From Clostridia bacterium (lineage in GTDB: Bacteria > Bacillota > Clostridia > UBA1381 > UBA9506), in assembly GCA_017546245.1 (NCBI GenBank), contig JAFYXI010000053.1, positions 1-58,470 of the forward strand: a stretch of 58,470 bases of DNA, given 5' to 3'. The translations under genes and the position numbers were made by a program. Positions within the stretch are counted from its first letter, which is position 1. Each line of letters starts with the position of its first letter. Positions 1 through 58,470 of this stretch are shown one piece after another. The notes under the pieces were generated by a model that searched no databases, was not told the origin of the DNA, and saw only the letters and a program-made list of their open reading frames with translations.

Positions 1-243
1 AAGTTCTCTGGTCTTTAAGCGGTTAAGTGTCTGCTCAAAAGAAACATCTAGGCTCAGATTGTATTTTCTCATTCTTCCGTCAAACTCCGCTTTAAGAGTT
101 TCCTTATTTAAAACATTCCAGTGCAGGCTCGTCCATAAAATGAACTCTACCTGTGAAAGAGCTTTTTCTTCTCCATCTAACACTACAAATGGCGCTCCGT
201 TTCTTACTACCAATTTTCCTTTTGTTACAAAATATTCAACCAT
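1..243 (-). CDS. Partial hypothetical protein (3' end outside window)
   Basis: An open reading frame starts with ATG at 243 and runs off the left edge, giving 81 residues without a stop. A strong Shine-Dalgarno (GGAGG) lies about eight bases upstream of the ATG. The product begins MVEYFVTKGKLVVRNGAPFV and is a soluble, mixed alpha/beta N-terminal stretch with no signal peptide. I do not recognise the family. The charged helices near residues 25-81 could belong to a small winged-helix or DNA-binding protein, but no catalytic or binding motif is visible. A terminator-like hairpin sits in its leader, so it is probably a separate transcription unit from the channel gene upstream. Confidence 0.6.
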   Translation of the reverse strand, partial: MVEYFVTKGKLVVRNGAPFVVLDGEEKALSQVEFILWTSLHWNVLNKETLKAEFDGRMRKYNLSLDVSFEQTLNRLKTREL

Positions 244-275
244 TTTTAACTCCTCCAATTTTTTATAAAATAGAA

Positions 276-311
276 CAAAAAAATGGCAGACCATATTTCT
301 ATAGTCTGCCA
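276..311 (-). terminator. Intrinsic terminator or leader attenuator
   Basis: TGGCAGAC (284-291) pairs with GTCTGCCA (304-311). On the minus strand the stem is followed by seven U (277-283). It lies between the channel gene ending at 520 and the partial gene starting at 243, only about 33 bases before that start codon. It may end the upstream transcript or attenuate the downstream gene. Confidence 0.65.
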
Positions 312-519
312 AAAAACATACTTGTTTTTAATTTTTATAAGAACCTAAAGTCCCCATCGCTTAAAAGCGAATATTTACGATAAATACCTACCACCTTTCG
401 AAATTCGAGTTGTCATTTGCCATTTTTACAGCAAATAAAAGCGAACCGCAACTCCGCAAACCCGCATAAATACTAAGGTTTCGCCTTTGGTCCCTAATGT
501 CCAGTGTTCAGGCTAAAAA
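312..519. other. Intergenic stretch without recognised gene
   Basis: About 210 bases between the partial gene's leader and the TRIC channel gene. It contains one short inverted repeat (CGCTT/AAGCG, 359-370) and no convincing reading frame, RNA gene or promoter that I can support. Confidence 0.4.
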
Positions 520-1176
520 CTATTTGTTAATATCATCTTTAATTTGTATTTTCGGCAAGCTCCATCTGTACTTTGTCGCAAGCATTCTTATTACAAAAAC
601 CAGCAGCATTGATAAAAGCGATGCCAGTTGTATATTCTGAGTATATTTTCTCAAAACAAAATATAAAACACCGCCCATAATCGCAGCCATAGCATAAACA
701 TGCTTTTTAAATACATACGGAGTTGTATCTATAAGCACGTCTCTGAAAATACCGCCGCCAACACCTGTAATCATTCCGCAAAAAACTACTATAAATCCGT
801 TATCCAAAAAACCATTAAGGCAAGCTACTTCAGAACCCATTACAACAAAAGCCGATAATCCTATTGCATCAAAAATGTTATTTACAACTTCAATTTTCGT
901 CTTGAATAAATAAAACTTTGCTTTAAATATATATGCAATTATAAATATTAAAACCGCAACAATCATTGCAACAATAAAAATTTTAAAATCAGTAAAAATT
1001 GCAGGCGGATTTATCCCTAATAATATATCCCTGACTGCTCCGCCACCAAAGGCGGTAATGCACGCTAAAAAAACAACACCAAAAATATCCAGTCCCGAGC
1101 TTATTGCCACCAGCGAGCCTGAAAGCGCAAAGGCTACAGTTCCTATTATTTCCATTGCTTTTATTATTTCTGTCAT
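520..1176 (-). CDS. TRIC/UPF0126 (YicG-type) membrane channel protein
   Basis: A 218-residue protein made almost entirely of membrane helices, in two homologous halves typical of the UPF0126/TRIC family. Each half carries a glycine-rich signature: TAFGGGAVRDILLG near residue 40 and GVGGGIFRDVL near residue 130. Bacterial members are trimeric cation-permeable channels; the physiological ion here is unknown. An in-frame ATG lies further upstream at 1266, but the start at 1176 is preferred. It has the Shine-Dalgarno AGAGGAAG just upstream, and the extra N-terminal residues would be polar and unlike the family. It appears monocistronic. The identification is firm at family level. Confidence 0.85.
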   Translation of the reverse strand: MTEIIKAMEIIGTVAFALSGSLVAISSGLDIFGVVFLACITAFGGGAVRDILLGINPPAIFTDFKIFIVAMIVAVLIFIIAYIFKAKFYLFKTKIEVVNNIFDAIGLSAFVVMGSEVACLNGFLDNGFIVVFCGMITGVGGGIFRDVLIDTTPYVFKKHVYAMAAIMGGVLYFVLRKYTQNIQLASLLSMLLVFVIRMLATKYRWSLPKIQIKDDINK

Positions 1177-1380
1177 ATACTTCCTCTTATCATTAATATT
1201 TTTAATATTTAAGCACCTGTTTCTCATCAATCGGCACAAAAATCCCGAAATATATCCATTGAGCATCTATATATTTAACTACAAATCCCCATCGTTTAAA
1301 CTCCTATACACCAATTCTACCATATTCCGTTTATTAAATCAACACTTTCTATATCTTACCCACTCCTTTAAACGCATAGT

Positions 1381-1412
1381 AAAAAAGGCTTCTCTATAAA
1401 GAGAAACCTTTA
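1381..1412 (-). terminator. Intrinsic terminator of the sdaA-ansA operon
   Basis: Near-perfect inverted repeat, AAAGG-TTCTCT against AGAGAA-CCTTT, with a three-base loop. On the minus strand it is followed by six U. It begins only nine bases after the ansA stop codon. Confidence 0.8.
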
Positions 1413-1420
1413 AAAGTTTA

Positions 1421-2407
1421 TTAAACACAAAACTCCTCAGCTATTGGATTTTTCACAAATTCCGCTACGTTTTTATTAAGACTTATCGCAGCCCAGCACT
1501 TAACATATATTGCTGAAAAACTGCACATCGGCAAAATTTCAAGTCCTAATTCATCATAAAATTTAGTACTTTCATAGCTTGTCCCCGGCCTTATATTCAC
1601 CGCAAAAACAGGAATAGCTTTTTCTTTTGCCTCCACACACAAAGCTTTAAGAGCCTTGCTGTCGGTATTTAAAGTTCCCGAATGATACGGTCTTAAAATA
1701 ACCGCCTGACATTCCTCTAAAGAATAAGCAAAATTATCACCCGGTCTGCTTTCTATAACTAAAATACGAGGAGCACCGCAAAAATCTATGCATCCTAAGC
1801 CTTCCGATACGTCCGATGCTTTATATTCATCATTTGCCATCACATTTTGTCCGCAAAACGCAAACGGCTCGCCGTCAATACTGTATAAATCAGCCGTTGC
1901 CTCGGTATATTGCGATACCCTTGTCGCTTTGTGAATAGCCGCAACATCATCTTTTGAATTTTTATAGCTGACAAATACACCGTTTGCCGCACCGCAGTTA
2001 ATAAACTTTACTGCCGTCTCAAAATTCTTTCCTCCATTTGCACGAACATCTGAAAGAGGATAATCCGACGAAACTAAAACAATCGGAATATCTGCATCCG
2101 AAAATGCATAAGAAAGTGCCGCCGCAGTATATTGAAGAGTATCCGTTCCGTGCGTTATAATTATTCCGTCAAAATCTTTATTTAAGTTATCTGCCACGCA
2201 TTTTTGAAGTAAATTAAGCTCTTTTTCCGTAAGATTTTCGCTTAAAATAGTATAAGGAGAGCAAGTAACAAATTCCGTAGTTTTATCTTCAGATTCATTT
2301 AGATAATTGTTTATAAGCAAATAATTGGTTTCGCTGTCATTTGATATCCAGCCATTCTTTAAAGATGAACCAATCGTACCACCGGTAAATACCACAAGAA
2401 TTTTCAT
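1421..2407 (-). CDS. ansA: L-asparaginase (type I/II fold)
   Basis: A 328-residue asparaginase hydrolysing L-asparagine to aspartate and ammonia. The N-terminal signature FTGGTIGS (residues 7-14) carries the nucleophilic Thr. The second motif, ITHGTDTLQYTAAAL (near residue 84), carries the Thr-Asp pair of the catalytic set. There is no signal peptide, so it acts in the cytoplasm. It lies 25 bases behind the serine dehydratase on the same strand, with its own Shine-Dalgarno (AGGAGG). The two form an amino-acid deamination operon feeding pyruvate, aspartate/fumarate and ammonia into metabolism. Length and motifs are normal for the family. Confidence 0.92.
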   Translation of the reverse strand: MKILVVFTGGTIGSSLKNGWISNDSETNYLLINNYLNESEDKTTEFVTCSPYTILSENLTEKELNLLQKCVADNLNKDFDGIIITHGTDTLQYTAAALSYAFSDADIPIVLVSSDYPLSDVRANGGKNFETAVKFINCGAANGVFVSYKNSKDDVAAIHKATRVSQYTEATADLYSIDGEPFAFCGQNVMANDEYKASDVSEGLGCIDFCGAPRILVIESRPGDNFAYSLEECQAVILRPYHSGTLNTDSKALKALCVEAKEKAIPVFAVNIRPGTSYESTKFYDELGLEILPMCSFSAIYVKCWAAISLNKNVAEFVKNPIAEEFCV

Positions 2408-2432
2408 ACCTCACTCCTCCTATATAAAATCT

Positions 2433-3674
2433 TTAATAATACAACTTTGCCAGTCCGCCTTCGCTTGTTTCACGGTATATCTTAGATAAATCCTTGCCGG
2501 TCTCATACATAGTTTGCACAACCAAATCAAACGATATTTTTCGTGTTCCGCTTAAAAAGTTTGCAAGACTGACCGCATTTATTGCACGCATTGCCGCAAC
2601 TGCATTCCGCTCGATACAAGGAATCTGCACAAGACCGTAAATCGGGTCACAGGTAAGTCCCAAATGATGCTCCATAGCAACCTCTGCGGCATATTCAACC
2701 TGTTCTATTGCCATACCAAAAAGCTCAGCCAAAGCTGCCGATGCCATCGAGCACGCACTTCCTATCTCTGCCTGACATCCGCATTCTGCACCGCTTATTG
2801 ATGCATTGGTTTTTATAAGATTTCCAATTAAGCCTGCCGTTGCTAAAGCACGTAAAATTTCCGTATCCGAAAAGCTTCTTTTTTCCTGCTGATATAAAAG
2901 CACCGCGGGCAAAACACCCGATGCACCGCAGGTAGGAGCAGTAACAATAGTCTCCCCTGCCGCATTCTGTTCACTTACTGCATATGCGTATGAGCAAACA
3001 ATTCGGTTTTCTCTTGTTTCCGCACTTTCATCAATATGTCTTTGATTAAACAGAAAATTTGCCTTTCTCTGTAGTTTAAGAGCACCGGGAAGAGTTCCTG
3101 TTGTCTTTAATCCGGCTCTTATACAATCTTTCATGGTCTGCCATATCAAATCTAAATGATGCCAGATTTCTTCACCCTCAACCTCTTCAACATACTGCCA
3201 TATACGAATTTCTTTTTCTTTGCAGTACGCCGCTATATCAGAAAAACACTTATGCGGATATATATAAGGTGTTTCAATCACTTTCTGCCCTAAAACCTCT
3301 ATTATACCGCCGCCAACACTAAGCACACGGCAAGAACCAATTTCCTCGCCGGCTTTATACGCATAAAAGTCCATAGTGTTAGGATGCGGCAAATCAGCAG
3401 TTTCTAAGTCCAATTCTATATCGGCATGAACTGGTGCAAAAGTCTTAATCAGCACTTCATCCGTTCCATGCCCCTCTCCGGTTTTCGCAAGCGAGCCAAA
3501 AAGAACCACTAAAAAGCTGTCAGCGTCAGGATACTTTTCTTTAAACATCATTGCGGCCTTTTCAGGTCCGATGGTATGAGAGCTTGACGGACCGCGACCT
3601 GTTTTATATATTTCCCGTATTGATTTCATTCCCTGCGCGGCACAAATATCGCATTTACTTACTGAATTAACCAT
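2433..3674 (-). CDS. sdaA: L-serine dehydratase, iron-sulfur dependent, single chain
   Basis: A 413-residue protein deaminating L-serine to pyruvate and ammonia with a [4Fe-4S] cluster. The N-terminal half has the beta-domain signature GPSSSHTIGP (about residue 28). The C-terminal half has the alpha-domain cysteines in TAPTCGASG, GAECGCQ and TCDPIYGLVQIPC. Beta and alpha domains are fused in the beta-alpha order of E. coli-type enzymes, whereas many Firmicutes use two separate subunits. An unusual CDIC motif lies at residues 8-11, before the first domain. It is the first gene of the sdaA-ansA operon, with a consensus promoter and the SD AGGAG. Confidence 0.92.
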   Translation of the reverse strand: MVNSVSKCDICAAQGMKSIREIYKTGRGPSSSHTIGPEKAAMMFKEKYPDADSFLVVLFGSLAKTGEGHGTDEVLIKTFAPVHADIELDLETADLPHPNTMDFYAYKAGEEIGSCRVLSVGGGIIEVLGQKVIETPYIYPHKCFSDIAAYCKEKEIRIWQYVEEVEGEEIWHHLDLIWQTMKDCIRAGLKTTGTLPGALKLQRKANFLFNQRHIDESAETRENRIVCSYAYAVSEQNAAGETIVTAPTCGASGVLPAVLLYQQEKRSFSDTEILRALATAGLIGNLIKTNASISGAECGCQAEIGSACSMASAALAELFGMAIEQVEYAAEVAMEHHLGLTCDPIYGLVQIPCIERNAVAAMRAINAVSLANFLSGTRKISFDLVVQTMYETGKDLSKIYRETSEGGLAKLYY

Positions 3675-3728
3675 ATTTTAAATCTCCTAAACAAAATTTT
3701 AAAAATCAACCTTTTAGTTACTTTGGTA

Positions 3729-3757
3729 ATTATATAATATTTAAAGTATTTAGTCAA
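3729..3757 (-). promoter_or_regulatory. SigA-type promoter of sdaA-ansA
   Basis: On the minus strand TTGACT (3752-3757) and TATAAT (3729-3734) are separated by 17 bases. The predicted start is about 50 bases upstream of the sdaA ATG. Confidence 0.75.
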
Positions 3758-3859
3758 TCATTATTATAAATTAAAACGTGTTAATATTGTTATTTTGTAC
3801 ATAATAAAATTAAACAAAAAATGCATTTTATAATTAACACGAATTTAACATTTTAATTA

Positions 3860-3888
3860 TTGACTTTACCATTTTTTAGGTGTATTAT
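3860..3888 (+). promoter_or_regulatory. SigA-type promoter of the HPr-like gene
   Basis: TTGACT (3860-3865), 17-base spacer, TATTAT (3883-3888). The predicted start is about 25 bases upstream of the ATG at 3920, leaving room for the AGGAGG ribosome site. Confidence 0.75.
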
Positions 3889-3919
3889 ATAACTGTAAAT
3901 AAAAAAAGGAGGAAATAAT

Positions 3920-4147
3920 ATGAATACATTTAACATTCTTTTAAGCTCAATCAACGACGTAAAAAACTTTGTTAACATTGTTAACAGATATGATTTTGAT
4001 GTAGATTTAACCTCAGGAAGATATGTTGTAGATGCTAAATCTATAATGGGTATCTTCAGCCTTGATTTAAGCAAAGCAATTAAGGTTGAGGTTCATTCAG
4101 ACAATGCTGACGAATTCATCGCAGAGCTTAAGCCTTACATTCAGTAA
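3920..4147 (+). CDS. HPr-like protein lacking the phosphoacceptor histidine
   Basis: A 75-residue protein with the HPr fold pattern. The C-terminal half, VDAKSIMGIFSLDLSKAIKV (about residues 37-56), matches the Ser-46 region of HPr (NAKSIMGLLSL). The N-terminal loop that should read HxARP around residue 15 is replaced by INDVKNFVNIV, so the phosphotransferase His is absent. It therefore cannot relay phosphate in the sugar phosphotransferase system in the normal way. A regulatory (Crh-like) or otherwise diverged role is an inference; the Ser of KSIMG is retained. It is a single-gene unit with a strong promoter, a consensus AGGAGG and its own terminator, suggesting high expression. Confidence 0.85.
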   Translation: MNTFNILLSSINDVKNFVNIVNRYDFDVDLTSGRYVVDAKSIMGIFSLDLSKAIKVEVHSDNADEFIAELKPYIQ

Positions 4148-4160
4148 AACGCAAAAACTA

Positions 4161-4190
4161 AAGGGCGGATTTTTATCCGCCCTTTTTATT
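4161..4190 (+). terminator. Intrinsic terminator of the HPr-like gene
   Basis: AAGGGCGGAT (4161-4170) pairs with ATCCGCCCTT (4175-4184), followed by a U-rich tract. It lies between convergent genes and may also serve the AraC gene from the other side. Confidence 0.85.
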
Positions 4191-4202
4191 TTTACAACAC
4201 AA

Positions 4203-5045
4203 CTATTTACCTATTTCTTCACGATAATTTTTTCTCATTTTCATCGGCGATATGCCATACCTTTTTTTAAATGCATCGCCGAAATAATTACTGCCCGAAT
4301 ATCCGCAAAGCTCAGCTATTTTCCCTACTGATAATTTAGAGTTTCGCAAAAGCTCCTCCGCCTGCTGCATACGTATCTGCGAAACATATTCCGAAAATCC
4401 AAAGCCGGTCAATTTTTTAAACTGCTTCGAAAAATACGTTTCCTCCATAAAAGCTATCTGTGCTGCATCACAAAGAGTAATTTCCTGATTAAAATTTTCT
4501 CTTATGTAACGTGCCACTTCCTGAATTTTTTCAATTTTTTCGGCAGAATCACTTTTTGCACCTTTTCCGTAACGAAGAGCTAAAGCTGCAGCGTTTCCCA
4601 AAGCGCAGCTTTTTACTAACCTCGAGCACTCATTTTCGTGTCTTGCCTCCTGCTCCATAACTTCAAAAAATTTACGCAACGTTGCCTGATGCTGAAGAGG
4701 GATGCTTACACAACCAAAGTTTAAAAACCTTTGAGTTTCTTTTTCCCCTAAGGTCTCAGCAAGCGGAGCAAAAAACTCATCAGAAAAATATACAACATAC
4801 CGCTCATAGTTATCAGATGTACGACTGCTCATATGATGCGGCGTTCCTTTAGGAATCACCACCAAATCACCGGCCTCTACATTATAAAGAGTCTGCCCGG
4901 CAAAATATCTGCGCGAGCCCGATAGCAGATAATACATTTCGTGATAATTATGTGTATGCCCCCCGTCCATATCCCACGGAATTCTGCTTTTCATTCTTTC
5001 TATATGAAATCCTCCGTTATAATTCTGCTCCACCTGACAACCCAC
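4203..5045 (-). CDS. AraC-family regulator, likely uxa activator
   Basis: A 280-residue AraC/XylS regulator. Residues ~25-100 form a cupin sugar-sensing domain (HTHNYHEMYYLLSG, GDLVVIPKGTPH). Residues ~175-275 form two helix-turn-helix motifs ending in the family signature (SNYFGDAFKKRYGISPMKMR). It is transcribed divergently from uxaBAC and probably senses galacturonate or an intermediate (inference). The start is uncertain. GTG at 5045 gives the fullest cupin domain but has no clear Shine-Dalgarno and a leader of only about ten bases. An ATG at 4994 is the alternative. Confidence 0.85.
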   Translation of the reverse strand: MGCQVEQNYNGGFHIERMKSRIPWDMDGGHTHNYHEMYYLLSGSRRYFAGQTLYNVEAGDLVVIPKGTPHHMSSRTSDNYERYVVYFSDEFFAPLAETLGEKETQRFLNFGCVSIPLQHQATLRKFFEVMEQEARHENECSRLVKSCALGNAAALALRYGKGAKSDSAEKIEKIQEVARYIRENFNQEITLCDAAQIAFMEETYFSKQFKKLTGFGFSEYVSQIRMQQAEELLRNSKLSVGKIAELCGYSGSNYFGDAFKKRYGISPMKMRKNYREEIGK

Positions 5046-5061
5046 CTTAAGTTTTTCTTAT

Positions 5062-5090
5062 ATTATATCATAACATTTATAAAATTGCAA
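5062..5090 (-). promoter_or_regulatory. SigA-type promoter of the AraC regulator
   Basis: Minus strand TTGCAA (5085-5090), 17-base spacer, TATAAT (5062-5067). It predicts a very short leader before the GTG at 5045. Confidence 0.65.
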
Positions 5091-5091
5091 G

Positions 5092-5138
5092 AAATCTGTT
5101 TTTTTGTGTAAAACCGCACAATAAATCAGTTGTTTTTA
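5092..5138. promoter_or_regulatory. Candidate AraC-family operator (direct repeats)
   Basis: Two direct repeats, AAATCTGTTTTTTTGT (5092-5107) and AAATCAGTTGTTTTTA (5123-5138), lie 31 bases apart, about three helical turns. They fall between the divergent promoters, and the second overlaps the uxa -35 element. This is the usual geometry for activation by an AraC dimer. Confidence 0.4.
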
Positions 5139-5158
5139 CATATTTATTGTTTTATACT
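5130..5158 (+). promoter_or_regulatory. Probable promoter of uxaBAC
   Basis: TTGTTT (5130-5135), 17-base spacer, TATACT (5153-5158). Both boxes are imperfect, as expected for an activator-dependent promoter. Transcription would give a leader of roughly 190 bases before uxaB. Confidence 0.55.
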
Positions 5159-5180
5159 ATATTATGAAGGGAGAAAACGA

Positions 5181-5240
5181 CGTGAAAAATCACGTTATGC
5201 CTCCGGCGGAATTTATTGCACCGCCAAAATTTTCGTGCCT
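5181..5240 (+). repeat. Diverged dispersed repeat, copy 1 (in uxaB leader)
   Basis: This segment shares the core GCCTCCGGCGGA plus flanking similarity (CGTGAAA on the left, AAATTTTC on the right) with the reverse complement of 37752-37816. It lies inside a 62-codon reading frame (5164-5352) that is in part the repeat's translation and has no convincing ribosome site. I treat that frame as non-genic. Confidence 0.45.
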
Positions 5241-5353
5241 AAAGTCACAAAACGGCGATGTGCATAATTTCCATCATACGCCTTTTCAGCCCGCGAAAAG
5301 TGCGTATATATTTTTAATTGATATTTGTGGGCAGAAAGGCTATGGAAATTAAT

Positions 5354-6670
5354 ATGAAAAAAATTAATGAAGTTTATCTTAAAACAGAACGTCCCGAAAG
5401 GGTTATCCAGTTCGGCGAAGGCGGATTTTTACGCGGATTCGTAGACTGGATGTTTCAGAAGTTAAATGACAAAGGTCTTACACGTGCAGGTGTTGTTGTC
5501 GTTCAGCCTATCGAAAAGGGACTGTGTGCAAAACTTATGGAGCAGGATTGCATATACACCCATGTTATGCGCGGATTAGATAACGGCAAGCCAACCGTAG
5601 ATAAGGCTGTAATCAACGTTATTTCACGTTGTGTCGAGCCTTACAGCGATTATAATGCATATCTTGCATTAGCAGATAATCCCGACAGCAGATTTATTGT
5701 ATCAAACACAACCGAATCAGGAATCGCGTACCACGAGGGGGATAAGCTTGACGATGCTCCTCCGGTTTCATATCCTGCTAAACTTACAGCACTTTTATAC
5801 CGCAGATTCAAAAACAGTATGGACGGATTTATATTGCTTCCCTGCGAATTAATTGACAAAAACGGTTCTAAGCTCAAAGAAATCGTGCTTCGCTATGCTG
5901 ATGAATGGAATTTGGGTGACGATTTTGTTAAATGGATAAATGAAAAGAACTGCTTCTGCAACACATTGGTTGACAGAATAGTAACAGGCAGACCTACCGA
6001 AGATTTAGGTCTTAGCTACGAAGATGATATGGCAAACACATCCGAACTTTTCCACCTTTGGGTTATCGAAGGTCCTGAATGGATTAAAGAAGAGCTGCCG
6101 TTTACAGACGCAGGTCTTAACGTGGTATGGACAGATAATTTAGAAAGATACCGCACAAGAAAAGTTCGCATTTTAAACGGAGCACATACCTCTTTAGTTC
6201 CTTATGCAATGCTTCGCGGATTCAAAACAGTCGGCGATTGCGTAGCTGACAGCGATATGTGTGCATATCTTAAAAAATGTGTTTACGAAGAAATCATACC
6301 AACACTCGATTTATCTAAAGAAGAACTCACAGAATATGCAGACGGCGTATTTGAGCGTTTTGCAAATCCTTACATCTGCCATATGCTTTCATCAATTGCT
6401 TTAAACTCAGTAAGTAAGTTTAAGGTTCGAGTTCTTCCGTCAATTATGGAATACAAAAAACGCATGGGCGAATATCCTCAAACTCTTATCAAAGGCTTTG
6501 CAGCACTTTTAGATTTTTATAAAACCGATATGGCAAACGACGCCGCTGATATTATGGAATTTATGAAAACACGTTCTTTAGACGAGATTTTAGCCAATGC
6601 AGATTTTTGGGGTGAAGATTTAACCTGTCTTAAAGAGGAGGTTTTAAAATATGCGAATACATCCAAATGA
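5354..6670 (+). CDS. uxaB: Tagaturonate reductase (altronate oxidoreductase)
   Basis: A 438-residue mannitol-dehydrogenase-superfamily enzyme reducing D-tagaturonate to D-altronate with NADH, the second step of galacturonate breakdown. The N-terminus RVIQFGEGGFLRGFVDWMF (from about residue 16) is the NAD-binding signature of the UxaB type. RKVRILNGAHTSLVPYAMLRG (near residue 275) has the conserved Lys/Asn-Gly-Ala-His region of the C-terminal catalytic domain. Upstream in-frame ATGs exist at 5342 and 5318. I chose 5354 because homologous proteins begin close to this point; no start has an ideal Shine-Dalgarno. It overlaps uxaA by 20 bases. Confidence 0.9.
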   Translation: MKKINEVYLKTERPERVIQFGEGGFLRGFVDWMFQKLNDKGLTRAGVVVVQPIEKGLCAKLMEQDCIYTHVMRGLDNGKPTVDKAVINVISRCVEPYSDYNAYLALADNPDSRFIVSNTTESGIAYHEGDKLDDAPPVSYPAKLTALLYRRFKNSMDGFILLPCELIDKNGSKLKEIVLRYADEWNLGDDFVKWINEKNCFCNTLVDRIVTGRPTEDLGLSYEDDMANTSELFHLWVIEGPEWIKEELPFTDAGLNVVWTDNLERYRTRKVRILNGAHTSLVPYAMLRGFKTVGDCVADSDMCAYLKKCVYEEIIPTLDLSKEELTEYADGVFERFANPYICHMLSSIALNSVSKFKVRVLPSIMEYKKRMGEYPQTLIKGFAALLDFYKTDMANDAADIMEFMKTRSLDEILANADFWGEDLTCLKEEVLKYANTSK

Positions 6671-8036
6671 TAACGTTGAAGTAAACATAGAAAACGGCCA
6701 TAAATATGCACTTTACGATATTAAAGTCGGCGAACAGATTATTAAATACGGCTTTCCAATCGGTGTTGCTACAACCGAAATAAAAAAGGGCGAACATGTG
6801 CACACCCACAACATAAAAACCGGCTTGGGCGATTTGCTTACATACGAATACAAGCCTGAACTCACACCTGTAAAAATGGCTGATAGCAATTCTATTCCGA
6901 CTTTCGACGGATACGTTCGTTCAAATGGTGATGTAGGAATAAGAAATGACATTTGGATTATAAACACCGTTGGTTGTGTTAATAAAACTGCTCAAAAGCT
7001 TGCTGAGCTTACAGGCGCTCTGTATTTTCCGCATCCGTTCGGTTGCTCACAGTTAGGCGATGACCACGAGCTTACACAAAAGGTTTTAAAAGGACTTATT
7101 AACCACCCTAACGCAGGCGGCGTACTTGTTTTAGGACTTGGTTGCGAAAATAACAATATTCCTGCTTTTAAAAAGGTATTGGGCGACGTAGACCCTGACC
7201 GTGTAAAATTTTTAATTACACAAGAGGCATCTGACGAAATTGCAGAGGGAATTAAGCTGATTAACGAACTAAAAGAATATGCTTCAAAACAGAAAAAAGT
7301 AAAAATCCCCGTAACTAAATTAAGAGTAGGCTTAAAATGCGGCGGAAGCGACGGATACAGCGGCATCACCGCAAACCCACTGGTTGGTCGTTTTTCGGAT
7401 AAGCTTATCAGCTTTGGCGGCAGCACTATCCTTACCGAAGTTCCTGAAATGTTCGGTGCTGAAACAATTTTAATGAACAGAGCCGAAAGCAAAGAAATTT
7501 TTGATAAAACCGTTCTGCTCATTAACAGATTTAAAGAATACTTTATTGCACACAATCAGGTTGTATACGAAAACCCCTCCCCCGGCAACAAAGAGGGCGG
7601 CATTACAACCTTAGAAGAAAAATCATTAGGCTGTGTTCAAAAGGGCGGACAAGCTACTGTTGTTGATGTTTTAGACTATGGCGATACAATGCAAAAATGC
7701 GGTCTTAATCTTTTGAACGGACCCGGTAATGATATAGTTGCCGTAACAAACTTAACCGCAGCCGGCGCACACATTATTCTGTTCACCACAGGACGGGGCA
7801 CACCTTTAGGCGCACCTGTTCCTACCGTTAAGGTTGCAACAAACTCACAGCTTGCCGAGCACAAGTCGGGTTGGATTGACTTTGATGCAGGAAAACTGCT
7901 CTCAGGCTGCGATTCTGATAAATTAGACGAAGAATTTTTTGAATATGTATTAAAAGTAGCAAGCGGCGAAGAAACCAAAAACGAACAAAACGGCTATCGC
8001 GAAATATCAATATTTAAGGACGGTGTTACATTATGA
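6651..8036 (+). CDS. uxaA: Altronate dehydratase
   Basis: A 461-residue enzyme dehydrating D-altronate to 2-keto-3-deoxygluconate. Residues 1-70 form the SAF/UxaA N-terminal domain with HVHTHNIKT (about 45-54). The rest is the GD/AH C-terminal domain, with GCSQLGDDHELT, LKCGGSDGYSGITANP and NGPGNDIVAVTNLTAAGAH. The start is decided by a strong GAGGAGG site seven bases upstream, inside the end of uxaB. Overlaps with both neighbours show tight translational coupling. Full family length. Confidence 0.95.
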   Translation: MRIHPNDNVEVNIENGHKYALYDIKVGEQIIKYGFPIGVATTEIKKGEHVHTHNIKTGLGDLLTYEYKPELTPVKMADSNSIPTFDGYVRSNGDVGIRNDIWIINTVGCVNKTAQKLAELTGALYFPHPFGCSQLGDDHELTQKVLKGLINHPNAGGVLVLGLGCENNNIPAFKKVLGDVDPDRVKFLITQEASDEIAEGIKLINELKEYASKQKKVKIPVTKLRVGLKCGGSDGYSGITANPLVGRFSDKLISFGGSTILTEVPEMFGAETILMNRAESKEIFDKTVLLINRFKEYFIAHNQVVYENPSPGNKEGGITTLEEKSLGCVQKGGQATVVDVLDYGDTMQKCGLNLLNGPGNDIVAVTNLTAAGAHIILFTTGRGTPLGAPVPTVKVATNSQLAEHKSGWIDFDAGKLLSGCDSDKLDEEFFEYVLKVASGEETKNEQNGYREISIFKDGVTL

Positions 8037-9400
8037 GTTTTATCAACGAAGATTTTATGCTGCACAGCGATGCTGCAAAAAAACTCTATCACGAGCACGC
8101 AGAAAAAATGCCTATTATCGACTATCATTGCCACTTGATTCCAAAAATGATAGCAGATAACCATAAATTCAAAAACATAACCGAGCTTATGCTTGGCGGC
8201 GACCATTACAAATGGCGCGCAATGCGTAGCGCAGGCGTTGATGAAAAATACATCACCGGTGACGCATCAGATTACGACAAGTTTATGAAATGGGCAGAGG
8301 TTGTTCCGCTTTGCATCGGCAATCCGCTTTATCATTGGATGCACTTAGAGCTTAAACGATTCTTCGATATTGATGAACCATTTACCCCCGAAAATGCAGA
8401 TATGGTATGGAATCGTTGTAACGAATTGCTCGCACAGGATGACTTCCGCGCCCGTGCATTAATTGAGCGTTCAAACGTAGTTGCACTCTGCACAACCGAC
8501 GACCCTGCAGACGATTTATGCTATCACAAACAGCTTCGCGAAGAGGGCTTTAAGGTTAAGGTTTTACCTACCTTCCGTCCTGATAAAGCCGTAGAAATCG
8601 GAAAAGATACATTCGTACCATACATCAAAAATATCGGCGTAAAAAGCTTTGAAGAGCTTGCAGCTTGGATTCGCAGCCGAATAGCATTCTTCCACGAAAA
8701 CGGCTGTCGCATATCCGACCACGCTTTTGAGTATGTTCCATATGCAGAGGGAGATGCTAATGCTGCATTTACAAAAAGAATGAACGGCGAAGCTCTTACA
8801 AAGCAGGAAGAAGACGCATTCAAAACCGCTCTCTTAACAGTATGCGCAGAAGAATATACACGTTTAGACTGGGCTATGCAGATGCACATCGGCGCACTCA
8901 GAAACAACAATACCCCAATGTTTGAAAAATTGGGTCCTGACACAGGCTTCGACTCTGTAAACGACCTTTGCATTGCTGAAATGCTGTCTGCTCTGTTAAA
9001 CTCATTTGAAACCAAAGGCATTTTGCCAAAAACAATTCTTTATACCTTAAATCCTAAGGATAACTACGTTTTAAGCACAATGCTCGGAAACTTCCAGAAG
9101 GCTCCGACTTTCGGAAAAATTCAGTTTGGTTCTGCGTGGTGGATTAATGACCAGCGCGATGGTATGGTTGAGCAAATGAAAACTTTGGCAAACACAGGTC
9201 TTTTATCAGCCTTTGTAGGAATGCTTACCGACTCACGCAGCTTTGTATCATATCCGCGCCACGAATATTTCCGCAGAATACTCTGTAATTTAATCGGCGA
9301 CTGGATAGATAAGGGCGAATATCCCGCTGACTGGAAACGCCTCGGAGATATTATCGAAGGCATTTGCTACAAAAACGCAGAAAAATATTTTAACTTATAA
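8033..9400 (+). CDS. uxaC: Uronate (glucuronate/galacturonate) isomerase
   Basis: A 455-residue amidohydrolase-fold enzyme converting galacturonate to tagaturonate, and glucuronate to fructuronate. The metal-binding start of the barrel is seen in MPIIDYHCHLIPKMIADN (about residue 25). Other conserved blocks are CTTDDPADDL, QMHIGALRNNNTPMFEKLG and FGSAWWINDQRDGM. The start codon overlaps the uxaA stop (ATGA), typical of coupling. This is the last gene of the operon; 2-keto-3-deoxygluconate kinase and aldolase are not in the window and must be encoded elsewhere. Confidence 0.95.
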   Translation: MSFINEDFMLHSDAAKKLYHEHAEKMPIIDYHCHLIPKMIADNHKFKNITELMLGGDHYKWRAMRSAGVDEKYITGDASDYDKFMKWAEVVPLCIGNPLYHWMHLELKRFFDIDEPFTPENADMVWNRCNELLAQDDFRARALIERSNVVALCTTDDPADDLCYHKQLREEGFKVKVLPTFRPDKAVEIGKDTFVPYIKNIGVKSFEELAAWIRSRIAFFHENGCRISDHAFEYVPYAEGDANAAFTKRMNGEALTKQEEDAFKTALLTVCAEEYTRLDWAMQMHIGALRNNNTPMFEKLGPDTGFDSVNDLCIAEMLSALLNSFETKGILPKTILYTLNPKDNYVLSTMLGNFQKAPTFGKIQFGSAWWINDQRDGMVEQMKTLANTGLLSAFVGMLTDSRSFVSYPRHEYFRRILCNLIGDWIDKGEYPADWKRLGDIIEGICYKNAEKYFNL

Positions 9401-9409
9401 TGCTAAATG

Positions 9410-9558
9410 GGGGCTGTCTCAATAATCATATATAGTAAATAATTCTGCAATCTTTGGTTGTAGGGAATGGATTTATACATTTCGCGGAACGCATTAATGC
9501 GTTCCCTACAATATTTCGTGCATAAATATTTATAAAAAATGATTATCAAGACAGCCCC
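9410..9558. repeat. Nested palindromic (MITE-like) intergenic element
   Basis: About 149 bases with near-perfect 20-base terminal inverted repeats: 9410-9429 against 9539-9558, two mismatches. Inside lies a second inverted pair, TGTAGGGAA (9459-9467) and TTCCCTACA (9502-9510). A perfect 20-base palindrome, GGAACGCATTAATGCGTTCC (9486-9505), lies within. No coding frame. It sits directly after uxaC and could also act as a large terminator, as the right arm is followed by a short U-rich run. Confidence 0.7.
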
Positions 9559-9582
9559 TTTTAGTTTTTTAACCTATCCGAC

Positions 9583-9611
9583 TTGACAAAACCAATTATT
9601 GATAGTATAAT
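9583..9611 (+). promoter_or_regulatory. Consensus promoter of tRNA-Thr
   Basis: TTGACA (9583-9588), 17-base spacer, TATAAT (9606-9611): a perfect SigA consensus, 25 bases before the mature tRNA 5' end. Confidence 0.9.
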
Positions 9612-9636
9612 TTTATAGTCAGATAATTTAATACTT

Positions 9637-9712
9637 GCTGGTGTGGCTCAGTCGGTAGAGCAGCTGATTCGTAATCAGCAGATCGTCGGTTCAAGTCCGA
9701 TCACCAGCTCCA
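9637..9712 (+). tRNA. tRNA-Thr (anticodon CGU)
   Basis: A 76-base cloverleaf with encoded CCA. The acceptor arm is GCTGGTG/CACCAGC. The anticodon stem GCTGA/TCAGC encloses loop TTCGTAA, so the anticodon is CGT, which decodes ACG (threonine). The T arm contains GGTTCAAGTCC. Unlike many tRNA genes of Clostridia it stands alone here, with its own promoter and terminator. Confidence 0.93.
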
Positions 9713-9741
9713 AGCTTGGCAAACATTGCCGGGCTTTTTTT
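9712..9741 (+). terminator. Intrinsic terminator of tRNA-Thr
   Basis: AGCTTGGCAA pairs with TTGCCGGGCT (with G-U pairs), followed by seven U. It starts directly after the encoded CCA. Confidence 0.85.
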
Positions 9742-9957
9742 ATGTTTAAAAGCATTTTAATCATTGACCAACTTTTATTTTTGTGTTCTGTAATATGGCT
9801 TGTATCCTTTTCTAAAATAGAAAAACCGGCTGATAACGATAATACAACAGTTGTTACCGCAAACCATATGGCTATCCTTTCGGTTTTATGCTTTTTAATC
9901 GCCAAAAGCTGGAGCAAAAACTATACCTTTAAAAACAAAAACTTTCCCAAAAAATAG
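9742..9957 (+). CDS. Doubtful small two-helix membrane protein
   Basis: A 71-codon frame starting ATG at 9742 encodes two hydrophobic segments (SILIIDQLLFLCSVIWLVSF near residues 4-23; MAILSVLCFLIA near 47-58) and a Lys-rich tail, which resembles a real small membrane protein. Against it, there is no Shine-Dalgarno and the start codon touches the tRNA terminator's U-tract. I recognise no family. If this is not a gene, the 9742-10092 stretch holds only the leader of the next gene. Confidence 0.25.
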   Translation: MFKSILIIDQLLFLCSVIWLVSFSKIEKPADNDNTTVVTANHMAILSVLCFLIAKSWSKNYTFKNKNFPKK

Positions 9958-10092
9958 TTTTAATAGCATTTTGACAACATTACAATAACATTTTGCTAAG
10001 ATTTTGAACACTCCATAAGATTCTGACTATTGAAATATGCCGGATTTTATGCTTTAATTATTATATCGAAACTCGAAAGGAGACTATATTAA

Positions 10093-13000
10093 ATGGTATC
10101 AAAACTGACAAAAAAACTTATTGCTTTAATAGCCGTAACATCTATGATGTTAATAGTGCTTAGCGGAACAGCTTCTGCCGCAACCTTAGCACAGGCAGAC
10201 GGAAATGCATATTTCTATTTTGCAGCATCAGGCCTTAATGTCGAAAGTACAAAGGTTGGATTTAAAGCAAACGGCAGCGAGCCTTATTACATAACCTCAA
10301 ACATTATCGCTCATACAGAAAGAATTGACAAAAATCATCTTATACCGAATGTCGTTAATACCTTTACAATATACACAGGTAACGAAAACGGTCTTATAGA
10401 CGAAACTCTTTCTCGATCTCAGGCAGGAAACGGTTGTGAAGAGTTCAGCGTTACTATATCAACATTAAACCTAACATTACCGAATGGTTATATTGTTTAT
10501 CCATCTAAAAAAACAGCTTACAAACCAAAAGATGACACAACACCGCTTAAAGACGGATACATTGCAAGCGATGTAACAAACAACGTAAGTATGGGTGACA
10601 ACGGCTTAAATCAGGCTTATAAATTTGAGATTGAATTTGATTTAACTAATGTAGACTGGAATCCGGCAAACGATATTGACCCGATTCTGCCCGATATTAA
10701 AAACGTTTCACTTCAGATAGGCGCAGAACCAAGTAAGCGAAATATTAACTGGTATTCCACATCCGAAAAAGCAGGCACAGTTCAGTTTGCACTAAAAGCC
10801 GATATGACCGGAACTGAGTTCCCGGCAAATGCCAAAAGCTTTTCTGCAACAGCACACGACTCAGGCTTAACAGGCTATACAAGCTATAAATCTACTATGA
10901 CAGACTTAGCCGAAAACACCGAATATGTTTATCGTGTGGGTAACGAAGACAGATGGTCGCCTGCATACAGCTTTAAAACACAAAGCTTTGATGGCAATTT
11001 CAGCTTTCTTGCTCTTTCAGACCCGCAGCTAGGTCAGGGGAGCAGATATGATGATATAAATGATGAAATTGCAGCATGGACAGATACTATGGATAAAGCA
11101 AAGGCAAACTTTCCCAATGCAGCATTTCTTACCTGCATGGGTGACCAGGTCGCAAAAACATATTCAAACAGCCAGTTCGATGCGTTTTTCGTTCCCGACT
11201 CTTTAAAATCCTTTGCAATTGCCACGGTAGTCGGTAACCACGATGTTGGCGCAAACTACGCACCGCATTTTAATATGCCAAACCTTTCAGGCTACGGCGT
11301 ACAATCCACAATGGGATCCGGCAGCGATGACTATTGGTTTACATATGGCGATGTGCTGTTTATGCATATAGACGGAATAAGCAAGGCTTACGACGAGCAT
11401 GTTAAATTTATGGAAGAAACAATCGAAAAAAACCCGGATGCAAAATGGAAGATTGTAATGACGCATTACGGTTTTTACGGCGCTACAACACAGGGCTTTA
11501 CTACTGAAAATATAATAGAATTACGCAAGGCTTTAGCACCCGAATTTTCACGTTTGGGTATAGATGTTGTCTTAAACGGTCACGAGCATTGCTATGCACG
11601 TTCTTATTTGGTAAACGGTGCTACCGAGCAGCCTAATCTTGCAACCGGCGGCAGCAGTGTAACAGACCCCGATGCAAACGAAGTGCTTTACTTAACAATA
11701 GGCTCTGCCAGCGGTACTGACTATGTAAATCCGCAGGATATGGATCAGTTACCTTGCACCGCAAAAGTGTATCAGGAACTTATACCAAATGTTTCTAATA
11801 TAGAAATGACAGATTCTTCGTTTACCATCAACACATATCGCACATCTGATATGGCAGTTGTCGATACCTTTACAATTAACAGAACCGATGCACCTGCTGT
11901 AAAAACAATTCTTGCTTATCCTAAAACCTCAACTGTTAAAACAGGTCTTACCCAAAACTTCAGCGCAAAAATATTCGGATATAACAACCCGTCTCAAGAT
12001 GTAGTATGGAGTGTAAGCGGTAACGAAAGCTCAAAAACAACTATTAATCCGGACGGTGTATTATCGGTTGATGTTGACGAAACAGCTAAACAGCTTGTTG
12101 TTACAGCAACCTCAGCAGCAAACAATTCAAAATCTGCATCAGTTAATGTAGAGCTTAAAAGCAGTCTTCCTTTAATTTATGAAGATTTCGAATCTGCTCC
12201 CGAAGGTCAGGCTATTTCTAAAGATACAAACTGGAACGGATGGAGCATTGTAGATAATACGTATGCTACAGCAGATACTGAAATTACAGTAGTAAGCGAA
12301 AAATATCCTCCTGAGAACGTTCCGACAGGCAATAAAGTAGCACAGTTCTACCGCAGCGGACCATCAGTCAGCACTTCAAGATTATATGCTATGTCCAAAG
12401 AGGCTTCTGTAACACAGGAAGATGAATTTTTAAGTGTTAAGTTCCGTCTTTTAAAACCTGTAAACGATAATGCAAAGCTTTTTGCTATTTCTCTGCTCAG
12501 CGAAAAAACAGAAAACGGAAAGAAAATCGATGCAACAGCTACATTTAATATAGATTTTAAATTAAGCAAATTCAGTTCTACAGGACTTAAAACCGCTTAT
12601 TTTGACGGAACAACAGCACATTCTACAACAAGTAATAAATGGTTTGAATTTGAGATTTTAACTGATTTAACCAAAGATGTTACCTATGTATATTGTAACG
12701 ACATTCTCTTAACATCAGGAACTGCAGGCGCAGAAGATGCTACAAAGAAAATTCACGGTCTTAGCTCTATAAGATTTTACAGTAACAGAAGCGCCGGCGC
12801 AGTAGACGGCGAAGCATATCTCTGGCTTGATGATATTTGCGTCAGAACAATTACAGCACACGAGGCAGATTTAATATACTCACAACCTGCAGTAATATCT
12901 AAAATAGAAAATAACACGCAAGTAACTCTTCGTAACAGAAACGCATTAGCGGATGGCACAAAACTTTTTGTTGCAGTATACGATGCAGAACCGCGTGCAA

Positions 13001-13167
13001 TGAAAAGCATCAGCATTGTTCCGCTAAGTGCTGAACAACGAGCAGCAGGCGAGCAGACAATTACTCTCCCCCGGGCGCTTACAGCCGACACAGGCAAAGT
13101 GGTTAAAGCATTCGTTTTAGATGGCAACCTTAAGCCACAAGGTTTGGCATTAGAAAAAATACAATAA
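10093..13167 (+). CDS. Secreted multidomain metallophosphoesterase (purple-acid-phosphatase type)
   Basis: A 1024-residue exported protein with signal peptide 1-29 (cleavage near GTASAA). The purple-acid-phosphatase fibronectin-like domain lies at about 200-295. The calcineurin-like phosphoesterase domain at about 303-505 has metal-binding motifs LSDPQ, MGDQV, VGNHDVG, THYG and NGHEHCYARSY. A bacterial Ig-like domain follows at about 605-690, a lectin-like beta-sandwich at about 695-930, then a C-terminal beta-domain. The first motif reads SDPQ rather than the usual SDxH, a variation common in secreted members. No LPXTG or SLH anchor is seen, so it is probably released or wall-associated. The start is set by GGAGAC upstream. 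Substrate unknown; organic phosphate scavenging is plausible. Confidence 0.85.
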   Translation: MVSKLTKKLIALIAVTSMMLIVLSGTASAATLAQADGNAYFYFAASGLNVESTKVGFKANGSEPYYITSNIIAHTERIDKNHLIPNVVNTFTIYTGNENGLIDETLSRSQAGNGCEEFSVTISTLNLTLPNGYIVYPSKKTAYKPKDDTTPLKDGYIASDVTNNVSMGDNGLNQAYKFEIEFDLTNVDWNPANDIDPILPDIKNVSLQIGAEPSKRNINWYSTSEKAGTVQFALKADMTGTEFPANAKSFSATAHDSGLTGYTSYKSTMTDLAENTEYVYRVGNEDRWSPAYSFKTQSFDGNFSFLALSDPQLGQGSRYDDINDEIAAWTDTMDKAKANFPNAAFLTCMGDQVAKTYSNSQFDAFFVPDSLKSFAIATVVGNHDVGANYAPHFNMPNLSGYGVQSTMGSGSDDYWFTYGDVLFMHIDGISKAYDEHVKFMEETIEKNPDAKWKIVMTHYGFYGATTQGFTTENIIELRKALAPEFSRLGIDVVLNGHEHCYARSYLVNGATEQPNLATGGSSVTDPDANEVLYLTIGSASGTDYVNPQDMDQLPCTAKVYQELIPNVSNIEMTDSSFTINTYRTSDMAVVDTFTINRTDAPAVKTILAYPKTSTVKTGLTQNFSAKIFGYNNPSQDVVWSVSGNESSKTTINPDGVLSVDVDETAKQLVVTATSAANNSKSASVNVELKSSLPLIYEDFESAPEGQAISKDTNWNGWSIVDNTYATADTEITVVSEKYPPENVPTGNKVAQFYRSGPSVSTSRLYAMSKEASVTQEDEFLSVKFRLLKPVNDNAKLFAISLLSEKTENGKKIDATATFNIDFKLSKFSSTGLKTAYFDGTTAHSTTSNKWFEFEILTDLTKDVTYVYCNDILLTSGTAGAEDATKKIHGLSSIRFYSNRSAGAVDGEAYLWLDDICVRTITAHEADLIYSQPAVISKIENNTQVTLRNRNALADGTKLFVAVYDAEPRAMKSISIVPLSAEQRAAGEQTITLPRALTADTGKVVKAFVLDGNLKPQGLALEKIQ

Positions 13168-13180
13168 TAACCAATAACAA

Positions 13181-13214
13181 AAAGGCAGAAACGATTTGAT
13201 TTCGTTTCTGCCTT
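13181..13214. terminator. Bidirectional terminator
   Basis: A 14-base perfect stem (AAAGGCAGAAACGA with its complement) and a seven-base loop, with U-rich sequence on both sides. It serves the phosphoesterase gene on the plus strand and fabZ on the minus strand. Confidence 0.85.
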
Positions 13215-13232
13215 TATTAATTTTAAAAATGC

Positions 13233-13667
13233 TTATTCCGGCTTATCTACAATAGCAAACGATATTTCGCCCGATGCAGCAACCTTGCCGTCAACTGTTG
13301 CAACCACATTTGCTTTACCCATATTGCGTTTAAATGCAGTAAGCTCCGCCTCTAATGTTAATGTATCGCCCGGCACTACCTGCTTGCGGAATTTAAAGTT
13401 ATTCATTCCGGTAAATACCCCTACCTTGCCTTTAAATTCAGGCTCAGACAGTATTGCGCACGCACCAACCTGTGCCAAAGACTCAGCAATCAAAACACCC
13501 GGAACAATCGGCATACCCGGAAAATGTCCCTGAAAATACGGCTCGTTTGCGGTAACATTTTTTATTCCTACCGCACGTTTGCCCGGCTCCATTTCTAAAA
13601 TTTTATCAACTAAAAGAAACGGATATCTGTGCGGAATAATTTTTTGAATTTCAAGATTGTCTAACAT
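13233..13667 (-). CDS. fabZ: (3R)-hydroxyacyl-ACP dehydratase FabZ
   Basis: A 144-residue hot-dog-fold dehydratase of type II fatty-acid elongation. Catalytic His is in IPHRYPFLLVD (about residue 11), and catalytic Glu in GHFPGMPIVPGVLIAESLAQ (about residues 46-65). The ATG at 13667 is chosen because GGAGG lies five bases upstream; an in-frame TTG at 13679 would sit inside that ribosome site. It is co-transcribed behind mbl, an order also seen around Bacillus mbl/ywpB. Confidence 0.94.
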   Translation of the reverse strand: MLDNLEIQKIIPHRYPFLLVDKILEMEPGKRAVGIKNVTANEPYFQGHFPGMPIVPGVLIAESLAQVGACAILSEPEFKGKVGVFTGMNNFKFRKQVVPGDTLTLEAELTAFKRNMGKANVVATVDGKVAASGEISFAIVDKPE

Positions 13668-13684
13668 TTTATCCTCCAAAGCTA

Positions 13685-14695
13685 TTATTTTTTGCGATAA
13701 CGCGAATGATTAAACTGCTCCATATATTCAAGCGACATACCTGTGCCCTTCGCCACGCAAAATACTGCATCTTCTGCAACGAAAACGTCAAGTCCTGTCT
13801 CACGTGATATAAGCTTGTCCAAGCCATAAATCAAGCTTCCGCCACCGGTGAGCAGAATACCGCTTGTACTTATATCGCCAACAAGCTCCGGCGGAGTCTT
13901 TTCTAACACCATATGCACAGCATCAACTATCTGTGTTGCGCATTCTTCTAATGCTTCAAGCATTTCTTCAGAGCTTACAGTCACTACCTTAGGAAGACCG
14001 GTAACCAAGCATCTTCCCTTAATATCCATTGTAAGCGGCTCAGGACGCGGATAAACACATCCTATTTCAATCTTAAGCTCTTCTGCTGTACGGTCACCAA
14101 TCATCATATTATATTTCTTTCTGATGTATTTTGTAACAGCATCATCAAACTTATCACCTGCAACCTTAATCGAGTTGCTTACAACAATTTCGCCAAGCGA
14201 TATAACTGCAACATCTGCCGTTCCGCCGCCGATATCAACAATCATATTACCGTATGGTTTTGCAATATCAAGACCTGCACCGATTGCAGCCGCAATAGGC
14301 TCTTCGATAATACAGGTTTTGCGTGCACCTGCCTGAGTTGCCGCATCAATAACTGCTCTTTCTTCAACCTCTGTAACCTGGCTGGGAACACAAACCATAA
14401 CACGCGGCTTGCAAAGGCTATTTTTGCACACCTTGCGCAAGAAATAACGAATCATTTTTTCTGTTGTATCATAATCAGAAATAACACCGTCTTTAAGAGG
14501 TCTTATCGCTACAATATTTCCTGGTGTTCTGCCAATCATATTCTGTGCTTCAACACCTACTTTTAAAACCTTACCGGTATTTGTGTCAATCGCTACAACC
14601 GATGGTTCTTTTAAAACTACTCCTTTGCCCTTAACATATACCAAAACAGTTGCAGTACCTAAATCTATGCCTATGTCCTGTCCAAATTTAAACAC
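13685..14695 (-). CDS. mbl: MreB-family cell-shape actin (Mbl-like)
   Basis: A 336-residue bacterial actin that polymerises under the membrane and guides lateral wall synthesis with RodA. Nucleotide motifs visible are phosphate-1 GIDLGTATVLVY (about residues 8-19), phosphate-2 DIGGGTADVAVISLG (about 160) and adenosine LLTGGGSLIYG (about 285). The GTG at 14695 is chosen because GGAGGG lies six bases upstream; the in-frame TTG at 14710 lies before the ribosome site. It precedes fabZ, as mbl does in Bacillus, which is why I prefer Mbl to MreB. No mreC or mreD is nearby. Confidence 0.9.
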   Translation of the reverse strand: MFKFGQDIGIDLGTATVLVYVKGKGVVLKEPSVVAIDTNTGKVLKVGVEAQNMIGRTPGNIVAIRPLKDGVISDYDTTEKMIRYFLRKVCKNSLCKPRVMVCVPSQVTEVEERAVIDAATQAGARKTCIIEEPIAAAIGAGLDIAKPYGNMIVDIGGGTADVAVISLGEIVVSNSIKVAGDKFDDAVTKYIRKKYNMMIGDRTAEELKIEIGCVYPRPEPLTMDIKGRCLVTGLPKVVTVSSEEMLEALEECATQIVDAVHMVLEKTPPELVGDISTSGILLTGGGSLIYGLDKLISRETGLDVFVAEDAVFCVAKGTGMSLEYMEQFNHSRYRKK

Positions 14696-14748
14696 ACCTA
14701 TCCCTCCCAAATTCCTAAATTTCTAATAAAAACCATATTAATGATATT

Positions 14749-14777
14749 ATTATATATTTTTTTAGCAATATATGCAA
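14749..14777 (-). promoter_or_regulatory. Promoter of mbl-fabZ
   Basis: Minus strand TTGCAT (14772-14777), 17-base spacer, TATAAT (14749-14754). Confidence 0.65.
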
Positions 14778-14804
14778 TTACTTTTTACCATTTTTTATAA
14801 ATAT

Positions 14805-15470
14805 TTATTTTAAACCTTTGTACGGACACCTTCTCATACAAATTCCACAAACCGAACCTCTGCCAATTAACTGAAACTTTTCTTTCATATACCTGCTGCA
14901 CGACTCGGCATCAACTAACTTTTTATCTGGATTTTTCGGATCAAACGCCTCGCCCGAAAGAGCCATAGCCGGGCAAGCCTTTACGCAAAGCATACAGTCA
15001 GAGCACAAACTTTTCTTGAGCGGATTTTTGTATCCTGCCGCTAAATCCATATCAGTAAGCACAGTACCCAAACGCACTCTTACCCCATACTTTTCAGACA
15101 TAAACAAAGCATTTTTACCTATACTTCCAAGCCCTGCCACTATTGCTGCCTGCTTGTGCGAATATAATCCGTGATACTCGCGCCCGTGACTTTGCGATGC
15201 AGGAACACACACATAATTTGCACCGTTTTGCTCTAAAAACATTCCTATTCTTAAAGTTATGCGGTCAATTAACGCATTAACTGTTCTGTAATGATGAAAA
15301 TATGTATATGTAGGCTTATCTTCTATCGCATCAATCACGCTGTCCGACAGTTTTACTACTATACTTATGGCATTGTCAAGATTTTTATATTCATCTGTTG
15401 GCTCTATCTTAGAAAAGCCAACCTCCCAAGCCCCCTGCTCTATTGCAAGCGCCGTTATTTTATCAACCAT
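14805..15470 (-). CDS. Short QueG-like double [4Fe-4S] protein
   Basis: A 221-residue protein resembling the C-terminal part of epoxyqueuosine reductase. Two cluster motifs are visible, CSDCMLCVKACP (about residue 156) and CGICMRRCPYKG (about 208), with the QueG-type loop ASQSHGREYHGLYSHKQAAIVAGLGSIGKNAL before them. It is much shorter than true QueG (about 370 residues), so assignment to queuosine synthesis is doubtful; an electron-transfer or corrinoid-linked reductase role is equally possible. It overlaps recN by eight bases and uses a GGAGG inside recN, so it belongs to the nadK-argR-recN operon. Confidence 0.75.
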   Translation of the reverse strand: MVDKITALAIEQGAWEVGFSKIEPTDEYKNLDNAISIVVKLSDSVIDAIEDKPTYTYFHHYRTVNALIDRITLRIGMFLEQNGANYVCVPASQSHGREYHGLYSHKQAAIVAGLGSIGKNALFMSEKYGVRVRLGTVLTDMDLAAGYKNPLKKSLCSDCMLCVKACPAMALSGEAFDPKNPDKKLVDAESCSRYMKEKFQLIGRGSVCGICMRRCPYKGLK

Positions 15471-17130
15471 TCAACATTTCCTCCGCTTGCTTTAGTGTTG
15501 TAGCAGTAATTTTTTCTCCGCCAATAATTCTGGCAAGCTCATCTATTCTTCCCTTTTCATCAAGCAGCTTAACCTGCGTCAAAGTCTTTTCATCCTGCTC
15601 ATGCTTTTCAATTAAAAAGTGACTTTCCGCCTTAGATGCAACTTGCGCAAGATGTGTAACGCAAAACACCTGACGAAAGCCTGATAGCTCTTTTAATTTT
15701 TCGCCAAGCTTTTGAGCCGCACGACCGCTTACTCCGCTGTCTACCTCGTCAAATATCAAGGTATCAACAACATCAGAATCTGCTAAAATCGACTTTATAG
15801 CAAGCATAATTCTTGAAAGCTCGCCACCTGATACAATCTTTTCAAGAGACTTTGCAGGCTCTCCTTTATTTGCCGAAAACAAAAATTCAACTGTGTCGAT
15901 ACCGTCTGCACTTAAATCTTTATGCGTTATTTCTGCAACGAATTCAGCATTAGGCATATTTAAAAACTCTAAATTTTCACATATTTTAGCCGATAAATCT
16001 TTAGCACAGCACTTTCTCAGTTCGCTGAGCTTTGCAGCCGATTTTTCTGCTTCACTTCTGCAAAGTGCAATATCGTTTTCTATCTGAGCCTTTCGTTCAT
16101 CTAAAAATTCTATATTTTTAAGTTCTTCTATGCTTTTTTCAAGATGACCGAGCGCACTTTTCTCACTTCCGCCATACTTGCGCTTTAAGCGATATATAAG
16201 GTCAAGTCTTTCTTCAATTTCGTCAATCGAAAGTCCCTCTTGTTCGAAGTTGTTCAAATAAATCTGCAAGTTTCTTACTGTTTCTTCAACAGCAACAAGT
16301 GCCGATTCAATATTCTCTGCCACACCCGACAGCTCAGAATCAATCCCAACCGCCTCTTGCGCAAGAGATGATGCATTCGCCAGAAAATTATAAGCACACT
16401 CTCCATCGGCATTTTCGTACAAAACATCAAGTGTCTGACCGACAGACTGCATAAGCTTTTTCGCATTATTTGCAATCGCTCTTTGTTTTTTTAATTCGTC
16501 TTCTTCTCCCTCAGTTAACTGAGCATCAGAAAGTTCTTTTATTTCGTATTTTAATATATCAATGCGCCTTAGCTTTTCTGCCTCATCAATATTAAGCTCG
16601 TCTGCCTCTTTTAAAAGAGCAACCAAGCTCTTATATTTTTCTTTATAATCTGCTGATAACCTTTCGGCTTTATCGCCTATAAATCTGTCTAAAAATTCAA
16701 GATGCGTAGTTTTATCCAAAAGAGCCTGATTGTCGTGCTGTCCGTGAATATTCATAAGCATTCTGCCAAGCTCTTTAAGCTTTGAAACAGGTAACATTTT
16801 TCCACCTGCACGGCAAATATTTTTACCGTCAGATGAAAGCTCGCGCGATATAATAAGACTGCCGTCTTCTTCAACATCTATTCCATTTTCATACAGATAG
16901 CTTAAAACCCTTTTATCACCGATTTTAAAAAGTCCCTGCACCATTGCTTTTTTCTCACCAAAGCGAATAAACTCTTTGCTGATGCGTTCACCAAGCAGCA
17001 TATTCATCGAGCCGATTAAAATAGATTTTCCTGCACCCGTCTCACCCGAAAACACATTAAAACCGTCAGAAAATTCTATATCGGCATGATTTATAAGGGC
17101 TATGTTATCTATCGTCATGCAATAAAGCAT
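15463..17130 (-). CDS. recN: DNA repair protein RecN
   Basis: A 555-residue SMC-like ATPase that gathers DNA double-strand break ends for recombination. The Walker A motif GETGAGKS is at about residues 29-36. A long coiled-coil region (about 150-360) is followed by the ABC signature VSGGELSRIMLAIK and Walker B TLIFDEVDSGVSG. GGAGG eight bases before the ATG at 17130 supports the start. It follows argR by 13 bases, the usual Firmicutes order. Confidence 0.95.
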   Translation of the reverse strand: MLYCMTIDNIALINHADIEFSDGFNVFSGETGAGKSILIGSMNMLLGERISKEFIRFGEKKAMVQGLFKIGDKRVLSYLYENGIDVEEDGSLIISRELSSDGKNICRAGGKMLPVSKLKELGRMLMNIHGQHDNQALLDKTTHLEFLDRFIGDKAERLSADYKEKYKSLVALLKEADELNIDEAEKLRRIDILKYEIKELSDAQLTEGEEDELKKQRAIANNAKKLMQSVGQTLDVLYENADGECAYNFLANASSLAQEAVGIDSELSGVAENIESALVAVEETVRNLQIYLNNFEQEGLSIDEIEERLDLIYRLKRKYGGSEKSALGHLEKSIEELKNIEFLDERKAQIENDIALCRSEAEKSAAKLSELRKCCAKDLSAKICENLEFLNMPNAEFVAEITHKDLSADGIDTVEFLFSANKGEPAKSLEKIVSGGELSRIMLAIKSILADSDVVDTLIFDEVDSGVSGRAAQKLGEKLKELSGFRQVFCVTHLAQVASKAESHFLIEKHEQDEKTLTQVKLLDEKGRIDELARIIGGEKITATTLKQAEEMLNG

Positions 17131-17143
17131 ATAAACAGCCTCC

Positions 17144-17593
17144 TTACAGCAGCGAACGAATTTTTAACGTAAGAGCCTTTGCAGCATCTTCTGTTTTTAC
17201 AATGCAAAGAAGAGTATCATCTCCTGCAATGCTGCCCATAATTTCTTTAAGTTTCATTGAGTCAATAACCGCAGCCGCTGCCTGTGCCATACCCGATGCC
17301 GTTTTTATTATTACAATATTCTGAGCATAATCAACCGATGTCACAGTCTGAGTTAAAATTGTTTTTTGTTGCTTGCTCGCAGTTACATCTGCACCCGAGC
17401 CTGCCTGAACATATTTATATACACCGTGCTCATTGGCAGCTTTAACAAGACGCAGTTCTTTAATATCACGGCAAACTGTAGCCTGTGTTACCTTTAATCC
17501 GCTTTCAGCTAAAAGAGCTGCCAGTTCCTCCTGTGTTTCAACATCGTGTTGTGCTATTAATTCAAGAATTTTTGTATGTCTTGCATTTTTCAT
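17144..17593 (-). CDS. argR: Arginine repressor ArgR
   Basis: A 149-residue arginine-responsive regulator. The N-terminal winged helix has the recognition segment VTQATVCRDIKELRLVKAA (about residues 35-53). The C-terminal oligomerisation and arginine-binding domain has GSIAGDDTLLCIV (about 125). It is coupled to nadK (one base between the genes) and recN. No arginine genes lie in this window, so its targets are elsewhere. Confidence 0.94.
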   Translation of the reverse strand: MKNARHTKILELIAQHDVETQEELAALLAESGLKVTQATVCRDIKELRLVKAANEHGVYKYVQAGSGADVTASKQQKTILTQTVTSVDYAQNIVIIKTASGMAQAAAAVIDSMKLKEIMGSIAGDDTLLCIVKTEDAAKALTLKIRSLL

Positions 17594-17594
17594 A

Positions 17595-18452
17595 TCAGTT
17601 ATCCTTTCCTGCCAGTTTATGACGTAATACGCTGTAAAATCTGCTCCCGTTTACACGAATCAGACCGGTTACGTGCGGAGATTTTGTAATAGTTAAAACC
17701 GAGTTATCATCAAATGGTGTTTCTTCACGTCCGTCTGCCGATACCAATGCACTGCAAAAATGACCTTTGCACATAGATGCAGTAATAGTTTTTTCTGCAG
17801 GCACTAAAATCGCACGCGAATAAAGCTTGTGCGGACAAATCGGAGTAATAAGCATCGAATCCATCGACGGGTCAACAATAGGACCGCCTGCCGACATCGA
17901 ATACGCAGTTGAACCGGTGGGTGTTGCTACAATCATTCCGTCAGCTTTAAAATCGTCCACAAATTCTCCGTCAACATAAACGTTTATATCCAAAAGACGG
18001 GATGCACCGCCACGTGAAATAACCATATCATTTAAAGAGTCATAATACTGACAGCTGCCGTCGCCTTTTTTAAGTTCTGCCCTTAACATCATTCTGTTTT
18101 CTATAATATAATCGCCGTCAAAAAATTTGTTTAGACTGCTTTCAACTTCTTTTTGCTCTACCTCGGCAAGAAAGCCCAGACGACCAAGATTAAACCCCAA
18201 AATCGGCTGCCCTGTTTTTAATACATCGTGCGCAACTGACAAAAGTGTTCCGTCACCGCCCAAGGCAAATACTGCATCAGCGACAGCTAAAGCAACGGCT
18301 TTTTCGCAGTATTCTACCCCCTCGACTTTAAATTCTGAAAAGCTGTTATCTAAAAGCAATTTTGCTCTGCCTTCAGAAAGCTTGGCAACCATACGGGTAA
18401 AATCTAAATTTTTATCTTTTATTGAATTTGGTGTCATGAAAATTGTTTTCAT
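17595..18452 (-). CDS. nadK: NAD kinase
   Basis: A 285-residue enzyme phosphorylating NAD to NADP. Visible motifs are FALGGDGTLLSVAHD (about residue 62), FNLGRLGFLAEVE and DGMIVATPTGSTAYSMSAGGP, which form the NAD and phosphate-donor sites. It is the first gene of the nadK-argR-recN operon. GAGGGTG sits five bases before the ATG. Normal length. Confidence 0.95.
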   Translation of the reverse strand: MKTIFMTPNSIKDKNLDFTRMVAKLSEGRAKLLLDNSFSEFKVEGVEYCEKAVALAVADAVFALGGDGTLLSVAHDVLKTGQPILGFNLGRLGFLAEVEQKEVESSLNKFFDGDYIIENRMMLRAELKKGDGSCQYYDSLNDMVISRGGASRLLDINVYVDGEFVDDFKADGMIVATPTGSTAYSMSAGGPIVDPSMDSMLITPICPHKLYSRAILVPAEKTITASMCKGHFCSALVSADGREETPFDDNSVLTITKSPHVTGLIRVNGSRFYSVLRHKLAGKDN

Positions 18453-18500
18453 GCCGTCACCCTCTTTTCAAAACTAATATTTATACACTTTATACTGTAT

Positions 18501-18529
18501 ATTATACATAATTAAAAAGCATTAATCAA
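18501..18529 (-). promoter_or_regulatory. Promoter of nadK-argR-recN
   Basis: Minus strand TTGATT (18524-18529), 17-base spacer, extended TATAAT (18501-18506). Confidence 0.65.
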
Positions 18530-18590
18530 TAGTAATTACAAATAAAGTTTTATAAATTCAATTATTATATTTCGCCCATTTAGCTGCAAC

Positions 18591-18648
18591 AAAAAAATCC
18601 ACCCATATTTAAGTGAACCCCATTTAGTTCACATATGGGTGGATTTTT
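18591..18648 (-). terminator. Large nested terminator after degV
   Basis: An outer stem of about 15 pairs (18592-18608 with 18633-18647) encloses an inner hairpin GTGAAC/GTTCAC. It is flanked by A and T runs and ends two bases from the degV stop. Confidence 0.85.
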
Positions 18649-18650
18649 TA

Positions 18651-19499
18651 TTACTTTTTAAAGAACACTCCTATAACCGCTCCGATATGTGTTGCAATAG
18701 TAGGACCAACCTTTTGAATCTGCACTTCTTTCGGATTCAGATTTTCCTGAACTAAAGTCTTCATTTCTTCTGCTTCTTCAGGCATAGCGCAATGAACAAT
18801 TATTATCGATGTGTTGCTCTGGTCTGCGCAGTCCTCCTGAATCTTTTTAAACAACTTTGTAACTATTTTTTTACTGCCGCGAATAGTTCCGATAGACTCA
18901 ATCAATCCGTTTCTGATTGACAACACCGGTCTTATGTCAAGCACATTACCCATAACTAATGATGCTTTGTTGATTCTTCCGCCTTTTTCAAGATAGGTAA
19001 GAGACTGTGCTGCAACATAAACGTCATAGCTTTCCATAAACTCCATAATATGTTGCTTAATTTCGCCAATCTCTTTTCCTTCCTGAGCCAGTCTTGCCGC
19101 CTCTTTTGCGGCCTCGGCATAAATATATGCAAATCGCTGAGAATCAACCAACTCAATAACCGCGTCAGGATTTTCTTCTAACACCATATTTTTAGCAATC
19201 TGAGAATTGTTAAAGCTTCCCGATGCACAGGATGAAATTGATATATACAGTACCTCATATCCTTCATCAGTATATTTTTTAAATACATCATATAAATCAT
19301 TAGGTGTAACCTGTGCTGTTGTAGGAATTTCCTTGCAGATTGTAAGTTTTTCATAAAATTCATCAGGTGATAAATCAACAGCCCTGAACTGCTCTCCGTC
19401 TACGTTAATGGTAAAAGATACAACATCTATACCCCATTTTTCAACATCTTCACGGGTAATGTCCGATGCCGAGTCTGTAATAATTTTAATTTTAGCCAT
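18651..19499 (-). CDS. DegV-family fatty-acid-binding protein
   Basis: A 282-residue DegV protein, which binds a fatty acid and presents it to fatty-acid kinase (FakB-type role known for the family). The N-terminal signature IITDSASDI (residues 5-13) is present. The middle part has PTTAQVTPNDL and the Ser-rich SISSCASGSFNNSQIA lipid-binding loop, and the C-terminal part has EKGGRINKA. No fakA is in the window. It follows rodA by 30 bases on the same strand and probably shares its transcript. Confidence 0.9.
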   Translation of the reverse strand: MAKIKIITDSASDITREDVEKWGIDVVSFTINVDGEQFRAVDLSPDEFYEKLTICKEIPTTAQVTPNDLYDVFKKYTDEGYEVLYISISSCASGSFNNSQIAKNMVLEENPDAVIELVDSQRFAYIYAEAAKEAARLAQEGKEIGEIKQHIMEFMESYDVYVAAQSLTYLEKGGRINKASLVMGNVLDIRPVLSIRNGLIESIGTIRGSKKIVTKLFKKIQEDCADQSNTSIIIVHCAMPEEAEEMKTLVQENLNPKEVQIQKVGPTIATHIGAVIGVFFKK

Positions 19500-19529
19500 A
19501 ATTCACTCTCCTGTATTTTTAATTATATT

Positions 19530-20651
19530 TTAATCTCCAAAATTAATAACTCTGCGCCTGCTCCATACTGACTGAAGCAATCCTATTGCCATAAAATTTG
19601 TCATAACAGATGAACCGCCATAGCTTACAAACGGCAGCGGAATACCGGTAACCGGCATCAAACCAATGCACATACAAATATTTTCAAATGTATGAAAGGT
19701 AAACATTGCAGCCAGACCTACACACATATAACTGCCCATATCATTTTTTGCTTTTTGAGCAATATAAATGCATCGTGCAATTAAAATCACTAAAAGTGCT
19801 AAAATAATCAGCGTTCCTACAAAGCCAAACTCTTCACCTATTACGCCATAAATAAAGTCGGTATTTTTTTCAGGAAGCATCGCAAGCTGATTCTGCGGTC
19901 CTTGCATATATCCTCTGCCAAAAACCTGACCTGAACCGATTGCAATTTTTGACTGCATTACCTGAAATCCTGCACCGGCTGCATCACGTTCAGGATTTAT
20001 AAATACTAAAATACGGTTTTTCTGATAATCCGAAAGCAAAAACCACGCAAGCGGTGTCAACGCAAGACCCGTGCCAACAGCGGCAAAAACATATTTATAT
20101 GATATACCTGCAACAAAAACCATACAGATGAACATAAACAAAAATACAAGCGCCGTTCCGGTGTCGTTCTGAAGTATAACCAGCCCGAACAGAATTGCAA
20201 AATGAGTAACTAACGAAAGCACCGTACGCAGCGAATTTATACTTTCTTTTGCCTTTGTTAAATGAACAGAAAATGTAATTGCAAAGGTTAGTTTAACCAG
20301 CTCAGACGGCTGAATTCCGACTCCTGCTACACGAATCCAGCTATTTGCACCCGTTTCTTCTTTACCCTCACCGAAAATGAGGACAAAAATCAAAATTCCC
20401 ACACTGCCCAAAAAAATATATTTTGTTATCTCAGAATAGCTCTCATAATCAACCCAAGCCAAAAAGAGCATAAGACAAATACCTAAAAATGCTGCTGCAA
20501 ATTGCACTACCATCTGTCTTGTTCCTGCATCCAGGCTGCGTGTTGCAGAAAACACGGCAATAAAACCGCATACCGAAAGTAAAACTGCGGTAATTAATAA
20601 TACATAATCAAGTTTTTGAAAATAAGTTTTTAAAGCACGTTTATTTAACAT
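19530..20651 (-). CDS. rodA: Rod-shape-determining glycosyltransferase RodA (SEDS family)
   Basis: A 373-residue multi-span membrane protein that polymerises peptidoglycan glycan strands during elongation. SEDS signatures are WIRVAGVGIQPSELVKL (about residues 128-144), GSGQVFGRGYMQGPQ and the C-terminal GIPLPFVSYGGSSVMTN. The frame stays open far upstream, but the ATG at 20651 is preferred. It follows a good AGGGA site and a promoter, and the longer N-terminus would cross that promoter. It pairs functionally with Mbl at 14 kb. FtsW or SpoVE are alternatives, but the motif order fits RodA. Confidence 0.88.
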   Translation of the reverse strand: MLNKRALKTYFQKLDYVLLITAVLLSVCGFIAVFSATRSLDAGTRQMVVQFAAAFLGICLMLFLAWVDYESYSEITKYIFLGSVGILIFVLIFGEGKEETGANSWIRVAGVGIQPSELVKLTFAITFSVHLTKAKESINSLRTVLSLVTHFAILFGLVILQNDTGTALVFLFMFICMVFVAGISYKYVFAAVGTGLALTPLAWFLLSDYQKNRILVFINPERDAAGAGFQVMQSKIAIGSGQVFGRGYMQGPQNQLAMLPEKNTDFIYGVIGEEFGFVGTLIILALLVILIARCIYIAQKAKNDMGSYMCVGLAAMFTFHTFENICMCIGLMPVTGIPLPFVSYGGSSVMTNFMAIGLLQSVWSRRRVINFGD

Positions 20652-20693
20652 AACTTTCCCTTCTTTGCGATATGTATATACGCTGCTTATACT

Positions 20694-20722
20694 ATTATAC
20701 CAGTTATTTTGCATAAGGTAAA
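20694..20722 (-). promoter_or_regulatory. Promoter of rodA-degV
   Basis: Minus strand TTTACC (20717-20722), 17-base spacer and extended -10 TGGTATAAT (20694-20699 hexamer). Confidence 0.6.
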
Positions 20723-20750
20723 GAAAAAAAACAAAATTCATAAAAAAATA

Positions 20751-20779
20751 TAGACTTTTTACGATTTTGACTGTATAAT
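20751..20779 (+). promoter_or_regulatory. Promoter of the AraC regulator at 20.8 kb
   Basis: TAGACT (20751-20756), 17-base spacer, TATAAT (20774-20779). It is divergent from the rodA promoter. Confidence 0.65.
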
Positions 20780-20831
20780 TAATAATAAAGATAAAATAAC
20801 GGTTTTCATTAATTTTTAAAGAGGTGTTTTT

Positions 20832-21746
20832 ATGCCGCACACAGCAGGACAGCTTCCAAAGGCGTGGGAAGAGCTTGTAGATACTCTCGCCTATATGCCG
20901 GCTATTGTAAAAACGATAGAAAAAATTCACGATTCAAGCTGGTCAACAACAATAAACCGCCACGACCACTACGAAATGGCATATATAAAAAAAGGCAGTG
21001 CAATTTACCAGGTTGAGGGTGTAGATGTTAATATGACACCGAACTCAATAATTATAATAAAACCCGAACGCACCCATAAATTTATAGTAAAATCAGAAAG
21101 CTGCGAGTTTATTGTTCTAAGCTTTAAATTTAAGCCGCAAAAGGATGACCTTGCAAGCCACGTTTCGCTTAATGATTTTATTGAATATATCGAAGACGAT
21201 GCAACCGGAGATTTTATACACTTAAAGCTAAACAAAAAAAATGATATTGTTCACGTTATGAACCGAATTTTACGCGAGCGAATGAAATATCAGGTTTGGG
21301 GCGATTTTTTAAGCTGTCTTTTAATTATGGAGCTTTTTGTGCTGTTATCGCGCACACTAAAACAAGAATGGGAGCAAAGCGCAAAAAACCGCAATTTAAA
21401 ATTGCATGAGCTGTTAAATATATCGAAAGAATATATAGACAATAACTATGCAAAAGAGCTTACTCTTTCGCAGGTTGCAAAATATATTTATCTTTCTGAC
21501 AGTTATTTTGCGCACAGCTTTAAAGATAAATTCGGCATAAGCCCAAAAAGCTATCTTTTAAAGGTACGAATCGAGGCTGCAAAAGAGCTTTTAGAAAATA
21601 CCGATTCTAAAATAGCAGATGTCGCCCTTTCTGTCGGATTTTCAAGCCAGCAAAGATTTAACGATATTTTCAGAAAAAATACAAAAATGACACCACTTAA
21701 ATACAGACAAAAAAGCAAGCTGGATAAAATAAATAAAGTTGAATAA
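20832..21746 (+). CDS. AraC-family transcriptional regulator
   Basis: A 304-residue regulator with an N-terminal cupin domain (NRHDHYEMAYIKKGSAIYQV, about residue 42) and a C-terminal pair of helix-turn-helix motifs (about 200-295; SDSYFAHSFKDKFGISPKSY, then SSQQRFNDIFRKNTKMTPLKYR). AGAGGTG precedes the ATG. It is a single-gene unit with promoter and terminator, divergent from rodA. No sugar operon adjoins it, so the target is unknown. Confidence 0.88.
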   Translation: MPHTAGQLPKAWEELVDTLAYMPAIVKTIEKIHDSSWSTTINRHDHYEMAYIKKGSAIYQVEGVDVNMTPNSIIIIKPERTHKFIVKSESCEFIVLSFKFKPQKDDLASHVSLNDFIEYIEDDATGDFIHLKLNKKNDIVHVMNRILRERMKYQVWGDFLSCLLIMELFVLLSRTLKQEWEQSAKNRNLKLHELLNISKEYIDNNYAKELTLSQVAKYIYLSDSYFAHSFKDKFGISPKSYLLKVRIEAAKELLENTDSKIADVALSVGFSSQQRFNDIFRKNTKMTPLKYRQKSKLDKINKVE

Positions 21747-21776
21747 AAAAGCTGTAGCATACGCTACAGCTTTTTT
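21745..21776 (+). terminator. Intrinsic terminator after AraC gene
   Basis: AAAAAAGCTGTAGC with its complement around a four-base loop, followed by six U. It overlaps the stop codon region. Confidence 0.88.
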
Positions 21777-21848
21777 ATTCAATTATCCACATAAAACGCA
21801 AAAAACTGCTCATACTACCTTTGAAAAATATATGGAGGTAATAAAAGT

Positions 21849-22532
21849 ATGTTGGTTGCATTTGTAAGAACAATAATTTTATACATATTGGTCGTTGCTG
21901 CGCTAAGGCTTATGGGTAAGAGGCAAATCGGTCAGTTGCAGCCGTCAGAGCTGGTTATTACAATGATGATTTCAGAGCTTGCATCTATTCCGCTTGAAAA
22001 TATAGGTACACCGCTTATAAACGGTGTGCTTCCTATTTTAACTCTTATAATTGCAGAAGCAACCTTTTCATTTTTAACCTTAAAAAGCAAAAAAATAAGA
22101 AAAATAATGGCAGGCTCACCCACCATTTTAATATCAAAGGGTCAGGTGCTCGAAAAAGAGATGGAAAGACTGCGCTTTAACATAGACGACCTTATGGAAG
22201 AATTAAGATCAAACGGATATTCGAATTTATTAGATGTTGAATATGCCATAATAGAAACAACCGGTATGCTCAGCATAATACCCAAATCTAACAAAAGGCC
22301 CGTAACTCCGTCAGATTTAGATATGTCCCCGGAATATGAAGGCTTGCCGTTTTTGCTAATCGCAGACGGAATTGTAAATGATATGGCACTAAAAAGTGCA
22401 GGACTTAATATAGACTGGCTGAAAGAGAAGCTTAGTGAGTTTGATATAACCGAAATAAAGGATGTCTTTATCGCTTCCCTTGATACTTCAGGAAATTTGT
22501 TTGTGCAGAAAAAATATAAAAAAGATAAATAA
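21849..22532 (+). CDS. DUF421 membrane protein (YetF/YcaP family)
   Basis: A 227-residue protein with three N-terminal membrane helices (about residues 1-75), then a cytoplasmic DUF421 domain with the signature RQIGQLQPSELVITMMISELA (first 20 residues of it near position 25) and SNLLDVEYAIIETTGMLSII (about 125). The family is widespread in spore-forming and related Firmicutes, but its molecular role is unsettled. GGAGG lies ten bases upstream. It is followed 13 bases later by a DUF4363 gene, its usual partner in Clostridia. Confidence 0.88.
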   Translation: MLVAFVRTIILYILVVAALRLMGKRQIGQLQPSELVITMMISELASIPLENIGTPLINGVLPILTLIIAEATFSFLTLKSKKIRKIMAGSPTILISKGQVLEKEMERLRFNIDDLMEELRSNGYSNLLDVEYAIIETTGMLSIIPKSNKRPVTPSDLDMSPEYEGLPFLLIADGIVNDMALKSAGLNIDWLKEKLSEFDITEIKDVFIASLDTSGNLFVQKKYKKDK

Positions 22533-22545
22533 AGGCGGTGATACT

Positions 22546-22926
22546 TTGAAAATTTTTGCAGGTGCTATGGTTGCACTTTTAATAATTATTGTAGGAACAA
22601 ACATATACTCTGACCGTATGAATAACACCTTGGACAGCATGAAAAAATATATTGATGAAATTATTGACTTTGCCGACAAAGAAGAATGGCAAAACTGCAG
22701 TCAGACATTTTACGAATTTAACAAACAATGGCACAAAGATGAAAAATGGTTTTCAGCATTTATTCACGGAGACAAAATTTCTTTAATCAACGAGGTTTTA
22801 AACGAACTGGAAACCTTTATAGGCTATGAAAATACAGAACAAACCGTAGCGAAATCAAAGGTATTAAAAAACCACCTTAAAAGCATATCTGAAAACGAAC
22901 AATTAAGTGCAGAAAATATACTCTGA
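22546..22926 (+). CDS. DUF4363 family protein, TTG start
   Basis: A 126-residue protein with one N-terminal membrane anchor (MVALLIIIVGTNIYS, about residues 8-22) and a helical extracytoplasmic domain (HKDEKWFSAFIHGDKI, about 65). The TTG at 22546 is chosen because AGGCGGTGA lies just upstream; the frame runs open into DUF421 but has no ribosome site there. The DUF421-DUF4363 pair suggests a two-component membrane unit of unknown function. Confidence 0.8.
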   Translation: MKIFAGAMVALLIIIVGTNIYSDRMNNTLDSMKKYIDEIIDFADKEEWQNCSQTFYEFNKQWHKDEKWFSAFIHGDKISLINEVLNELETFIGYENTEQTVAKSKVLKNHLKSISENEQLSAENIL

Positions 22927-22969
22927 TCCGCTAACCCATAAACCAACTTTGGCATATAATACAATATAC

Positions 22970-23033
22970 CGGCCGCGGCCGTTTATATATAGCGGCAGGA
23001 TGCATGGTTTTAACAAGCTTTCGCATCCTGCCG
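22970..23033 (+). promoter_or_regulatory. GC-rich palindrome and 11-bp hairpin in leader of the Cys-rich microprotein
   Basis: A perfect 12-base palindrome CGGCCGCGGCCG (22970-22981) is followed by CGGCAGGATGC (22993-23003) pairing perfectly with GCATCCTGCCG (23023-23033) around a 19-base loop. There is no U-tract, so it is a poor intrinsic terminator. It ends 28 bases before the next start codon, so it may be a leader element. Confidence 0.5.
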
Positions 23034-23061
23034 ATTGTAATTTTACTTCTCGGAGGATATT

Positions 23062-23229
23062 ATGACTAATATCAACTGTTCTAAAAACTGCATATACCAA
23101 AAGGACGGAAAATGCAGTTACGACAACGTGTTTTTTTGCACCGCACACATAGATAAAAACAACGAAGGATGTTTATATCAATTGACCGCCGAGCAAGCAT
23201 CAAAGCTAAATATCAAAGCAATACAGTAA
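23062..23229 (+). CDS. Small Cys-rich protein (55 aa)
   Basis: A 55-residue protein, too short for most gene finders, with an ideal GGAGG five bases before the ATG. It starts MTNINCSKNCIYQKDGKC and has five cysteines (residues 6, 10, 18, 26 and 37), suggesting a metal-binding knuckle. Similar short NCIYQKDGKC proteins occur across Clostridia, often misnamed in databases (recollection, not checked). Its own terminator overlaps the stop codon. The lengths of its spacing and leader suggest a separately regulated gene. Function unknown. Confidence 0.75.
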   Translation: MTNINCSKNCIYQKDGKCSYDNVFFCTAHIDKNNEGCLYQLTAEQASKLNIKAIQ

Positions 23230-23252
23230 ACATATTTTACTGTATTTTTTTT
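23221..23252 (+). terminator. Intrinsic terminator overlapping the microprotein stop
   Basis: ATACAGTAAA (23221-23230) pairs with TTTACTGTAT (23236-23245), followed by a run of U. The stop codon lies within the 5' arm. Confidence 0.8.
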
Positions 23253-23286
23253 ATTTGTATGGTAAAACTATCTTTATAAATGCTAA

Positions 23287-23362
23287 GATGCCAAAGCATC
23301 TGTATTTCGCCCTATCTGCCCACGATACGAGCGACAAAGTTTATAATGTGGGCAGAAAGGCT
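23287..23362 (+). promoter_or_regulatory. adhE leader with two hairpins
   Basis: Hairpin 1 is GATGC CAAA GCATC (23287-23300). Hairpin 2 is TCTGCCCAC (23315-23323) with GTGGGCAGA (23348-23356), directly before the AAAGG ribosome site. The 15 bases GTGGGCAGAAAGGCT (23348-23362) are identical to 5327-5341 just before uxaB. Confidence 0.45.
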
Positions 23363-23371
23363 TGATAAAAA

Positions 23372-25975
23372 ATGGCAAAAACCACAGAAGCAAAACAAGA
23401 AACAGACATAAAGCAAATGATTGATTCTTTAATTCAAAATGCCGAATCCGCTCTGTCAGAATATATGAATCTGTCGCAGGAGCAGGTTGATAACATAGTT
23501 CACCGGATGGCTTTAGCCGGAATTGACAGACATATGGATATTGCAAAAGCCGCAATTGAAGAAACGAAACGCGGGGTATTCGAAGACAAGGTTATTAAAA
23601 ATCTTTTTGCAACCGAATATATATGGCACTCTATAAAATATCAAAAAACTGTTGGAATTATAGACGAAAGCGAGCAGGAAGACTATGTTGACATAGCCGA
23701 ACCCGTAGGCATAGTCGCAGGAGTTACACCTGTTACCAATCCCACCTCGACCACTATGTTTAAGTCGTTAATATGTGCCAAAACACGTAACCCTATTATT
23801 TTTGCGTTCCATCCCTCATCTCAAAAATGCTCTGTTATGGCAGCAAAAATAATGTTAGATGCAGCTGTCGCAGCTGGCGCACCCAAGCATTGTATTCAAT
23901 GGATTGAAACACCGTCTATCGACGCAACAAGAGAGCTTATGAACCATCCCGGAATATCTCTCATCCTTGCAACCGGCGGTTCTGCGATGGTACGAGCTGC
24001 ATACAGCGCAGGAAAGCCGGCATTGGGCGTAGGACCCGGAAATGTGCCCTGCTACATCGAAAAAACAGCAGACGTAAGCCGTGCCTGCACCGACCTCATA
24101 CTTTCAAAAAGCTTCGATAACGGAATGATTTGCGCCTCTGAGCAGGCGGTAATCGTAGATAAAGAAATTCAGGACAAATTCGAAGATTTTATGCAAAACT
24201 ACGGCTGCTACTTCTTAAATGACGAAGATGTTGCAAAAGTATCTGACTATGTAATCTCCCCCGAAAGCCAGACCGTAAACTCTGCTGTTGTGGGAATGCC
24301 TGCATACGAAATCGCAAAAAATGCAGGTGTAAACGTGCCAAAAAACACAAAAATTCTTATTGCCCGAACAAGCGGTGTTGGTCCTGAATATCCACTATCC
24401 AGAGAAAAGCTTTCGCCTGTTTTAGCTTATTTTGTCGTAGATGACTATAAACAAGGCTTTAAAATCGCAAAACAAATGCTTGAATTTGGCGGTTTGGGAC
24501 ACTCTGCCGTTATCCATTCTAACGATACCGAACTTTGCAATCAGTACGGCAAAGAAATGAAGGTAGGGCGTGTTATAGTAAACTCTCCTTCATCACAGGG
24601 TGCAATAGGCGATATATATAACACAAACACACCGTCTTTAACACTCGGATGCGGCTCATTCGGGCGCAATTCTACAACCTCTAACGTGTCAAGCGTTAAT
24701 CTTATTAATAAAAAACGACTCGCCAGAAGAAAGGTCAATATGCAATGGTTTAAAATACCTCCAAAAATTTATTTTGAAGAAGATTCCGTTCAGTATCTGC
24801 AAAAAATGCCTGATATTACCCGAGCTTTTATCGTAACCGATAATATGATGGTACAACTGGGATATGTTGACCGAGTGCTTTATAATCTGCGCAAACGTCA
24901 GGAATACTGTCACAGTGAAATTTATGCCGATGTAGAGCCGGACCCGTCAGTTGAAACAATTATGCGAGGCGTCGATGCTATGAATAAGTTTAAGCCCGAC
25001 GTAATTATCGCCTTAGGCGGTGGCTCTGCTATGGATGCCGCAAAAGGAATGTGGCTGTTTTACGAGCATCCCGAAACCGACTTCGACGGCTTAAGACTTA
25101 AATTCCTGGATATAAGAAAAAGAGCCTTCCACTTCCCCAAGCTCGGTGCAAAAGCACAGATGGTTTGCATTCCTACTACCTCCGGAACAGGCTCAGAGGT
25201 AACCTCTTTTTCAGTTATAACCGATAAATTAAACGGCAATGTTAAATATCCTTTAGCCGACTACGAATTAACTCCCGACGTAGCAATTATCGACCCACAG
25301 TTTGTATATTCTTTGCCAAAAGGTGTAACTGCCGATACGGGTATGGATGTTTTAACACACGCAATCGAGGCATATGTGTCGGTTCTTGCATCAGACTATA
25401 CAGACGGCTTGGCTATGAAAGCGATTGAACTTGTATTTGCAAATCTTCCAAAGGCATACGAAAACGGAACCGACCGTGATGCACGAGAAAAAATGCACAA
25501 CGCATCTGCAATTGCAGGTATGGCATTTACAAACGCATTTTTAGGACTTAATCACTCAATGGCTCACAAATTGGGCGGAGAATTTCATGTTGCGCACGGC
25601 AAAGCCAACGCAATTTTACTTCCTTATGTTATAGGATACAATGCCGATAAGCCAACCAAATTTGCCTCATTCCCCAAATATGGAAAGTTTGTAGCAGATG
25701 AAAAATACGCACAAATCGCACGTCACTTGGGCTTAGAAGCAAAAACGGCACAAGAAGGCGCACAAAACCTGATAACAGCAGTCAGAAAGCTTATGAAAAT
25801 TTTAGATTATCCTATGACCTTAAAAGAAATAGGTATACCTGAAAAAGAGTTTTTAAGCAAGCTCGACAAACTGGCAGAAAACGCATTTGAAGACCAATGT
25901 ACAACAGCAAACCCGCGTTATCCATTGGTTTCAGAAATTAAGGAGCTTTATAAGCTGGCATATTACGGAAAATAA
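23372..25975 (+). CDS. adhE: Bifunctional acetaldehyde-CoA/alcohol dehydrogenase
   Basis: An 867-residue fermentative enzyme reducing acetyl-CoA to acetaldehyde and then ethanol, oxidising two NADH. The N-terminal aldehyde dehydrogenase domain (about 1-440) has EPVGIVAGVTPVTNPTST and catalytic Cys254 in DNGMICASEQ. The linker is followed by an iron-dependent alcohol dehydrogenase domain (about 455-867) with GGGSAMDAAKGMW, TTSGTGSEVT and iron-ligand histidines in GLNHSMAHKLGGEFHVAHG. Such enzymes form spirosome filaments. No Rex-type operator was recognised upstream. Full length and intact. Confidence 0.96.
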   Translation: MAKTTEAKQETDIKQMIDSLIQNAESALSEYMNLSQEQVDNIVHRMALAGIDRHMDIAKAAIEETKRGVFEDKVIKNLFATEYIWHSIKYQKTVGIIDESEQEDYVDIAEPVGIVAGVTPVTNPTSTTMFKSLICAKTRNPIIFAFHPSSQKCSVMAAKIMLDAAVAAGAPKHCIQWIETPSIDATRELMNHPGISLILATGGSAMVRAAYSAGKPALGVGPGNVPCYIEKTADVSRACTDLILSKSFDNGMICASEQAVIVDKEIQDKFEDFMQNYGCYFLNDEDVAKVSDYVISPESQTVNSAVVGMPAYEIAKNAGVNVPKNTKILIARTSGVGPEYPLSREKLSPVLAYFVVDDYKQGFKIAKQMLEFGGLGHSAVIHSNDTELCNQYGKEMKVGRVIVNSPSSQGAIGDIYNTNTPSLTLGCGSFGRNSTTSNVSSVNLINKKRLARRKVNMQWFKIPPKIYFEEDSVQYLQKMPDITRAFIVTDNMMVQLGYVDRVLYNLRKRQEYCHSEIYADVEPDPSVETIMRGVDAMNKFKPDVIIALGGGSAMDAAKGMWLFYEHPETDFDGLRLKFLDIRKRAFHFPKLGAKAQMVCIPTTSGTGSEVTSFSVITDKLNGNVKYPLADYELTPDVAIIDPQFVYSLPKGVTADTGMDVLTHAIEAYVSVLASDYTDGLAMKAIELVFANLPKAYENGTDRDAREKMHNASAIAGMAFTNAFLGLNHSMAHKLGGEFHVAHGKANAILLPYVIGYNADKPTKFASFPKYGKFVADEKYAQIARHLGLEAKTAQEGAQNLITAVRKLMKILDYPMTLKEIGIPEKEFLSKLDKLAENAFEDQCTTANPRYPLVSEIKELYKLAYYGK

Positions 25976-26155
25976 ATTAAATTTGCAGGGGACGGCGTCC
26001 TCGACGTCTCGCTGACTTTATGTTATAATTTTAAATTTTATATCGTAGGGGGCGGGGCTTGCTCCGCCCGTTTATTCTTGCAATCAAAAGAAGACCCATC
26101 CCTCAGGACTTGTTAACTATTAATTTTACTGTAGGGTTAATTCAGGAAATTTATA
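25976..26155. repeat. GC-rich palindromic intergenic sequence after adhE
   Basis: This 180-base stretch has no gene. It holds GGAC-GGC-GTCC near 25990 within a GC-rich island, and a hairpin GGGCGG/CCGCCC (26050-26055 with 26064-26069) followed by a weak U-rich tail. The latter may terminate adhE. The GC-rich blocks in AT-rich surroundings look like dispersed intergenic repeat units. Confidence 0.4.
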
Positions 26156-26184
26156 TTGCATTTTTATTCAAACCGTGCTATAAT
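26156..26184 (+). promoter_or_regulatory. Promoter of twin RNA A
   Basis: TTGCAT (26156-26161), 17-base spacer, extended -10 TGCTATAAT (hexamer 26179-26184). The -35 box and proximal spacer (TTGCATTTTTATTCAAA) are identical to the RNA B promoter. Confidence 0.8.
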
Positions 26185-26189
26185 GAAAT

Positions 26190-26359
26190 TGCGACATAAA
26201 GTTAAATATTATTAATAGTATAAGTGTGTTTTTTTATACCTTTCTTCAGGTAAAAATGCATGCTCAATTTTCACACGCTTATGCTATGAAAATTAACTTT
26301 GTGTCGCAACAAAGAGCAATGCATTTTTCGGTGCATCGGCTCTCGGTGCACCTTTTTTT
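26190..26359 (+). ncRNA. Structured small RNA A (tandem copy 1)
   Basis: About 170 nucleotides with its own promoter and terminator and no reading frame. Helix P1 is TTGCGACATAAAGTTAA (26189-26205) with 26293-26309: 17 pairs, one of them G-U. Helix P2 is ATAGTATAAG..GTG (26215-26228) with 26272-26287. The conserved apical strand AAAAATGCATGCTC (26252-26265) can pair with GAGC-A-ATGCATTTTT (26314-26328) outside P1, giving a 14-pair pseudoknot with one bulge. The terminator is GGTGCATCG/CGGTGCACC (26330-26352) plus seven U; its loop GCTCT is complementary to AGAGC at 26313-26317. The first bases of P1 overlap the predicted start, so the 5' end is uncertain by a few bases. Confidence 0.8.
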
Positions 26360-26400
26360 GTGCAACAACAAGCAAATTAGCTTTAGCGCACAAAATTTTA

Positions 26401-26429
26401 TTGCATTTTTATTCAAATTATGCTATAAT
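26401..26429 (+). promoter_or_regulatory. Promoter of twin RNA B
   Basis: TTGCAT (26401-26406), 17-base spacer, extended -10 TGCTATAAT (hexamer 26424-26429). It lies 42 bases beyond the RNA A terminator. Confidence 0.8.
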
Positions 26430-26430
26430 A

Positions 26431-26598
26431 GCTGTTACCACACAATTTCATTTATATTACTATAATCGGTGTGTATTTTTATGCTTTGTGTAAAAATGCA
26501 TGCTCTGTTTTGCATACCGTTATAGTAATGCAGAAATTGTGTGGTAACAGTTAGAGCTGTGCATTTTTCGGTGCATCGGCTCTCGATGCACCTTTTTT
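26431..26598 (+). ncRNA. Structured small RNA B (tandem copy 2)
   Basis: About 168 nucleotides, with its 3' core offset exactly 240 bases from RNA A. P1 is CTGTTACCACACAATTTC (26432-26449) with 26533-26550: 18 perfect pairs of a sequence unrelated to RNA A's P1. P2 pairs 26456-26470 with ACCGTTATAGTAA (26516-26528), one bulge. The conserved strand TAAAAATGCATGCTC (26491-26505) faces AGAGCTGTGCATTTTT (26553-26568) for the pseudoknot. The terminator GGTGCATCG-GCTCT-CGATGCACC (26570-26592) has nine perfect pairs, where A has one G-U, plus six U. No same-strand gene follows, so both RNAs are stand-alone. Confidence 0.8.
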
Positions 26599-26655
26599 GT
26601 TTTTACATATAAATTAGTGCAAAACGCAAATTCGTTAGTCGCTAAACTATAACTA

Positions 26656-26684
26656 AAAGAAAGCCTGCCAACCGGCAGGCTTTC
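26656..26684 (-). terminator. Intrinsic terminator after UPF0182 gene
   Basis: GAAAGCCTGCC (26659-26669) pairs with GGCAGGCTTTC (26674-26684) around a four-base loop, followed on the minus strand by U-rich sequence. Confidence 0.8.
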
Positions 26685-26693
26685 AATCTTTTA

Positions 26694-29480
26694 TTACTGT
26701 GCATTTTTTAAATCATTCATTTTTTCATCCAATTCAGCAAGACTGTCTCCCATCGCCTGCCAGTCATTAGATGCCGATGCCGATTTAAACCTCTCATAGC
26801 TTTCTATTGCCTGTTTAACCTTTTCAGACACATCGCCGATTTCCTGATTTGTAATCTGAGCATTTTCCTCAATCAAGCTATCCGGCGGAGCTAAGGGAGC
26901 TGTTCCCTTTGCCTCTCCAAGCACCTTATAAATTGCATCATAAATGCTTGACTCCATTGCAATTGAGTCTTTATAAGCTACAACAACACGCTTCATTTCA
27001 GGAAGTGATGCATTGTTTTTAGACGTTATATAAACCGGCTCAACATAAAGCAGAGAATCTTTAAACGGAATAACCAAAAGATTACCTCTTATTACGCTCG
27101 AACCACCCTGACCCCACAATGTCATTTCTCTTGATATATCGGGGTCGTTATCAATTTTATTTTCTATCTGCATAGGACCGTAAACCGTTTCACCTTTAGG
27201 GAACCGGTATAAAACCAACTCACCATAATGAGCCTCGTTTGTTCGCATCGCCAAAAGTCCGACCATATTATATTTATCACCCAATACATACGGCAGAACT
27301 AAAACAAGCTCTTCATCCGCGCCCTCTTCTACCTGCATCACGTTAAAATACGGCTCCATTGTCACTTCTTCTGCTTCGTATTTTTCGGTAGATACACGCC
27401 ATACATCAGCCTTGTCGTAAAACTGACCCGAATCGGCTATATGGTATCTCTGATACATCTGTGCCTGTATTTTAAACATATCCTCAGGCACACGGATATG
27501 ACTTTTTACGGCATCATCAATCGGCTCGTCTGTAAAAAGCATAGGATATATCTGCTTATACGCTGCACAAACAGGGTCATTTTCATCAATTACATAAAAT
27601 TTCATATCACCTGTATATGCATCAATTATGACTTTAACCGAATTACGGATATAGTTAAATTTTCCGTAAGGCTGCGAATAAGGATAATATGCCGATGTGG
27701 TATAGGCGTCAATTATCCATTTAAGCTCTCCGTTATCGTCAACTATTATATAAGGGTCAGAGTCATATTTAAAAAACGGAGCTACAAGCTTTACTCTGTC
27801 CATAATATTTCGGTTGATTAAAATTCGGCTTTCGCTGTTAATATTACCCGACACCAGCATTTTATAATCCTTGTAATAAATCGAGAACATCAAACGTTTT
27901 AAAAAGTCCAGCTTAACACCGGTGTTACCGTCAAAGCTGTTTTCGTAATCAGTCGAGCCTTCTGAATAATCAAGCTCTTTGTTGTTTGGACCGACAATTA
28001 CATAATCATTTGTAAGCTCGCCGTAATAGATTCTCGGCTGTGTTACCTCTGGCATTCCACCGGTTGATTGAGGGGGAATATCCTTAATGTAAAACTGTGG
28101 CTGTCCCTCGGCAGTTACACGGTTGATAGGGCTTGCAACCACACCGAAACCATGCGTATAACGAAATACCTGATTAGCATATGACCTTGCCGATTCTTCC
28201 ATATTTTCTTTGTTAAGCTCACGAGCCGCTAAAAATACTGCATGAAGATTTCCGTCTATCGTATACGGAGCAATATCAATATCGTTAAAATTATAATAAC
28301 GCTTTAAATACTGCAGCTGATTATAAGCAGTCAAAGTTGCCTGAAAATCTGTTATGCGAATATTGTCAATCTGATTATGATTTTCGGTAACATCTGCCTC
28401 GCTAAGATTATTGTTTATCGCATATTCATACTCTGTTACATCATTTAAAGCATATGCATCACGCGTAGCCTGCATATTATTTGCAATGTATTTGCTCTGA
28501 ATATTTCTCTCATTAGGATTTACAATAATAGTATCTACAACAAGCGATGCCGCACCCACTAATATATACACCGCAGGAATAACCGCTATCGCAATTAATG
28601 TCGCTAAATACTTTTTGCGATATAAAAATATTATGCCAAGCAAAATAATTACCGCCAAAAGCACAGGCATAAATCTGTAAAAATTCATCCAAATGTTTGC
28701 ATCTATAAATCCTGCACCGAAAATATCATTTTGCGCACCGAAATATGAGTACATAACATTTTCTGCAGTAAACTTATAGGTTAATGCAGAGAGTGCAAAA
28801 TACACCAAAAGATTTATCGCTATATGCACAACTGCACCGCGATGATTTAAAACAATATCTTTAAGATTTTTCGAACCATGCTTTAAAAACAGTACAACAT
28901 ATATAATTGCAATAGCAACAATCTGCAGCATTAAAGTGCCCTTTAGCGCAGATACAACCGTTATTAAAAACGGTCTGGTAAATATATAATAACCTATATC
29001 CTGATTAAAAAGCGGGTCTGCTATTCCAAATTCTCCGCCGTTTAATGCCATAAGCAGCTTCATATAAAGGTCGTTTCCCAAAACTCCGCTGCCCATAAAC
29101 GCCAGCACAACCGACAAAAGAACATATGGCCATTTTTTATTAAGCCATTCAAAATTAAAAATACGGCTGATTGCCAGTTTTTTGACCAGTAAAACGTTTA
29201 TTAAAAACAGTATAAAAAGTATAACAAAGCCTACGCCCTGCGTTACCGCTTTGCTGACCAGATTTGTTATAAAAATATCAGTAAAGTTAGGACCTACCTC
29301 TTTAATCTGCCAGTATTCCATCAAAAAATGATAGCTTTCTTTTAAAAGAGCAACAAGCACCAACAATATAAAAAAGGTAATCAAAATAACTTTTGACCAT
29401 TTTGTATTTTTAGGCTTTGCATATTCCGATGCAAAATCACTTGTCTCTTTTTTATTAATACGGCTAAAAAAATCTTTCAT
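26694..29480 (-). CDS. UPF0182 family large membrane protein
   Basis: A 928-residue protein. About seven membrane helices occupy residues 30-325 (for instance ILITFFILLVLVALL, and the segment near MPVLLAVIILLGIIFLY), followed by a large extracytoplasmic domain (about 330-870) and a charged C-terminal helix pair. Conserved family blocks include NPNERNIQSKYIANNMQATR and FRYTHGFGVVASPINRVT. COG1615/UPF0182 has no established function. It lies 24 bases behind ftsY and probably shares its operon, suggesting a link to membrane protein biogenesis (inference only). Confidence 0.9.
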   Translation of the reverse strand: MKDFFSRINKKETSDFASEYAKPKNTKWSKVILITFFILLVLVALLKESYHFLMEYWQIKEVGPNFTDIFITNLVSKAVTQGVGFVILFILFLINVLLVKKLAISRIFNFEWLNKKWPYVLLSVVLAFMGSGVLGNDLYMKLLMALNGGEFGIADPLFNQDIGYYIFTRPFLITVVSALKGTLMLQIVAIAIIYVVLFLKHGSKNLKDIVLNHRGAVVHIAINLLVYFALSALTYKFTAENVMYSYFGAQNDIFGAGFIDANIWMNFYRFMPVLLAVIILLGIIFLYRKKYLATLIAIAVIPAVYILVGAASLVVDTIIVNPNERNIQSKYIANNMQATRDAYALNDVTEYEYAINNNLSEADVTENHNQIDNIRITDFQATLTAYNQLQYLKRYYNFNDIDIAPYTIDGNLHAVFLAARELNKENMEESARSYANQVFRYTHGFGVVASPINRVTAEGQPQFYIKDIPPQSTGGMPEVTQPRIYYGELTNDYVIVGPNNKELDYSEGSTDYENSFDGNTGVKLDFLKRLMFSIYYKDYKMLVSGNINSESRILINRNIMDRVKLVAPFFKYDSDPYIIVDDNGELKWIIDAYTTSAYYPYSQPYGKFNYIRNSVKVIIDAYTGDMKFYVIDENDPVCAAYKQIYPMLFTDEPIDDAVKSHIRVPEDMFKIQAQMYQRYHIADSGQFYDKADVWRVSTEKYEAEEVTMEPYFNVMQVEEGADEELVLVLPYVLGDKYNMVGLLAMRTNEAHYGELVLYRFPKGETVYGPMQIENKIDNDPDISREMTLWGQGGSSVIRGNLLVIPFKDSLLYVEPVYITSKNNASLPEMKRVVVAYKDSIAMESSIYDAIYKVLGEAKGTAPLAPPDSLIEENAQITNQEIGDVSEKVKQAIESYERFKSASASNDWQAMGDSLAELDEKMNDLKNAQ

Positions 29481-29504
29481 AAAGCAAACCTCCGTTTAGT
29501 AGCT

Positions 29505-30776
29505 TTATTCGTTTTCAGGGAACAACGCCTCCGCAAAATCATGCGGATTAAAGCTTTGCAGGTCGTCAATTCCTTCACCTACACCAATAAGCTTAACACC
29601 AATATTCTGTTCACGCGAAAGAGCGATAACAACACCACCCTTTGCTGTTCCGTCAAGCTTTGTTAAAATAGCACCGGTAATGTCTGCAACCGCTGCAAAC
29701 TCGCGTGCCTGAATAAGTGCATTCTGTCCGGTTGAGCCATCTAACACCAGCAATACCTCATTGTCGGAATGTCCGGTTTCTCTTTCGATAACGCGTGCGG
29801 TTTTTTTAAGCTCGTCCATAAGATTTTTCTTGTTATGAAGTCTGCCGGCTGTATCACATATTACAATATCGGCATTTCGTGCTTTTGCTGCAGCAATTGC
29901 ATCAAATACTACTGCAGGCGGGTCAGAACCCTCCTGATGGCGAACTATATCAACCCCTGCTCTTTCTGCCCAGATTGCAAGCTGGTCAATCGCAGCAGCA
30001 CGGAAGGTATCAGCAGCCGCCAAAACGACTTTTTTACCCTCACGGCTGTATTTTGCCGCCATTTTACCGATAGATGTGGTTTTACCGACACCGTTTACAC
30101 CAATTACCATAATAACAGTCGGTTTTTTAGATGTATCAATTTTGCTGTCCTGATTTATAAGTATTTCCGTTATAATTTCTTTTAATACGCTCTTTAACTG
30201 CTGAGCTTCAGAAATCGACTGTTCTTTTGCTCTTTTTCTTAATTCTTCAATTATATAAAGCGAGGTATCAACACCGATGTCAGCCATTATCAAAGCCTCT
30301 TCAAGCTCTTCAAAAAGCTCTTCGTCTACGTTGCGGAAAGATGAAAGAACATTGTCAATAGTACCCGAAATAGCTGTACGGGTTTTGTTAAGACCTGCTT
30401 TTAAGCGTGCAAAAAAACCTTTACCCTCTTCTTCGGGCGCACTTTTTATTTCTTCTTCGGCACTTTCTTCCAATACTTCTTCCGTATCTTCTTCATAAAC
30501 AACAGTTTCTTCTATCTGTTCTTCCAAAAGCTCTTCGCTCTCAGATTCTGACCATTCGTTTTCTTCTGTTTTTTCTTCGCTTATTTCCTCTACGCTTTCT
30601 TCAACATCCGACATTTCACTTTCTGTTTCATCTTCAAGTCCAACAGCTTCAGCTATTTCTTCTGTCGGCTCATCTTTAACTTCCTCAGTTTCTTCCTCAT
30701 GTCCGACTGCCTTTTGTTCGTTTAAAACCTCTTCATCATCTTTCTTTTTCCATTTACCGAAAAACCCCTTTAACAA
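29505..30776 (-). CDS. ftsY: Signal recognition particle receptor FtsY
   Basis: A 423-residue SRP-type GTPase docking ribosome-SRP complexes at the membrane. Residues 1-120 form a very acidic Glu-rich A domain typical of some FtsY proteins. The NG domain (about 125-423) shows G1 [30 protein letters not shown]3 [11 protein letters not shown] and G4 [10 protein letters not shown]. It is in a run with der, plsY and gpsA upstream. Its partner Ffh is not in the window. Confidence 0.95.
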
Positions 30777-30788
30777 GACAGCAACCTC

Positions 30789-31808
30789 CTATAAAATGAA
30801 TTTAAACACATCTTCATTTTCGTGTTTTTTATCTCTGCGCATAAGATTACCAACGGCATCTTTTACGTTTTTCCCCTCGAATAAAACACCGTATGCTTCT
30901 TCAACAATAGGCATTTCAACATTCATTTTCTGAGCCAGCTTATATGCTGCTTTAGTTGTATAAACACCCTCAACAACCATATTAACCTGTTTCATCGCCT
31001 CGTCAGGAGATACTCCCTGACCGATTAAAATACCGGCACGACGGTTTCTTGAATGCATACTTGTACAGGTTACAATCAAATCGCCCATACCCGAAAGACC
31101 GCTAAAGGTCGCCAATTGCGCACCACAGGCAACACCCAAACGGGCAATTTCTGCCATACCTCGTGTCATTAGAGCCGCTTTTGTGTTATCTCCAAGTCCT
31201 AATCCGTCAAGAATACCTGCGCAAAGAGCAATAACATTTTTAAGTGCTCCGCCCAGTTCAACACCTGCCATATCAAGACTTGTATATATTCGAAATTTTT
31301 CGCACATCATTGCATCCTGTATAAATTCTGCAATTTCTAAAGTGCGTGCTGCAACAACATTGGTTGTAGGTATGCCGCGCGCAACCTCTTCTGCGTGAGA
31401 CGGACCTGACATTACAGCAACCTCTGCCTGAGGAATTTCTTCTTTTATTGTAACGGATAAGCGTTTTAGGCTGTCCATATCTAATCCCTTTGATAAATTA
31501 ACAATAATCTTTCCCTCAGGAACAAACGGAGCGAGTGCCGCTGCTGTCTGTCTTACCGCTTTTGACGGAGTTACAAAAACTATAAACTCGCAGTCTTTAA
31601 CAGCCTCTTCCAAGCTGTTTGTAAAATAGATAGCATCATCTAACATAATTCCGGGCAAAAATGCCTTGTTTTCTTTATCCTGCGCTAATCTTTCAGATTC
31701 TTCTTTTAAATAAGACCAAAGATTAACGTTGTATCCGCAACGAACAAGCAGGGTGCTTATTGCTGTACCCCAGCCGCCTGAACCGATTACTGCAACTGTT
31801 TTTTTCAT
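30789..31808 (-). CDS. gpsA: NAD(P)-dependent glycerol-3-phosphate dehydrogenase
   Basis: A 339-residue enzyme making sn-glycerol-3-phosphate from dihydroxyacetone phosphate for phospholipids. The Rossmann motif GSGGWGTAISTLL is at residues 9-21. Catalytic and substrate segments include GPSHAEEVARGIPT (about 140), GALKNVIALCAGI with the catalytic Lys (about 190) and SGMGDLIVTCTS. It lies between plsY and ftsY, so its product passes directly to the acyltransferase encoded next door. Confidence 0.95.
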   Translation of the reverse strand: MKKTVAVIGSGGWGTAISTLLVRCGYNVNLWSYLKEESERLAQDKENKAFLPGIMLDDAIYFTNSLEEAVKDCEFIVFVTPSKAVRQTAAALAPFVPEGKIIVNLSKGLDMDSLKRLSVTIKEEIPQAEVAVMSGPSHAEEVARGIPTTNVVAARTLEIAEFIQDAMMCEKFRIYTSLDMAGVELGGALKNVIALCAGILDGLGLGDNTKAALMTRGMAEIARLGVACGAQLATFSGLSGMGDLIVTCTSMHSRNRRAGILIGQGVSPDEAMKQVNMVVEGVYTTKAAYKLAQKMNVEMPIVEEAYGVLFEGKNVKDAVGNLMRRDKKHENEDVFKFIL

Positions 31809-31839
31809 TACTAAGCCCTCCTGTATGATGTCTTTAATT

Positions 31840-32481
31840 TTATTTTTTACTTCCTACCTTTGATTCTGTACCCTTTATAAGTCTTACAAAATTTGCACGA
31901 TGGCGATAAACTGCAAGACCTCCTATAACAATCGACAAAGCAATGTAATAAGGAACATATTCTTCTTTATTGTTAAAGTTAAATGCAATTACAAGCACAG
32001 GATATAATATTGAGCCTGTAATCGAGCCAAGCGATACATAACGGGTAATAATCATTAACGAAAGACCTACCACAAATATAATAAGTCCTATTTTCCAGTC
32101 GAGCATAAAGATACACGAAATAGATGTAACAATACCCTTTCCGCCCTTGAATCCGAAATACACCGGAAAATTATGACCGAGCACAGTACCCAGACCTGCT
32201 AAATACTGAGCGTAAAGTATAAAATACTGTTCATCTTTAAGAATTCTTAGCGCAATAAACTTCACAATCAAAATTGATATAACAGTTTTTAATGCATCAC
32301 CTATAAGCACGATAACGGCTGCTTTAGTACCCAATGTTCTTAATGTGTTTGTAGCACCTGCGTTACCGCTGCCTGTTTTTCTTATATCTATGCCAAAAAA
32401 CTTGCCCACAATAACCGATGTATTAATACTTCCTATTAAATATCCGATAAGCAAGCTGACTGCTAAAATTAAATATGCCAT
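31840..32481 (-). CDS. plsY: Glycerol-3-phosphate acyltransferase PlsY
   Basis: A 213-residue membrane enzyme transferring an acyl group from acyl-phosphate to glycerol-3-phosphate, the first step of phospholipid synthesis. Conserved motifs are GSINTSVIVGK (about residue 17), GSGNAGATNTLRTLG (about 37-51), GHNFPVYFGFKGGKG (about 104-118) and the C-terminal RHRANFVRL. Five or more membrane helices. It is part of the der-plsY-gpsA-ftsY run. Confidence 0.94.
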   Translation of the reverse strand: MAYLILAVSLLIGYLIGSINTSVIVGKFFGIDIRKTGSGNAGATNTLRTLGTKAAVIVLIGDALKTVISILIVKFIALRILKDEQYFILYAQYLAGLGTVLGHNFPVYFGFKGGKGIVTSISCIFMLDWKIGLIIFVVGLSLMIITRYVSLGSITGSILYPVLVIAFNFNNKEEYVPYYIALSIVIGGLAVYRHRANFVRLIKGTESKVGSKK

Positions 32482-32495
32482 ACTTTTTCCTCCTT

Positions 32496-33827
32496 TTACT
32501 CTTTTCCCGTATCGCCGCGTTCACGAATAATAAATTTTACTGGTGTTCCCTCTAAACCAAAAACGCCTCGAATTTGATTTTCTAAATAACGCAGATACGA
32601 AAAATGCATAAGGTCTTTATTGTTTACAAATACAACAAACGTCGGCGGACAGGTAGTCGGCTGTGTCATATAGTAAATTTTAAGTCTCTTACCCTTATCC
32701 GACGGAGGCTGTACCTTGCTTGTAGCCTCGTTTAACACGTCGTTTAACATACCGGTTTTAATACGCATAGAGTTTTGCTCATGCACATATTTTACAAGCT
32801 CAAACAAGCGCTCTACTCTCTGACCGGTAAGTGCCGAAATAAAGTGAACCGGTGCATACATCATAAACGGCAGACCCTCAAGCACACTGTCTCTGAAATG
32901 CTTCATTGTGTTGGTATCTTTTTCAACCAAATCCCATTTATTAACTGCAATAATCGATGCTTTGCCCTGGTCGTGAGCATAACCTGCAATTTTAGAATCC
33001 TGCTCGGTTACACCTTGAGTTGCATCAATTACAATAATACAAACATCTGCACGGTCAACAGCAGCAAGCGAACGGATAACGCTGTATCGTTCAATCATAT
33101 CATCAATTTTACCGCGTTTTCTCATTCCTGCGGTGTCTACCAGGGTATATGCTACACCGTCTTTTTCAAAACGTGTATCTATTGCATCGCGTGTTGTACC
33201 TGCAATATCACTTACTATAACGCGTTCTTCGCCTAAAATTTTATTTATAAGTGATGATTTTCCTGCATTCGGTCTGCCTACAACAGCAACACGCAGGGTG
33301 TCTTCATCTTCATCTGTGTCTGATTCTTCGGGCAACGATTTTACAACCTCGTCAAGCAAATCTCCCACACCAAGACCATGAATCGACGAAATAGGCATAG
33401 GGTCGCCCAGACCAAGATTATAAAACTCGTAAAGTTCCATTGGCGGCTGACCTATATTATCTACCTTATTTGCCGCAACAACAACAGGTTTGCCTGCTTT
33501 TCTGAGCATATTTGCGACATCAGAATCGGCTGCAACCATTCCGTCTAAAACATTTACCATAAATATTATAACATCAGCATGGTCTATTGCCAGTTCTGCC
33601 TGAAGTCTCATTCCCTTTAAAATAACATCGTCGTTTTTAGGCTCGATACCACCTGTATCGATAAGACGGAATTTACGTCCGCACCACTCTGCCTCGTGAT
33701 ATATACGGTCACGGGTAACACCCGGTGTATCGTCAACAATCGAAATTCTTTCACCGACAATTTTGTTAAACAGAGTCGATTTGCCGACATTAGGTCTGCC
33801 AACGATAGCTACAACTGCGTTTGTCAT
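32496..33827 (-). CDS. der: Ribosome-assembly GTPase Der (EngA)
   Basis: A 443-residue protein with two tandem GTPase domains and a KH-like C-terminal domain, required for 50S subunit maturation. The first G domain has GRPNVGKSTLFNK (about residue 9) and DTGGIE, and the second has GRPNAGKSSLINK (about 183), DTAGMRKRGK and NKWD. Its start overlaps the stop of the preceding DUF512 gene by four bases (ATGA), so the two are translationally coupled. Confidence 0.95.
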   Translation of the reverse strand: MTNAVVAIVGRPNVGKSTLFNKIVGERISIVDDTPGVTRDRIYHEAEWCGRKFRLIDTGGIEPKNDDVILKGMRLQAELAIDHADVIIFMVNVLDGMVAADSDVANMLRKAGKPVVVAANKVDNIGQPPMELYEFYNLGLGDPMPISSIHGLGVGDLLDEVVKSLPEESDTDEDEDTLRVAVVGRPNAGKSSLINKILGEERVIVSDIAGTTRDAIDTRFEKDGVAYTLVDTAGMRKRGKIDDMIERYSVIRSLAAVDRADVCIIVIDATQGVTEQDSKIAGYAHDQGKASIIAVNKWDLVEKDTNTMKHFRDSVLEGLPFMMYAPVHFISALTGQRVERLFELVKYVHEQNSMRIKTGMLNDVLNEATSKVQPPSDKGKRLKIYYMTQPTTCPPTFVVFVNNKDLMHFSYLRYLENQIRGVFGLEGTPVKFIIRERGDTGKE

Positions 33828-35146
33828 ATGTTCTCCTCATTTCTTGCATTTAAAACTGCCTTTAAAAAGGCAAGTCCGTCATTTTCGACCGGAACAGCCT
33901 TAACATTAAGGCTCTTTTCCAAATCAGAAAGTGTTATGTCATCTAAAAATAAATCTTCATCAGCCTTAAGCATCGAACGTGTAAATAACAATCGTTCCAT
34001 TTTTATTTCTTTTAACTGATTTATTAAATCCTTACCGCAAATAAGTCCCGAAACCGATACCTTTCCACCAAAAAACTCATTCTTTATCGGAATAACAGTA
34101 ACGTCAACAGAATATTTTTCAGCTATTTTTTTAACCATTTCTTTCATAAACGGATAAACAAGCTCACCTGTTGCAACAACAGTTTTTAAGGATTCTCCTT
34201 GCTTAATATCACATTTTAAAGCATCTGAAAGTTCTTCTTTAAAGCTTGCAAGCATCCCCACTCCGTTTTCAATCTGCGGAAAGTCCTCATATGCCGCTGC
34301 CTCCGGGATTGGCTCACCTGCTATAAGATAAAACTCATCACTTGCATAAACAAGCCTTGTTCCAAACTTTTCTTTAAATTTTTCCTGCCAGCTTTCTATC
34401 TGGCAAATAACCTTTTTACAGTCCTCAGACTCAAACGGCTTTAGCGGATAAAGTCCCTCTCTGTGCGCGGTAATTCCCACAGGAACAACCGATACACTTA
34501 CAAGCTCTGGCACAAATTCCGCCATATCGGCAAAGCTTTTATCAAGCTCTGCGCCGTCATTAATATCTTTGCAAAGAACTATTTGCATATTCATATTAAT
34601 GTTGTTTTCTTTAAGCATTCTACTATATTGTAACACATTACGTGCATTTTTATTATGAAGCATTTTCTCACGCAAGTCAAGATTTGTTGTATGAACTGAT
34701 ATGTTAACAGGCGATATACGGTATCTTATAAGTCTTTTTATGTCTTCTTCTTTCATATTGGTAAACGTGACGTAATTACCATACAAAAAAGATAAGCGCG
34801 AATCGTCATCTTTAAAATATAAAGACTTTCTCATACCTTTGGGGAGCTGGTCAATAAAGCAGAAAACACAGCGGTTTGCACAGCTTTTGGGACTGTCAAA
34901 AAGCATATTTTTAAAGTTTATTCCCAAATCCTCAATATAGTCATTTTCTATTTCGAATTCAATTATTTCACCGTTTGTTTTTTGGACAGTAAGTACAATT
35001 TCAGTATCAGACGATAAAAACTTATAGTCTAAATAGTCTTTTATAACAGTTCCGTTAATCCGGCATATAATATCGCCCTGTTCAATTCCTATTTCTTCTG
35101 CGATACTGCCACAATCTACACTATCAACCAACGCACAGTATTTCAT
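33824..35146 (-). CDS. PDZ-radical SAM-DUF512 protein
   Basis: A 440-residue protein with a short PDZ-like domain (about 1-70, VDCGSIAEEIGIEQGDIICRING). A radical-SAM-like cysteine motif, CANRCVFC (CX3CX2C, about residues 88-95), follows, and then a DUF512 C-terminal domain with SVSVVPVGITAHREGLYPL (about 218). The family is found beside der in many Clostridia. The cluster suggests a SAM-dependent modification, but the substrate is unknown. GGCGGTG precedes the ATG. Confidence 0.9.
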   Translation of the reverse strand: MKYCALVDSVDCGSIAEEIGIEQGDIICRINGTVIKDYLDYKFLSSDTEIVLTVQKTNGEIIEFEIENDYIEDLGINFKNMLFDSPKSCANRCVFCFIDQLPKGMRKSLYFKDDDSRLSFLYGNYVTFTNMKEEDIKRLIRYRISPVNISVHTTNLDLREKMLHNKNARNVLQYSRMLKENNINMNMQIVLCKDINDGAELDKSFADMAEFVPELVSVSVVPVGITAHREGLYPLKPFESEDCKKVICQIESWQEKFKEKFGTRLVYASDEFYLIAGEPIPEAAAYEDFPQIENGVGMLASFKEELSDALKCDIKQGESLKTVVATGELVYPFMKEMVKKIAEKYSVDVTVIPIKNEFFGGKVSVSGLICGKDLINQLKEIKMERLLFTRSMLKADEDLFLDDITLSDLEKSLNVKAVPVENDGLAFLKAVLNARNEENI

Positions 35147-35181
35147 GAATTCACCGCCTTTGACAAAAAACTAACATATAC

Positions 35182-35213
35182 AAAAATAGAGAAGACACAA
35201 ACTGCCTTCTCTA
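35182..35213 (-). terminator. Intrinsic terminator after rpmF
   Basis: TAGAGAAG (35187-35194) pairs with CTTCTCTA (35206-35213), followed on the minus strand by five U. It separates yceD-rpmF from the DUF512-der operon. Confidence 0.75.
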
Positions 35214-35234
35214 CTCGAATCAAAGCAAACTAAA

Positions 35235-35414
35235 TTATGCCTGCGCTTTAACAACTTCTTTACCGTTGTAGTAACCGCATGCTTTGCACACTCTATGAGG
35301 CATTTTGTATTCGCCGCACTGAGGACAGCTAACCATACCCGGTATCGCCAGCTTCCAATTTGCCCTTCTTTTATCGCGTCTTGCTTTTGAAGTTTTTCTC
35401 TTAGGTACTGCCAT
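35235..35414 (-). CDS. rpmF: 50S ribosomal protein L32
   Basis: A 59-residue protein beginning [20 protein letters not shown], the standard L32 start. It has two zinc-binding pairs, CPQC (about residues 30-33) and CKAC (about 43-46), so it is the zinc (C+) form. AGGGGGTG lies upstream of the ATG. It follows yceD by 13 bases, the universal yceD-rpmF pair. Confidence 0.97.
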
Positions 35415-35427
35415 CTTGCTACACCCC

Positions 35428-35934
35428 CTAATCGTCTATCAACAAATTTTTAAGTCCTGCCATTCTGGGGTCTATCTCGTCTTGCCCGCAGGAGCAGTCT
35501 GTGAGATTGCGATCCGCCCCACAAACGGGACAGAGACCCTTGCAGTCATCGCTGCAGAGATATTTTAATGACAGGTTTACTAAAATATTACTTTCGATAA
35601 TGTCGTCTAAATCAACCTCGTGACCTTCAAAAATCAGCACGGCATCTTTATCAGAAATATCGTCAGTGCTATTCACCAGCATTTCAGTAAAGTCAATGTC
35701 AAAGGTTTTGTCAAGCTCTTTTGTACACCGCGCACACAAAACTTTAAACGAACCCTTTACATTAGCTTTAAATTCCAGAACATTACCTATATTTGTAATT
35801 ATTCCGTCAAAACAGACATCATCACCGAAAAACGGACCTGCACCGGATAAAGAATTCTGGCTAAATTCCACTTTTCCGCTGACTGAAAGGCTCTCGCCCT
35901 CTGTCTTTAAAACCGATGAAACATCATACATCAT
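35428..35934 (-). CDS. YceD/DUF177 family protein
   Basis: A 168-residue DUF177 protein. It carries [20 protein letters not shown] (about residues 57-76) and a C-terminal zinc-like cluster [23 protein letters not shown] (first 20 residues given as [12 protein letters not shown] plus GADRNL). YceD proteins are linked to 23S rRNA processing and are always beside rpmF. The ATG at 35934 has GGGAG eight bases upstream; the GTG at 35958 would lie before the predicted transcription start. DUF177 with intact Cys pairs is typical of Firmicutes. Confidence 0.9.
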
Positions 35935-35963
35935 GGTATCATCTCCCAAACAATGCACTAATT

Positions 35964-35992
35964 ATTATATCCTTTTTATATTCGCTTGTCAA
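35964..35992 (-). promoter_or_regulatory. Promoter of yceD-rpmF
   Basis: Minus strand TTGACA (35987-35992), 17-base spacer, TATAAT (35964-35969): full consensus. The predicted start near 35957 supports ATG 35934 as the initiation codon. Confidence 0.85.
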
Positions 35993-36027
35993 GCATTTTT
36001 TAACCGTCAAAGCGAATTTTTATTTAT

Positions 36028-37638
36028 TTAAAGTCCCATTTCTTCTAAAGACTTTAAAATTCCTTTTACTATGCCCTCTGCCAGCTTTTCACGATACTCG
36101 TCATCCATCATATTTTCACGTTCTTTATCGTTTGTTATAAAGCCAAGCTCAACCAATGTTGCAGGCATTTCAGACGAATTAATTACCGCCAAACCCTTGC
36201 CGTCTTTAACACCTCTGTCATTTGCACCGGTTTCTTCAATCATTCCTTCTAAAACATTTTCCGACAGTTTTTTACTTGTCATACCTGCATAATCTGCGCC
36301 GCCGGTTAAATATCCCCACGCCTCAATACCGTGCGCCTCCGGTGCAGGAGCAGAGTTTGTATGTATGCTCACGAACAGGCTTGTACCCTTTTCATTTGCT
36401 ATTTTACCTACTTTTTCAAAATCAACATATTTATCCGTTGTACGAATCATATGTACTTTAACATCATTTTTTTCAAGCTTTTCTTTAACTAAAAGCGCCA
36501 CAGCAAGATTAATATCTTTTTCTTTTGATGTTATTTCTCCCTCTTCGTTGGTATAAATCGTACCGGGATCATTTCCGCCATGACCTGCATCAATAGTTAC
36601 ATATCGGTTAATTGGCGGCGGTGTCGGCTCAGGAGTCGGACTTGCCGACGGGTCTGTTGTCTCCTGCGGTTTATCCGACGGTTTAGATGTTGGCTCATCA
36701 GACGGCACATCTGTTTCGGCAGGCTCAGGTGATTCAGTTGGATTTATATGCGAATCAGCATTTGGGTCAACCGGAACTAATCCCGGTTTTGCCGTTGCCT
36801 GCGGTTTTGTAAGCGCAATTGTTATAATTATATCCGAGCCATCCACTTCCACATCGTACTCTGACATTTCTACCATATCAATTACGATTCTTGTATAATC
36901 GACCTGCTGACCTATGCGTATTTTTTCTATGTTATATTCATCAATTTTAATGCTGTCGATACCTGCTTTATTTTGCGAATTTTTAATATCGGCTACAATT
37001 CTGTCAGGCTCGCTCATTTCAAACACAGAATATTCTGCATCGCTTTTGTCTGTTTTAATAGTTATTGTCGCTCTTTTTTTAGCTGTGCTTATTCTGCTTT
37101 TTATCTCTTTAATTTTAACCTTTTCTTCTGTCTCTTCTTTTATATTATCGCCCATAGTATCTTTAACTTCTTCTGTATCAATTAAAACAGTATCCGTTTC
37201 AGAATCAAAACCAACCAAAAGACCTATTTCTTCCGCCACAAATCTGACAGGAATCATTGTCTTTTCGTTTATTATTTTCGGTTCAATAGGCATAGTTACC
37301 GTTTTGCCGTTTATTTTGGCTATTGTCGAGTTTATTCTTAAGAAAATTTCTGTTTTGTCATACGAAACCGTGACCGTTGCGTTTTTTCCATCCCAGTCTA
37401 CCTTTGCGCCCAAATGCTCAAACACCTCTCGCGCAGGAACAACCGAATAGTCTTTAAACACAATCGGCGGCATAGATGTCTTTAAAGTTTTTCCGTTCAC
37501 CTTAAGGCTGAATTCATTGCCCTCATACGTATGCCACGCACCATCGTAATAATATTCGCGGGCGGCAGCATTGCAGGTAAAAGCCATGCTAAATAAAAGC
37601 AATAAAATCAACAAAGGCAGACACCATTTTTTCGCCAT
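36028..37638 (-). CDS. N-acetylmuramoyl-L-alanine amidase, AMIN and copper-amine-oxidase-stalk type
   Basis: A 536-residue exported wall hydrolase. It has signal peptide 1-25 and a CuAO-N-like stalk domain (about 32-150, VPAREVFEHLGAKVDWDG and IPVRFVAEEIGLLVGFDS). An AMIN domain (about 175-275) and a Pro/Ser/Thr linker (about 280-335) lead to an Amidase_3 domain (about 337-536). Zinc ligands are in TIDAGHGGNDPG, the Glu of the following helix, and SIHTNSAP; catalytic Glu is in ATLVELGFITN. The ATG at 37638 has GGAGA five bases upstream and gives a proper signal peptide; the frame extends to 37671. It likely splits peptide stems from the glycan. Confidence 0.92.
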   Translation of the reverse strand: MAKKWCLPLLILLLLFSMAFTCNAAAREYYYDGAWHTYEGNEFSLKVNGKTLKTSMPPIVFKDYSVVPAREVFEHLGAKVDWDGKNATVTVSYDKTEIFLRINSTIAKINGKTVTMPIEPKIINEKTMIPVRFVAEEIGLLVGFDSETDTVLIDTEEVKDTMGDNIKEETEEKVKIKEIKSRISTAKKRATITIKTDKSDAEYSVFEMSEPDRIVADIKNSQNKAGIDSIKIDEYNIEKIRIGQQVDYTRIVIDMVEMSEYDVEVDGSDIIITIALTKPQATAKPGLVPVDPNADSHINPTESPEPAETDVPSDEPTSKPSDKPQETTDPSASPTPEPTPPPINRYVTIDAGHGGNDPGTIYTNEEGEITSKEKDINLAVALLVKEKLEKNDVKVHMIRTTDKYVDFEKVGKIANEKGTSLFVSIHTNSAPAPEAHGIEAWGYLTGGADYAGMTSKKLSENVLEGMIEETGANDRGVKDGKGLAVINSSEMPATLVELGFITNDKERENMMDDEYREKLAEGIVKGILKSLEEMGL

Positions 37639-37679
37639 AAAAATCTCCATTCCGCCGCCATACGTCGGCACAAAAAGTA

Positions 37680-37836
37680 ATTAAAGTTCTCTTATCCGTA
37701 TGGCAAGGAATGATAAGAGCTTTTTACGCCCATATGCGTTTCTGAGCGAACGCAAAGAAAATTTCGCACGGGCAATCAAATCCGCCGGAGGCAATAACGG
37801 GAAAGGAACTTTCACGTTAACTTTCCTTTCGTAATT
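37680..37836. repeat. Intergenic element with dispersed repeat, copy 2
   Basis: The reverse complement of 37752-37816 resembles 5181-5240, with identical core GCCTCCGGCGGA and AAATTTTC. It is bracketed by two inverted pairs: GAAAGGAA/TTCCTTTC (37801-37830) and CTCTTATC/GATAAGAG (37689-37696, 37712-37719). A 40-odd-codon frame through it has similar residues to the frame at 5164 (PPA-x-x-IA-x-x-KFS), which I regard as a by-product of the repeat. Confidence 0.45.
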
Positions 37837-38250
37837 TTATTTTGAAAGACTATTCATATAGCCTTCTAATATAAGTTCTGCCGAAACGGCATCAACTACA
37901 TCTTTTCGTTTTTTTCCACGAACATCAAGCTCACTTAAATATCCGTGTGCCGCAACAGTTGTAAGCCGTTCGTCCCAAAAGCTTATGCTGACATCTGTAT
38001 AAGTCTTCAGACGGTCAGCAAAGGCATAAGTTTCATCTGCCCTGAAACCTTCTGTACCATCCATATTTTTGGGCATTCCTATAACGATGTGACCTACATT
38101 TTTTTCTTTAATTATTTCGGCAAGCTGTAAAAACATTTTTTTACCGCCTGTATTTTGCACGGTAGTAAATCTCTGCGCCATCATTCCCAACGGATCAGAC
38201 AGTGCCACACCTACACGGGCATCGCCGTAATCAATTCCCATATAACGCAT
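37837..38250 (-). CDS. ruvX: Putative pre-16S rRNA nuclease / Holliday resolvase YqgF
   Basis: A 137-residue RNase-H-fold protein. MGIDYGDARVGVALSDPLG (residues 4-22) holds the first catalytic Asp, VIGMPKNMDGTEG (about 57) the substrate loop, DERLTTVAA the Glu, and KDVVDAVSAELIL the last Asp. The family trims 16S rRNA 5' ends. It shares one base with the upstream csaB fusion gene and is translationally coupled to it, an unusual neighbour. Confidence 0.93.
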   Translation of the reverse strand: MRYMGIDYGDARVGVALSDPLGMMAQRFTTVQNTGGKKMFLQLAEIIKEKNVGHIVIGMPKNMDGTEGFRADETYAFADRLKTYTDVSISFWDERLTTVAAHGYLSELDVRGKKRKDVVDAVSAELILEGYMNSLSK

Positions 38251-40484
38251 TATGCTTCCTCCTCAATTAAACTGAGAGCAAGCTCTGCATTTTCACGCGC
38301 TTTCAAATCAAGATTTTTCATATTTTCAGCAAGATTTTCTTTTATTTGTTCTTCATTTAAAATCACTTTTTCTAAAGCTTTAACAAGGTCATCTTCAGTC
38401 AGAGCTTCGGCAGGAACATAGTCCTCCATACCCAGATAGTTCATAAATCCGCTTACCTTAGGATCATAAGCTATTGCAACTGTAGGAACATTCATATTAG
38501 CCGCATAAATAAGCGAATGCAGTCGCATTGCTAAAATAGTTTTGCAGCTGCCGGTTACGGCAACGATTTCTTTAGCGGTAAGCTTTTGTGTTATTATGTG
38601 ACCTTTTGTGTTCATTTTTGCCGCAAGCTCATTTGATGTCTGTATATCCTCAGGGAATTTAAGGGGCAAAAACAGCGGCGCAAGATTATATTTTTTACAT
38701 ACTTCGTCAAGCGCACCGGCAACGCAATCCATAAAATCTGCACGGCAGTTTTTCCAACCTCTCACCGAAATACCAATTAATTTTTCTTGTTTATCTGCAC
38801 CGCAAGCCTTTAAAATTTCATCAGCACGGATACTTTCTGCCGGAACTATGGTAAGAGCCGGGTCTGCTGTTACTTTTATATTTTCGATATTAATACCAAG
38901 CGATTTAAGTTCGTTAAACGAATCTGCTTCACGCAGGGTTATAAAATCAGCTTTAGATAATACTGCTTTGGCATTCTCGCGATTTTTAGGCTTATTAATA
39001 GGACCTATTCCGTTTGCATAAACCATAACTTTAGTTCCGCTTTTTATTGCAGATTTTATAACAGTAAGATAATACCACAAAGACTTGCTTGAAGTTACAT
39101 CCTGAAGCAGGCTTCCGCCGCCGCTGATTAAAAGTTTGCTGTTTTTAATTGCCTTTTTAACTTTCAAAAAATTATATCTGTTAATCGAATATACACCATA
39201 TTCTGCGGCAGTTTGTTTAGGTGATTTTGATAATACGCAAAGCCTTATATCACGATTAAGTTCACGCAGGTTATTAATCATAGCATATAAAAGAGCCTCG
39301 TCGCCCGAGTTGTCAAAGCCGTAATAACCCGAAACAACCGCATCAAACTGCTTTTTATCGGTTGCCGCTATATACATACGAACAGCATCGTCTGCCATGC
39401 GCATTACAGAATAATCTTTTTTTATAAGCTCTCTTCCGTAATTACCCAAGCGATTATTTTCTTCATCAGAATTTTCAAAAAGTGTTGTTAAATCTCTTAA
39501 TAACAGTTCAGGCGAGCATTGCTCTAAGCCACGGCAGCAGAAGTTTGTGTCAATTCCTACCGGCAGCTTATCTTCATCAAAAATTCCTATATACCCTTCG
39601 TTTCCGGCAACAATAGTCGGTTTAGCACAAGCCATTGCCTCTAAAGCCGAGCGCGAAACACCAATAAATATATCTCCTAAATTTGCGAATTTATAAATAT
39701 CAGAACGACCGCCCGTAAGTACTATATATCTTCTTCCTGCCTTTTCGTTTTCTGCATCAGCTTTGGCTTTTAATTCATTAAAAACATTGCCGCCGCCTAC
39801 AATTACTATTTCTAAGTCTGGTTGTTTTTCAAGCAGCTTCGGCGCAATCTCTACCAGATGAAATGCCGCCAAAGCTCTGTCAGCATCCATACGGCTTATA
39901 TATACAATTTTTTTCGAATCAGGCTTCAACCCGAACTCATTTACTATTTCAGACGTATCCGCCTCGGGTGAAAATTTATTTACATCTATACCGTTTATGG
40001 TAACAAAAATATCTGTAGGATTTATTTTGTAGTTGTCCATAAGATAGGTCTTAATATCCTCACTTACTGCAACGACCTTTTTACCCCAGTTTGAAATATA
40101 TTTAAGCCCGTGTGATGTTTTAAACACCCAATGTGCCGTAGTTACAAAAGTAAACGGCATAAACGTGCTTAAAATTCCGCATAAAAACGCAGGGATTCTG
40201 CCATGCGCATGAACAATATCTATCTTTTCGTCACGTATGATACTTTTTAAAAGCGAAAGCGAACGCATAACCTTTCCCGGACTTTTAGTATGCATCGGCA
40301 CTTCATAGTGTCTGATTCCTGCTTCAGTAAGCGACGGAACATATACACCGCCGTTTGATGCAACAACAACATCAAATCCCTGACGCTTAAGCTCTAACGA
40401 AAGCTCTAAAACGTGAGTTTCTGCGCCGCCTATATCTAAGCGCATTAACGTCATCAGAACCTTTTTATTTCTGATATTATCCAC
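38250..40484 (-). CDS. csaB: Glycosyltransferase-CsaB polysaccharide pyruvyltransferase fusion
   Basis: A 744-residue two-domain protein. The N-terminal GT-B glycosyltransferase (about 8-370) shows LDIGGAETHVLELS, IVHAHGRIPAFLCG, NGIDVNKFSP and GVSRSALEAMACAKPTIVAG. The C-terminal pyruvyltransferase domain (about 380-725) shows VVSGYYGFDNSGDEALLYAM, LISGGGSLLQDVTSSKSLWY and AMRLHSLIYAANM. CsaB adds ketal-pyruvate to secondary wall polymer, the ligand of SLH domains. It is usually a stand-alone protein of about 360 residues. The GTG at 40484 is preferred (AGAGG six to seven bases upstream); ATG 40502 lacks a ribosome site. Confidence 0.9.
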   Translation of the reverse strand: MDNIRNKKVLMTLMRLDIGGAETHVLELSLELKRQGFDVVVASNGGVYVPSLTEAGIRHYEVPMHTKSPGKVMRSLSLLKSIIRDEKIDIVHAHGRIPAFLCGILSTFMPFTFVTTAHWVFKTSHGLKYISNWGKKVVAVSEDIKTYLMDNYKINPTDIFVTINGIDVNKFSPEADTSEIVNEFGLKPDSKKIVYISRMDADRALAAFHLVEIAPKLLEKQPDLEIVIVGGGNVFNELKAKADAENEKAGRRYIVLTGGRSDIYKFANLGDIFIGVSRSALEAMACAKPTIVAGNEGYIGIFDEDKLPVGIDTNFCCRGLEQCSPELLLRDLTTLFENSDEENNRLGNYGRELIKKDYSVMRMADDAVRMYIAATDKKQFDAVVSGYYGFDNSGDEALLYAMINNLRELNRDIRLCVLSKSPKQTAAEYGVYSINRYNFLKVKKAIKNSKLLISGGGSLLQDVTSSKSLWYYLTVIKSAIKSGTKVMVYANGIGPINKPKNRENAKAVLSKADFITLREADSFNELKSLGINIENIKVTADPALTIVPAESIRADEILKACGADKQEKLIGISVRGWKNCRADFMDCVAGALDEVCKKYNLAPLFLPLKFPEDIQTSNELAAKMNTKGHIITQKLTAKEIVAVTGSCKTILAMRLHSLIYAANMNVPTVAIAYDPKVSGFMNYLGMEDYVPAEALTEDDLVKALEKVILNEEQIKENLAENMKNLDLKARENAELALSLIEEEA

Positions 40485-40530
40485 CGCAATACCTCTTTTC
40501 ATCAAATTCTACAGATACAATACTATAACT

Positions 40531-40559
40531 ATAATAACACAAAATCCGCCCTCTTTCAA
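40531..40559 (-). promoter_or_regulatory. Promoter of csaB-ruvX
   Basis: Minus strand TTGAAA (40554-40559), 17-base spacer, TATTAT (40531-40536). It overlaps the tlyA terminator. Confidence 0.5.
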
Positions 40560-40575
40560 CGAAACAAGGCGGATT
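40543..40575 (-). terminator. Intrinsic terminator after tlyA
   Basis: AATCCGCC (40543-40550) pairs with GGCGGATT (40568-40575), followed on the minus strand by a short U-run. Confidence 0.65.
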
Positions 40576-40593
40576 GTAACAAAAACGACATAT

Positions 40594-41403
40594 TTATTTA
40601 TCGAGCGTTTCGTGTGATATTGACACAATTTCTTTTGCCATACAGTCGGCATCTATCACACTTTGCTCACCTTTTTTAAGGTATGCAAGATACTCTATAT
40701 TTCCCTCCGGTCCTTTAACGGGCGAAAATTCAAGTCCTAAAATACCGAATCCGATTTCTTCAGCTATGGTACAAACTTTACAGACTACTTCTTCATGAAC
40801 CTGAGGATCACGAACCACACCTTTTTTGCCTACCTTTTCTTTACCTGCCTCAAACTGAGGTTTTATTAAAGCCACAACCTCTCCACCATTTTTTAAAAGA
40901 TTATGTACTACAGGCAGAACCAGACCAAGCGATATAAATGCTACATCAATGGATGCAAAATCAAGTGGTTCGCTGACCTGTTCATTTGTTACATGACGTA
41001 TGTTTGTGCGCTCCATATTTATTACTCGTTCATCTGTTCTAAGACTCCACGCAAGCTGACCGTAGCCAACATCAACAGCATAAACCTTTTTAGCACCGTT
41101 TTGCAGCATACAGTCGGTAAAGCCGCCGGTTGATGCCCCTACATCCATGCATACCGTGCCATCAAGCTTTATAGGAAAAGACTGCATTGCTTTTTCAAGC
41201 TTTAAGCCGCCGCGACTGACATAACGCAAGGTATTTCCGCGCACCTCAATCTTTTGGTCAGGCGAAACAGTCATACCGGCTTTATCGCACTTTTGCTCAT
41301 CAACAAACACAATACCCGACATTATAATAGCTTTTGCCTTTTCTCTGCTAGGTGCAAGACCGTTTTCTGTCAGATATACATCAAGACGTATTTTTTCTGC
41401 CAA
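40594..41403 (-). CDS. tlyA: TlyA-family rRNA 2'-O-methyltransferase
   Basis: A 269-residue protein with an S4 RNA-binding domain (about 1-60, LAPSREKAKAIIMSGIVFV) and an FtsJ-type methyltransferase domain (about 65-250; SAM site DVGASTGGFTDCMLQNGAKK, then DVAFISLGLVLP and KPQFEAGKEKVGKKGVVRD). Known members methylate cytidines in 16S and 23S rRNA. In many Clostridia tlyA sits upstream of nadK-argR-recN; here it is directly behind nth instead, so the cluster is split by about 23 kb. Confidence 0.92.
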   Translation of the reverse strand: MAEKIRLDVYLTENGLAPSREKAKAIIMSGIVFVDEQKCDKAGMTVSPDQKIEVRGNTLRYVSRGGLKLEKAMQSFPIKLDGTVCMDVGASTGGFTDCMLQNGAKKVYAVDVGYGQLAWSLRTDERVINMERTNIRHVTNEQVSEPLDFASIDVAFISLGLVLPVVHNLLKNGGEVVALIKPQFEAGKEKVGKKGVVRDPQVHEEVVCKVCTIAEEIGFGILGLEFSPVKGPEGNIEYLAYLKKGEQSVIDADCMAKEIVSISHETLDK

Positions 41404-42063
41404 CTATGCTCTCTCCTTTTTTGTCTTTTTACTCTCTTTAACCGCAAAATCACAGGCAGGTGCTAAAGGACATTCTGCGCATTTAGGTCTGCGCGCGATA
41501 CATAAGTTCCGTCCGTGCTCTACTATCTGATGGCAAAACAAGGCAGAATAATCTGGCGGAATTATTTTAACCAGATCTTTTTCGATTTTTGCAGGTTCGG
41601 TGTTTTTAGTAAGACCTAAAAGTCCGGCTATTCTTTTGCAATGCGTATCTACTACTATTGCCGGTTTTCCGAACACATCACCAATAACCAAATTTGCAAT
41701 TTTGCGCCCTACACCGGGTAGCTTTAACAAATCGTCTATGTTGTCAGGCACAACACCACCGAAATCCGAGAGCAATACCTGACCGCATTTTTTAAGATTT
41801 TTGGCTTTGTTATGATAAAATCCGGTTGAATGTATAAGCTTTTCAAGCTCTGAAGTATCTGCACCTGCAAAAGCCTCTGCATCAGGAAACCTAGCAAAAA
41901 GCGCAGGTGTTACCATATTCACTCTTGCATCGGTACATTGTGCGGCAAGCTGAGCTGCCACAATCAGATGAAAAGGGTCTTTATACTCTAAAGTACACGG
42001 AGCATCGCCGTAAAGCTCGCAAAGCTTTTCACGCAAAAATTCGACCTTTTCTTTTTTAGTCAT
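41404..42063 (-). CDS. nth: Endonuclease III
   Basis: A 219-residue DNA glycosylase/AP lyase removing oxidised pyrimidines. The helix-hairpin-helix LLKLPGVGRKIANLVIGDVF (about residues 112-131) carries the catalytic Lys, and VVDTHCKRIAGLLGL carries the catalytic Asp. The C-terminal [4Fe-4S] ligands follow the pattern C-x6-C-x2-C-x5-C (CIARRPKCAECPLAPACDF). It is immediately followed by tlyA with no gap. Confidence 0.95.
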   Translation of the reverse strand: MTKKEKVEFLREKLCELYGDAPCTLEYKDPFHLIVAAQLAAQCTDARVNMVTPALFARFPDAEAFAGADTSELEKLIHSTGFYHNKAKNLKKCGQVLLSDFGGVVPDNIDDLLKLPGVGRKIANLVIGDVFGKPAIVVDTHCKRIAGLLGLTKNTEPAKIEKDLVKIIPPDYSALFCHQIVEHGRNLCIARRPKCAECPLAPACDFAVKESKKTKKERA

Positions 42064-42074
42064 TGCCTATCACC

Positions 42075-44408
42075 TTAGTCTAAAATATTCTTCCATTCAT
42101 AAGTTATATCTTTGCCATTTACGGTAACCAAAAGATATTTAACATAAGAAATATTGTTTGCAGGCGGTTTTAAGCCTATGCTCGGAAAAACTCCTGCTGT
42201 ATTTACATAACGCACTCCGTTTTCTAAGTAACTTTCGTTTTTAAATCCGCCGCCGAAAACATAGACGTTTTTGCCGTTTTGAGCCGCTGTTTCTACAATA
42301 TTGGCAAAATTTTTCTTTTCGACCGCATTTGTAGATATATTGTTTTTATGAACAAAAATAAACAGATTATCACCCTTAGCGGTGTTTACATCATACTTAA
42401 ACTTTGACCACTGGTCAAAGCCGCCGCTTGCGATAGTTCCTGCGGTATTCTTAAGTGTAATAAACGTACTGTTTTCGTGCGTAAAGGTCTGATACATACG
42501 CGCGGTAAAGTAGTTTCCGCCAAGCATTTTTACAGTACTTTCATCAAAATCGCTGCCTACAAATCCGTGAAGAGTTCCGGCTTCCTGCATGGTTGATACA
42601 GCTGTATTCATTATAAACATATCAAACAGCTTTTCAGGAGTTCTTGTATTACCAAACACAGTAAATCTGAAACCGTTATCTAAAAGATCTGCACTTTTGT
42701 TTTGCGGATCGGCAATTTTTGCACCCTCTGGTACGCTGATTTCTTCTGCTCCGTCAATCATCAAAGCCATATTTGCACTTACCGCACTAAAGTTTGCACT
42801 TATTTTTGTTGCTCCTTTAGTTTCGGCAGTAATTTTATTGTCTGCAAATTTTGCAATCGGCTCATCAATTACAAAATCGGTATCTTTAGGATAAATCTTC
42901 GCCTTTTTACCTTCAGAATCCCATCCGTCAAGCCATAAAAGCTCACTTTTTCCTGATTCTAATTCTAATTTATCTGTCGAAAATTTCATTCTGTGCACAA
43001 TGTCTAAAACTAAAAGCGTAATTTCTGCGGTTTTCCCCTCATATTCTGCACGGATTACAGCTTTGCCTGCACCTGTCGGATGAAAAATATCACCCTCCAT
43101 ATATCCCTGACCGTCTACAACGCTCCAGTTAATTTTCGACGTATCAATTTCAAGCTTGTGGTCGAACTCGTCAAAAGCCTCAATCCATACCCAACGTGAT
43201 GTATTTTTAAATACATTTTCATCATCAGACTTTAATTCTATTCTGTCAAGCTCTGACACCTTGGCATCCGATGTTATACCGATGCTGTTTGTAACCTGTC
43301 GCAAACCACCGTCAGACGGAGTGTTCGCCACCTTTTGTTCGCCATCTTCTTTTACAACCAAAGCCGTCGAGCCTCCGCCGTCTAAGTTAAGAGCATTATA
43401 ACAGCCAAGCTCTGCCATTAAATAGCCCAGCTGTGTCTGTGTCATACCTTTAGCTTCACTTCTTCTGCCGTCAACTGCAACAAGAGTAATAATTTTACCG
43501 GTTTCGTCAATACCAACCGCACTTCTGGGCTGATATCCGCTGATATTATGCGAAAAGCTTGACGGAACCTTGCCGTTTGCAACTATTACACCGCCGCCGC
43601 CGACTGCGTTTTCTATTTTGTTAAAGTCGGGAGTTGTTGTAATTTCTATTTTTACCTCGTCACCAACCTGAAGATTATCATCTATAAAGGTGTTTTTTGT
43701 AAGGTCAGATGTTAAAATATATCCGCCTTTCGGAATTTCTGCAGGTTCACTGTCCCATCTTTTGTCAATAACCTTACCCTTATCATCAACGACAATTTCC
43801 TGAATAGCGCCGCTTGTACCAAGCGATACGTTGTTCCACGCATCTGTATACATAACAAGACCGTTCATATCGTCATATTTATTAAGGGCACTAACCTTTT
43901 CGCTCACCCCGTTAGGAGCAGTTACGGTTATGTCAAATGTAAAGCTGTTTAAATGAAGTGTACCTTCTTCTTTAAGCTGATATAAAACATTCATATCCTC
44001 AGCCGTTGCAGATGTAGAGTTAAGCACACCGTCAATAACCTCCATACCGACGGGAGAGCCTCTGCCTGCCTGCCCGCGTTTAGCTGCAAAAAAGTCTGCA
44101 TTTATTGCCGCAACCGTATCGTTAGCCTTTGCGGACTCTAAGGTATTATCCAAAAAAGATACACCCTGTGCATCACGCAAAACGCTAAACTTTAAATACG
44201 GCTCGGTTAAGTCAGCACGAACAATATGTATGTCCTGCCAACCTGTATCATCAAGCCTTATTCTGTGCTGATACGACACACCGCGAACTATGCTTTTTTC
44301 TTCTACAATTTCTTCTAAATATACTTCACTTGCAAATGCACACGGTACAAAGGATGTCATAAATACCGTCAACGATAAAAGCGCAATCGTTTTTTTAAAT
44401 AAATTCAT
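42075..44408 (-). CDS. Secreted phosphodiester glycosidase (NAGPA domain) with Ig-like and phosphatase-like domains
   Basis: A 777-residue exported protein with signal peptide 1-27. The phosphodiester glycosidase/DUF2233 domain (about 75-375) shows INADFFAAKRG, GYQPRSAVGIDETGKIITLV and YNALNLDGGGSTALVVKEDG. An Ig-like domain (about 385-475) and a further beta-domain follow. The C-terminal region (about 575-777) resembles a calcineurin-type fold, but the Asp-His metal motifs are missing. The domain removes GlcNAc from phosphodiester-linked sugars in known relatives, so wall or exopolysaccharide phosphodiesters are possible substrates. It lies 15 bases behind galU. Confidence 0.85.
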   Translation of the reverse strand: MNLFKKTIALLSLTVFMTSFVPCAFASEVYLEEIVEEKSIVRGVSYQHRIRLDDTGWQDIHIVRADLTEPYLKFSVLRDAQGVSFLDNTLESAKANDTVAAINADFFAAKRGQAGRGSPVGMEVIDGVLNSTSATAEDMNVLYQLKEEGTLHLNSFTFDITVTAPNGVSEKVSALNKYDDMNGLVMYTDAWNNVSLGTSGAIQEIVVDDKGKVIDKRWDSEPAEIPKGGYILTSDLTKNTFIDDNLQVGDEVKIEITTTPDFNKIENAVGGGGVIVANGKVPSSFSHNISGYQPRSAVGIDETGKIITLVAVDGRRSEAKGMTQTQLGYLMAELGCYNALNLDGGGSTALVVKEDGEQKVANTPSDGGLRQVTNSIGITSDAKVSELDRIELKSDDENVFKNTSRWVWIEAFDEFDHKLEIDTSKINWSVVDGQGYMEGDIFHPTGAGKAVIRAEYEGKTAEITLLVLDIVHRMKFSTDKLELESGKSELLWLDGWDSEGKKAKIYPKDTDFVIDEPIAKFADNKITAETKGATKISANFSAVSANMALMIDGAEEISVPEGAKIADPQNKSADLLDNGFRFTVFGNTRTPEKLFDMFIMNTAVSTMQEAGTLHGFVGSDFDESTVKMLGGNYFTARMYQTFTHENSTFITLKNTAGTIASGGFDQWSKFKYDVNTAKGDNLFIFVHKNNISTNAVEKKNFANIVETAAQNGKNVYVFGGGFKNESYLENGVRYVNTAGVFPSIGLKPPANNISYVKYLLVTVNGKDITYEWKNILD

Positions 44409-44423
44409 TGGGTTCTCCTTTTA

Positions 44424-45293
44424 CTATTTTACAATACCTTTTAAATATTCCATAAATTCTGCGCCCAAATCATCACGGCGCAATGCATACTCGACAGTAG
44501 CCTCTAAAAATCCCATTTTGTTGCCTACATCATATCTTCTGCCGATAAAGTCGTAAGCATACATTTCCTGCTCTTTTGCCAGAGTTTTTAATGCATCGGT
44601 CAGCTGAATTTCGCCGCCTGCACCGGGTTTTGTGTTTTCAAGATGTGTGAAGATTTCGGGTGTGATTATATAACGCCCCAAAACCGCCACATTTGTCGGT
44701 GCTTCTTCGCGCTTCGGCTTTTCAACCATATCGTTTACCTTCCACATACGGTCGGCAACCTGTTCGCCCGAAACAATGCCGTATTTGCTTACTTCGCTTT
44801 CAGGAACAGACTGAACACCCAAAATACTTGCGTTATATTTTTCATACATTTCAATCATCTGCTTAAGGCACGGTTTTTCAGCGTTATATACAACGTCATC
44901 ACCTAACAAAACAGCAAACGGGTCGTTGCCGACAAACGATTTTGCACAATAAATTGCATGACCCAAACCCTTAGGCTCTGCCTGACGCACATACTGCACA
45001 TTTACCATTGAGCGAATATCCTTAAGCTGCTTTAAAACTTCTGTTTTACCGCTTTTTTCAAGCTCTGTTTCAAGCTCATAAGACTTGTCAAAATGGTCTT
45101 CAATTGCCTTTTTGGTTCTGCTTGTAATGATTAATAAGTCGGTAATGCCCGAAGCTGCTGCTTCTTCAATAATATACTGAATTGTCGGAATATCAACTAT
45201 CGGTATCATTTCCTTAGGCACAGCCTTTGTTGCCGGTAAAAATCTTGTTCCTAATCCTGCTGCAGGAATAACTGCTTTTGTTATTTTAGCCAT
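44424..45293 (-). CDS. galU: UTP-glucose-1-phosphate uridylyltransferase
   Basis: A 289-residue enzyme making UDP-glucose for wall glycopolymers and glycolipids. The nucleotide-binding start AVIPAAGLGTRFLPATKAVP (about residue 6) and the following KEMIPIVDIPTIQYI are diagnostic. Others are LGHAIYCAKSF, LLGDDVVY and GAGGEIQLTDAL. The ATG at 45293 has GGAGG five bases upstream; the longer frame to 45305 lies inside the ribosome site. Confidence 0.95.
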   Translation of the reverse strand: MAKITKAVIPAAGLGTRFLPATKAVPKEMIPIVDIPTIQYIIEEAAASGITDLLIITSRTKKAIEDHFDKSYELETELEKSGKTEVLKQLKDIRSMVNVQYVRQAEPKGLGHAIYCAKSFVGNDPFAVLLGDDVVYNAEKPCLKQMIEMYEKYNASILGVQSVPESEVSKYGIVSGEQVADRMWKVNDMVEKPKREEAPTNVAVLGRYIITPEIFTHLENTKPGAGGEIQLTDALKTLAKEQEMYAYDFIGRRYDVGNKMGFLEATVEYALRRDDLGAEFMEYLKGIVK

Positions 45294-45341
45294 AACGTCC
45301 TCCAATAATTAATTATTTTTTATGTGAATATTATTTATCCC

Positions 45342-46070
45342 TTATTTGTTTTTTGTACTATCCAAACCCCAACCGGATATATCAGAGCGCACCAACGCTG
45401 TAAATGCCCTGTCTTTTAAACCTCGGTTTTCGGTATCTAATCGGTTTAAAACCTCTTTAACATAGGTTCTTTTTGTGTTTTTATCTGCCGGACAAGTATT
45501 TTCCACAACCGGAAGCTTAGCATCACGAGCATATTTTTTTATTTCTTTTTCTTTAACATAAACCATAGGTCGTAAGACAGTTAAATCCGCACGGCTTAAA
45601 TATGTAACCGGCGAAAAACAACCTATCTGCCCTTCGAAGAATAAGCTTAAATAAAACGTTTCAATAACGTCATCATAATGATGTCCCAAAACCACCTTAT
45701 TACAGCCCAGCTCTTTTGCAGCATCGTTTAATGCACCTCTGCGCATATTGGCGCATAACGCGCAAGGATTTTTTTCGTTTCTGTAATCAAACACAATCTG
45801 TCTTATTTCGGTTTTTATTATTTTATACGGAACATCTAACTCTTTGCAAAACTCGGCAATCGGTGTAAAATCCATATCACCGCCGCCTAAGTCAAGCGTT
45901 ATCGCACATAGCTCAAACGGATTCGGATAAAATCTCTGCAATCCCTTTAATGCCGCCAAAGTCACAAGCGAATCCTTGCCGCCCGATATTCCTACTGCAA
46001 TACGGTCGCCGGGGGCAATCATCTTATAATCATCCACCGCACGCCTTGTGCGGCTTAATATATGTCTCAT
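45342..46070 (-). CDS. ttcA: TtcA-family tRNA 2-thiolation ATPase
   Basis: A 242-residue ATP-pyrophosphatase of the TtcA/Ncs6 type. The PP-loop is GISGGKDSLVTL (about residues 28-39). A CxxC cluster motif, CALCANMRRGAL (about 112), and GHHYDDVIETFYLSLFFEG (about 137) follow. TtcA makes 2-thiocytidine-32 in tRNA with a [4Fe-4S] cluster; other members thiolate U34, so the exact base is not certain. It lies in the AEC-ttcA-galU run. Confidence 0.85.
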   Translation of the reverse strand: MRHILSRTRRAVDDYKMIAPGDRIAVGISGGKDSLVTLAALKGLQRFYPNPFELCAITLDLGGGDMDFTPIAEFCKELDVPYKIIKTEIRQIVFDYRNEKNPCALCANMRRGALNDAAKELGCNKVVLGHHYDDVIETFYLSLFFEGQIGCFSPVTYLSRADLTVLRPMVYVKEKEIKKYARDAKLPVVENTCPADKNTKRTYVKEVLNRLDTENRGLKDRAFTALVRSDISGWGLDSTKNK

Positions 46071-46086
46071 TTGTTATCTCCTTATA

Positions 46087-47004
46087 TTAAAGCATTGCCG
46101 CAATGCCGACAATTACCGGCATAGTTATAATCGAAAGCAACGTTGTCACAGACACGCAGGTTGCCGACAGCTCTGTATCTGCACCAAACTTTTCTGAAAA
46201 CATAGTTGTAGCCGCTGCAAACGGAGCCGATGCCGCTATAACCGATGCAACCAAAACTACACCGCGCACTCCGCACAGATAAAGCCCTAAAAGCATGGTA
46301 AGCGGTGCTATAAAAAGTCTTAATGCTATTGCAACATATGCTGATAAGCCTTTAATTTTAAGGCTTGCGCCCGCTAAATGGAACCCTACAATAACCATAG
46401 GAATAGGTGTGTTTAATGCCGCTAAAAACTTAATCGGCTCACCAATTGTTGACGGAAGGGTAATTGAAAATACAAACAATAAAAATCCGACAACCGTGCC
46501 CGTAACACCGGGATTTAATATAATTTTCTTAACAGAAATGTTTTTAAAGCTGCCGCTCATCAGCACAACACCATAGGTCCAAAGCACAATCTGAAATATT
46601 GCAACATAGGTTGCGCCGTAAAACACACCCTCTTCGCCGAGCATTGCACTTTGAAGAGGCAACGACATATATCCGCAATTTGAAAATACAGACCCAAATC
46701 TTAGTGTTTTTTCGCGGCGTTTGTCAATATCATGCACCAATAGATGCGTAATTAAAATATGTACAACAAATGACAAAATTGCCGCCACAGCAGTTATAAT
46801 AAGACCGTTAAGCATCGTTCTGTCGAACTCGCGCTGATATGAGTTAATAATTACACACGGACTTACAATGTACAATACGAAAGTTGTCAGTTCCTTTGTA
46901 GATGCATTCGTAAGAATCTTGGTTTTACGGCTTATAACACCAACACCGATTAATATAAAAAGAATTAAAACATAATTCCCTACAGTTAAGATATTTTCAA
47001 GCAT
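46087..47004 (-). CDS. AEC family transporter (auxin efflux carrier-like)
   Basis: A 305-residue protein with about ten membrane helices in two halves, the AEC pattern: GVISRKTKILTNASTKELTTFVLYIVSPC (start GVISRKTKILTNAS, about residue 22), GSVFSNCGYMSLPLQSAMLG (about 107) and IAASAPFAAATTMFSEKFG near the end. Bacterial members export or import small organic acids such as malate or malonate, but the substrate here is unknown. AGGAG precedes the ATG. Confidence 0.88.
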   Translation of the reverse strand: MLENILTVGNYVLILFILIGVGVISRKTKILTNASTKELTTFVLYIVSPCVIINSYQREFDRTMLNGLIITAVAAILSFVVHILITHLLVHDIDKRREKTLRFGSVFSNCGYMSLPLQSAMLGEEGVFYGATYVAIFQIVLWTYGVVLMSGSFKNISVKKIILNPGVTGTVVGFLLFVFSITLPSTIGEPIKFLAALNTPIPMVIVGFHLAGASLKIKGLSAYVAIALRLFIAPLTMLLGLYLCGVRGVVLVASVIAASAPFAAATTMFSEKFGADTELSATCVSVTTLLSIITMPVIVGIAAML

Positions 47005-47068
47005 ATTACGACTCCTGTATTTTAGTATTTATATTATAATTATTACATTCTCATTCACATACATAGTA

Positions 47069-47097
47069 AGTATATCACAAAGTTCTGATAAATTCAA
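47069..47097 (-). promoter_or_regulatory. Promoter of the AEC-ttcA-galU operon
   Basis: Minus strand TTGAAT (47092-47097), 17-base spacer, TATACT (47069-47074). Confidence 0.6.
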
Positions 47098-47103
47098 CCG
47101 ACA

Positions 47104-47139
47104 AAACAAAAAAACAGCCATCATTAAGACAGCTGTTTT
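47104..47139 (-). terminator. Intrinsic terminator of the carbohydrate operon
   Basis: AAAACAGC (47111-47118) pairs with GCTGTTTT (47132-47139), followed on the minus strand by a long U-run. It comes right after the metallo-hydrolase stop. Confidence 0.75.
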
Positions 47140-47145
47140 AATATG

Positions 47146-47970
47146 TTATATTTCTATACTCATTCCGTCGTATGACACTTTATAGCCATAATCTTTAACA
47201 CGTTCTTCGAGCTTGTGGTGCAGCGGATTTCCGTTATGCGAAAAATGGTTAATAACATTTACGGTTTTATCGGTTATTGCGCCCATTTCTTCAAGCTTTT
47301 TAACTACTCTGTTAATGTTTTCAATGCCCATATGCGAACCCTCGTCTGAAATGGGTATATCAATATTTGTGCAGTCAAAGCTTGCCAAGTCAAACACAAG
47401 GTCGTTATCTTTTATATACTCAAAAACCTCGTCATAAAAATACCCTGTATCGTGTGCATACAAAATAGTTTTTCCGCCTTGCTTGATTATATAAAACAAT
47501 GCTCCATCACCCGGATAATGTCTTGCGGGGAGTGGAGTAATTTCATAATCACCCATAGTTACGGTATCAAACGGATTAAGTGCTGCAAAATCAACGGTAT
47601 AGTTTTGTATTCCGTCAATTTTTTCCATTTTTTCTGCTGCACCCTTGCTGCAATATATTTTAAGTCTTTCGGCTCTCATATCGTGAGCATAAGCACCGTG
47701 ACGCATCCCCAGCTCTTCCTGATAAAAATGGTCCTGATGCGAATGTGTTACAATAAGATATTTGATTTTATCGCCATCAATATTATTGTTTAAAAAATGG
47801 CTGTATGTATCTGCAGGCAGGTCAACAAGCAAATCATCATTAATTATAGCCTGAGAACGCGTGCGAACGTTTTTTCCTCTTAATTTTCTTGCTTCCCGGC
47901 AAAATTCGCAGTTACAAAACACCGCAGGAAAGCCTTCTGCTGCTGCCGTTCCTAAATATGTAAGCTTCAT
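47146..47970 (-). CDS. PhnP-like metallo-beta-lactamase-fold phosphodiesterase
   Basis: A 274-residue hydrolase with the two-metal motif THSHQDHFY (about residue 79) and later His/Asp ligands (PARHYPGD, YAHDTGYF, NHFSHNG). The N-terminal CNCEFC (Cys19, Cys21, Cys24) matches the accessory zinc site known in PhnP, a cyclic phosphodiesterase. No other phosphonate (phn) genes are present, so it probably acts on another cyclic or sugar phosphodiester made by this operon. The ATG at 47970 has GGAG eight bases upstream. Confidence 0.82.
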   Translation of the reverse strand: MKLTYLGTAAAEGFPAVFCNCEFCREARKLRGKNVRTRSQAIINDDLLVDLPADTYSHFLNNNIDGDKIKYLIVTHSHQDHFYQEELGMRHGAYAHDMRAERLKIYCSKGAAEKMEKIDGIQNYTVDFAALNPFDTVTMGDYEITPLPARHYPGDGALFYIIKQGGKTILYAHDTGYFYDEVFEYIKDNDLVFDLASFDCTNIDIPISDEGSHMGIENINRVVKKLEEMGAITDKTVNVINHFSHNGNPLHHKLEERVKDYGYKVSYDGMSIEI

Positions 47971-47995
47971 ATCAAGCACTCCTTAAATATATTTA

Positions 47996-49144
47996 TTATA
48001 TATATCTGTCAAGCTTGCCGTCTTCTTCTAAAACAGACATAATCATATAAAGTCTGGGGATGTGGAAAGGACCTTTAAAGATGTTACCCTTTAATGACGT
48101 CGATACTGTATTGTCATAATGCAAATATCCGTACCATTCTCCGCACTCGTTGTCTACAAAATACTTTTTGCAATAATCTTTCATTTTTTCATACATTTCT
48201 TTATATTTTTCTTCTTTAAACAGCATATATGCAACAGAAAGTGCAATAAGAGTTTCGCATTGCGGCCACCACAATTTCATATCCCACTCAAGCTGAACAG
48301 GAGGCTTGCCCAAAACATCAGTAAACGCAATAAGACCACCGTGTTTTTCGTCCCATCCCAAAGGCCAGGTTATGTCGATTATTTTTTTGCCTGCCAAAAT
48401 TGCTTCCTGATTGTTTGTTATAATACCCTCAAGCATCAAGAACCAAGCCGCTTCCATAGAGTGACCCGGATTTACAATTCTGCCGTTCGGCGAATCAACA
48501 AATTTTCCGTCTGCACTAACAGCTTCTAAAAGTGCTTTTTCGGTTAAAAAGCCTCCGTTTAAAATTTTATCAAGACACTCAGCAGCAATAGCGGCATATT
48601 TTTCTTTTTTTGTTGCACTGCGCATTGTCTGTGCAGTTGAAAGCATAATCATAACGGGAGAAAGTGCTTTCATATTTACGTTTTCAGGATTTGTTTTAGG
48701 AGGATTTTTTCTTACTCCCGTAAAGCATTCATATGCTACATCAAAATATTTTTCAGCATCAGAAAGTACTTTTCCGTCACCTGTTGCTTTGTAATATTCA
48801 GCGCAGCCGATTGCCGCAAATGTTTCAGAAAAATAGTATCTTCTCTTTTGAATTTCTCTTCCGTCCTCGGTTACAGTAAAAAACATTCTGCCGTCTGTAT
48901 CTACACACTTAGGCAAAAATTCATAAATATTTTTTGCAGCTTTAAGATACTCGGGGTCTTTTTCTATGGCATTATAAGCCTTCGAAAACGTCCAGAGCGC
49001 TCTGCCCTGAAACCACACACTCTTATCACGACCGTAAATGTTACCCTCGCGGTCTACGCAGGTAAAAATACCGCCGTTTTCATAGTCGATACTGCTAGCA
49101 AGCCAAAACTTTAAAATGTTTTTTAAATCGCTTTTGTAATTCAT
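47996..49144 (-). CDS. AGE-family sugar 2-epimerase
   Basis: A 382-residue (alpha/alpha)6-barrel protein of the N-acylglucosamine/cellobiose 2-epimerase superfamily. DKSVWFQGRALWTFSKAYN (about residue 40), NPGHSMEAAWFLMLEG (about 225, with the catalytic His) and EWDMKLWWPQCETLIALSVA (about 293) are conserved. It could epimerise GlcNAc, ManNAc or beta-linked disaccharides. It is preceded by the glycosidase-like gene and an AraC regulator, so it probably handles the sugar that gene releases. GGAGGAG lies upstream. Confidence 0.88.
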   Translation of the reverse strand: MNYKSDLKNILKFWLASSIDYENGGIFTCVDREGNIYGRDKSVWFQGRALWTFSKAYNAIEKDPEYLKAAKNIYEFLPKCVDTDGRMFFTVTEDGREIQKRRYYFSETFAAIGCAEYYKATGDGKVLSDAEKYFDVAYECFTGVRKNPPKTNPENVNMKALSPVMIMLSTAQTMRSATKKEKYAAIAAECLDKILNGGFLTEKALLEAVSADGKFVDSPNGRIVNPGHSMEAAWFLMLEGIITNNQEAILAGKKIIDITWPLGWDEKHGGLIAFTDVLGKPPVQLEWDMKLWWPQCETLIALSVAYMLFKEEKYKEMYEKMKDYCKKYFVDNECGEWYGYLHYDNTVSTSLKGNIFKGPFHIPRLYMIMSVLEEDGKLDRYI

Positions 49145-49158
49145 CCTTACTCCTCCAC

Positions 49159-50559
49159 TTATGCAAATTCAACATAGCTTCTTAATGCTACCTGACTTAT
49201 CATTTCTTTTATGTCGTTGTTTGTATCCCACAGCATTTCTGAATAAATCGCAACAGGATACATAACATTTTCTTCAAACATACCGTCTTCAACCAAAGCG
49301 GTAATATATAAATCTCCACCGGTTTCTTCGCACATTGTCTTAACCATATCATATGCTTTATCGGCATTTGCAAGCCAGTACGATTGCATATACCGCCAGA
49401 TTCTGTTTTTGCGCTCTACGCGATTGTGCGTAACCTTTTTAGAGCATTTACCGATATAAAACGAGCCTGCCAGATGCTCAAATTCGCCCCAGTCAAGACA
49501 AACTATACCCTTTGTTACCGCACCGTATTTTTCGTTTTCGCGAAGATGTGTTGTTTTTATTACAAAATCCTTAGTTTCTTCATAGTTTTCAATATCTTTC
49601 GGGATGTACGCAAACGGAAAGCTTCCGCAATCCTCCCAGTAAAGTCTAACCCTTGGGTCTACGTTTTTAATGTAGTCGAGCTTTTCTTTAACCGAGGTTG
49701 CGTGAATGCCAAACTGCAGTTCCATTTCACCGAACTTGTCAAAGAATCTTGCAGCTGCCTCATTTACAAATTTTGTTACCGCATCAGCAACTAAAACATC
49801 ACCGATTTTGTCGGTTGCAAGTTCAGTAAATGACTGAAAATATATTCCGTCAACATTTAAGTGACTGTACTGCTTTTCAAACTTTTCTAAAATTCCGTCG
49901 ATACTGTCATATAAGGTATTCATATCGACAAGTGCGCAGTTTACATCCCACAGCCACGAAAATCCCCATATAACCTTTACATTACAGCTGTGTGCATATG
50001 CTATCATTTCATCGGCATTAACAGGCACAAAATCGTTCCATATAATTATGGTGTTAAGCTTTAACTTAAGCATATTGTCGATAAAGCCTTTATAGTTGTA
50101 TATAACGTGACCCCAGGTCCATATACCTCTGTTTTTTACCGACGGACTCGATACGCATTCATATTCCGGCAACTTTTCCTGAGCAAAGATATCTAAAAAA
50201 TATCCTCCGTGAAGATTGCGGTTTTCAAATTTTATAATGTACTTATTGTAAAAATCAGCACAACCGTAAAGCACACCTGCATCGTCATAGCCTTCGATTA
50301 TTACTCTGTCTTCGGTTACGCTTATATAATACTCTTCTTCTTTTGTAAGAGTTTTCTTGGATTCTTTTGCTATGTACGGATTGTCTTTTTTAGTTCCTAT
50401 ATAAATACATCTGAAATTTTCAGTATCTTTAAAATCAGAATATTTTACGCAAACAGGATAGGTAATTGTCTGCTCTAAAATAACAGATGATATTTGCTCC
50501 AGTGCTTTTTTCTGAATGTCAGTTTTTAATTCGCCATAAACTATCGCAATCTTTTTCAT
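49159..50559 (-). CDS. Glycosidase-like protein (hexosaminidase/glucuronidase-type fold), family uncertain
   Basis: A 466-residue cytoplasmic protein. Residues ~1-105 resemble the small N-terminal domain that precedes TIM barrels in hexosaminidases and alpha-glucuronidases (IEGYDDAGVLYGCADFY). Residues ~120-466 form a barrel-like region with NRGIWTWGHVIYNYKGFIDN, LKLNTIIIWNDFVPV and VDGIYFQSFTELATDKIGD (a candidate acid Glu), plus RVRLYWEDCGSFPF. I cannot place it in a numbered glycoside hydrolase family with confidence. The ATG at 50559 has GAGGT six bases upstream. No signal peptide, so its substrate is imported or internal. Confidence 0.7.
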   Translation of the reverse strand: MKKIAIVYGELKTDIQKKALEQISSVILEQTITYPVCVKYSDFKDTENFRCIYIGTKKDNPYIAKESKKTLTKEEEYYISVTEDRVIIEGYDDAGVLYGCADFYNKYIIKFENRNLHGGYFLDIFAQEKLPEYECVSSPSVKNRGIWTWGHVIYNYKGFIDNMLKLKLNTIIIWNDFVPVNADEMIAYAHSCNVKVIWGFSWLWDVNCALVDMNTLYDSIDGILEKFEKQYSHLNVDGIYFQSFTELATDKIGDVLVADAVTKFVNEAAARFFDKFGEMELQFGIHATSVKEKLDYIKNVDPRVRLYWEDCGSFPFAYIPKDIENYEETKDFVIKTTHLRENEKYGAVTKGIVCLDWGEFEHLAGSFYIGKCSKKVTHNRVERKNRIWRYMQSYWLANADKAYDMVKTMCEETGGDLYITALVEDGMFEENVMYPVAIYSEMLWDTNNDIKEMISQVALRSYVEFA

Positions 50560-50635
50560 ACGCACACCTCATTAAAGTTATATGACAATTTTACCACAAG
50601 AAAAGCTTTAAGCGTTACAACTATATTGACTGTTT

Positions 50636-51466
50636 TTATAAACTTCTTTTACCTTTTTTATATTCAAAAGGCAAAACACCCACATGGCTTTTAAAGCATT
50701 TAGAAAAATATGTAGGTGTATCGAATCCGCACATTTCAGATATTTTTGAAACACTTTCTGCATTTTCTTCAAGCATAGTTCTTGCAACAGATATTCTGTA
50801 TATATTAAGATATGCCGAAAAGCTCATACCAAAATTTTCTTTAAACTTTCTGCAAAAATAGCTGTGATTTAAAAAACACTCTTTGGCGACCTGTTTAGAG
50901 GTTATTTTTTCTTTATAATGCTTGCTGATGTATGCTAAAATATCACTGCAAAACTTGCTTTCTTTAGGATTTGCTCTTTTTTCATCAACCAACGAATTTT
51001 TAAGCAGATACGAAAACATTAAGGTTATGTATGCAGTTACCTCCATCGCAAAGGTTTTGTTCTCGCACTTAACCTCTGAAAATACCTTATCAAATAAATC
51101 TTTTAAATATGCGCCGTGCCCGGTATTTCCTCTTATTATATGAATTATGCTTGTGCATTCATTTTTTAATTCGTCAGAAATACGACTGCTCATTATTACC
51201 GAAATGTCAAAGCATATACACTGATGTGCATATGGCTTGTCCGAATTTACTATAACCTCGTGCACTTCCATAGGATTTATAAAAATCAAATCGCCGGCTT
51301 TTGCGCAATATTCTTTGCTTGCAATACGAACAGTACATGAGCCTGAATTTATATATAAAATTTCGAATTCACTATGATTATGAAGTTTTGTAGGCAAAAA
51401 GTGATTTTGTTCACTTATTGCAACAGGTACGGATTTATACCGTATTCTGAAACTGTCATCAAGCAT
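50636..51466 (-). CDS. AraC-family regulator of the carbohydrate operon
   Basis: A 276-residue regulator with a cupin domain (LHNHSEFEILYINSGSCTV, about residue 28; GDLIFINPMEVHEVI) and two C-terminal helix-turn-helix motifs (NHSYFCRKFKENFGMSFSAY, about 195; FDTPTYFSKCFKSHVGVLPF). GAGGTG precedes the ATG. It lies between the histidine phosphatase and the glycosidase-like gene, on the same strand, with a 76-base gap after it that could hold the promoter it controls. Confidence 0.88.
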   Translation of the reverse strand: MLDDSFRIRYKSVPVAISEQNHFLPTKLHNHSEFEILYINSGSCTVRIASKEYCAKAGDLIFINPMEVHEVIVNSDKPYAHQCICFDISVIMSSRISDELKNECTSIIHIIRGNTGHGAYLKDLFDKVFSEVKCENKTFAMEVTAYITLMFSYLLKNSLVDEKRANPKESKFCSDILAYISKHYKEKITSKQVAKECFLNHSYFCRKFKENFGMSFSAYLNIYRISVARTMLEENAESVSKISEMCGFDTPTYFSKCFKSHVGVLPFEYKKGKRSL

Positions 51467-51484
51467 ATCGGCACCTCTTTTACA

Positions 51485-52123
51485 TCAAACATAGTCAGGA
51501 AGAACAGTAGAAAGTTCTCCTAAATGATCGTCATAGCTCACACTTTTAACGTTAAAATTTCCATCATATTCCACTTCTGTAACAGATGCATTAGATACAT
51601 ATGGTATGTTTTGCATTGCTTTTAATCCACCTGTTTCGATAATGCTTTGCGCAGTTCTTATAAATGCCCCGTGCGTAACAACAACCACTGTTTTACCATC
51701 ATTTTCTTCAGCGATTTTCGTTAAAGCATCTATTGCCCTTTCGCCGACTTGTTTTACTGATTCACCTCCAACACAAGCTGAACTTCCTATATCACTTATC
51801 CATACATCAAACTCAGCAGGATAAAGTTTCGGCAGGTCATTAAACGTAACACCTTCCCATTCGCCGCCATAAATTTCACGCAGATTTTCTTGCAGCATTA
51901 CATCCGCTTTCACGATTTTTGAAATACACTCAGCGGTTTTTTGCGCTCTTTTTAAGTCGCTTGAATACACCTTGCTTATTTTATAATTTTCAGCTATATA
52001 TTCTGCCGTAAGTTCTGCCTGTTTAATCCCCTGCTTATTCAAGGCAACATCAGTATGCCCCGTAAATATTCCAACGTGATTTGCTTCACTGTATCCATGA
52101 CGAATTAAAAGTAAGGTCGTCAT
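51485..52123 (-). CDS. Histidine phosphatase family protein
   Basis: A 212-residue phosphoglycerate-mutase-like phosphatase. The N-terminal LLLIRHGYSEAN (about residues 4-15) carries the phosphohistidine. KVYSSDLKRAQKTAECI (about 58-74) has the second Arg, REIYGGEWEGV the acid loop, and VVVVTHGAFIR the second His. Substrate cannot be told; sugar phosphates are plausible. The ATG at 52123 has GGAGG seven bases upstream; the longer frame would overlap the preceding gene. Confidence 0.88.
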   Translation of the reverse strand: MTTLLLIRHGYSEANHVGIFTGHTDVALNKQGIKQAELTAEYIAENYKISKVYSSDLKRAQKTAECISKIVKADVMLQENLREIYGGEWEGVTFNDLPKLYPAEFDVWISDIGSSACVGGESVKQVGERAIDALTKIAEENDGKTVVVVTHGAFIRTAQSIIETGGLKAMQNIPYVSNASVTEVEYDGNFNVKSVSYDDHLGELSTVLPDYV

Positions 52124-52139
52124 TAAAAATCCTCCCATG

Positions 52140-53675
52140 CTAATTACCAATCATAAATTTTTTAATATAAAAGCTTGAACTGAACAAAAGATTATGTTCA
52201 AAAACATCATAACCCATTTCTTCTGCCAACGTAGCCTTTCCTGAAAACAGATTTGTACCCAGTCCGAGTCTGTCACCCTCTATCTCGCACCCCATAGCCG
52301 CAAGAGTCGTCGGAAACATATCAAGGCTTGTAAAAGTTCGGTTTTTATAATTTTCGCTATTTGCGACCGAATTTATAAAACAGTTATATGCTCTTCTTCC
52401 GTAATCATCAGCCACATTTCTTTTCATATACTGATTATCCATACTCAAATGGTCACCGCTTATAACAATAGTTGTATTTTCGTAAAAGCTCTGCTTTTTA
52501 AGCCAGTCAATAAAACCGTCAAGCTGATGACTTGCGCACGCAATTACATTTTCATATTGTTCTTTAAATTTATCTTTACACAAATCACAAACATAGCCGT
52601 CAGGAAAATGAGTATCTACTGTAAGCAACGTTACCGCAAAAGGCTCATCACCCTTTGATATTTCGGTAATTTTATCCTTTGCATATTTAAAAATATATTC
52701 ATCCTCCATCCCCCACCAGACATAATAATCATCTTTTACAAGATTATCTTTTCTGGCTGTTAAAAGGTCATAAACATTGTCGGTTTTGTGCTGTGAAAAA
52801 TAAACATCCCTGTTGGCATACGTTGCCTCCGAACCCACAATTAAAGCCTGCTTGTATCCGTTCTGATGCAAAATATCAGAAAGAGTAACGGCTCCCGGCA
52901 GAAAACCGTCCTTGCCATATTCGTTGTTTTCAAGCACACCCGCCGAGCCTTTAAGCGGAACACCCGAGGTCTGCGCCACCATACCTGCAACAGTCCAGCC
53001 CGTGCCGCTCGGAGTTAAAAAGCCGCCTATTTTATCATTATCCGAAAAGTTGATATTTTCTTCCGCCAGCTTTGTAAGCTCGGGTATAATATTTTCAGAA
53101 AGCGCACCGCCCTCTGCTTTTGACATATACGTTGTTTCCATCGACTCTAAAAATATGTAAATCAGATTTCTTTTCTGATTCGGAAAGGTTATAATTTCAT
53201 TGCTCGGCTCAACAAAAAAATCTTCATATATGGTTGTTTTAAGCATTATTTTTTGTATGTATCCAAAAACATTTACCTTTGTTCCGGCAAGCATAAAAAA
53301 CACCAATGTAAGCAATAAAGAAATTACTGCTTTATGCCAGAATTTTATTTTTAAAAACCAATTCCATTTTAATCTTAATAAAAATATAACAAAAACCAAT
53401 ACTCCGCCGCATAAAGCAGTCGGCAACACACTTTCTGTAAAGAAGCTTTTTAACAGGTCGCTGTTTACTCCGCCCATATTCGATAAAAGAGTAAACATTA
53501 CCGAATCAAAGCCAGTGTTTCCGTAATTGCGTATATACCACAAAGCCGAAAAGAATAATAAAAGCGCAAATATCATTAATAAAGAATATAAAGTCCCCAA
53601 AACTATGCGCCGGTTTATAAAACTTCGACTTTTTTCTTTAAGATTTTCTACTGTATTTTCTTTGGTTGTCACCAT
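52140..53675 (-). CDS. Sulfatase-fold phosphoglycerol transferase (LtaS/OpgB-like)
   Basis: A 511-residue membrane enzyme with four or so N-terminal helices (about 22-165) and an extracytoplasmic sulfatase-fold domain (about 175-500). IYIFLESMETTYMSKAEGGA supplies the metal Glu and SGTGWTVAGMVAQTSGVPL the nucleophile loop; VDTHFPDGYVC and ISGDHLSMDN supply later metal ligands. The SGTGWTVAGMVA loop is closer to E. coli OpgB (MdoB) than to LtaS. It would transfer glycerol-phosphate from phosphatidylglycerol to a glycan or glycerol polymer. First gene of the operon running down to 47.1 kb. Confidence 0.85.
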   Translation of the reverse strand: MVTTKENTVENLKEKSRSFINRRIVLGTLYSLLMIFALLLFFSALWYIRNYGNTGFDSVMFTLLSNMGGVNSDLLKSFFTESVLPTALCGGVLVFVIFLLRLKWNWFLKIKFWHKAVISLLLTLVFFMLAGTKVNVFGYIQKIMLKTTIYEDFFVEPSNEIITFPNQKRNLIYIFLESMETTYMSKAEGGALSENIIPELTKLAEENINFSDNDKIGGFLTPSGTGWTVAGMVAQTSGVPLKGSAGVLENNEYGKDGFLPGAVTLSDILHQNGYKQALIVGSEATYANRDVYFSQHKTDNVYDLLTARKDNLVKDDYYVWWGMEDEYIFKYAKDKITEISKGDEPFAVTLLTVDTHFPDGYVCDLCKDKFKEQYENVIACASHQLDGFIDWLKKQSFYENTTIVISGDHLSMDNQYMKRNVADDYGRRAYNCFINSVANSENYKNRTFTSLDMFPTTLAAMGCEIEGDRLGLGTNLFSGKATLAEEMGYDVFEHNLLFSSSFYIKKFMIGN

Positions 53676-53733
53676 TTTTGTCAGTCATCTCCATTGCAGT
53701 ACATTTTGTTTATTCAGATTGCTTTACAGACTT

Positions 53734-53762
53734 ATTTTACCACATAAAAAAAGAATTAGCAA
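53734..53762 (-). promoter_or_regulatory. Promoter of the phosphoglycerol transferase operon
   Basis: Minus strand TTGCTA (53757-53762), 17-base spacer, extended TGTGGTAAAAT (hexamer 53734-53739). Confidence 0.55.
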
Positions 53763-53777
53763 CACCCGTTATAGTAA

Positions 53778-53805
53778 TTGACTCCCCTCAAAAATGTGAT
53801 ATAAT
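53778..53805 (+). promoter_or_regulatory. Promoter of the SDR epimerase gene
   Basis: TTGACT (53778-53783), 16-base spacer, TATAAT (53800-53805), divergent from the neighbouring minus-strand promoter. Confidence 0.7.
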
Positions 53806-53853
53806 AAAATTACAAAGTAATATAATAAAAATTATACACCGAGGAGAAATTTT

Positions 53854-54744
53854 ATGAAAATACTTGTTATCGGCGGCACAGGCCATATGGGCAAGTTTGT
53901 GTGCGAAATTTTAAAAGAACGCGGCCATGAGGTTCACGTTGGCTCAAGAAACGGCACGGCTCCCGAAGGTATGACCGCCGTAAAATGTAATTCTTCTGAC
54001 ATCAATTCTCTTAAAGAATTAAAATCAGCAGGTTACGACACAATTATCGAATTTCCGGGTTTTATTAAAAACGTTTACGACGTATTTTCAGATAGCGTTA
54101 AACATATTATCGCCTGCGGCTCTCTTTGGATGTACGGCGCACCGAAAGCAGTACCAACGCCCGAAGAATATCAGTCAGAATGCCCATTTGCAGGCTATGC
54201 ACAGCGTTATACAGATATGCAGTCTATAATGACTGATGGGAAATGTCTGTTTACAGCAATTATGGTTCCAAACGTGTGTGGACCGGGTAAAATTCCTCTT
54301 GACTGTCTTGGCGACAGAGATGCCGAATTGCATAAAGCACTTGCAAGAGGTGAAAAGGTTTATCTTCCTGACGGTCCTGAAGCTCTTGTTTCTCCCTGCG
54401 ACGCTTACGACCTTGCAACGCTGTTTGTTTTAGCAGCGGAACAGCCTGAAAAATCAGGTAATCAGTTCTTTAACGTAGGACCTGCTGATTCGGCAGTTAC
54501 TATGAGCGAACTGGTTAAAATCTACGGCAAGATTTACGGCATCGAAATTCCCGTGGAATATGTGCCCTGGGGAAAATACAAAAACGAAATTTCTCCTTCA
54601 ATCGGGCATTGGTGGCATTTTTATGCACATATGTCCCCCGATGATTCAAAAGCCAGAAATCTTTTAGGCTATAAAGCTAAATACACCATCTGCGAAACAC
54701 TTGAACGCGCGGTACAATGGATGCGAGATGAAAATATTCTTTGA
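53854..54744 (+). CDS. NAD-dependent epimerase/dehydratase (extended SDR)
   Basis: A 296-residue Rossmann protein. The dinucleotide motif GGTGHMGKFVCEIL is at residues 7-20, and a positively charged VGSRNG follows at the second strand. The canonical YxxxK is not obvious; instead there is CPFAGYAQRYTDMQ (about 110-123), so the catalytic pair may be altered. It could be an atypical SDR of the isoflavone-reductase or sugar-epimerase kind. Isolated gene with promoter, GAGGAG ribosome site and terminator. Confidence 0.8.
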   Translation: MKILVIGGTGHMGKFVCEILKERGHEVHVGSRNGTAPEGMTAVKCNSSDINSLKELKSAGYDTIIEFPGFIKNVYDVFSDSVKHIIACGSLWMYGAPKAVPTPEEYQSECPFAGYAQRYTDMQSIMTDGKCLFTAIMVPNVCGPGKIPLDCLGDRDAELHKALARGEKVYLPDGPEALVSPCDAYDLATLFVLAAEQPEKSGNQFFNVGPADSAVTMSELVKIYGKIYGIEIPVEYVPWGKYKNEISPSIGHWWHFYAHMSPDDSKARNLLGYKAKYTICETLERAVQWMRDENIL

Positions 54745-54751
54745 TTACAAT

Positions 54752-54781
54752 AAAAAAACGGCTTGCGCTGCAAGCCGTTTT
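54752..54781. terminator. Bidirectional terminator
   Basis: AAAACGGCTTGC (54755-54766) pairs with GCAAGCCGTTTT (54770-54781), with A- and T-runs on the two sides. It lies between convergent epimerase and purC genes. Confidence 0.88.
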
Positions 54782-54789
54782 CATTTTAA

Positions 54790-55473
54790 CTATCTGTTTA
54801 ATATAAGCTTAGTAAGTTCAACAGGGTCAACAATTTTTCCGTCTTTATAAACACGCATATTGCCTGATGCAACCTCGTCAATTAAGATAACCTCGTCGCC
54901 GTTGTAACCAAACTCAAATTTAATATCCCACAAATCAAGACCGATAGTCTTTAAATCATCAGCAACAACTTTGGTAATTTTAAGAGTCTGCTCTTTCATG
55001 CTCTTAAACATTTCTTCACTCATAACGCCCAATGCTGCCAAGCCTTCGCTTGTAACGAGCGGATCGCCTTTTTCGTCGTTTTTAAAGGTACATTCAACAT
55101 ATCCGCCCTCTAAAGGAGTGCCGTCTTCGATATATTCACCGTATCTGCGGATAAAACTGCCTGTTGCAACCAAACGGCAGATTACCTCTAAACCGTGACC
55201 GAATACTTTACCTGGAAGAACCTCCATAGTAGCATTTTCAACATCAGCACTTACATAATGAGTTTTGATGCCTGCTTTTTTAATTAAGTCAAAATAATAT
55301 ATAGATGTTCTTAAGTTAGCTTTACCTATACCTTCTATTTTAAGACCAACAGAATTTTCGCCCGGATCAAAAACTCCGTCTTTACCGGTGCAATCGTCCT
55401 TGAACTTAAGTAACACATTACCGTTTTCAAGGCTGTATACATCTTTTGTTTTACCTTCGTAGATTTTTTTCAT
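54790..55473 (-). CDS. purC: SAICAR synthase
   Basis: A 227-residue enzyme of purine synthesis joining aspartate to CAIR. The start [20 protein letters not shown] (residues 2-21), [15 protein letters not shown] and [13 protein letters not shown] are diagnostic. Usually purC lies in a pur operon; here it is alone with its own promoter. The ATG at 55473 has AGGAG eight bases upstream; an in-frame start at 55551 lies before the promoter and is rejected. Confidence 0.94.
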
Positions 55474-55541
55474 AAACAATACTCCTTTTCTTTTGATTTT
55501 ATTAAAATCATTGATGATTGATTTACAAATTTCACTATTTA

Positions 55542-55570
55542 ATTGTACCACAAAATTTTATTTATTTCAA
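55542..55570 (-). promoter_or_regulatory. Promoter of purC
   Basis: Minus strand TTGAAA (55565-55570), 17-base spacer, extended TGTGGTACAAT (hexamer 55542-55547). No purine riboswitch is seen in the 60-base leader. Confidence 0.65.
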
Positions 55571-55611
55571 TTATATATGTAAATTTCGTATAATTTAACA
55601 AATTTTATGTA

Positions 55612-55640
55612 AAAAAGACACCCAAAAAGAGTGTCTTTTT
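55612..55640 (-). terminator. Intrinsic terminator after rpsT
   Basis: AAAAAGACAC (55612-55621) pairs with GTGTCTTTTT (55631-55640), followed on the minus strand by U. Confidence 0.8.
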
Positions 55641-55656
55641 ACATTTCATAATGAAA

Positions 55657-55923
55657 TTATGCGCCAACTTTGTTCAGCTTAACAGCAAGCTGAGCTTTTT
55701 TTCTGGAAGCGGTATTCTTTTTAACAATACCCTTGCTGACCGCCTGGTCAATCTTCTTCACTGCGATGCGAAAAGCAACTTCTGCATCAGCTTTGTTACC
55801 GCCGTTTGCAGCAGCTTCAAACTTTTTGATATATGTCTTTAAAGCAGACTTAATCATCTGATTTCTGAGTGTTTTAGCTTCAATAACTTTAACTCTTTTT
55901 TTCGCAGATTTAATGTTTGGCAA
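55657..55923 (-). CDS. rpsT: 30S ribosomal protein S20, TTG start
   Basis: An 88-residue S20, basic and helical, starting (M)[19 protein letters not shown], the standard S20 N-terminus. The start codon is TTG at 55923: GGAGG lies eight bases upstream, and homologues start exactly at PNIKSA. An in-frame GTG at 55932 falls inside the ribosome site and is rejected. A TTG start in S20 is a known means of translational control in E. coli. Confidence 0.94.
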
Positions 55924-55960
55924 ATCGTTCACCTCCAGTTTTTTCTCAATGACTTAAAAT

Positions 55961-55989
55961 ATTTTAACACAAACAAAACATAAATGCAA
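55961..55989 (-). promoter_or_regulatory. Promoter of rpsT
   Basis: Minus strand TTGCAT (55984-55989), 17-base spacer, TAAAAT (55961-55966). Confidence 0.6.
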
Positions 55990-56049
55990 GCTATTTTTTT
56001 ATTTTTTTGAAAAAATTTGTAAAAGTTAATAAATTAATTGAAAAATTAG

Positions 56050-56079
56050 TTGACATTAATATATAAAATAGGGTATAAT
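56050..56079 (+). promoter_or_regulatory. Promoter of rpsU-yqeY
   Basis: TTGACA (56050-56055), 18-base spacer, TATAAT (56074-56079). Confidence 0.8.
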
Positions 56080-56146
56080 AAATTTTGTGGCTTTATGACC
56101 TTTAATAAAGTCGCGGAACCCAATGCAGTGGAGGGAGGGAATTCAC

Positions 56147-56323
56147 ATGTCAGAAATCCGTCTGAAAGATCATGAATCTTTAGATAGCGCGCTCAGACGT
56201 TTTAAGCGTTCCTGTGCCAAGGATGGTGTTTTATCTGAAATCAGAAAAAGAGAACACTATGAAAAACCCAGCGTAAAAAGAAAGAAAAAATCCGAGGCAG
56301 CAAGAAAACGTAAGTTCAGATAG
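56147..56323 (+). CDS. rpsU: 30S ribosomal protein S21
   Basis: A 58-residue S21, a small Lys/Arg-rich protein near the mRNA exit of the 30S subunit. The body reads [19 protein letters not shown] (about residues 11-29) and ends [13 protein letters not shown]. The ATG at 56147 has GGAGGGA about six to eight bases upstream; earlier in-frame codons would precede the ribosome site. It is followed 44 bases later by yqeY, the usual Firmicutes pair. Confidence 0.96.
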
Positions 56324-56367
56324 GACTTTTATACCTTGAAGCACTGTTTAAAGGAGGGTGAAAGGGA

Positions 56368-56811
56368 ATGTCCCTCAAAGATACATTACTTAGCGATATG
56401 AAAGATGCTATGAAGGAAAAGGACACGATTAAGAAGAATACAGTTCAGCTCGTGCGTGCCGCAATCCTTCAGAAAGAAAAGGATCAGCAAATAACGCTAA
56501 ACGATGAGGATATTTTAGAAGTAATTGCAAAGGAAGTTAAAAGCCGACGTGATGCTTTGGTCGAGTTTGAAAAGGGTGGCAGACAGGATTTGATTGATGC
56601 CGCAAACCGAGAGCTTGAAATTTTGTTGGGATATTTGCCCGCACAGCTCTCAGAAGAGGAACTCACCGAGATTATAAAAGAAGTGATTTCCGAAACAGGT
56701 GCGCAGTCGATGCGCGACATCGGAAAGGTAATGGCAGCCGTTCGTCCTAAAACTAAAGGACGTGCTGACGGAAAACAAATTAATGCCATCGCCAAAGAAT
56801 TATTATCTTAA
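56368..56811 (+). CDS. GatB/YqeY domain protein
   Basis: A 147-residue all-helical protein: an N-terminal helical pair (MKDAMKEKDTIKKNTVQLVR, about residue 10), then the YqeY tail domain with LEILLGYLPAQLSEEEL (about 92) and the C-terminal MRDIGKVMAAVRPKTKGRAD. It resembles the tail of amidotransferase subunit GatB, a tRNA-binding module, but free YqeY has no assigned reaction. Co-transcribed with rpsU. Confidence 0.93.
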   Translation: MSLKDTLLSDMKDAMKEKDTIKKNTVQLVRAAILQKEKDQQITLNDEDILEVIAKEVKSRRDALVEFEKGGRQDLIDAANRELEILLGYLPAQLSEEELTEIIKEVISETGAQSMRDIGKVMAAVRPKTKGRADGKQINAIAKELLS

Positions 56812-56835
56812 AAAAACGTTCGGATTATTCCGACA

Positions 56836-56865
56836 AAAAGGTCTGACCATTTGGTCAGACCTTTT
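56836..56865. terminator. Bidirectional terminator
   Basis: AAAAGGTCTGACC (56836-56848) pairs with GGTCAGACCTTTT around a four-base loop. Serves rpsU-yqeY and the convergent SLH-cyclophilin gene. Confidence 0.88.
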
Positions 56866-56869
56866 ATTT

Positions 56870-58117
56870 TTATTTCTTTTTAACAATTTCTGCCTTTTTA
56901 ATTTTGATAGGTGTTACAGGAGTTGAAAGTTCTCCGGTAGCATCCTCTGTTCTTTCAACCTTTAAAAATTCTTCAACTGTGCTCATACCCTTTGTTACTT
57001 TGCCGAATGCCGCATATTCACCATCTAAAAAGCTTGCAGCATCATAGCAGATAAAGAACTGGCTTGTTGCAGAGTTAGGATGCTGAGTTCTTGCCATTGA
57101 TACAGTACCCTTTTCATGCTTTAATTCATTTTGTGTAAAGCCGTTACTTAAAAATTCGCCGTATACCGCGCCATCTGAGCCACCGGTTCCGTTTCCGTCA
57201 GGGTCTCCGCCTTGTGCCACAAAACCTTCTACAACTCTATGGAATGTAAGGCCGTCATAAAATTTATCTTTAACAAGCTTTATAAAATTAGCACAGGTTT
57301 GCGGTGCGTATTCAGGATAAAGAGTTATCTCAAAGTTTTTTCCGTTTTCCATGGTAAACTTAACAACGGGATTTCCATCAGGAATTTCTGTATAAGTAAC
57401 CAAGCTATCGTCTATGGCTTTTTCATAAGCCTCTTGCTCTGCCTGCTGTGTAGCCATTACCTCTTCGTGATAAGCAATTATCTCCTCAACAAATTTCATT
57501 GTGCGGTTTACTAAAGCAACTGCCTCTGCTCTTGTTCCGCTATTTACCGCATTAAAATTGCCATTTTCATCACCTTTAACAATTTCCATACCAACTAAGC
57601 TACCTACTGCGGCACCGATTTCTGCGCCATATGTTTCTTTTATAGACTCTATATCATTAGCTGTGCCCTCTGCACGTGTGCCAAATATATTTACAAAGGC
57701 ACTATCAATTATATATGCCATTTCCCAACGTTTAATAGGCAAATCATAATTTTCTTTTGACATAACACCGGGAGATATTCCGTCGTAGCTTGCATCCTTT
57801 TCGGTTGAAAGATATGCCTGAATTGCAAAATTATAATATTTATCTGCCCAATGCTCTGCTTTTTCTAAATCAGGAATCTGAGTCTGGAATTTTTCAGCCA
57901 GCATTGCTGTTACCATTTTCATAAATTCGGCTCTTGATATATTGTCGTTCGGGCGGAATTTTCCGTCTCCATCGCCACTTATTATCTTATTACTGTGTGC
58001 GTTTAATATTTCTTCAGCTGCCCAATGACCCTCGATATCTGAAAATACCTGAGCAAAAGCAGCTAAACTTGAGAACACAAGTAACAAGGTCAACAAAACA
58101 GAAATTAATTTTTTCAT
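56870..58117 (-). CDS. SLH-domain cyclophilin (surface-anchored peptidyl-prolyl isomerase)
   Basis: A 415-residue exported protein. It has signal peptide 1-23 and up to three SLH modules: about 24-78 (FSDIEGHWAAEEI, FRPNDNISRAEFMKM), about 88-150 and about 160-215 (GTRAEAVALVNRTM). A helical linker follows. A cyclophilin-type PPIase domain (about 250-408) shows YPEYAPQTCANFIKL, FHRVVEGFVAQGGDPDGNGT and NSATSQFFICYD. It presumably folds proteins at the outer wall, tethered through pyruvylated wall polymer (CsaB at 38 kb). ATG 58117 is chosen since AAGGA lies eight bases upstream; ATG 58126 is too near. Confidence 0.9.
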   Translation of the reverse strand: MKKLISVLLTLLLVFSSLAAFAQVFSDIEGHWAAEEILNAHSNKIISGDGDGKFRPNDNISRAEFMKMVTAMLAEKFQTQIPDLEKAEHWADKYYNFAIQAYLSTEKDASYDGISPGVMSKENYDLPIKRWEMAYIIDSAFVNIFGTRAEGTANDIESIKETYGAEIGAAVGSLVGMEIVKGDENGNFNAVNSGTRAEAVALVNRTMKFVEEIIAYHEEVMATQQAEQEAYEKAIDDSLVTYTEIPDGNPVVKFTMENGKNFEITLYPEYAPQTCANFIKLVKDKFYDGLTFHRVVEGFVAQGGDPDGNGTGGSDGAVYGEFLSNGFTQNELKHEKGTVSMARTQHPNSATSQFFICYDAASFLDGEYAAFGKVTKGMSTVEEFLKVERTEDATGELSTPVTPIKIKKAEIVKKK

Positions 58118-58151
58118 TTTATTCATCCTTCTTTTATAAATATTTAATTTA

Positions 58152-58178
58152 AGTATAGCACATAAGTTTAAATTTGAA
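58152..58178 (-). promoter_or_regulatory. Possible promoter of the SLH-cyclophilin gene
   Basis: Extended -10 TGCTATACT (hexamer 58152-58157) on the minus strand, with only a weak -35 (TTTCAA). Confidence 0.4.
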
Positions 58179-58191
58179 AAGTACTTTATTA

Positions 58192-58470
58192 TTACATTTC
58201 AGGGACAACGCTCACTTCTCCACCAGAAAGTGCTAAAACCTTGCCCTCACACACTTCAACCACGAGCTGTGCTTTTTCGTCTATATCTTTAACAGTCGCA
58301 TAATACTGTTCATTATGGATAGGCATAACCACAACTTTTTTACCTATTAAACAAGATTTTTTTCTGTACTCTTCTAAAAATTCTGCTTTTTCTAAATCTT
58401 CATATAATATATCAAACTGATTTGCCACCTCGGCCACTATACGATTTCGACTTACTTTATCAGCTAAGCC
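58192..58470 (-). CDS. birA: Biotin-[acetyl-CoA-carboxylase] ligase BirA, C-terminal part
   Basis: Partial: 92 residues plus stop, with the 5' end beyond the window. The stretch FLEEYRKKSCLIGKKVVVMP is the end of the biotin ligase catalytic domain, and GKVLALSGGEVSVVPEM is the end of the SH3-like C-terminal domain, where substitution of ALSGGEV for the usual L-x-x-GEVS is near-canonical. It attaches biotin to carboxylase carrier protein. Whether an N-terminal repressor helix-turn-helix exists cannot be seen. Confidence 0.85.
   Translation of the reverse strand, partial: GLADKVSRNRIVAEVANQFDILYEDLEKAEFLEEYRKKSCLIGKKVVVMPIHNEQYYATVKDIDEKAQLVVEVCEGKVLALSGGEVSVVPEM

Follow-up and report, generated by a model that had tools for sequence, protein, structure and literature searches.

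Two gene-less tandem units in a Clostridia genome belong to a widespread structured RNA family, probably of transcription attenuators

Introduction

In Clostridia, c-di-GMP riboswitches are found in many copies per genome, located before surface-protein genes. Structured RNAs without a settled function are also known from Firmicutes, among them the drum, skipping-rope and raiA motifs. The SLH motif, a riboswitch candidate found in Thermovirga, is reported with 80 examples from Synergistaceae, Negativicutes and Clostridia, upstream of surface-layer-domain and unknown genes (Stav et al., 2019; PMC6429828). A survey of the human microbiome has provided thousands of further candidates (Fremin and Bhatt, 2021; PMC8040213).

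The DNA analyzed here, referred to as the window, is a stretch of 58,470 nucleotides from a Clostridia bacterium (assembly GCA_017546245.1, contig JAFYXI010000053.1). An initial annotation of its sequence had pointed to two adjacent pseudoknotted RNAs and proposed that they act in trans. It is shown here that both units are members of a large and widespread structured RNA family of gut Clostridia, many copies of which occupy leader positions before genes.

Organization of the tandem units

Both units lie on the plus strand, unit 1 at 26186-26361 and unit 2 at 26430-26601. They are flanked on one side by a plus-strand gene (23372-25975), presumably encoding a bifunctional aldehyde/alcohol dehydrogenase-like protein, as named from its own sequence, and on the other by a convergent minus-strand gene (26694-29480), from which unit 2 is separated by a terminator-like hairpin (26659-26684, strand unassigned). 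No same-strand gene follows either unit. Each unit displays a -35 box TTGCAT, a 17-nt spacer, an extended -10, a long covarying hairpin, a pseudoknot and an intrinsic terminator. The promoter of unit 1 spans 26156-26184 (-35 at 26156-26161; extended -10 TGcTATAAT, with the -10 at 26179-26184) and that of unit 2 spans 26401-26429 (-35 at 26401-26406; -10 TATAAT at 26424-26429).

In unit 1, the fold, backed by covariation, places the P1 strands at 26189-26205 and 26293-26309, and the fold places the P2 strands at 26215-26229 and 26273-26287. They enclose the apical strand AAAAATGCATGCTC (26252-26265), able to pair either with a U-rich strand (P3) or with the core strand X (AGAGCAATGCATTTTT, 26313-26328), which precedes the terminator and its U-run (26330-26359; hairpin 26330-26352). 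The corresponding parts of unit 2 are P1 (26430-26449 and 26533-26552) and P2 (26455-26475 and 26511-26530), both from the fold, the apical strand (26492-26505), located by pairing energies, core strand X (AGAGCTGTGCATTTTT, 26553-26568) and the terminator with its U-run (26570-26598; hairpin 26570-26592).

Much of the initial annotation holds at this level: the 3' cores, starting at 26313 and 26553, are exactly 240 bases apart, both units have their own terminator and an extended -10, and nearly all of P2 differs between them with pairing kept. Two of its statements were too strong. The -35/spacer segments, called identical, are nearly so, with three base differences in the spacers (TTGCATTTTTATTCAAAccgTGCTATAAT versus TTGCATTTTTATTCAAAttaTGCTATAAT), and the P1 strands, said to differ completely, are identical at 8 of 11 positions when aligned (TTGCGACATAA versus TTACCACACAA) and share a GC.ACACAA pattern found family-wide. 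Pairing despite a different sequence is thus seen in a portion of P1 and in almost the whole of P2.

A covarying fold with a competing core strand

Compared with 200 dinucleotide shuffles, the two units fold with z values of -7.6 (unit 1) and -11.1 (unit 2), and no shuffle of either folded as well. Both form an apical-core pseudoknot of 13-14 pairs, of about -15 kcal/mol, in agreement with the roughly 14 pairs proposed earlier. An early alignment of copies from the window genome, evaluated with RNAalifold, contained 17 pairs changed on both sides. The covariation deduced from the two window copies extends to a 62-member alignment, counted over P1, P2, the P3 tip, the pseudoknot and the terminator, where 39 of 47 pairs were double-changed yet paired. 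Double-changed cells numbered 443, against 109 ± 8 after shuffling, and 96.4% of cells were paired, compared with 79.5% in shuffled alignments and 29-54% when partners were slid; kinship among the sequences inflates statistics of this kind that are based on shuffling. In the pseudoknot helix, 95.9% of cells were paired and 7 of 13 pairs double-changed. The family thus has a conserved folded domain, backed by covariation.

The pseudoknot is specific to its own partner strands, with a mean energy of -14.65 against -11.26 ± 0.29 for permuted partners (0/10000), in gene-less members and in the remaining members taken separately, and within the window genus alone (1/10000); since kinship inflates such permutation results, these figures are support and not proof. 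The five A residues of the apical strand lie opposite a conserved U-run of P3 and another of the core, which hints at a U.A-U triple, possibly involving the P3 run, without establishing it. A longer subclass of about 197-231 nt has a different interior and keeps P1, core X and the terminator. Loci of this subclass (L066, L070, L071 and L198-L211) contain one more internal helix, and in most of them the pseudoknot (GTAAAAATGCAAATTCC / GGAGTTTGCGTTTTT) is close to perfect.

Core strand X has a second partner, overlooked in the initial annotation: the 5' half of the terminator, with which it can form an antiterminator of energy similar to that of the pseudoknot. In unit 1 the pseudoknot has -15.3, the antiterminator -12.8 and the terminator -14.2; the respective values in unit 2 are -14.9, -15.5 and -14.8. 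Means over the 62 members are -15.3 for the terminator and -13.0 for the antiterminator, whereas a shuffled core strand gives -5.1. Such a balance would be what a terminator/antiterminator switch needs. Antiterminator pairing is also partner-specific (-12.43 against -9.74 ± 0.27 permuted; 0/10000, with the same caution as to kinship), and this holds for gene-less members and for the remainder when each set is tested on its own. Within the window genus, whose terminators are almost the same in sequence, own partners accordingly showed no excess over permutation (815/10000). Mutually exclusive antiterminator and terminator are thus indicated by sequence and energy across the family, a pattern that the window genus alone cannot resolve.

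Distribution of the family

A DNA search of the window genome recovered about 14 related copies. A first covariance model, made from the aligned window-genome copies, raised this number to 23 at E<=0.1 and 34 at E<=5, and was positive in 52 of 61 relatives. It spoke against a family restricted to the genus, as an exact pattern search, positive in only two genomes among close relatives, would have suggested. A second model, built from 62 members, identified homologues at E<=0.001 in 80 of 291 genomes and 49 of 180 genera of a sample of the class Clostridia, with more than 15 copies in some genomes. A sample of 398 genomes from the phylum, searched with stricter filters, gave no match beyond the window genome. 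Among named genomes, a 21-base pattern was found at 39 loci, nearly all in Clostridia or Oscillospiraceae MAGs, many from the ruminant gut, and one in a MAG labelled Bacteroides.

Viral contigs yielded no match to the 21-mer and four to a 16-mer, none of which passed the covariance model; plasmids had no match to the family, and a single weak match came from an unverified fecal scaffold. A phage or plasmid origin was rejected on these grounds.

No Rfam 15 family matched the units at gathering threshold, nor consistently at weak levels (E<=2 to 10). The models of drum, skipping-rope and raiA, which the initial annotation had singled out, had no match even at E<=10. Its judgment that the units are not 6S, SRP RNA, tmRNA, RNase P or T-box was borne out, the RNase P and T-box matches of the Rfam search lying outside the units. 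The c-di-GMP riboswitch model gave no match either. Literature on new structured RNAs, searched in main texts, contained no description of the family. The family is therefore absent from Rfam 15 and from the paper texts searched, with the SLH motif compared by description only; it could be present in the supplements of the human-microbiome survey (PMC8040213).

Leader copies and their downstream genes

Position relative to genes was evaluated in 138 members (132 distinct), drawn from best hits and fetched loci. A Shine-Dalgarno sequence and an open reading frame of at least 35 aa starting at most 45 nt from the terminator followed 64 of the 132 distinct members, a fraction that is not unbiased, since the set was selected and omitted twelve gene-less copies of the window genome and two of a sister species. 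The start lies 16-21 nt away in 48 of these 64. The same arrangement was found at 2.9% of random sites and in 2 of 130 cases in the divergent direction. Neither window copy is such a leader, and about ten other copies of the window genome stand directly upstream of a gene, so the trans-only reading does not hold as a family property. The reasoning that the units, having no same-strand gene, act in trans and are not riboswitches was thus correct as to their lack of a gene and fails for a family in which about half of the sampled distinct members are leaders; it suits the two window copies, not the family. In 142 of 146 members the -10 directly precedes P1, so that an individual start site, at the base of P1, is predicted for almost all copies.

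Secreted or surface proteins are recurrent downstream of leader-type copies. A Pfam search of thirty downstream proteins showed BspA-type LRR_5 as the commonest family, together with SLH, RCC1, fn3, Cu_amine_oxidN1, DUF6273, CAP and LytTR; several of the thirty had no Pfam family. Small proteins such as MEETNYKELYYSLSQ... also recur, without a match among the Pfam and NCBIfam models tested. At seven loci the RNA is directly followed by one and the same type of protein, about 38-59 aa long (MEETNYKELYYSLSQTVADVIEKL...), for which the members tested had no Pfam or NCBIfam family. Since the downstream genes are varied, they imply no ligand. As a signal, c-di-GMP is unlikely, because GGDEF was not found in four genomes with 7-12 RNA copies each, some of these genomes being incomplete.

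Gene-less copies and exchange between loci

The window genome has at least 12 gene-less copies, the two window units and at least ten others, all of which keep promoter, fold, pseudoknot and terminator. To judge by sequence, they thus have the promoter and terminator of their own expected of a trans-acting small RNA.

Comparison with a sister species suggests exchange or conversion between copies. Its locus matching that of the window (L087, against 26186-26601) has a single unit, with a body 93% identical to the C15 type and 80% to unit 1. Its locus matching C51 has a unit-2-like body (91%, against 80% to C51) and a C51-like terminator. At matching loci (L017 and L024; the window and L087), the flanks agree and the RNA bodies differ, each body resembling a copy at another locus instead. 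Bodies therefore appear to move or to convert between loci.

Several side observations concern the surroundings of the units. The C52 copy (L012) has an approximately 30-nt direct repeat, TTTTTAGGTGGGTTCACTTTTTATATTGATTT, on both sides, which might be a trace of duplication or insertion. Tandem arrays of three units occur at L068, L108 and L102; in the first two, a Shine-Dalgarno sequence or a truncated gene start stands between an earlier unit and the next. Close to units at four loci is a repeat resembling GGAGGGCACAGAGACCCTCCCCTAC, which perhaps has nothing to do with the family and is an intergenic repeat of these genomes. In at least six gene-less copies from several genera, the interval that separates the terminator from the following hairpin contains a complement to the P1'-core (such as TGCAGGCTCTGTTGTTGCGACACAA). 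Stretches of this kind reached z below -3 downstream of 8 of 81 gene-less copies and 0 of 64 leaders; over all gene-less copies as a group the effect was not significant, and for this reason the idea that they generally share a downstream complement of P1'-X was rejected.

A putative promoter-switch-terminator cassette and its alternatives

The two window units are probably gene-less members of a family of transcription attenuators, each a riboswitch-like cassette of promoter, switch and terminator. Transcription would start at the base of P1. In the proposed OFF state, X and the A-rich apical strand would form the pseudoknot of 13-14 bp, leaving the terminator free to form; in the ON state, X would pair with the terminator 5' half as an antiterminator and allow read-through. 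A signal, which might be a small molecule, a protein or an RNA, would favor one pairing and so decide the transcription of a gene a few bases downstream. As no gene follows them, the window copies most likely descended from leader cassettes that multiplied, and they would now yield a short stable RNA, either trans-acting or a by-product. Against an attenuator speak the window copies, which lack any gene to control, the antiterminator pairing within the window genus, which does not exceed permutation, and the length of the pseudoknot, 13-16 bp being long for a small-molecule aptamer.

A broader proposal, possible and held tentatively, is that of a new and widespread class of gene-control RNA in uncultured gut Clostridia, a portable cassette composed of a promoter, a sensor-like pseudoknot and a terminator that can be switched. 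Some copies would control surface-protein genes in cis; others would be set free as RNAs and affect this same system in trans, and body types would be passed from site to site. Somewhat doubtful is the reading in which the window copies and the other gene-less members function in trans as independent small RNAs. They might, for instance, serve as decoys for the reader of the leader copies, or act through base pairs made by the apical strand or P1; leader copies would be a secondary use. This reading would account for the promoter, fold, pseudoknot and terminator retained in gene-less copies, of which the window genome has at least 12, for pseudoknot specificity even within the genus (1/10000), and for the persistence of body types in two species despite their change of locus; it sits poorly with the leader position, mostly at 16-21 nt, of about half of the distinct members sampled outside the gene-less set of the window genome, and with a terminator/antiterminator logic that fits cis control.

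A diverged form of a known riboswitch or of a published motif, such as the SLH motif or one of the human-microbiome candidates (PMC8040213), is improbable. The SLH motif also precedes S-layer-domain genes and occurs in Clostridia, but it is reported as well from Thermovirga, Synergistaceae and Negativicutes (PMC6429828), whereas the strictly filtered phylum sample gave no match outside the window genome; the lack of an Rfam family and, for c-di-GMP, of GGDEF in several RNA-rich genomes point the same way. Least probable is a chiefly mobile or repeat-like element, in which a cassette of promoter, RNA and terminator would be copied from one intergenic site to another, its structure serving this spread and leader positions being incidental, since the many copies per genome, the gene-less copies, the arrays of two to three units, the exchanged bodies and the direct repeat around C52 are set against a tight spacing to Shine-Dalgarno and start codon and a specific X-terminator pairing, both unexpected of a pure repeat, and against the lack of plasmid copies and of viral matches passing the model.

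About a quarter of the sampled Clostridia genomes carry an RNA of this family, before BspA-like, S-layer and other secreted proteins that are probably involved in the contact of gut bacteria with host and neighbors. If the attenuator is real, its signal would give novel access to the expression of surface proteins in uncultured gut bacteria, for reading it out or for steering it. The set of covarying leaders makes the idea open to direct tests. Gene-less copies, for their part, pose the question of what role an RNA switch has without a gene.

Comparison with known systems

Among the published ideas found, the SLH motif is the nearest, having in common Clostridia hosts and surface-layer-domain genes downstream; compared by its description, it differs from the family sampled here in its reported presence in Synergistaceae and Negativicutes (PMC6429828). 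No match links the family to the Rfam models of the drum, skipping-rope and raiA motif RNAs. With the riboswitches that control terminators, such as those for c-di-GMP, SAM and purines, it shares a structured RNA, placed as a 5' leader in about half of the distinct members sampled, a pseudoknot and predicted, mutually exclusive terminator and antiterminator pairings, and with the c-di-GMP riboswitch also the many copies per genome and the surface-protein genes downstream. Unlike these riboswitches, to none of which it has a sequence or covariance-model match, the family is characterized by a -10 placed right before P1, a pseudoknot of 13-16 bp and many gene-less copies.
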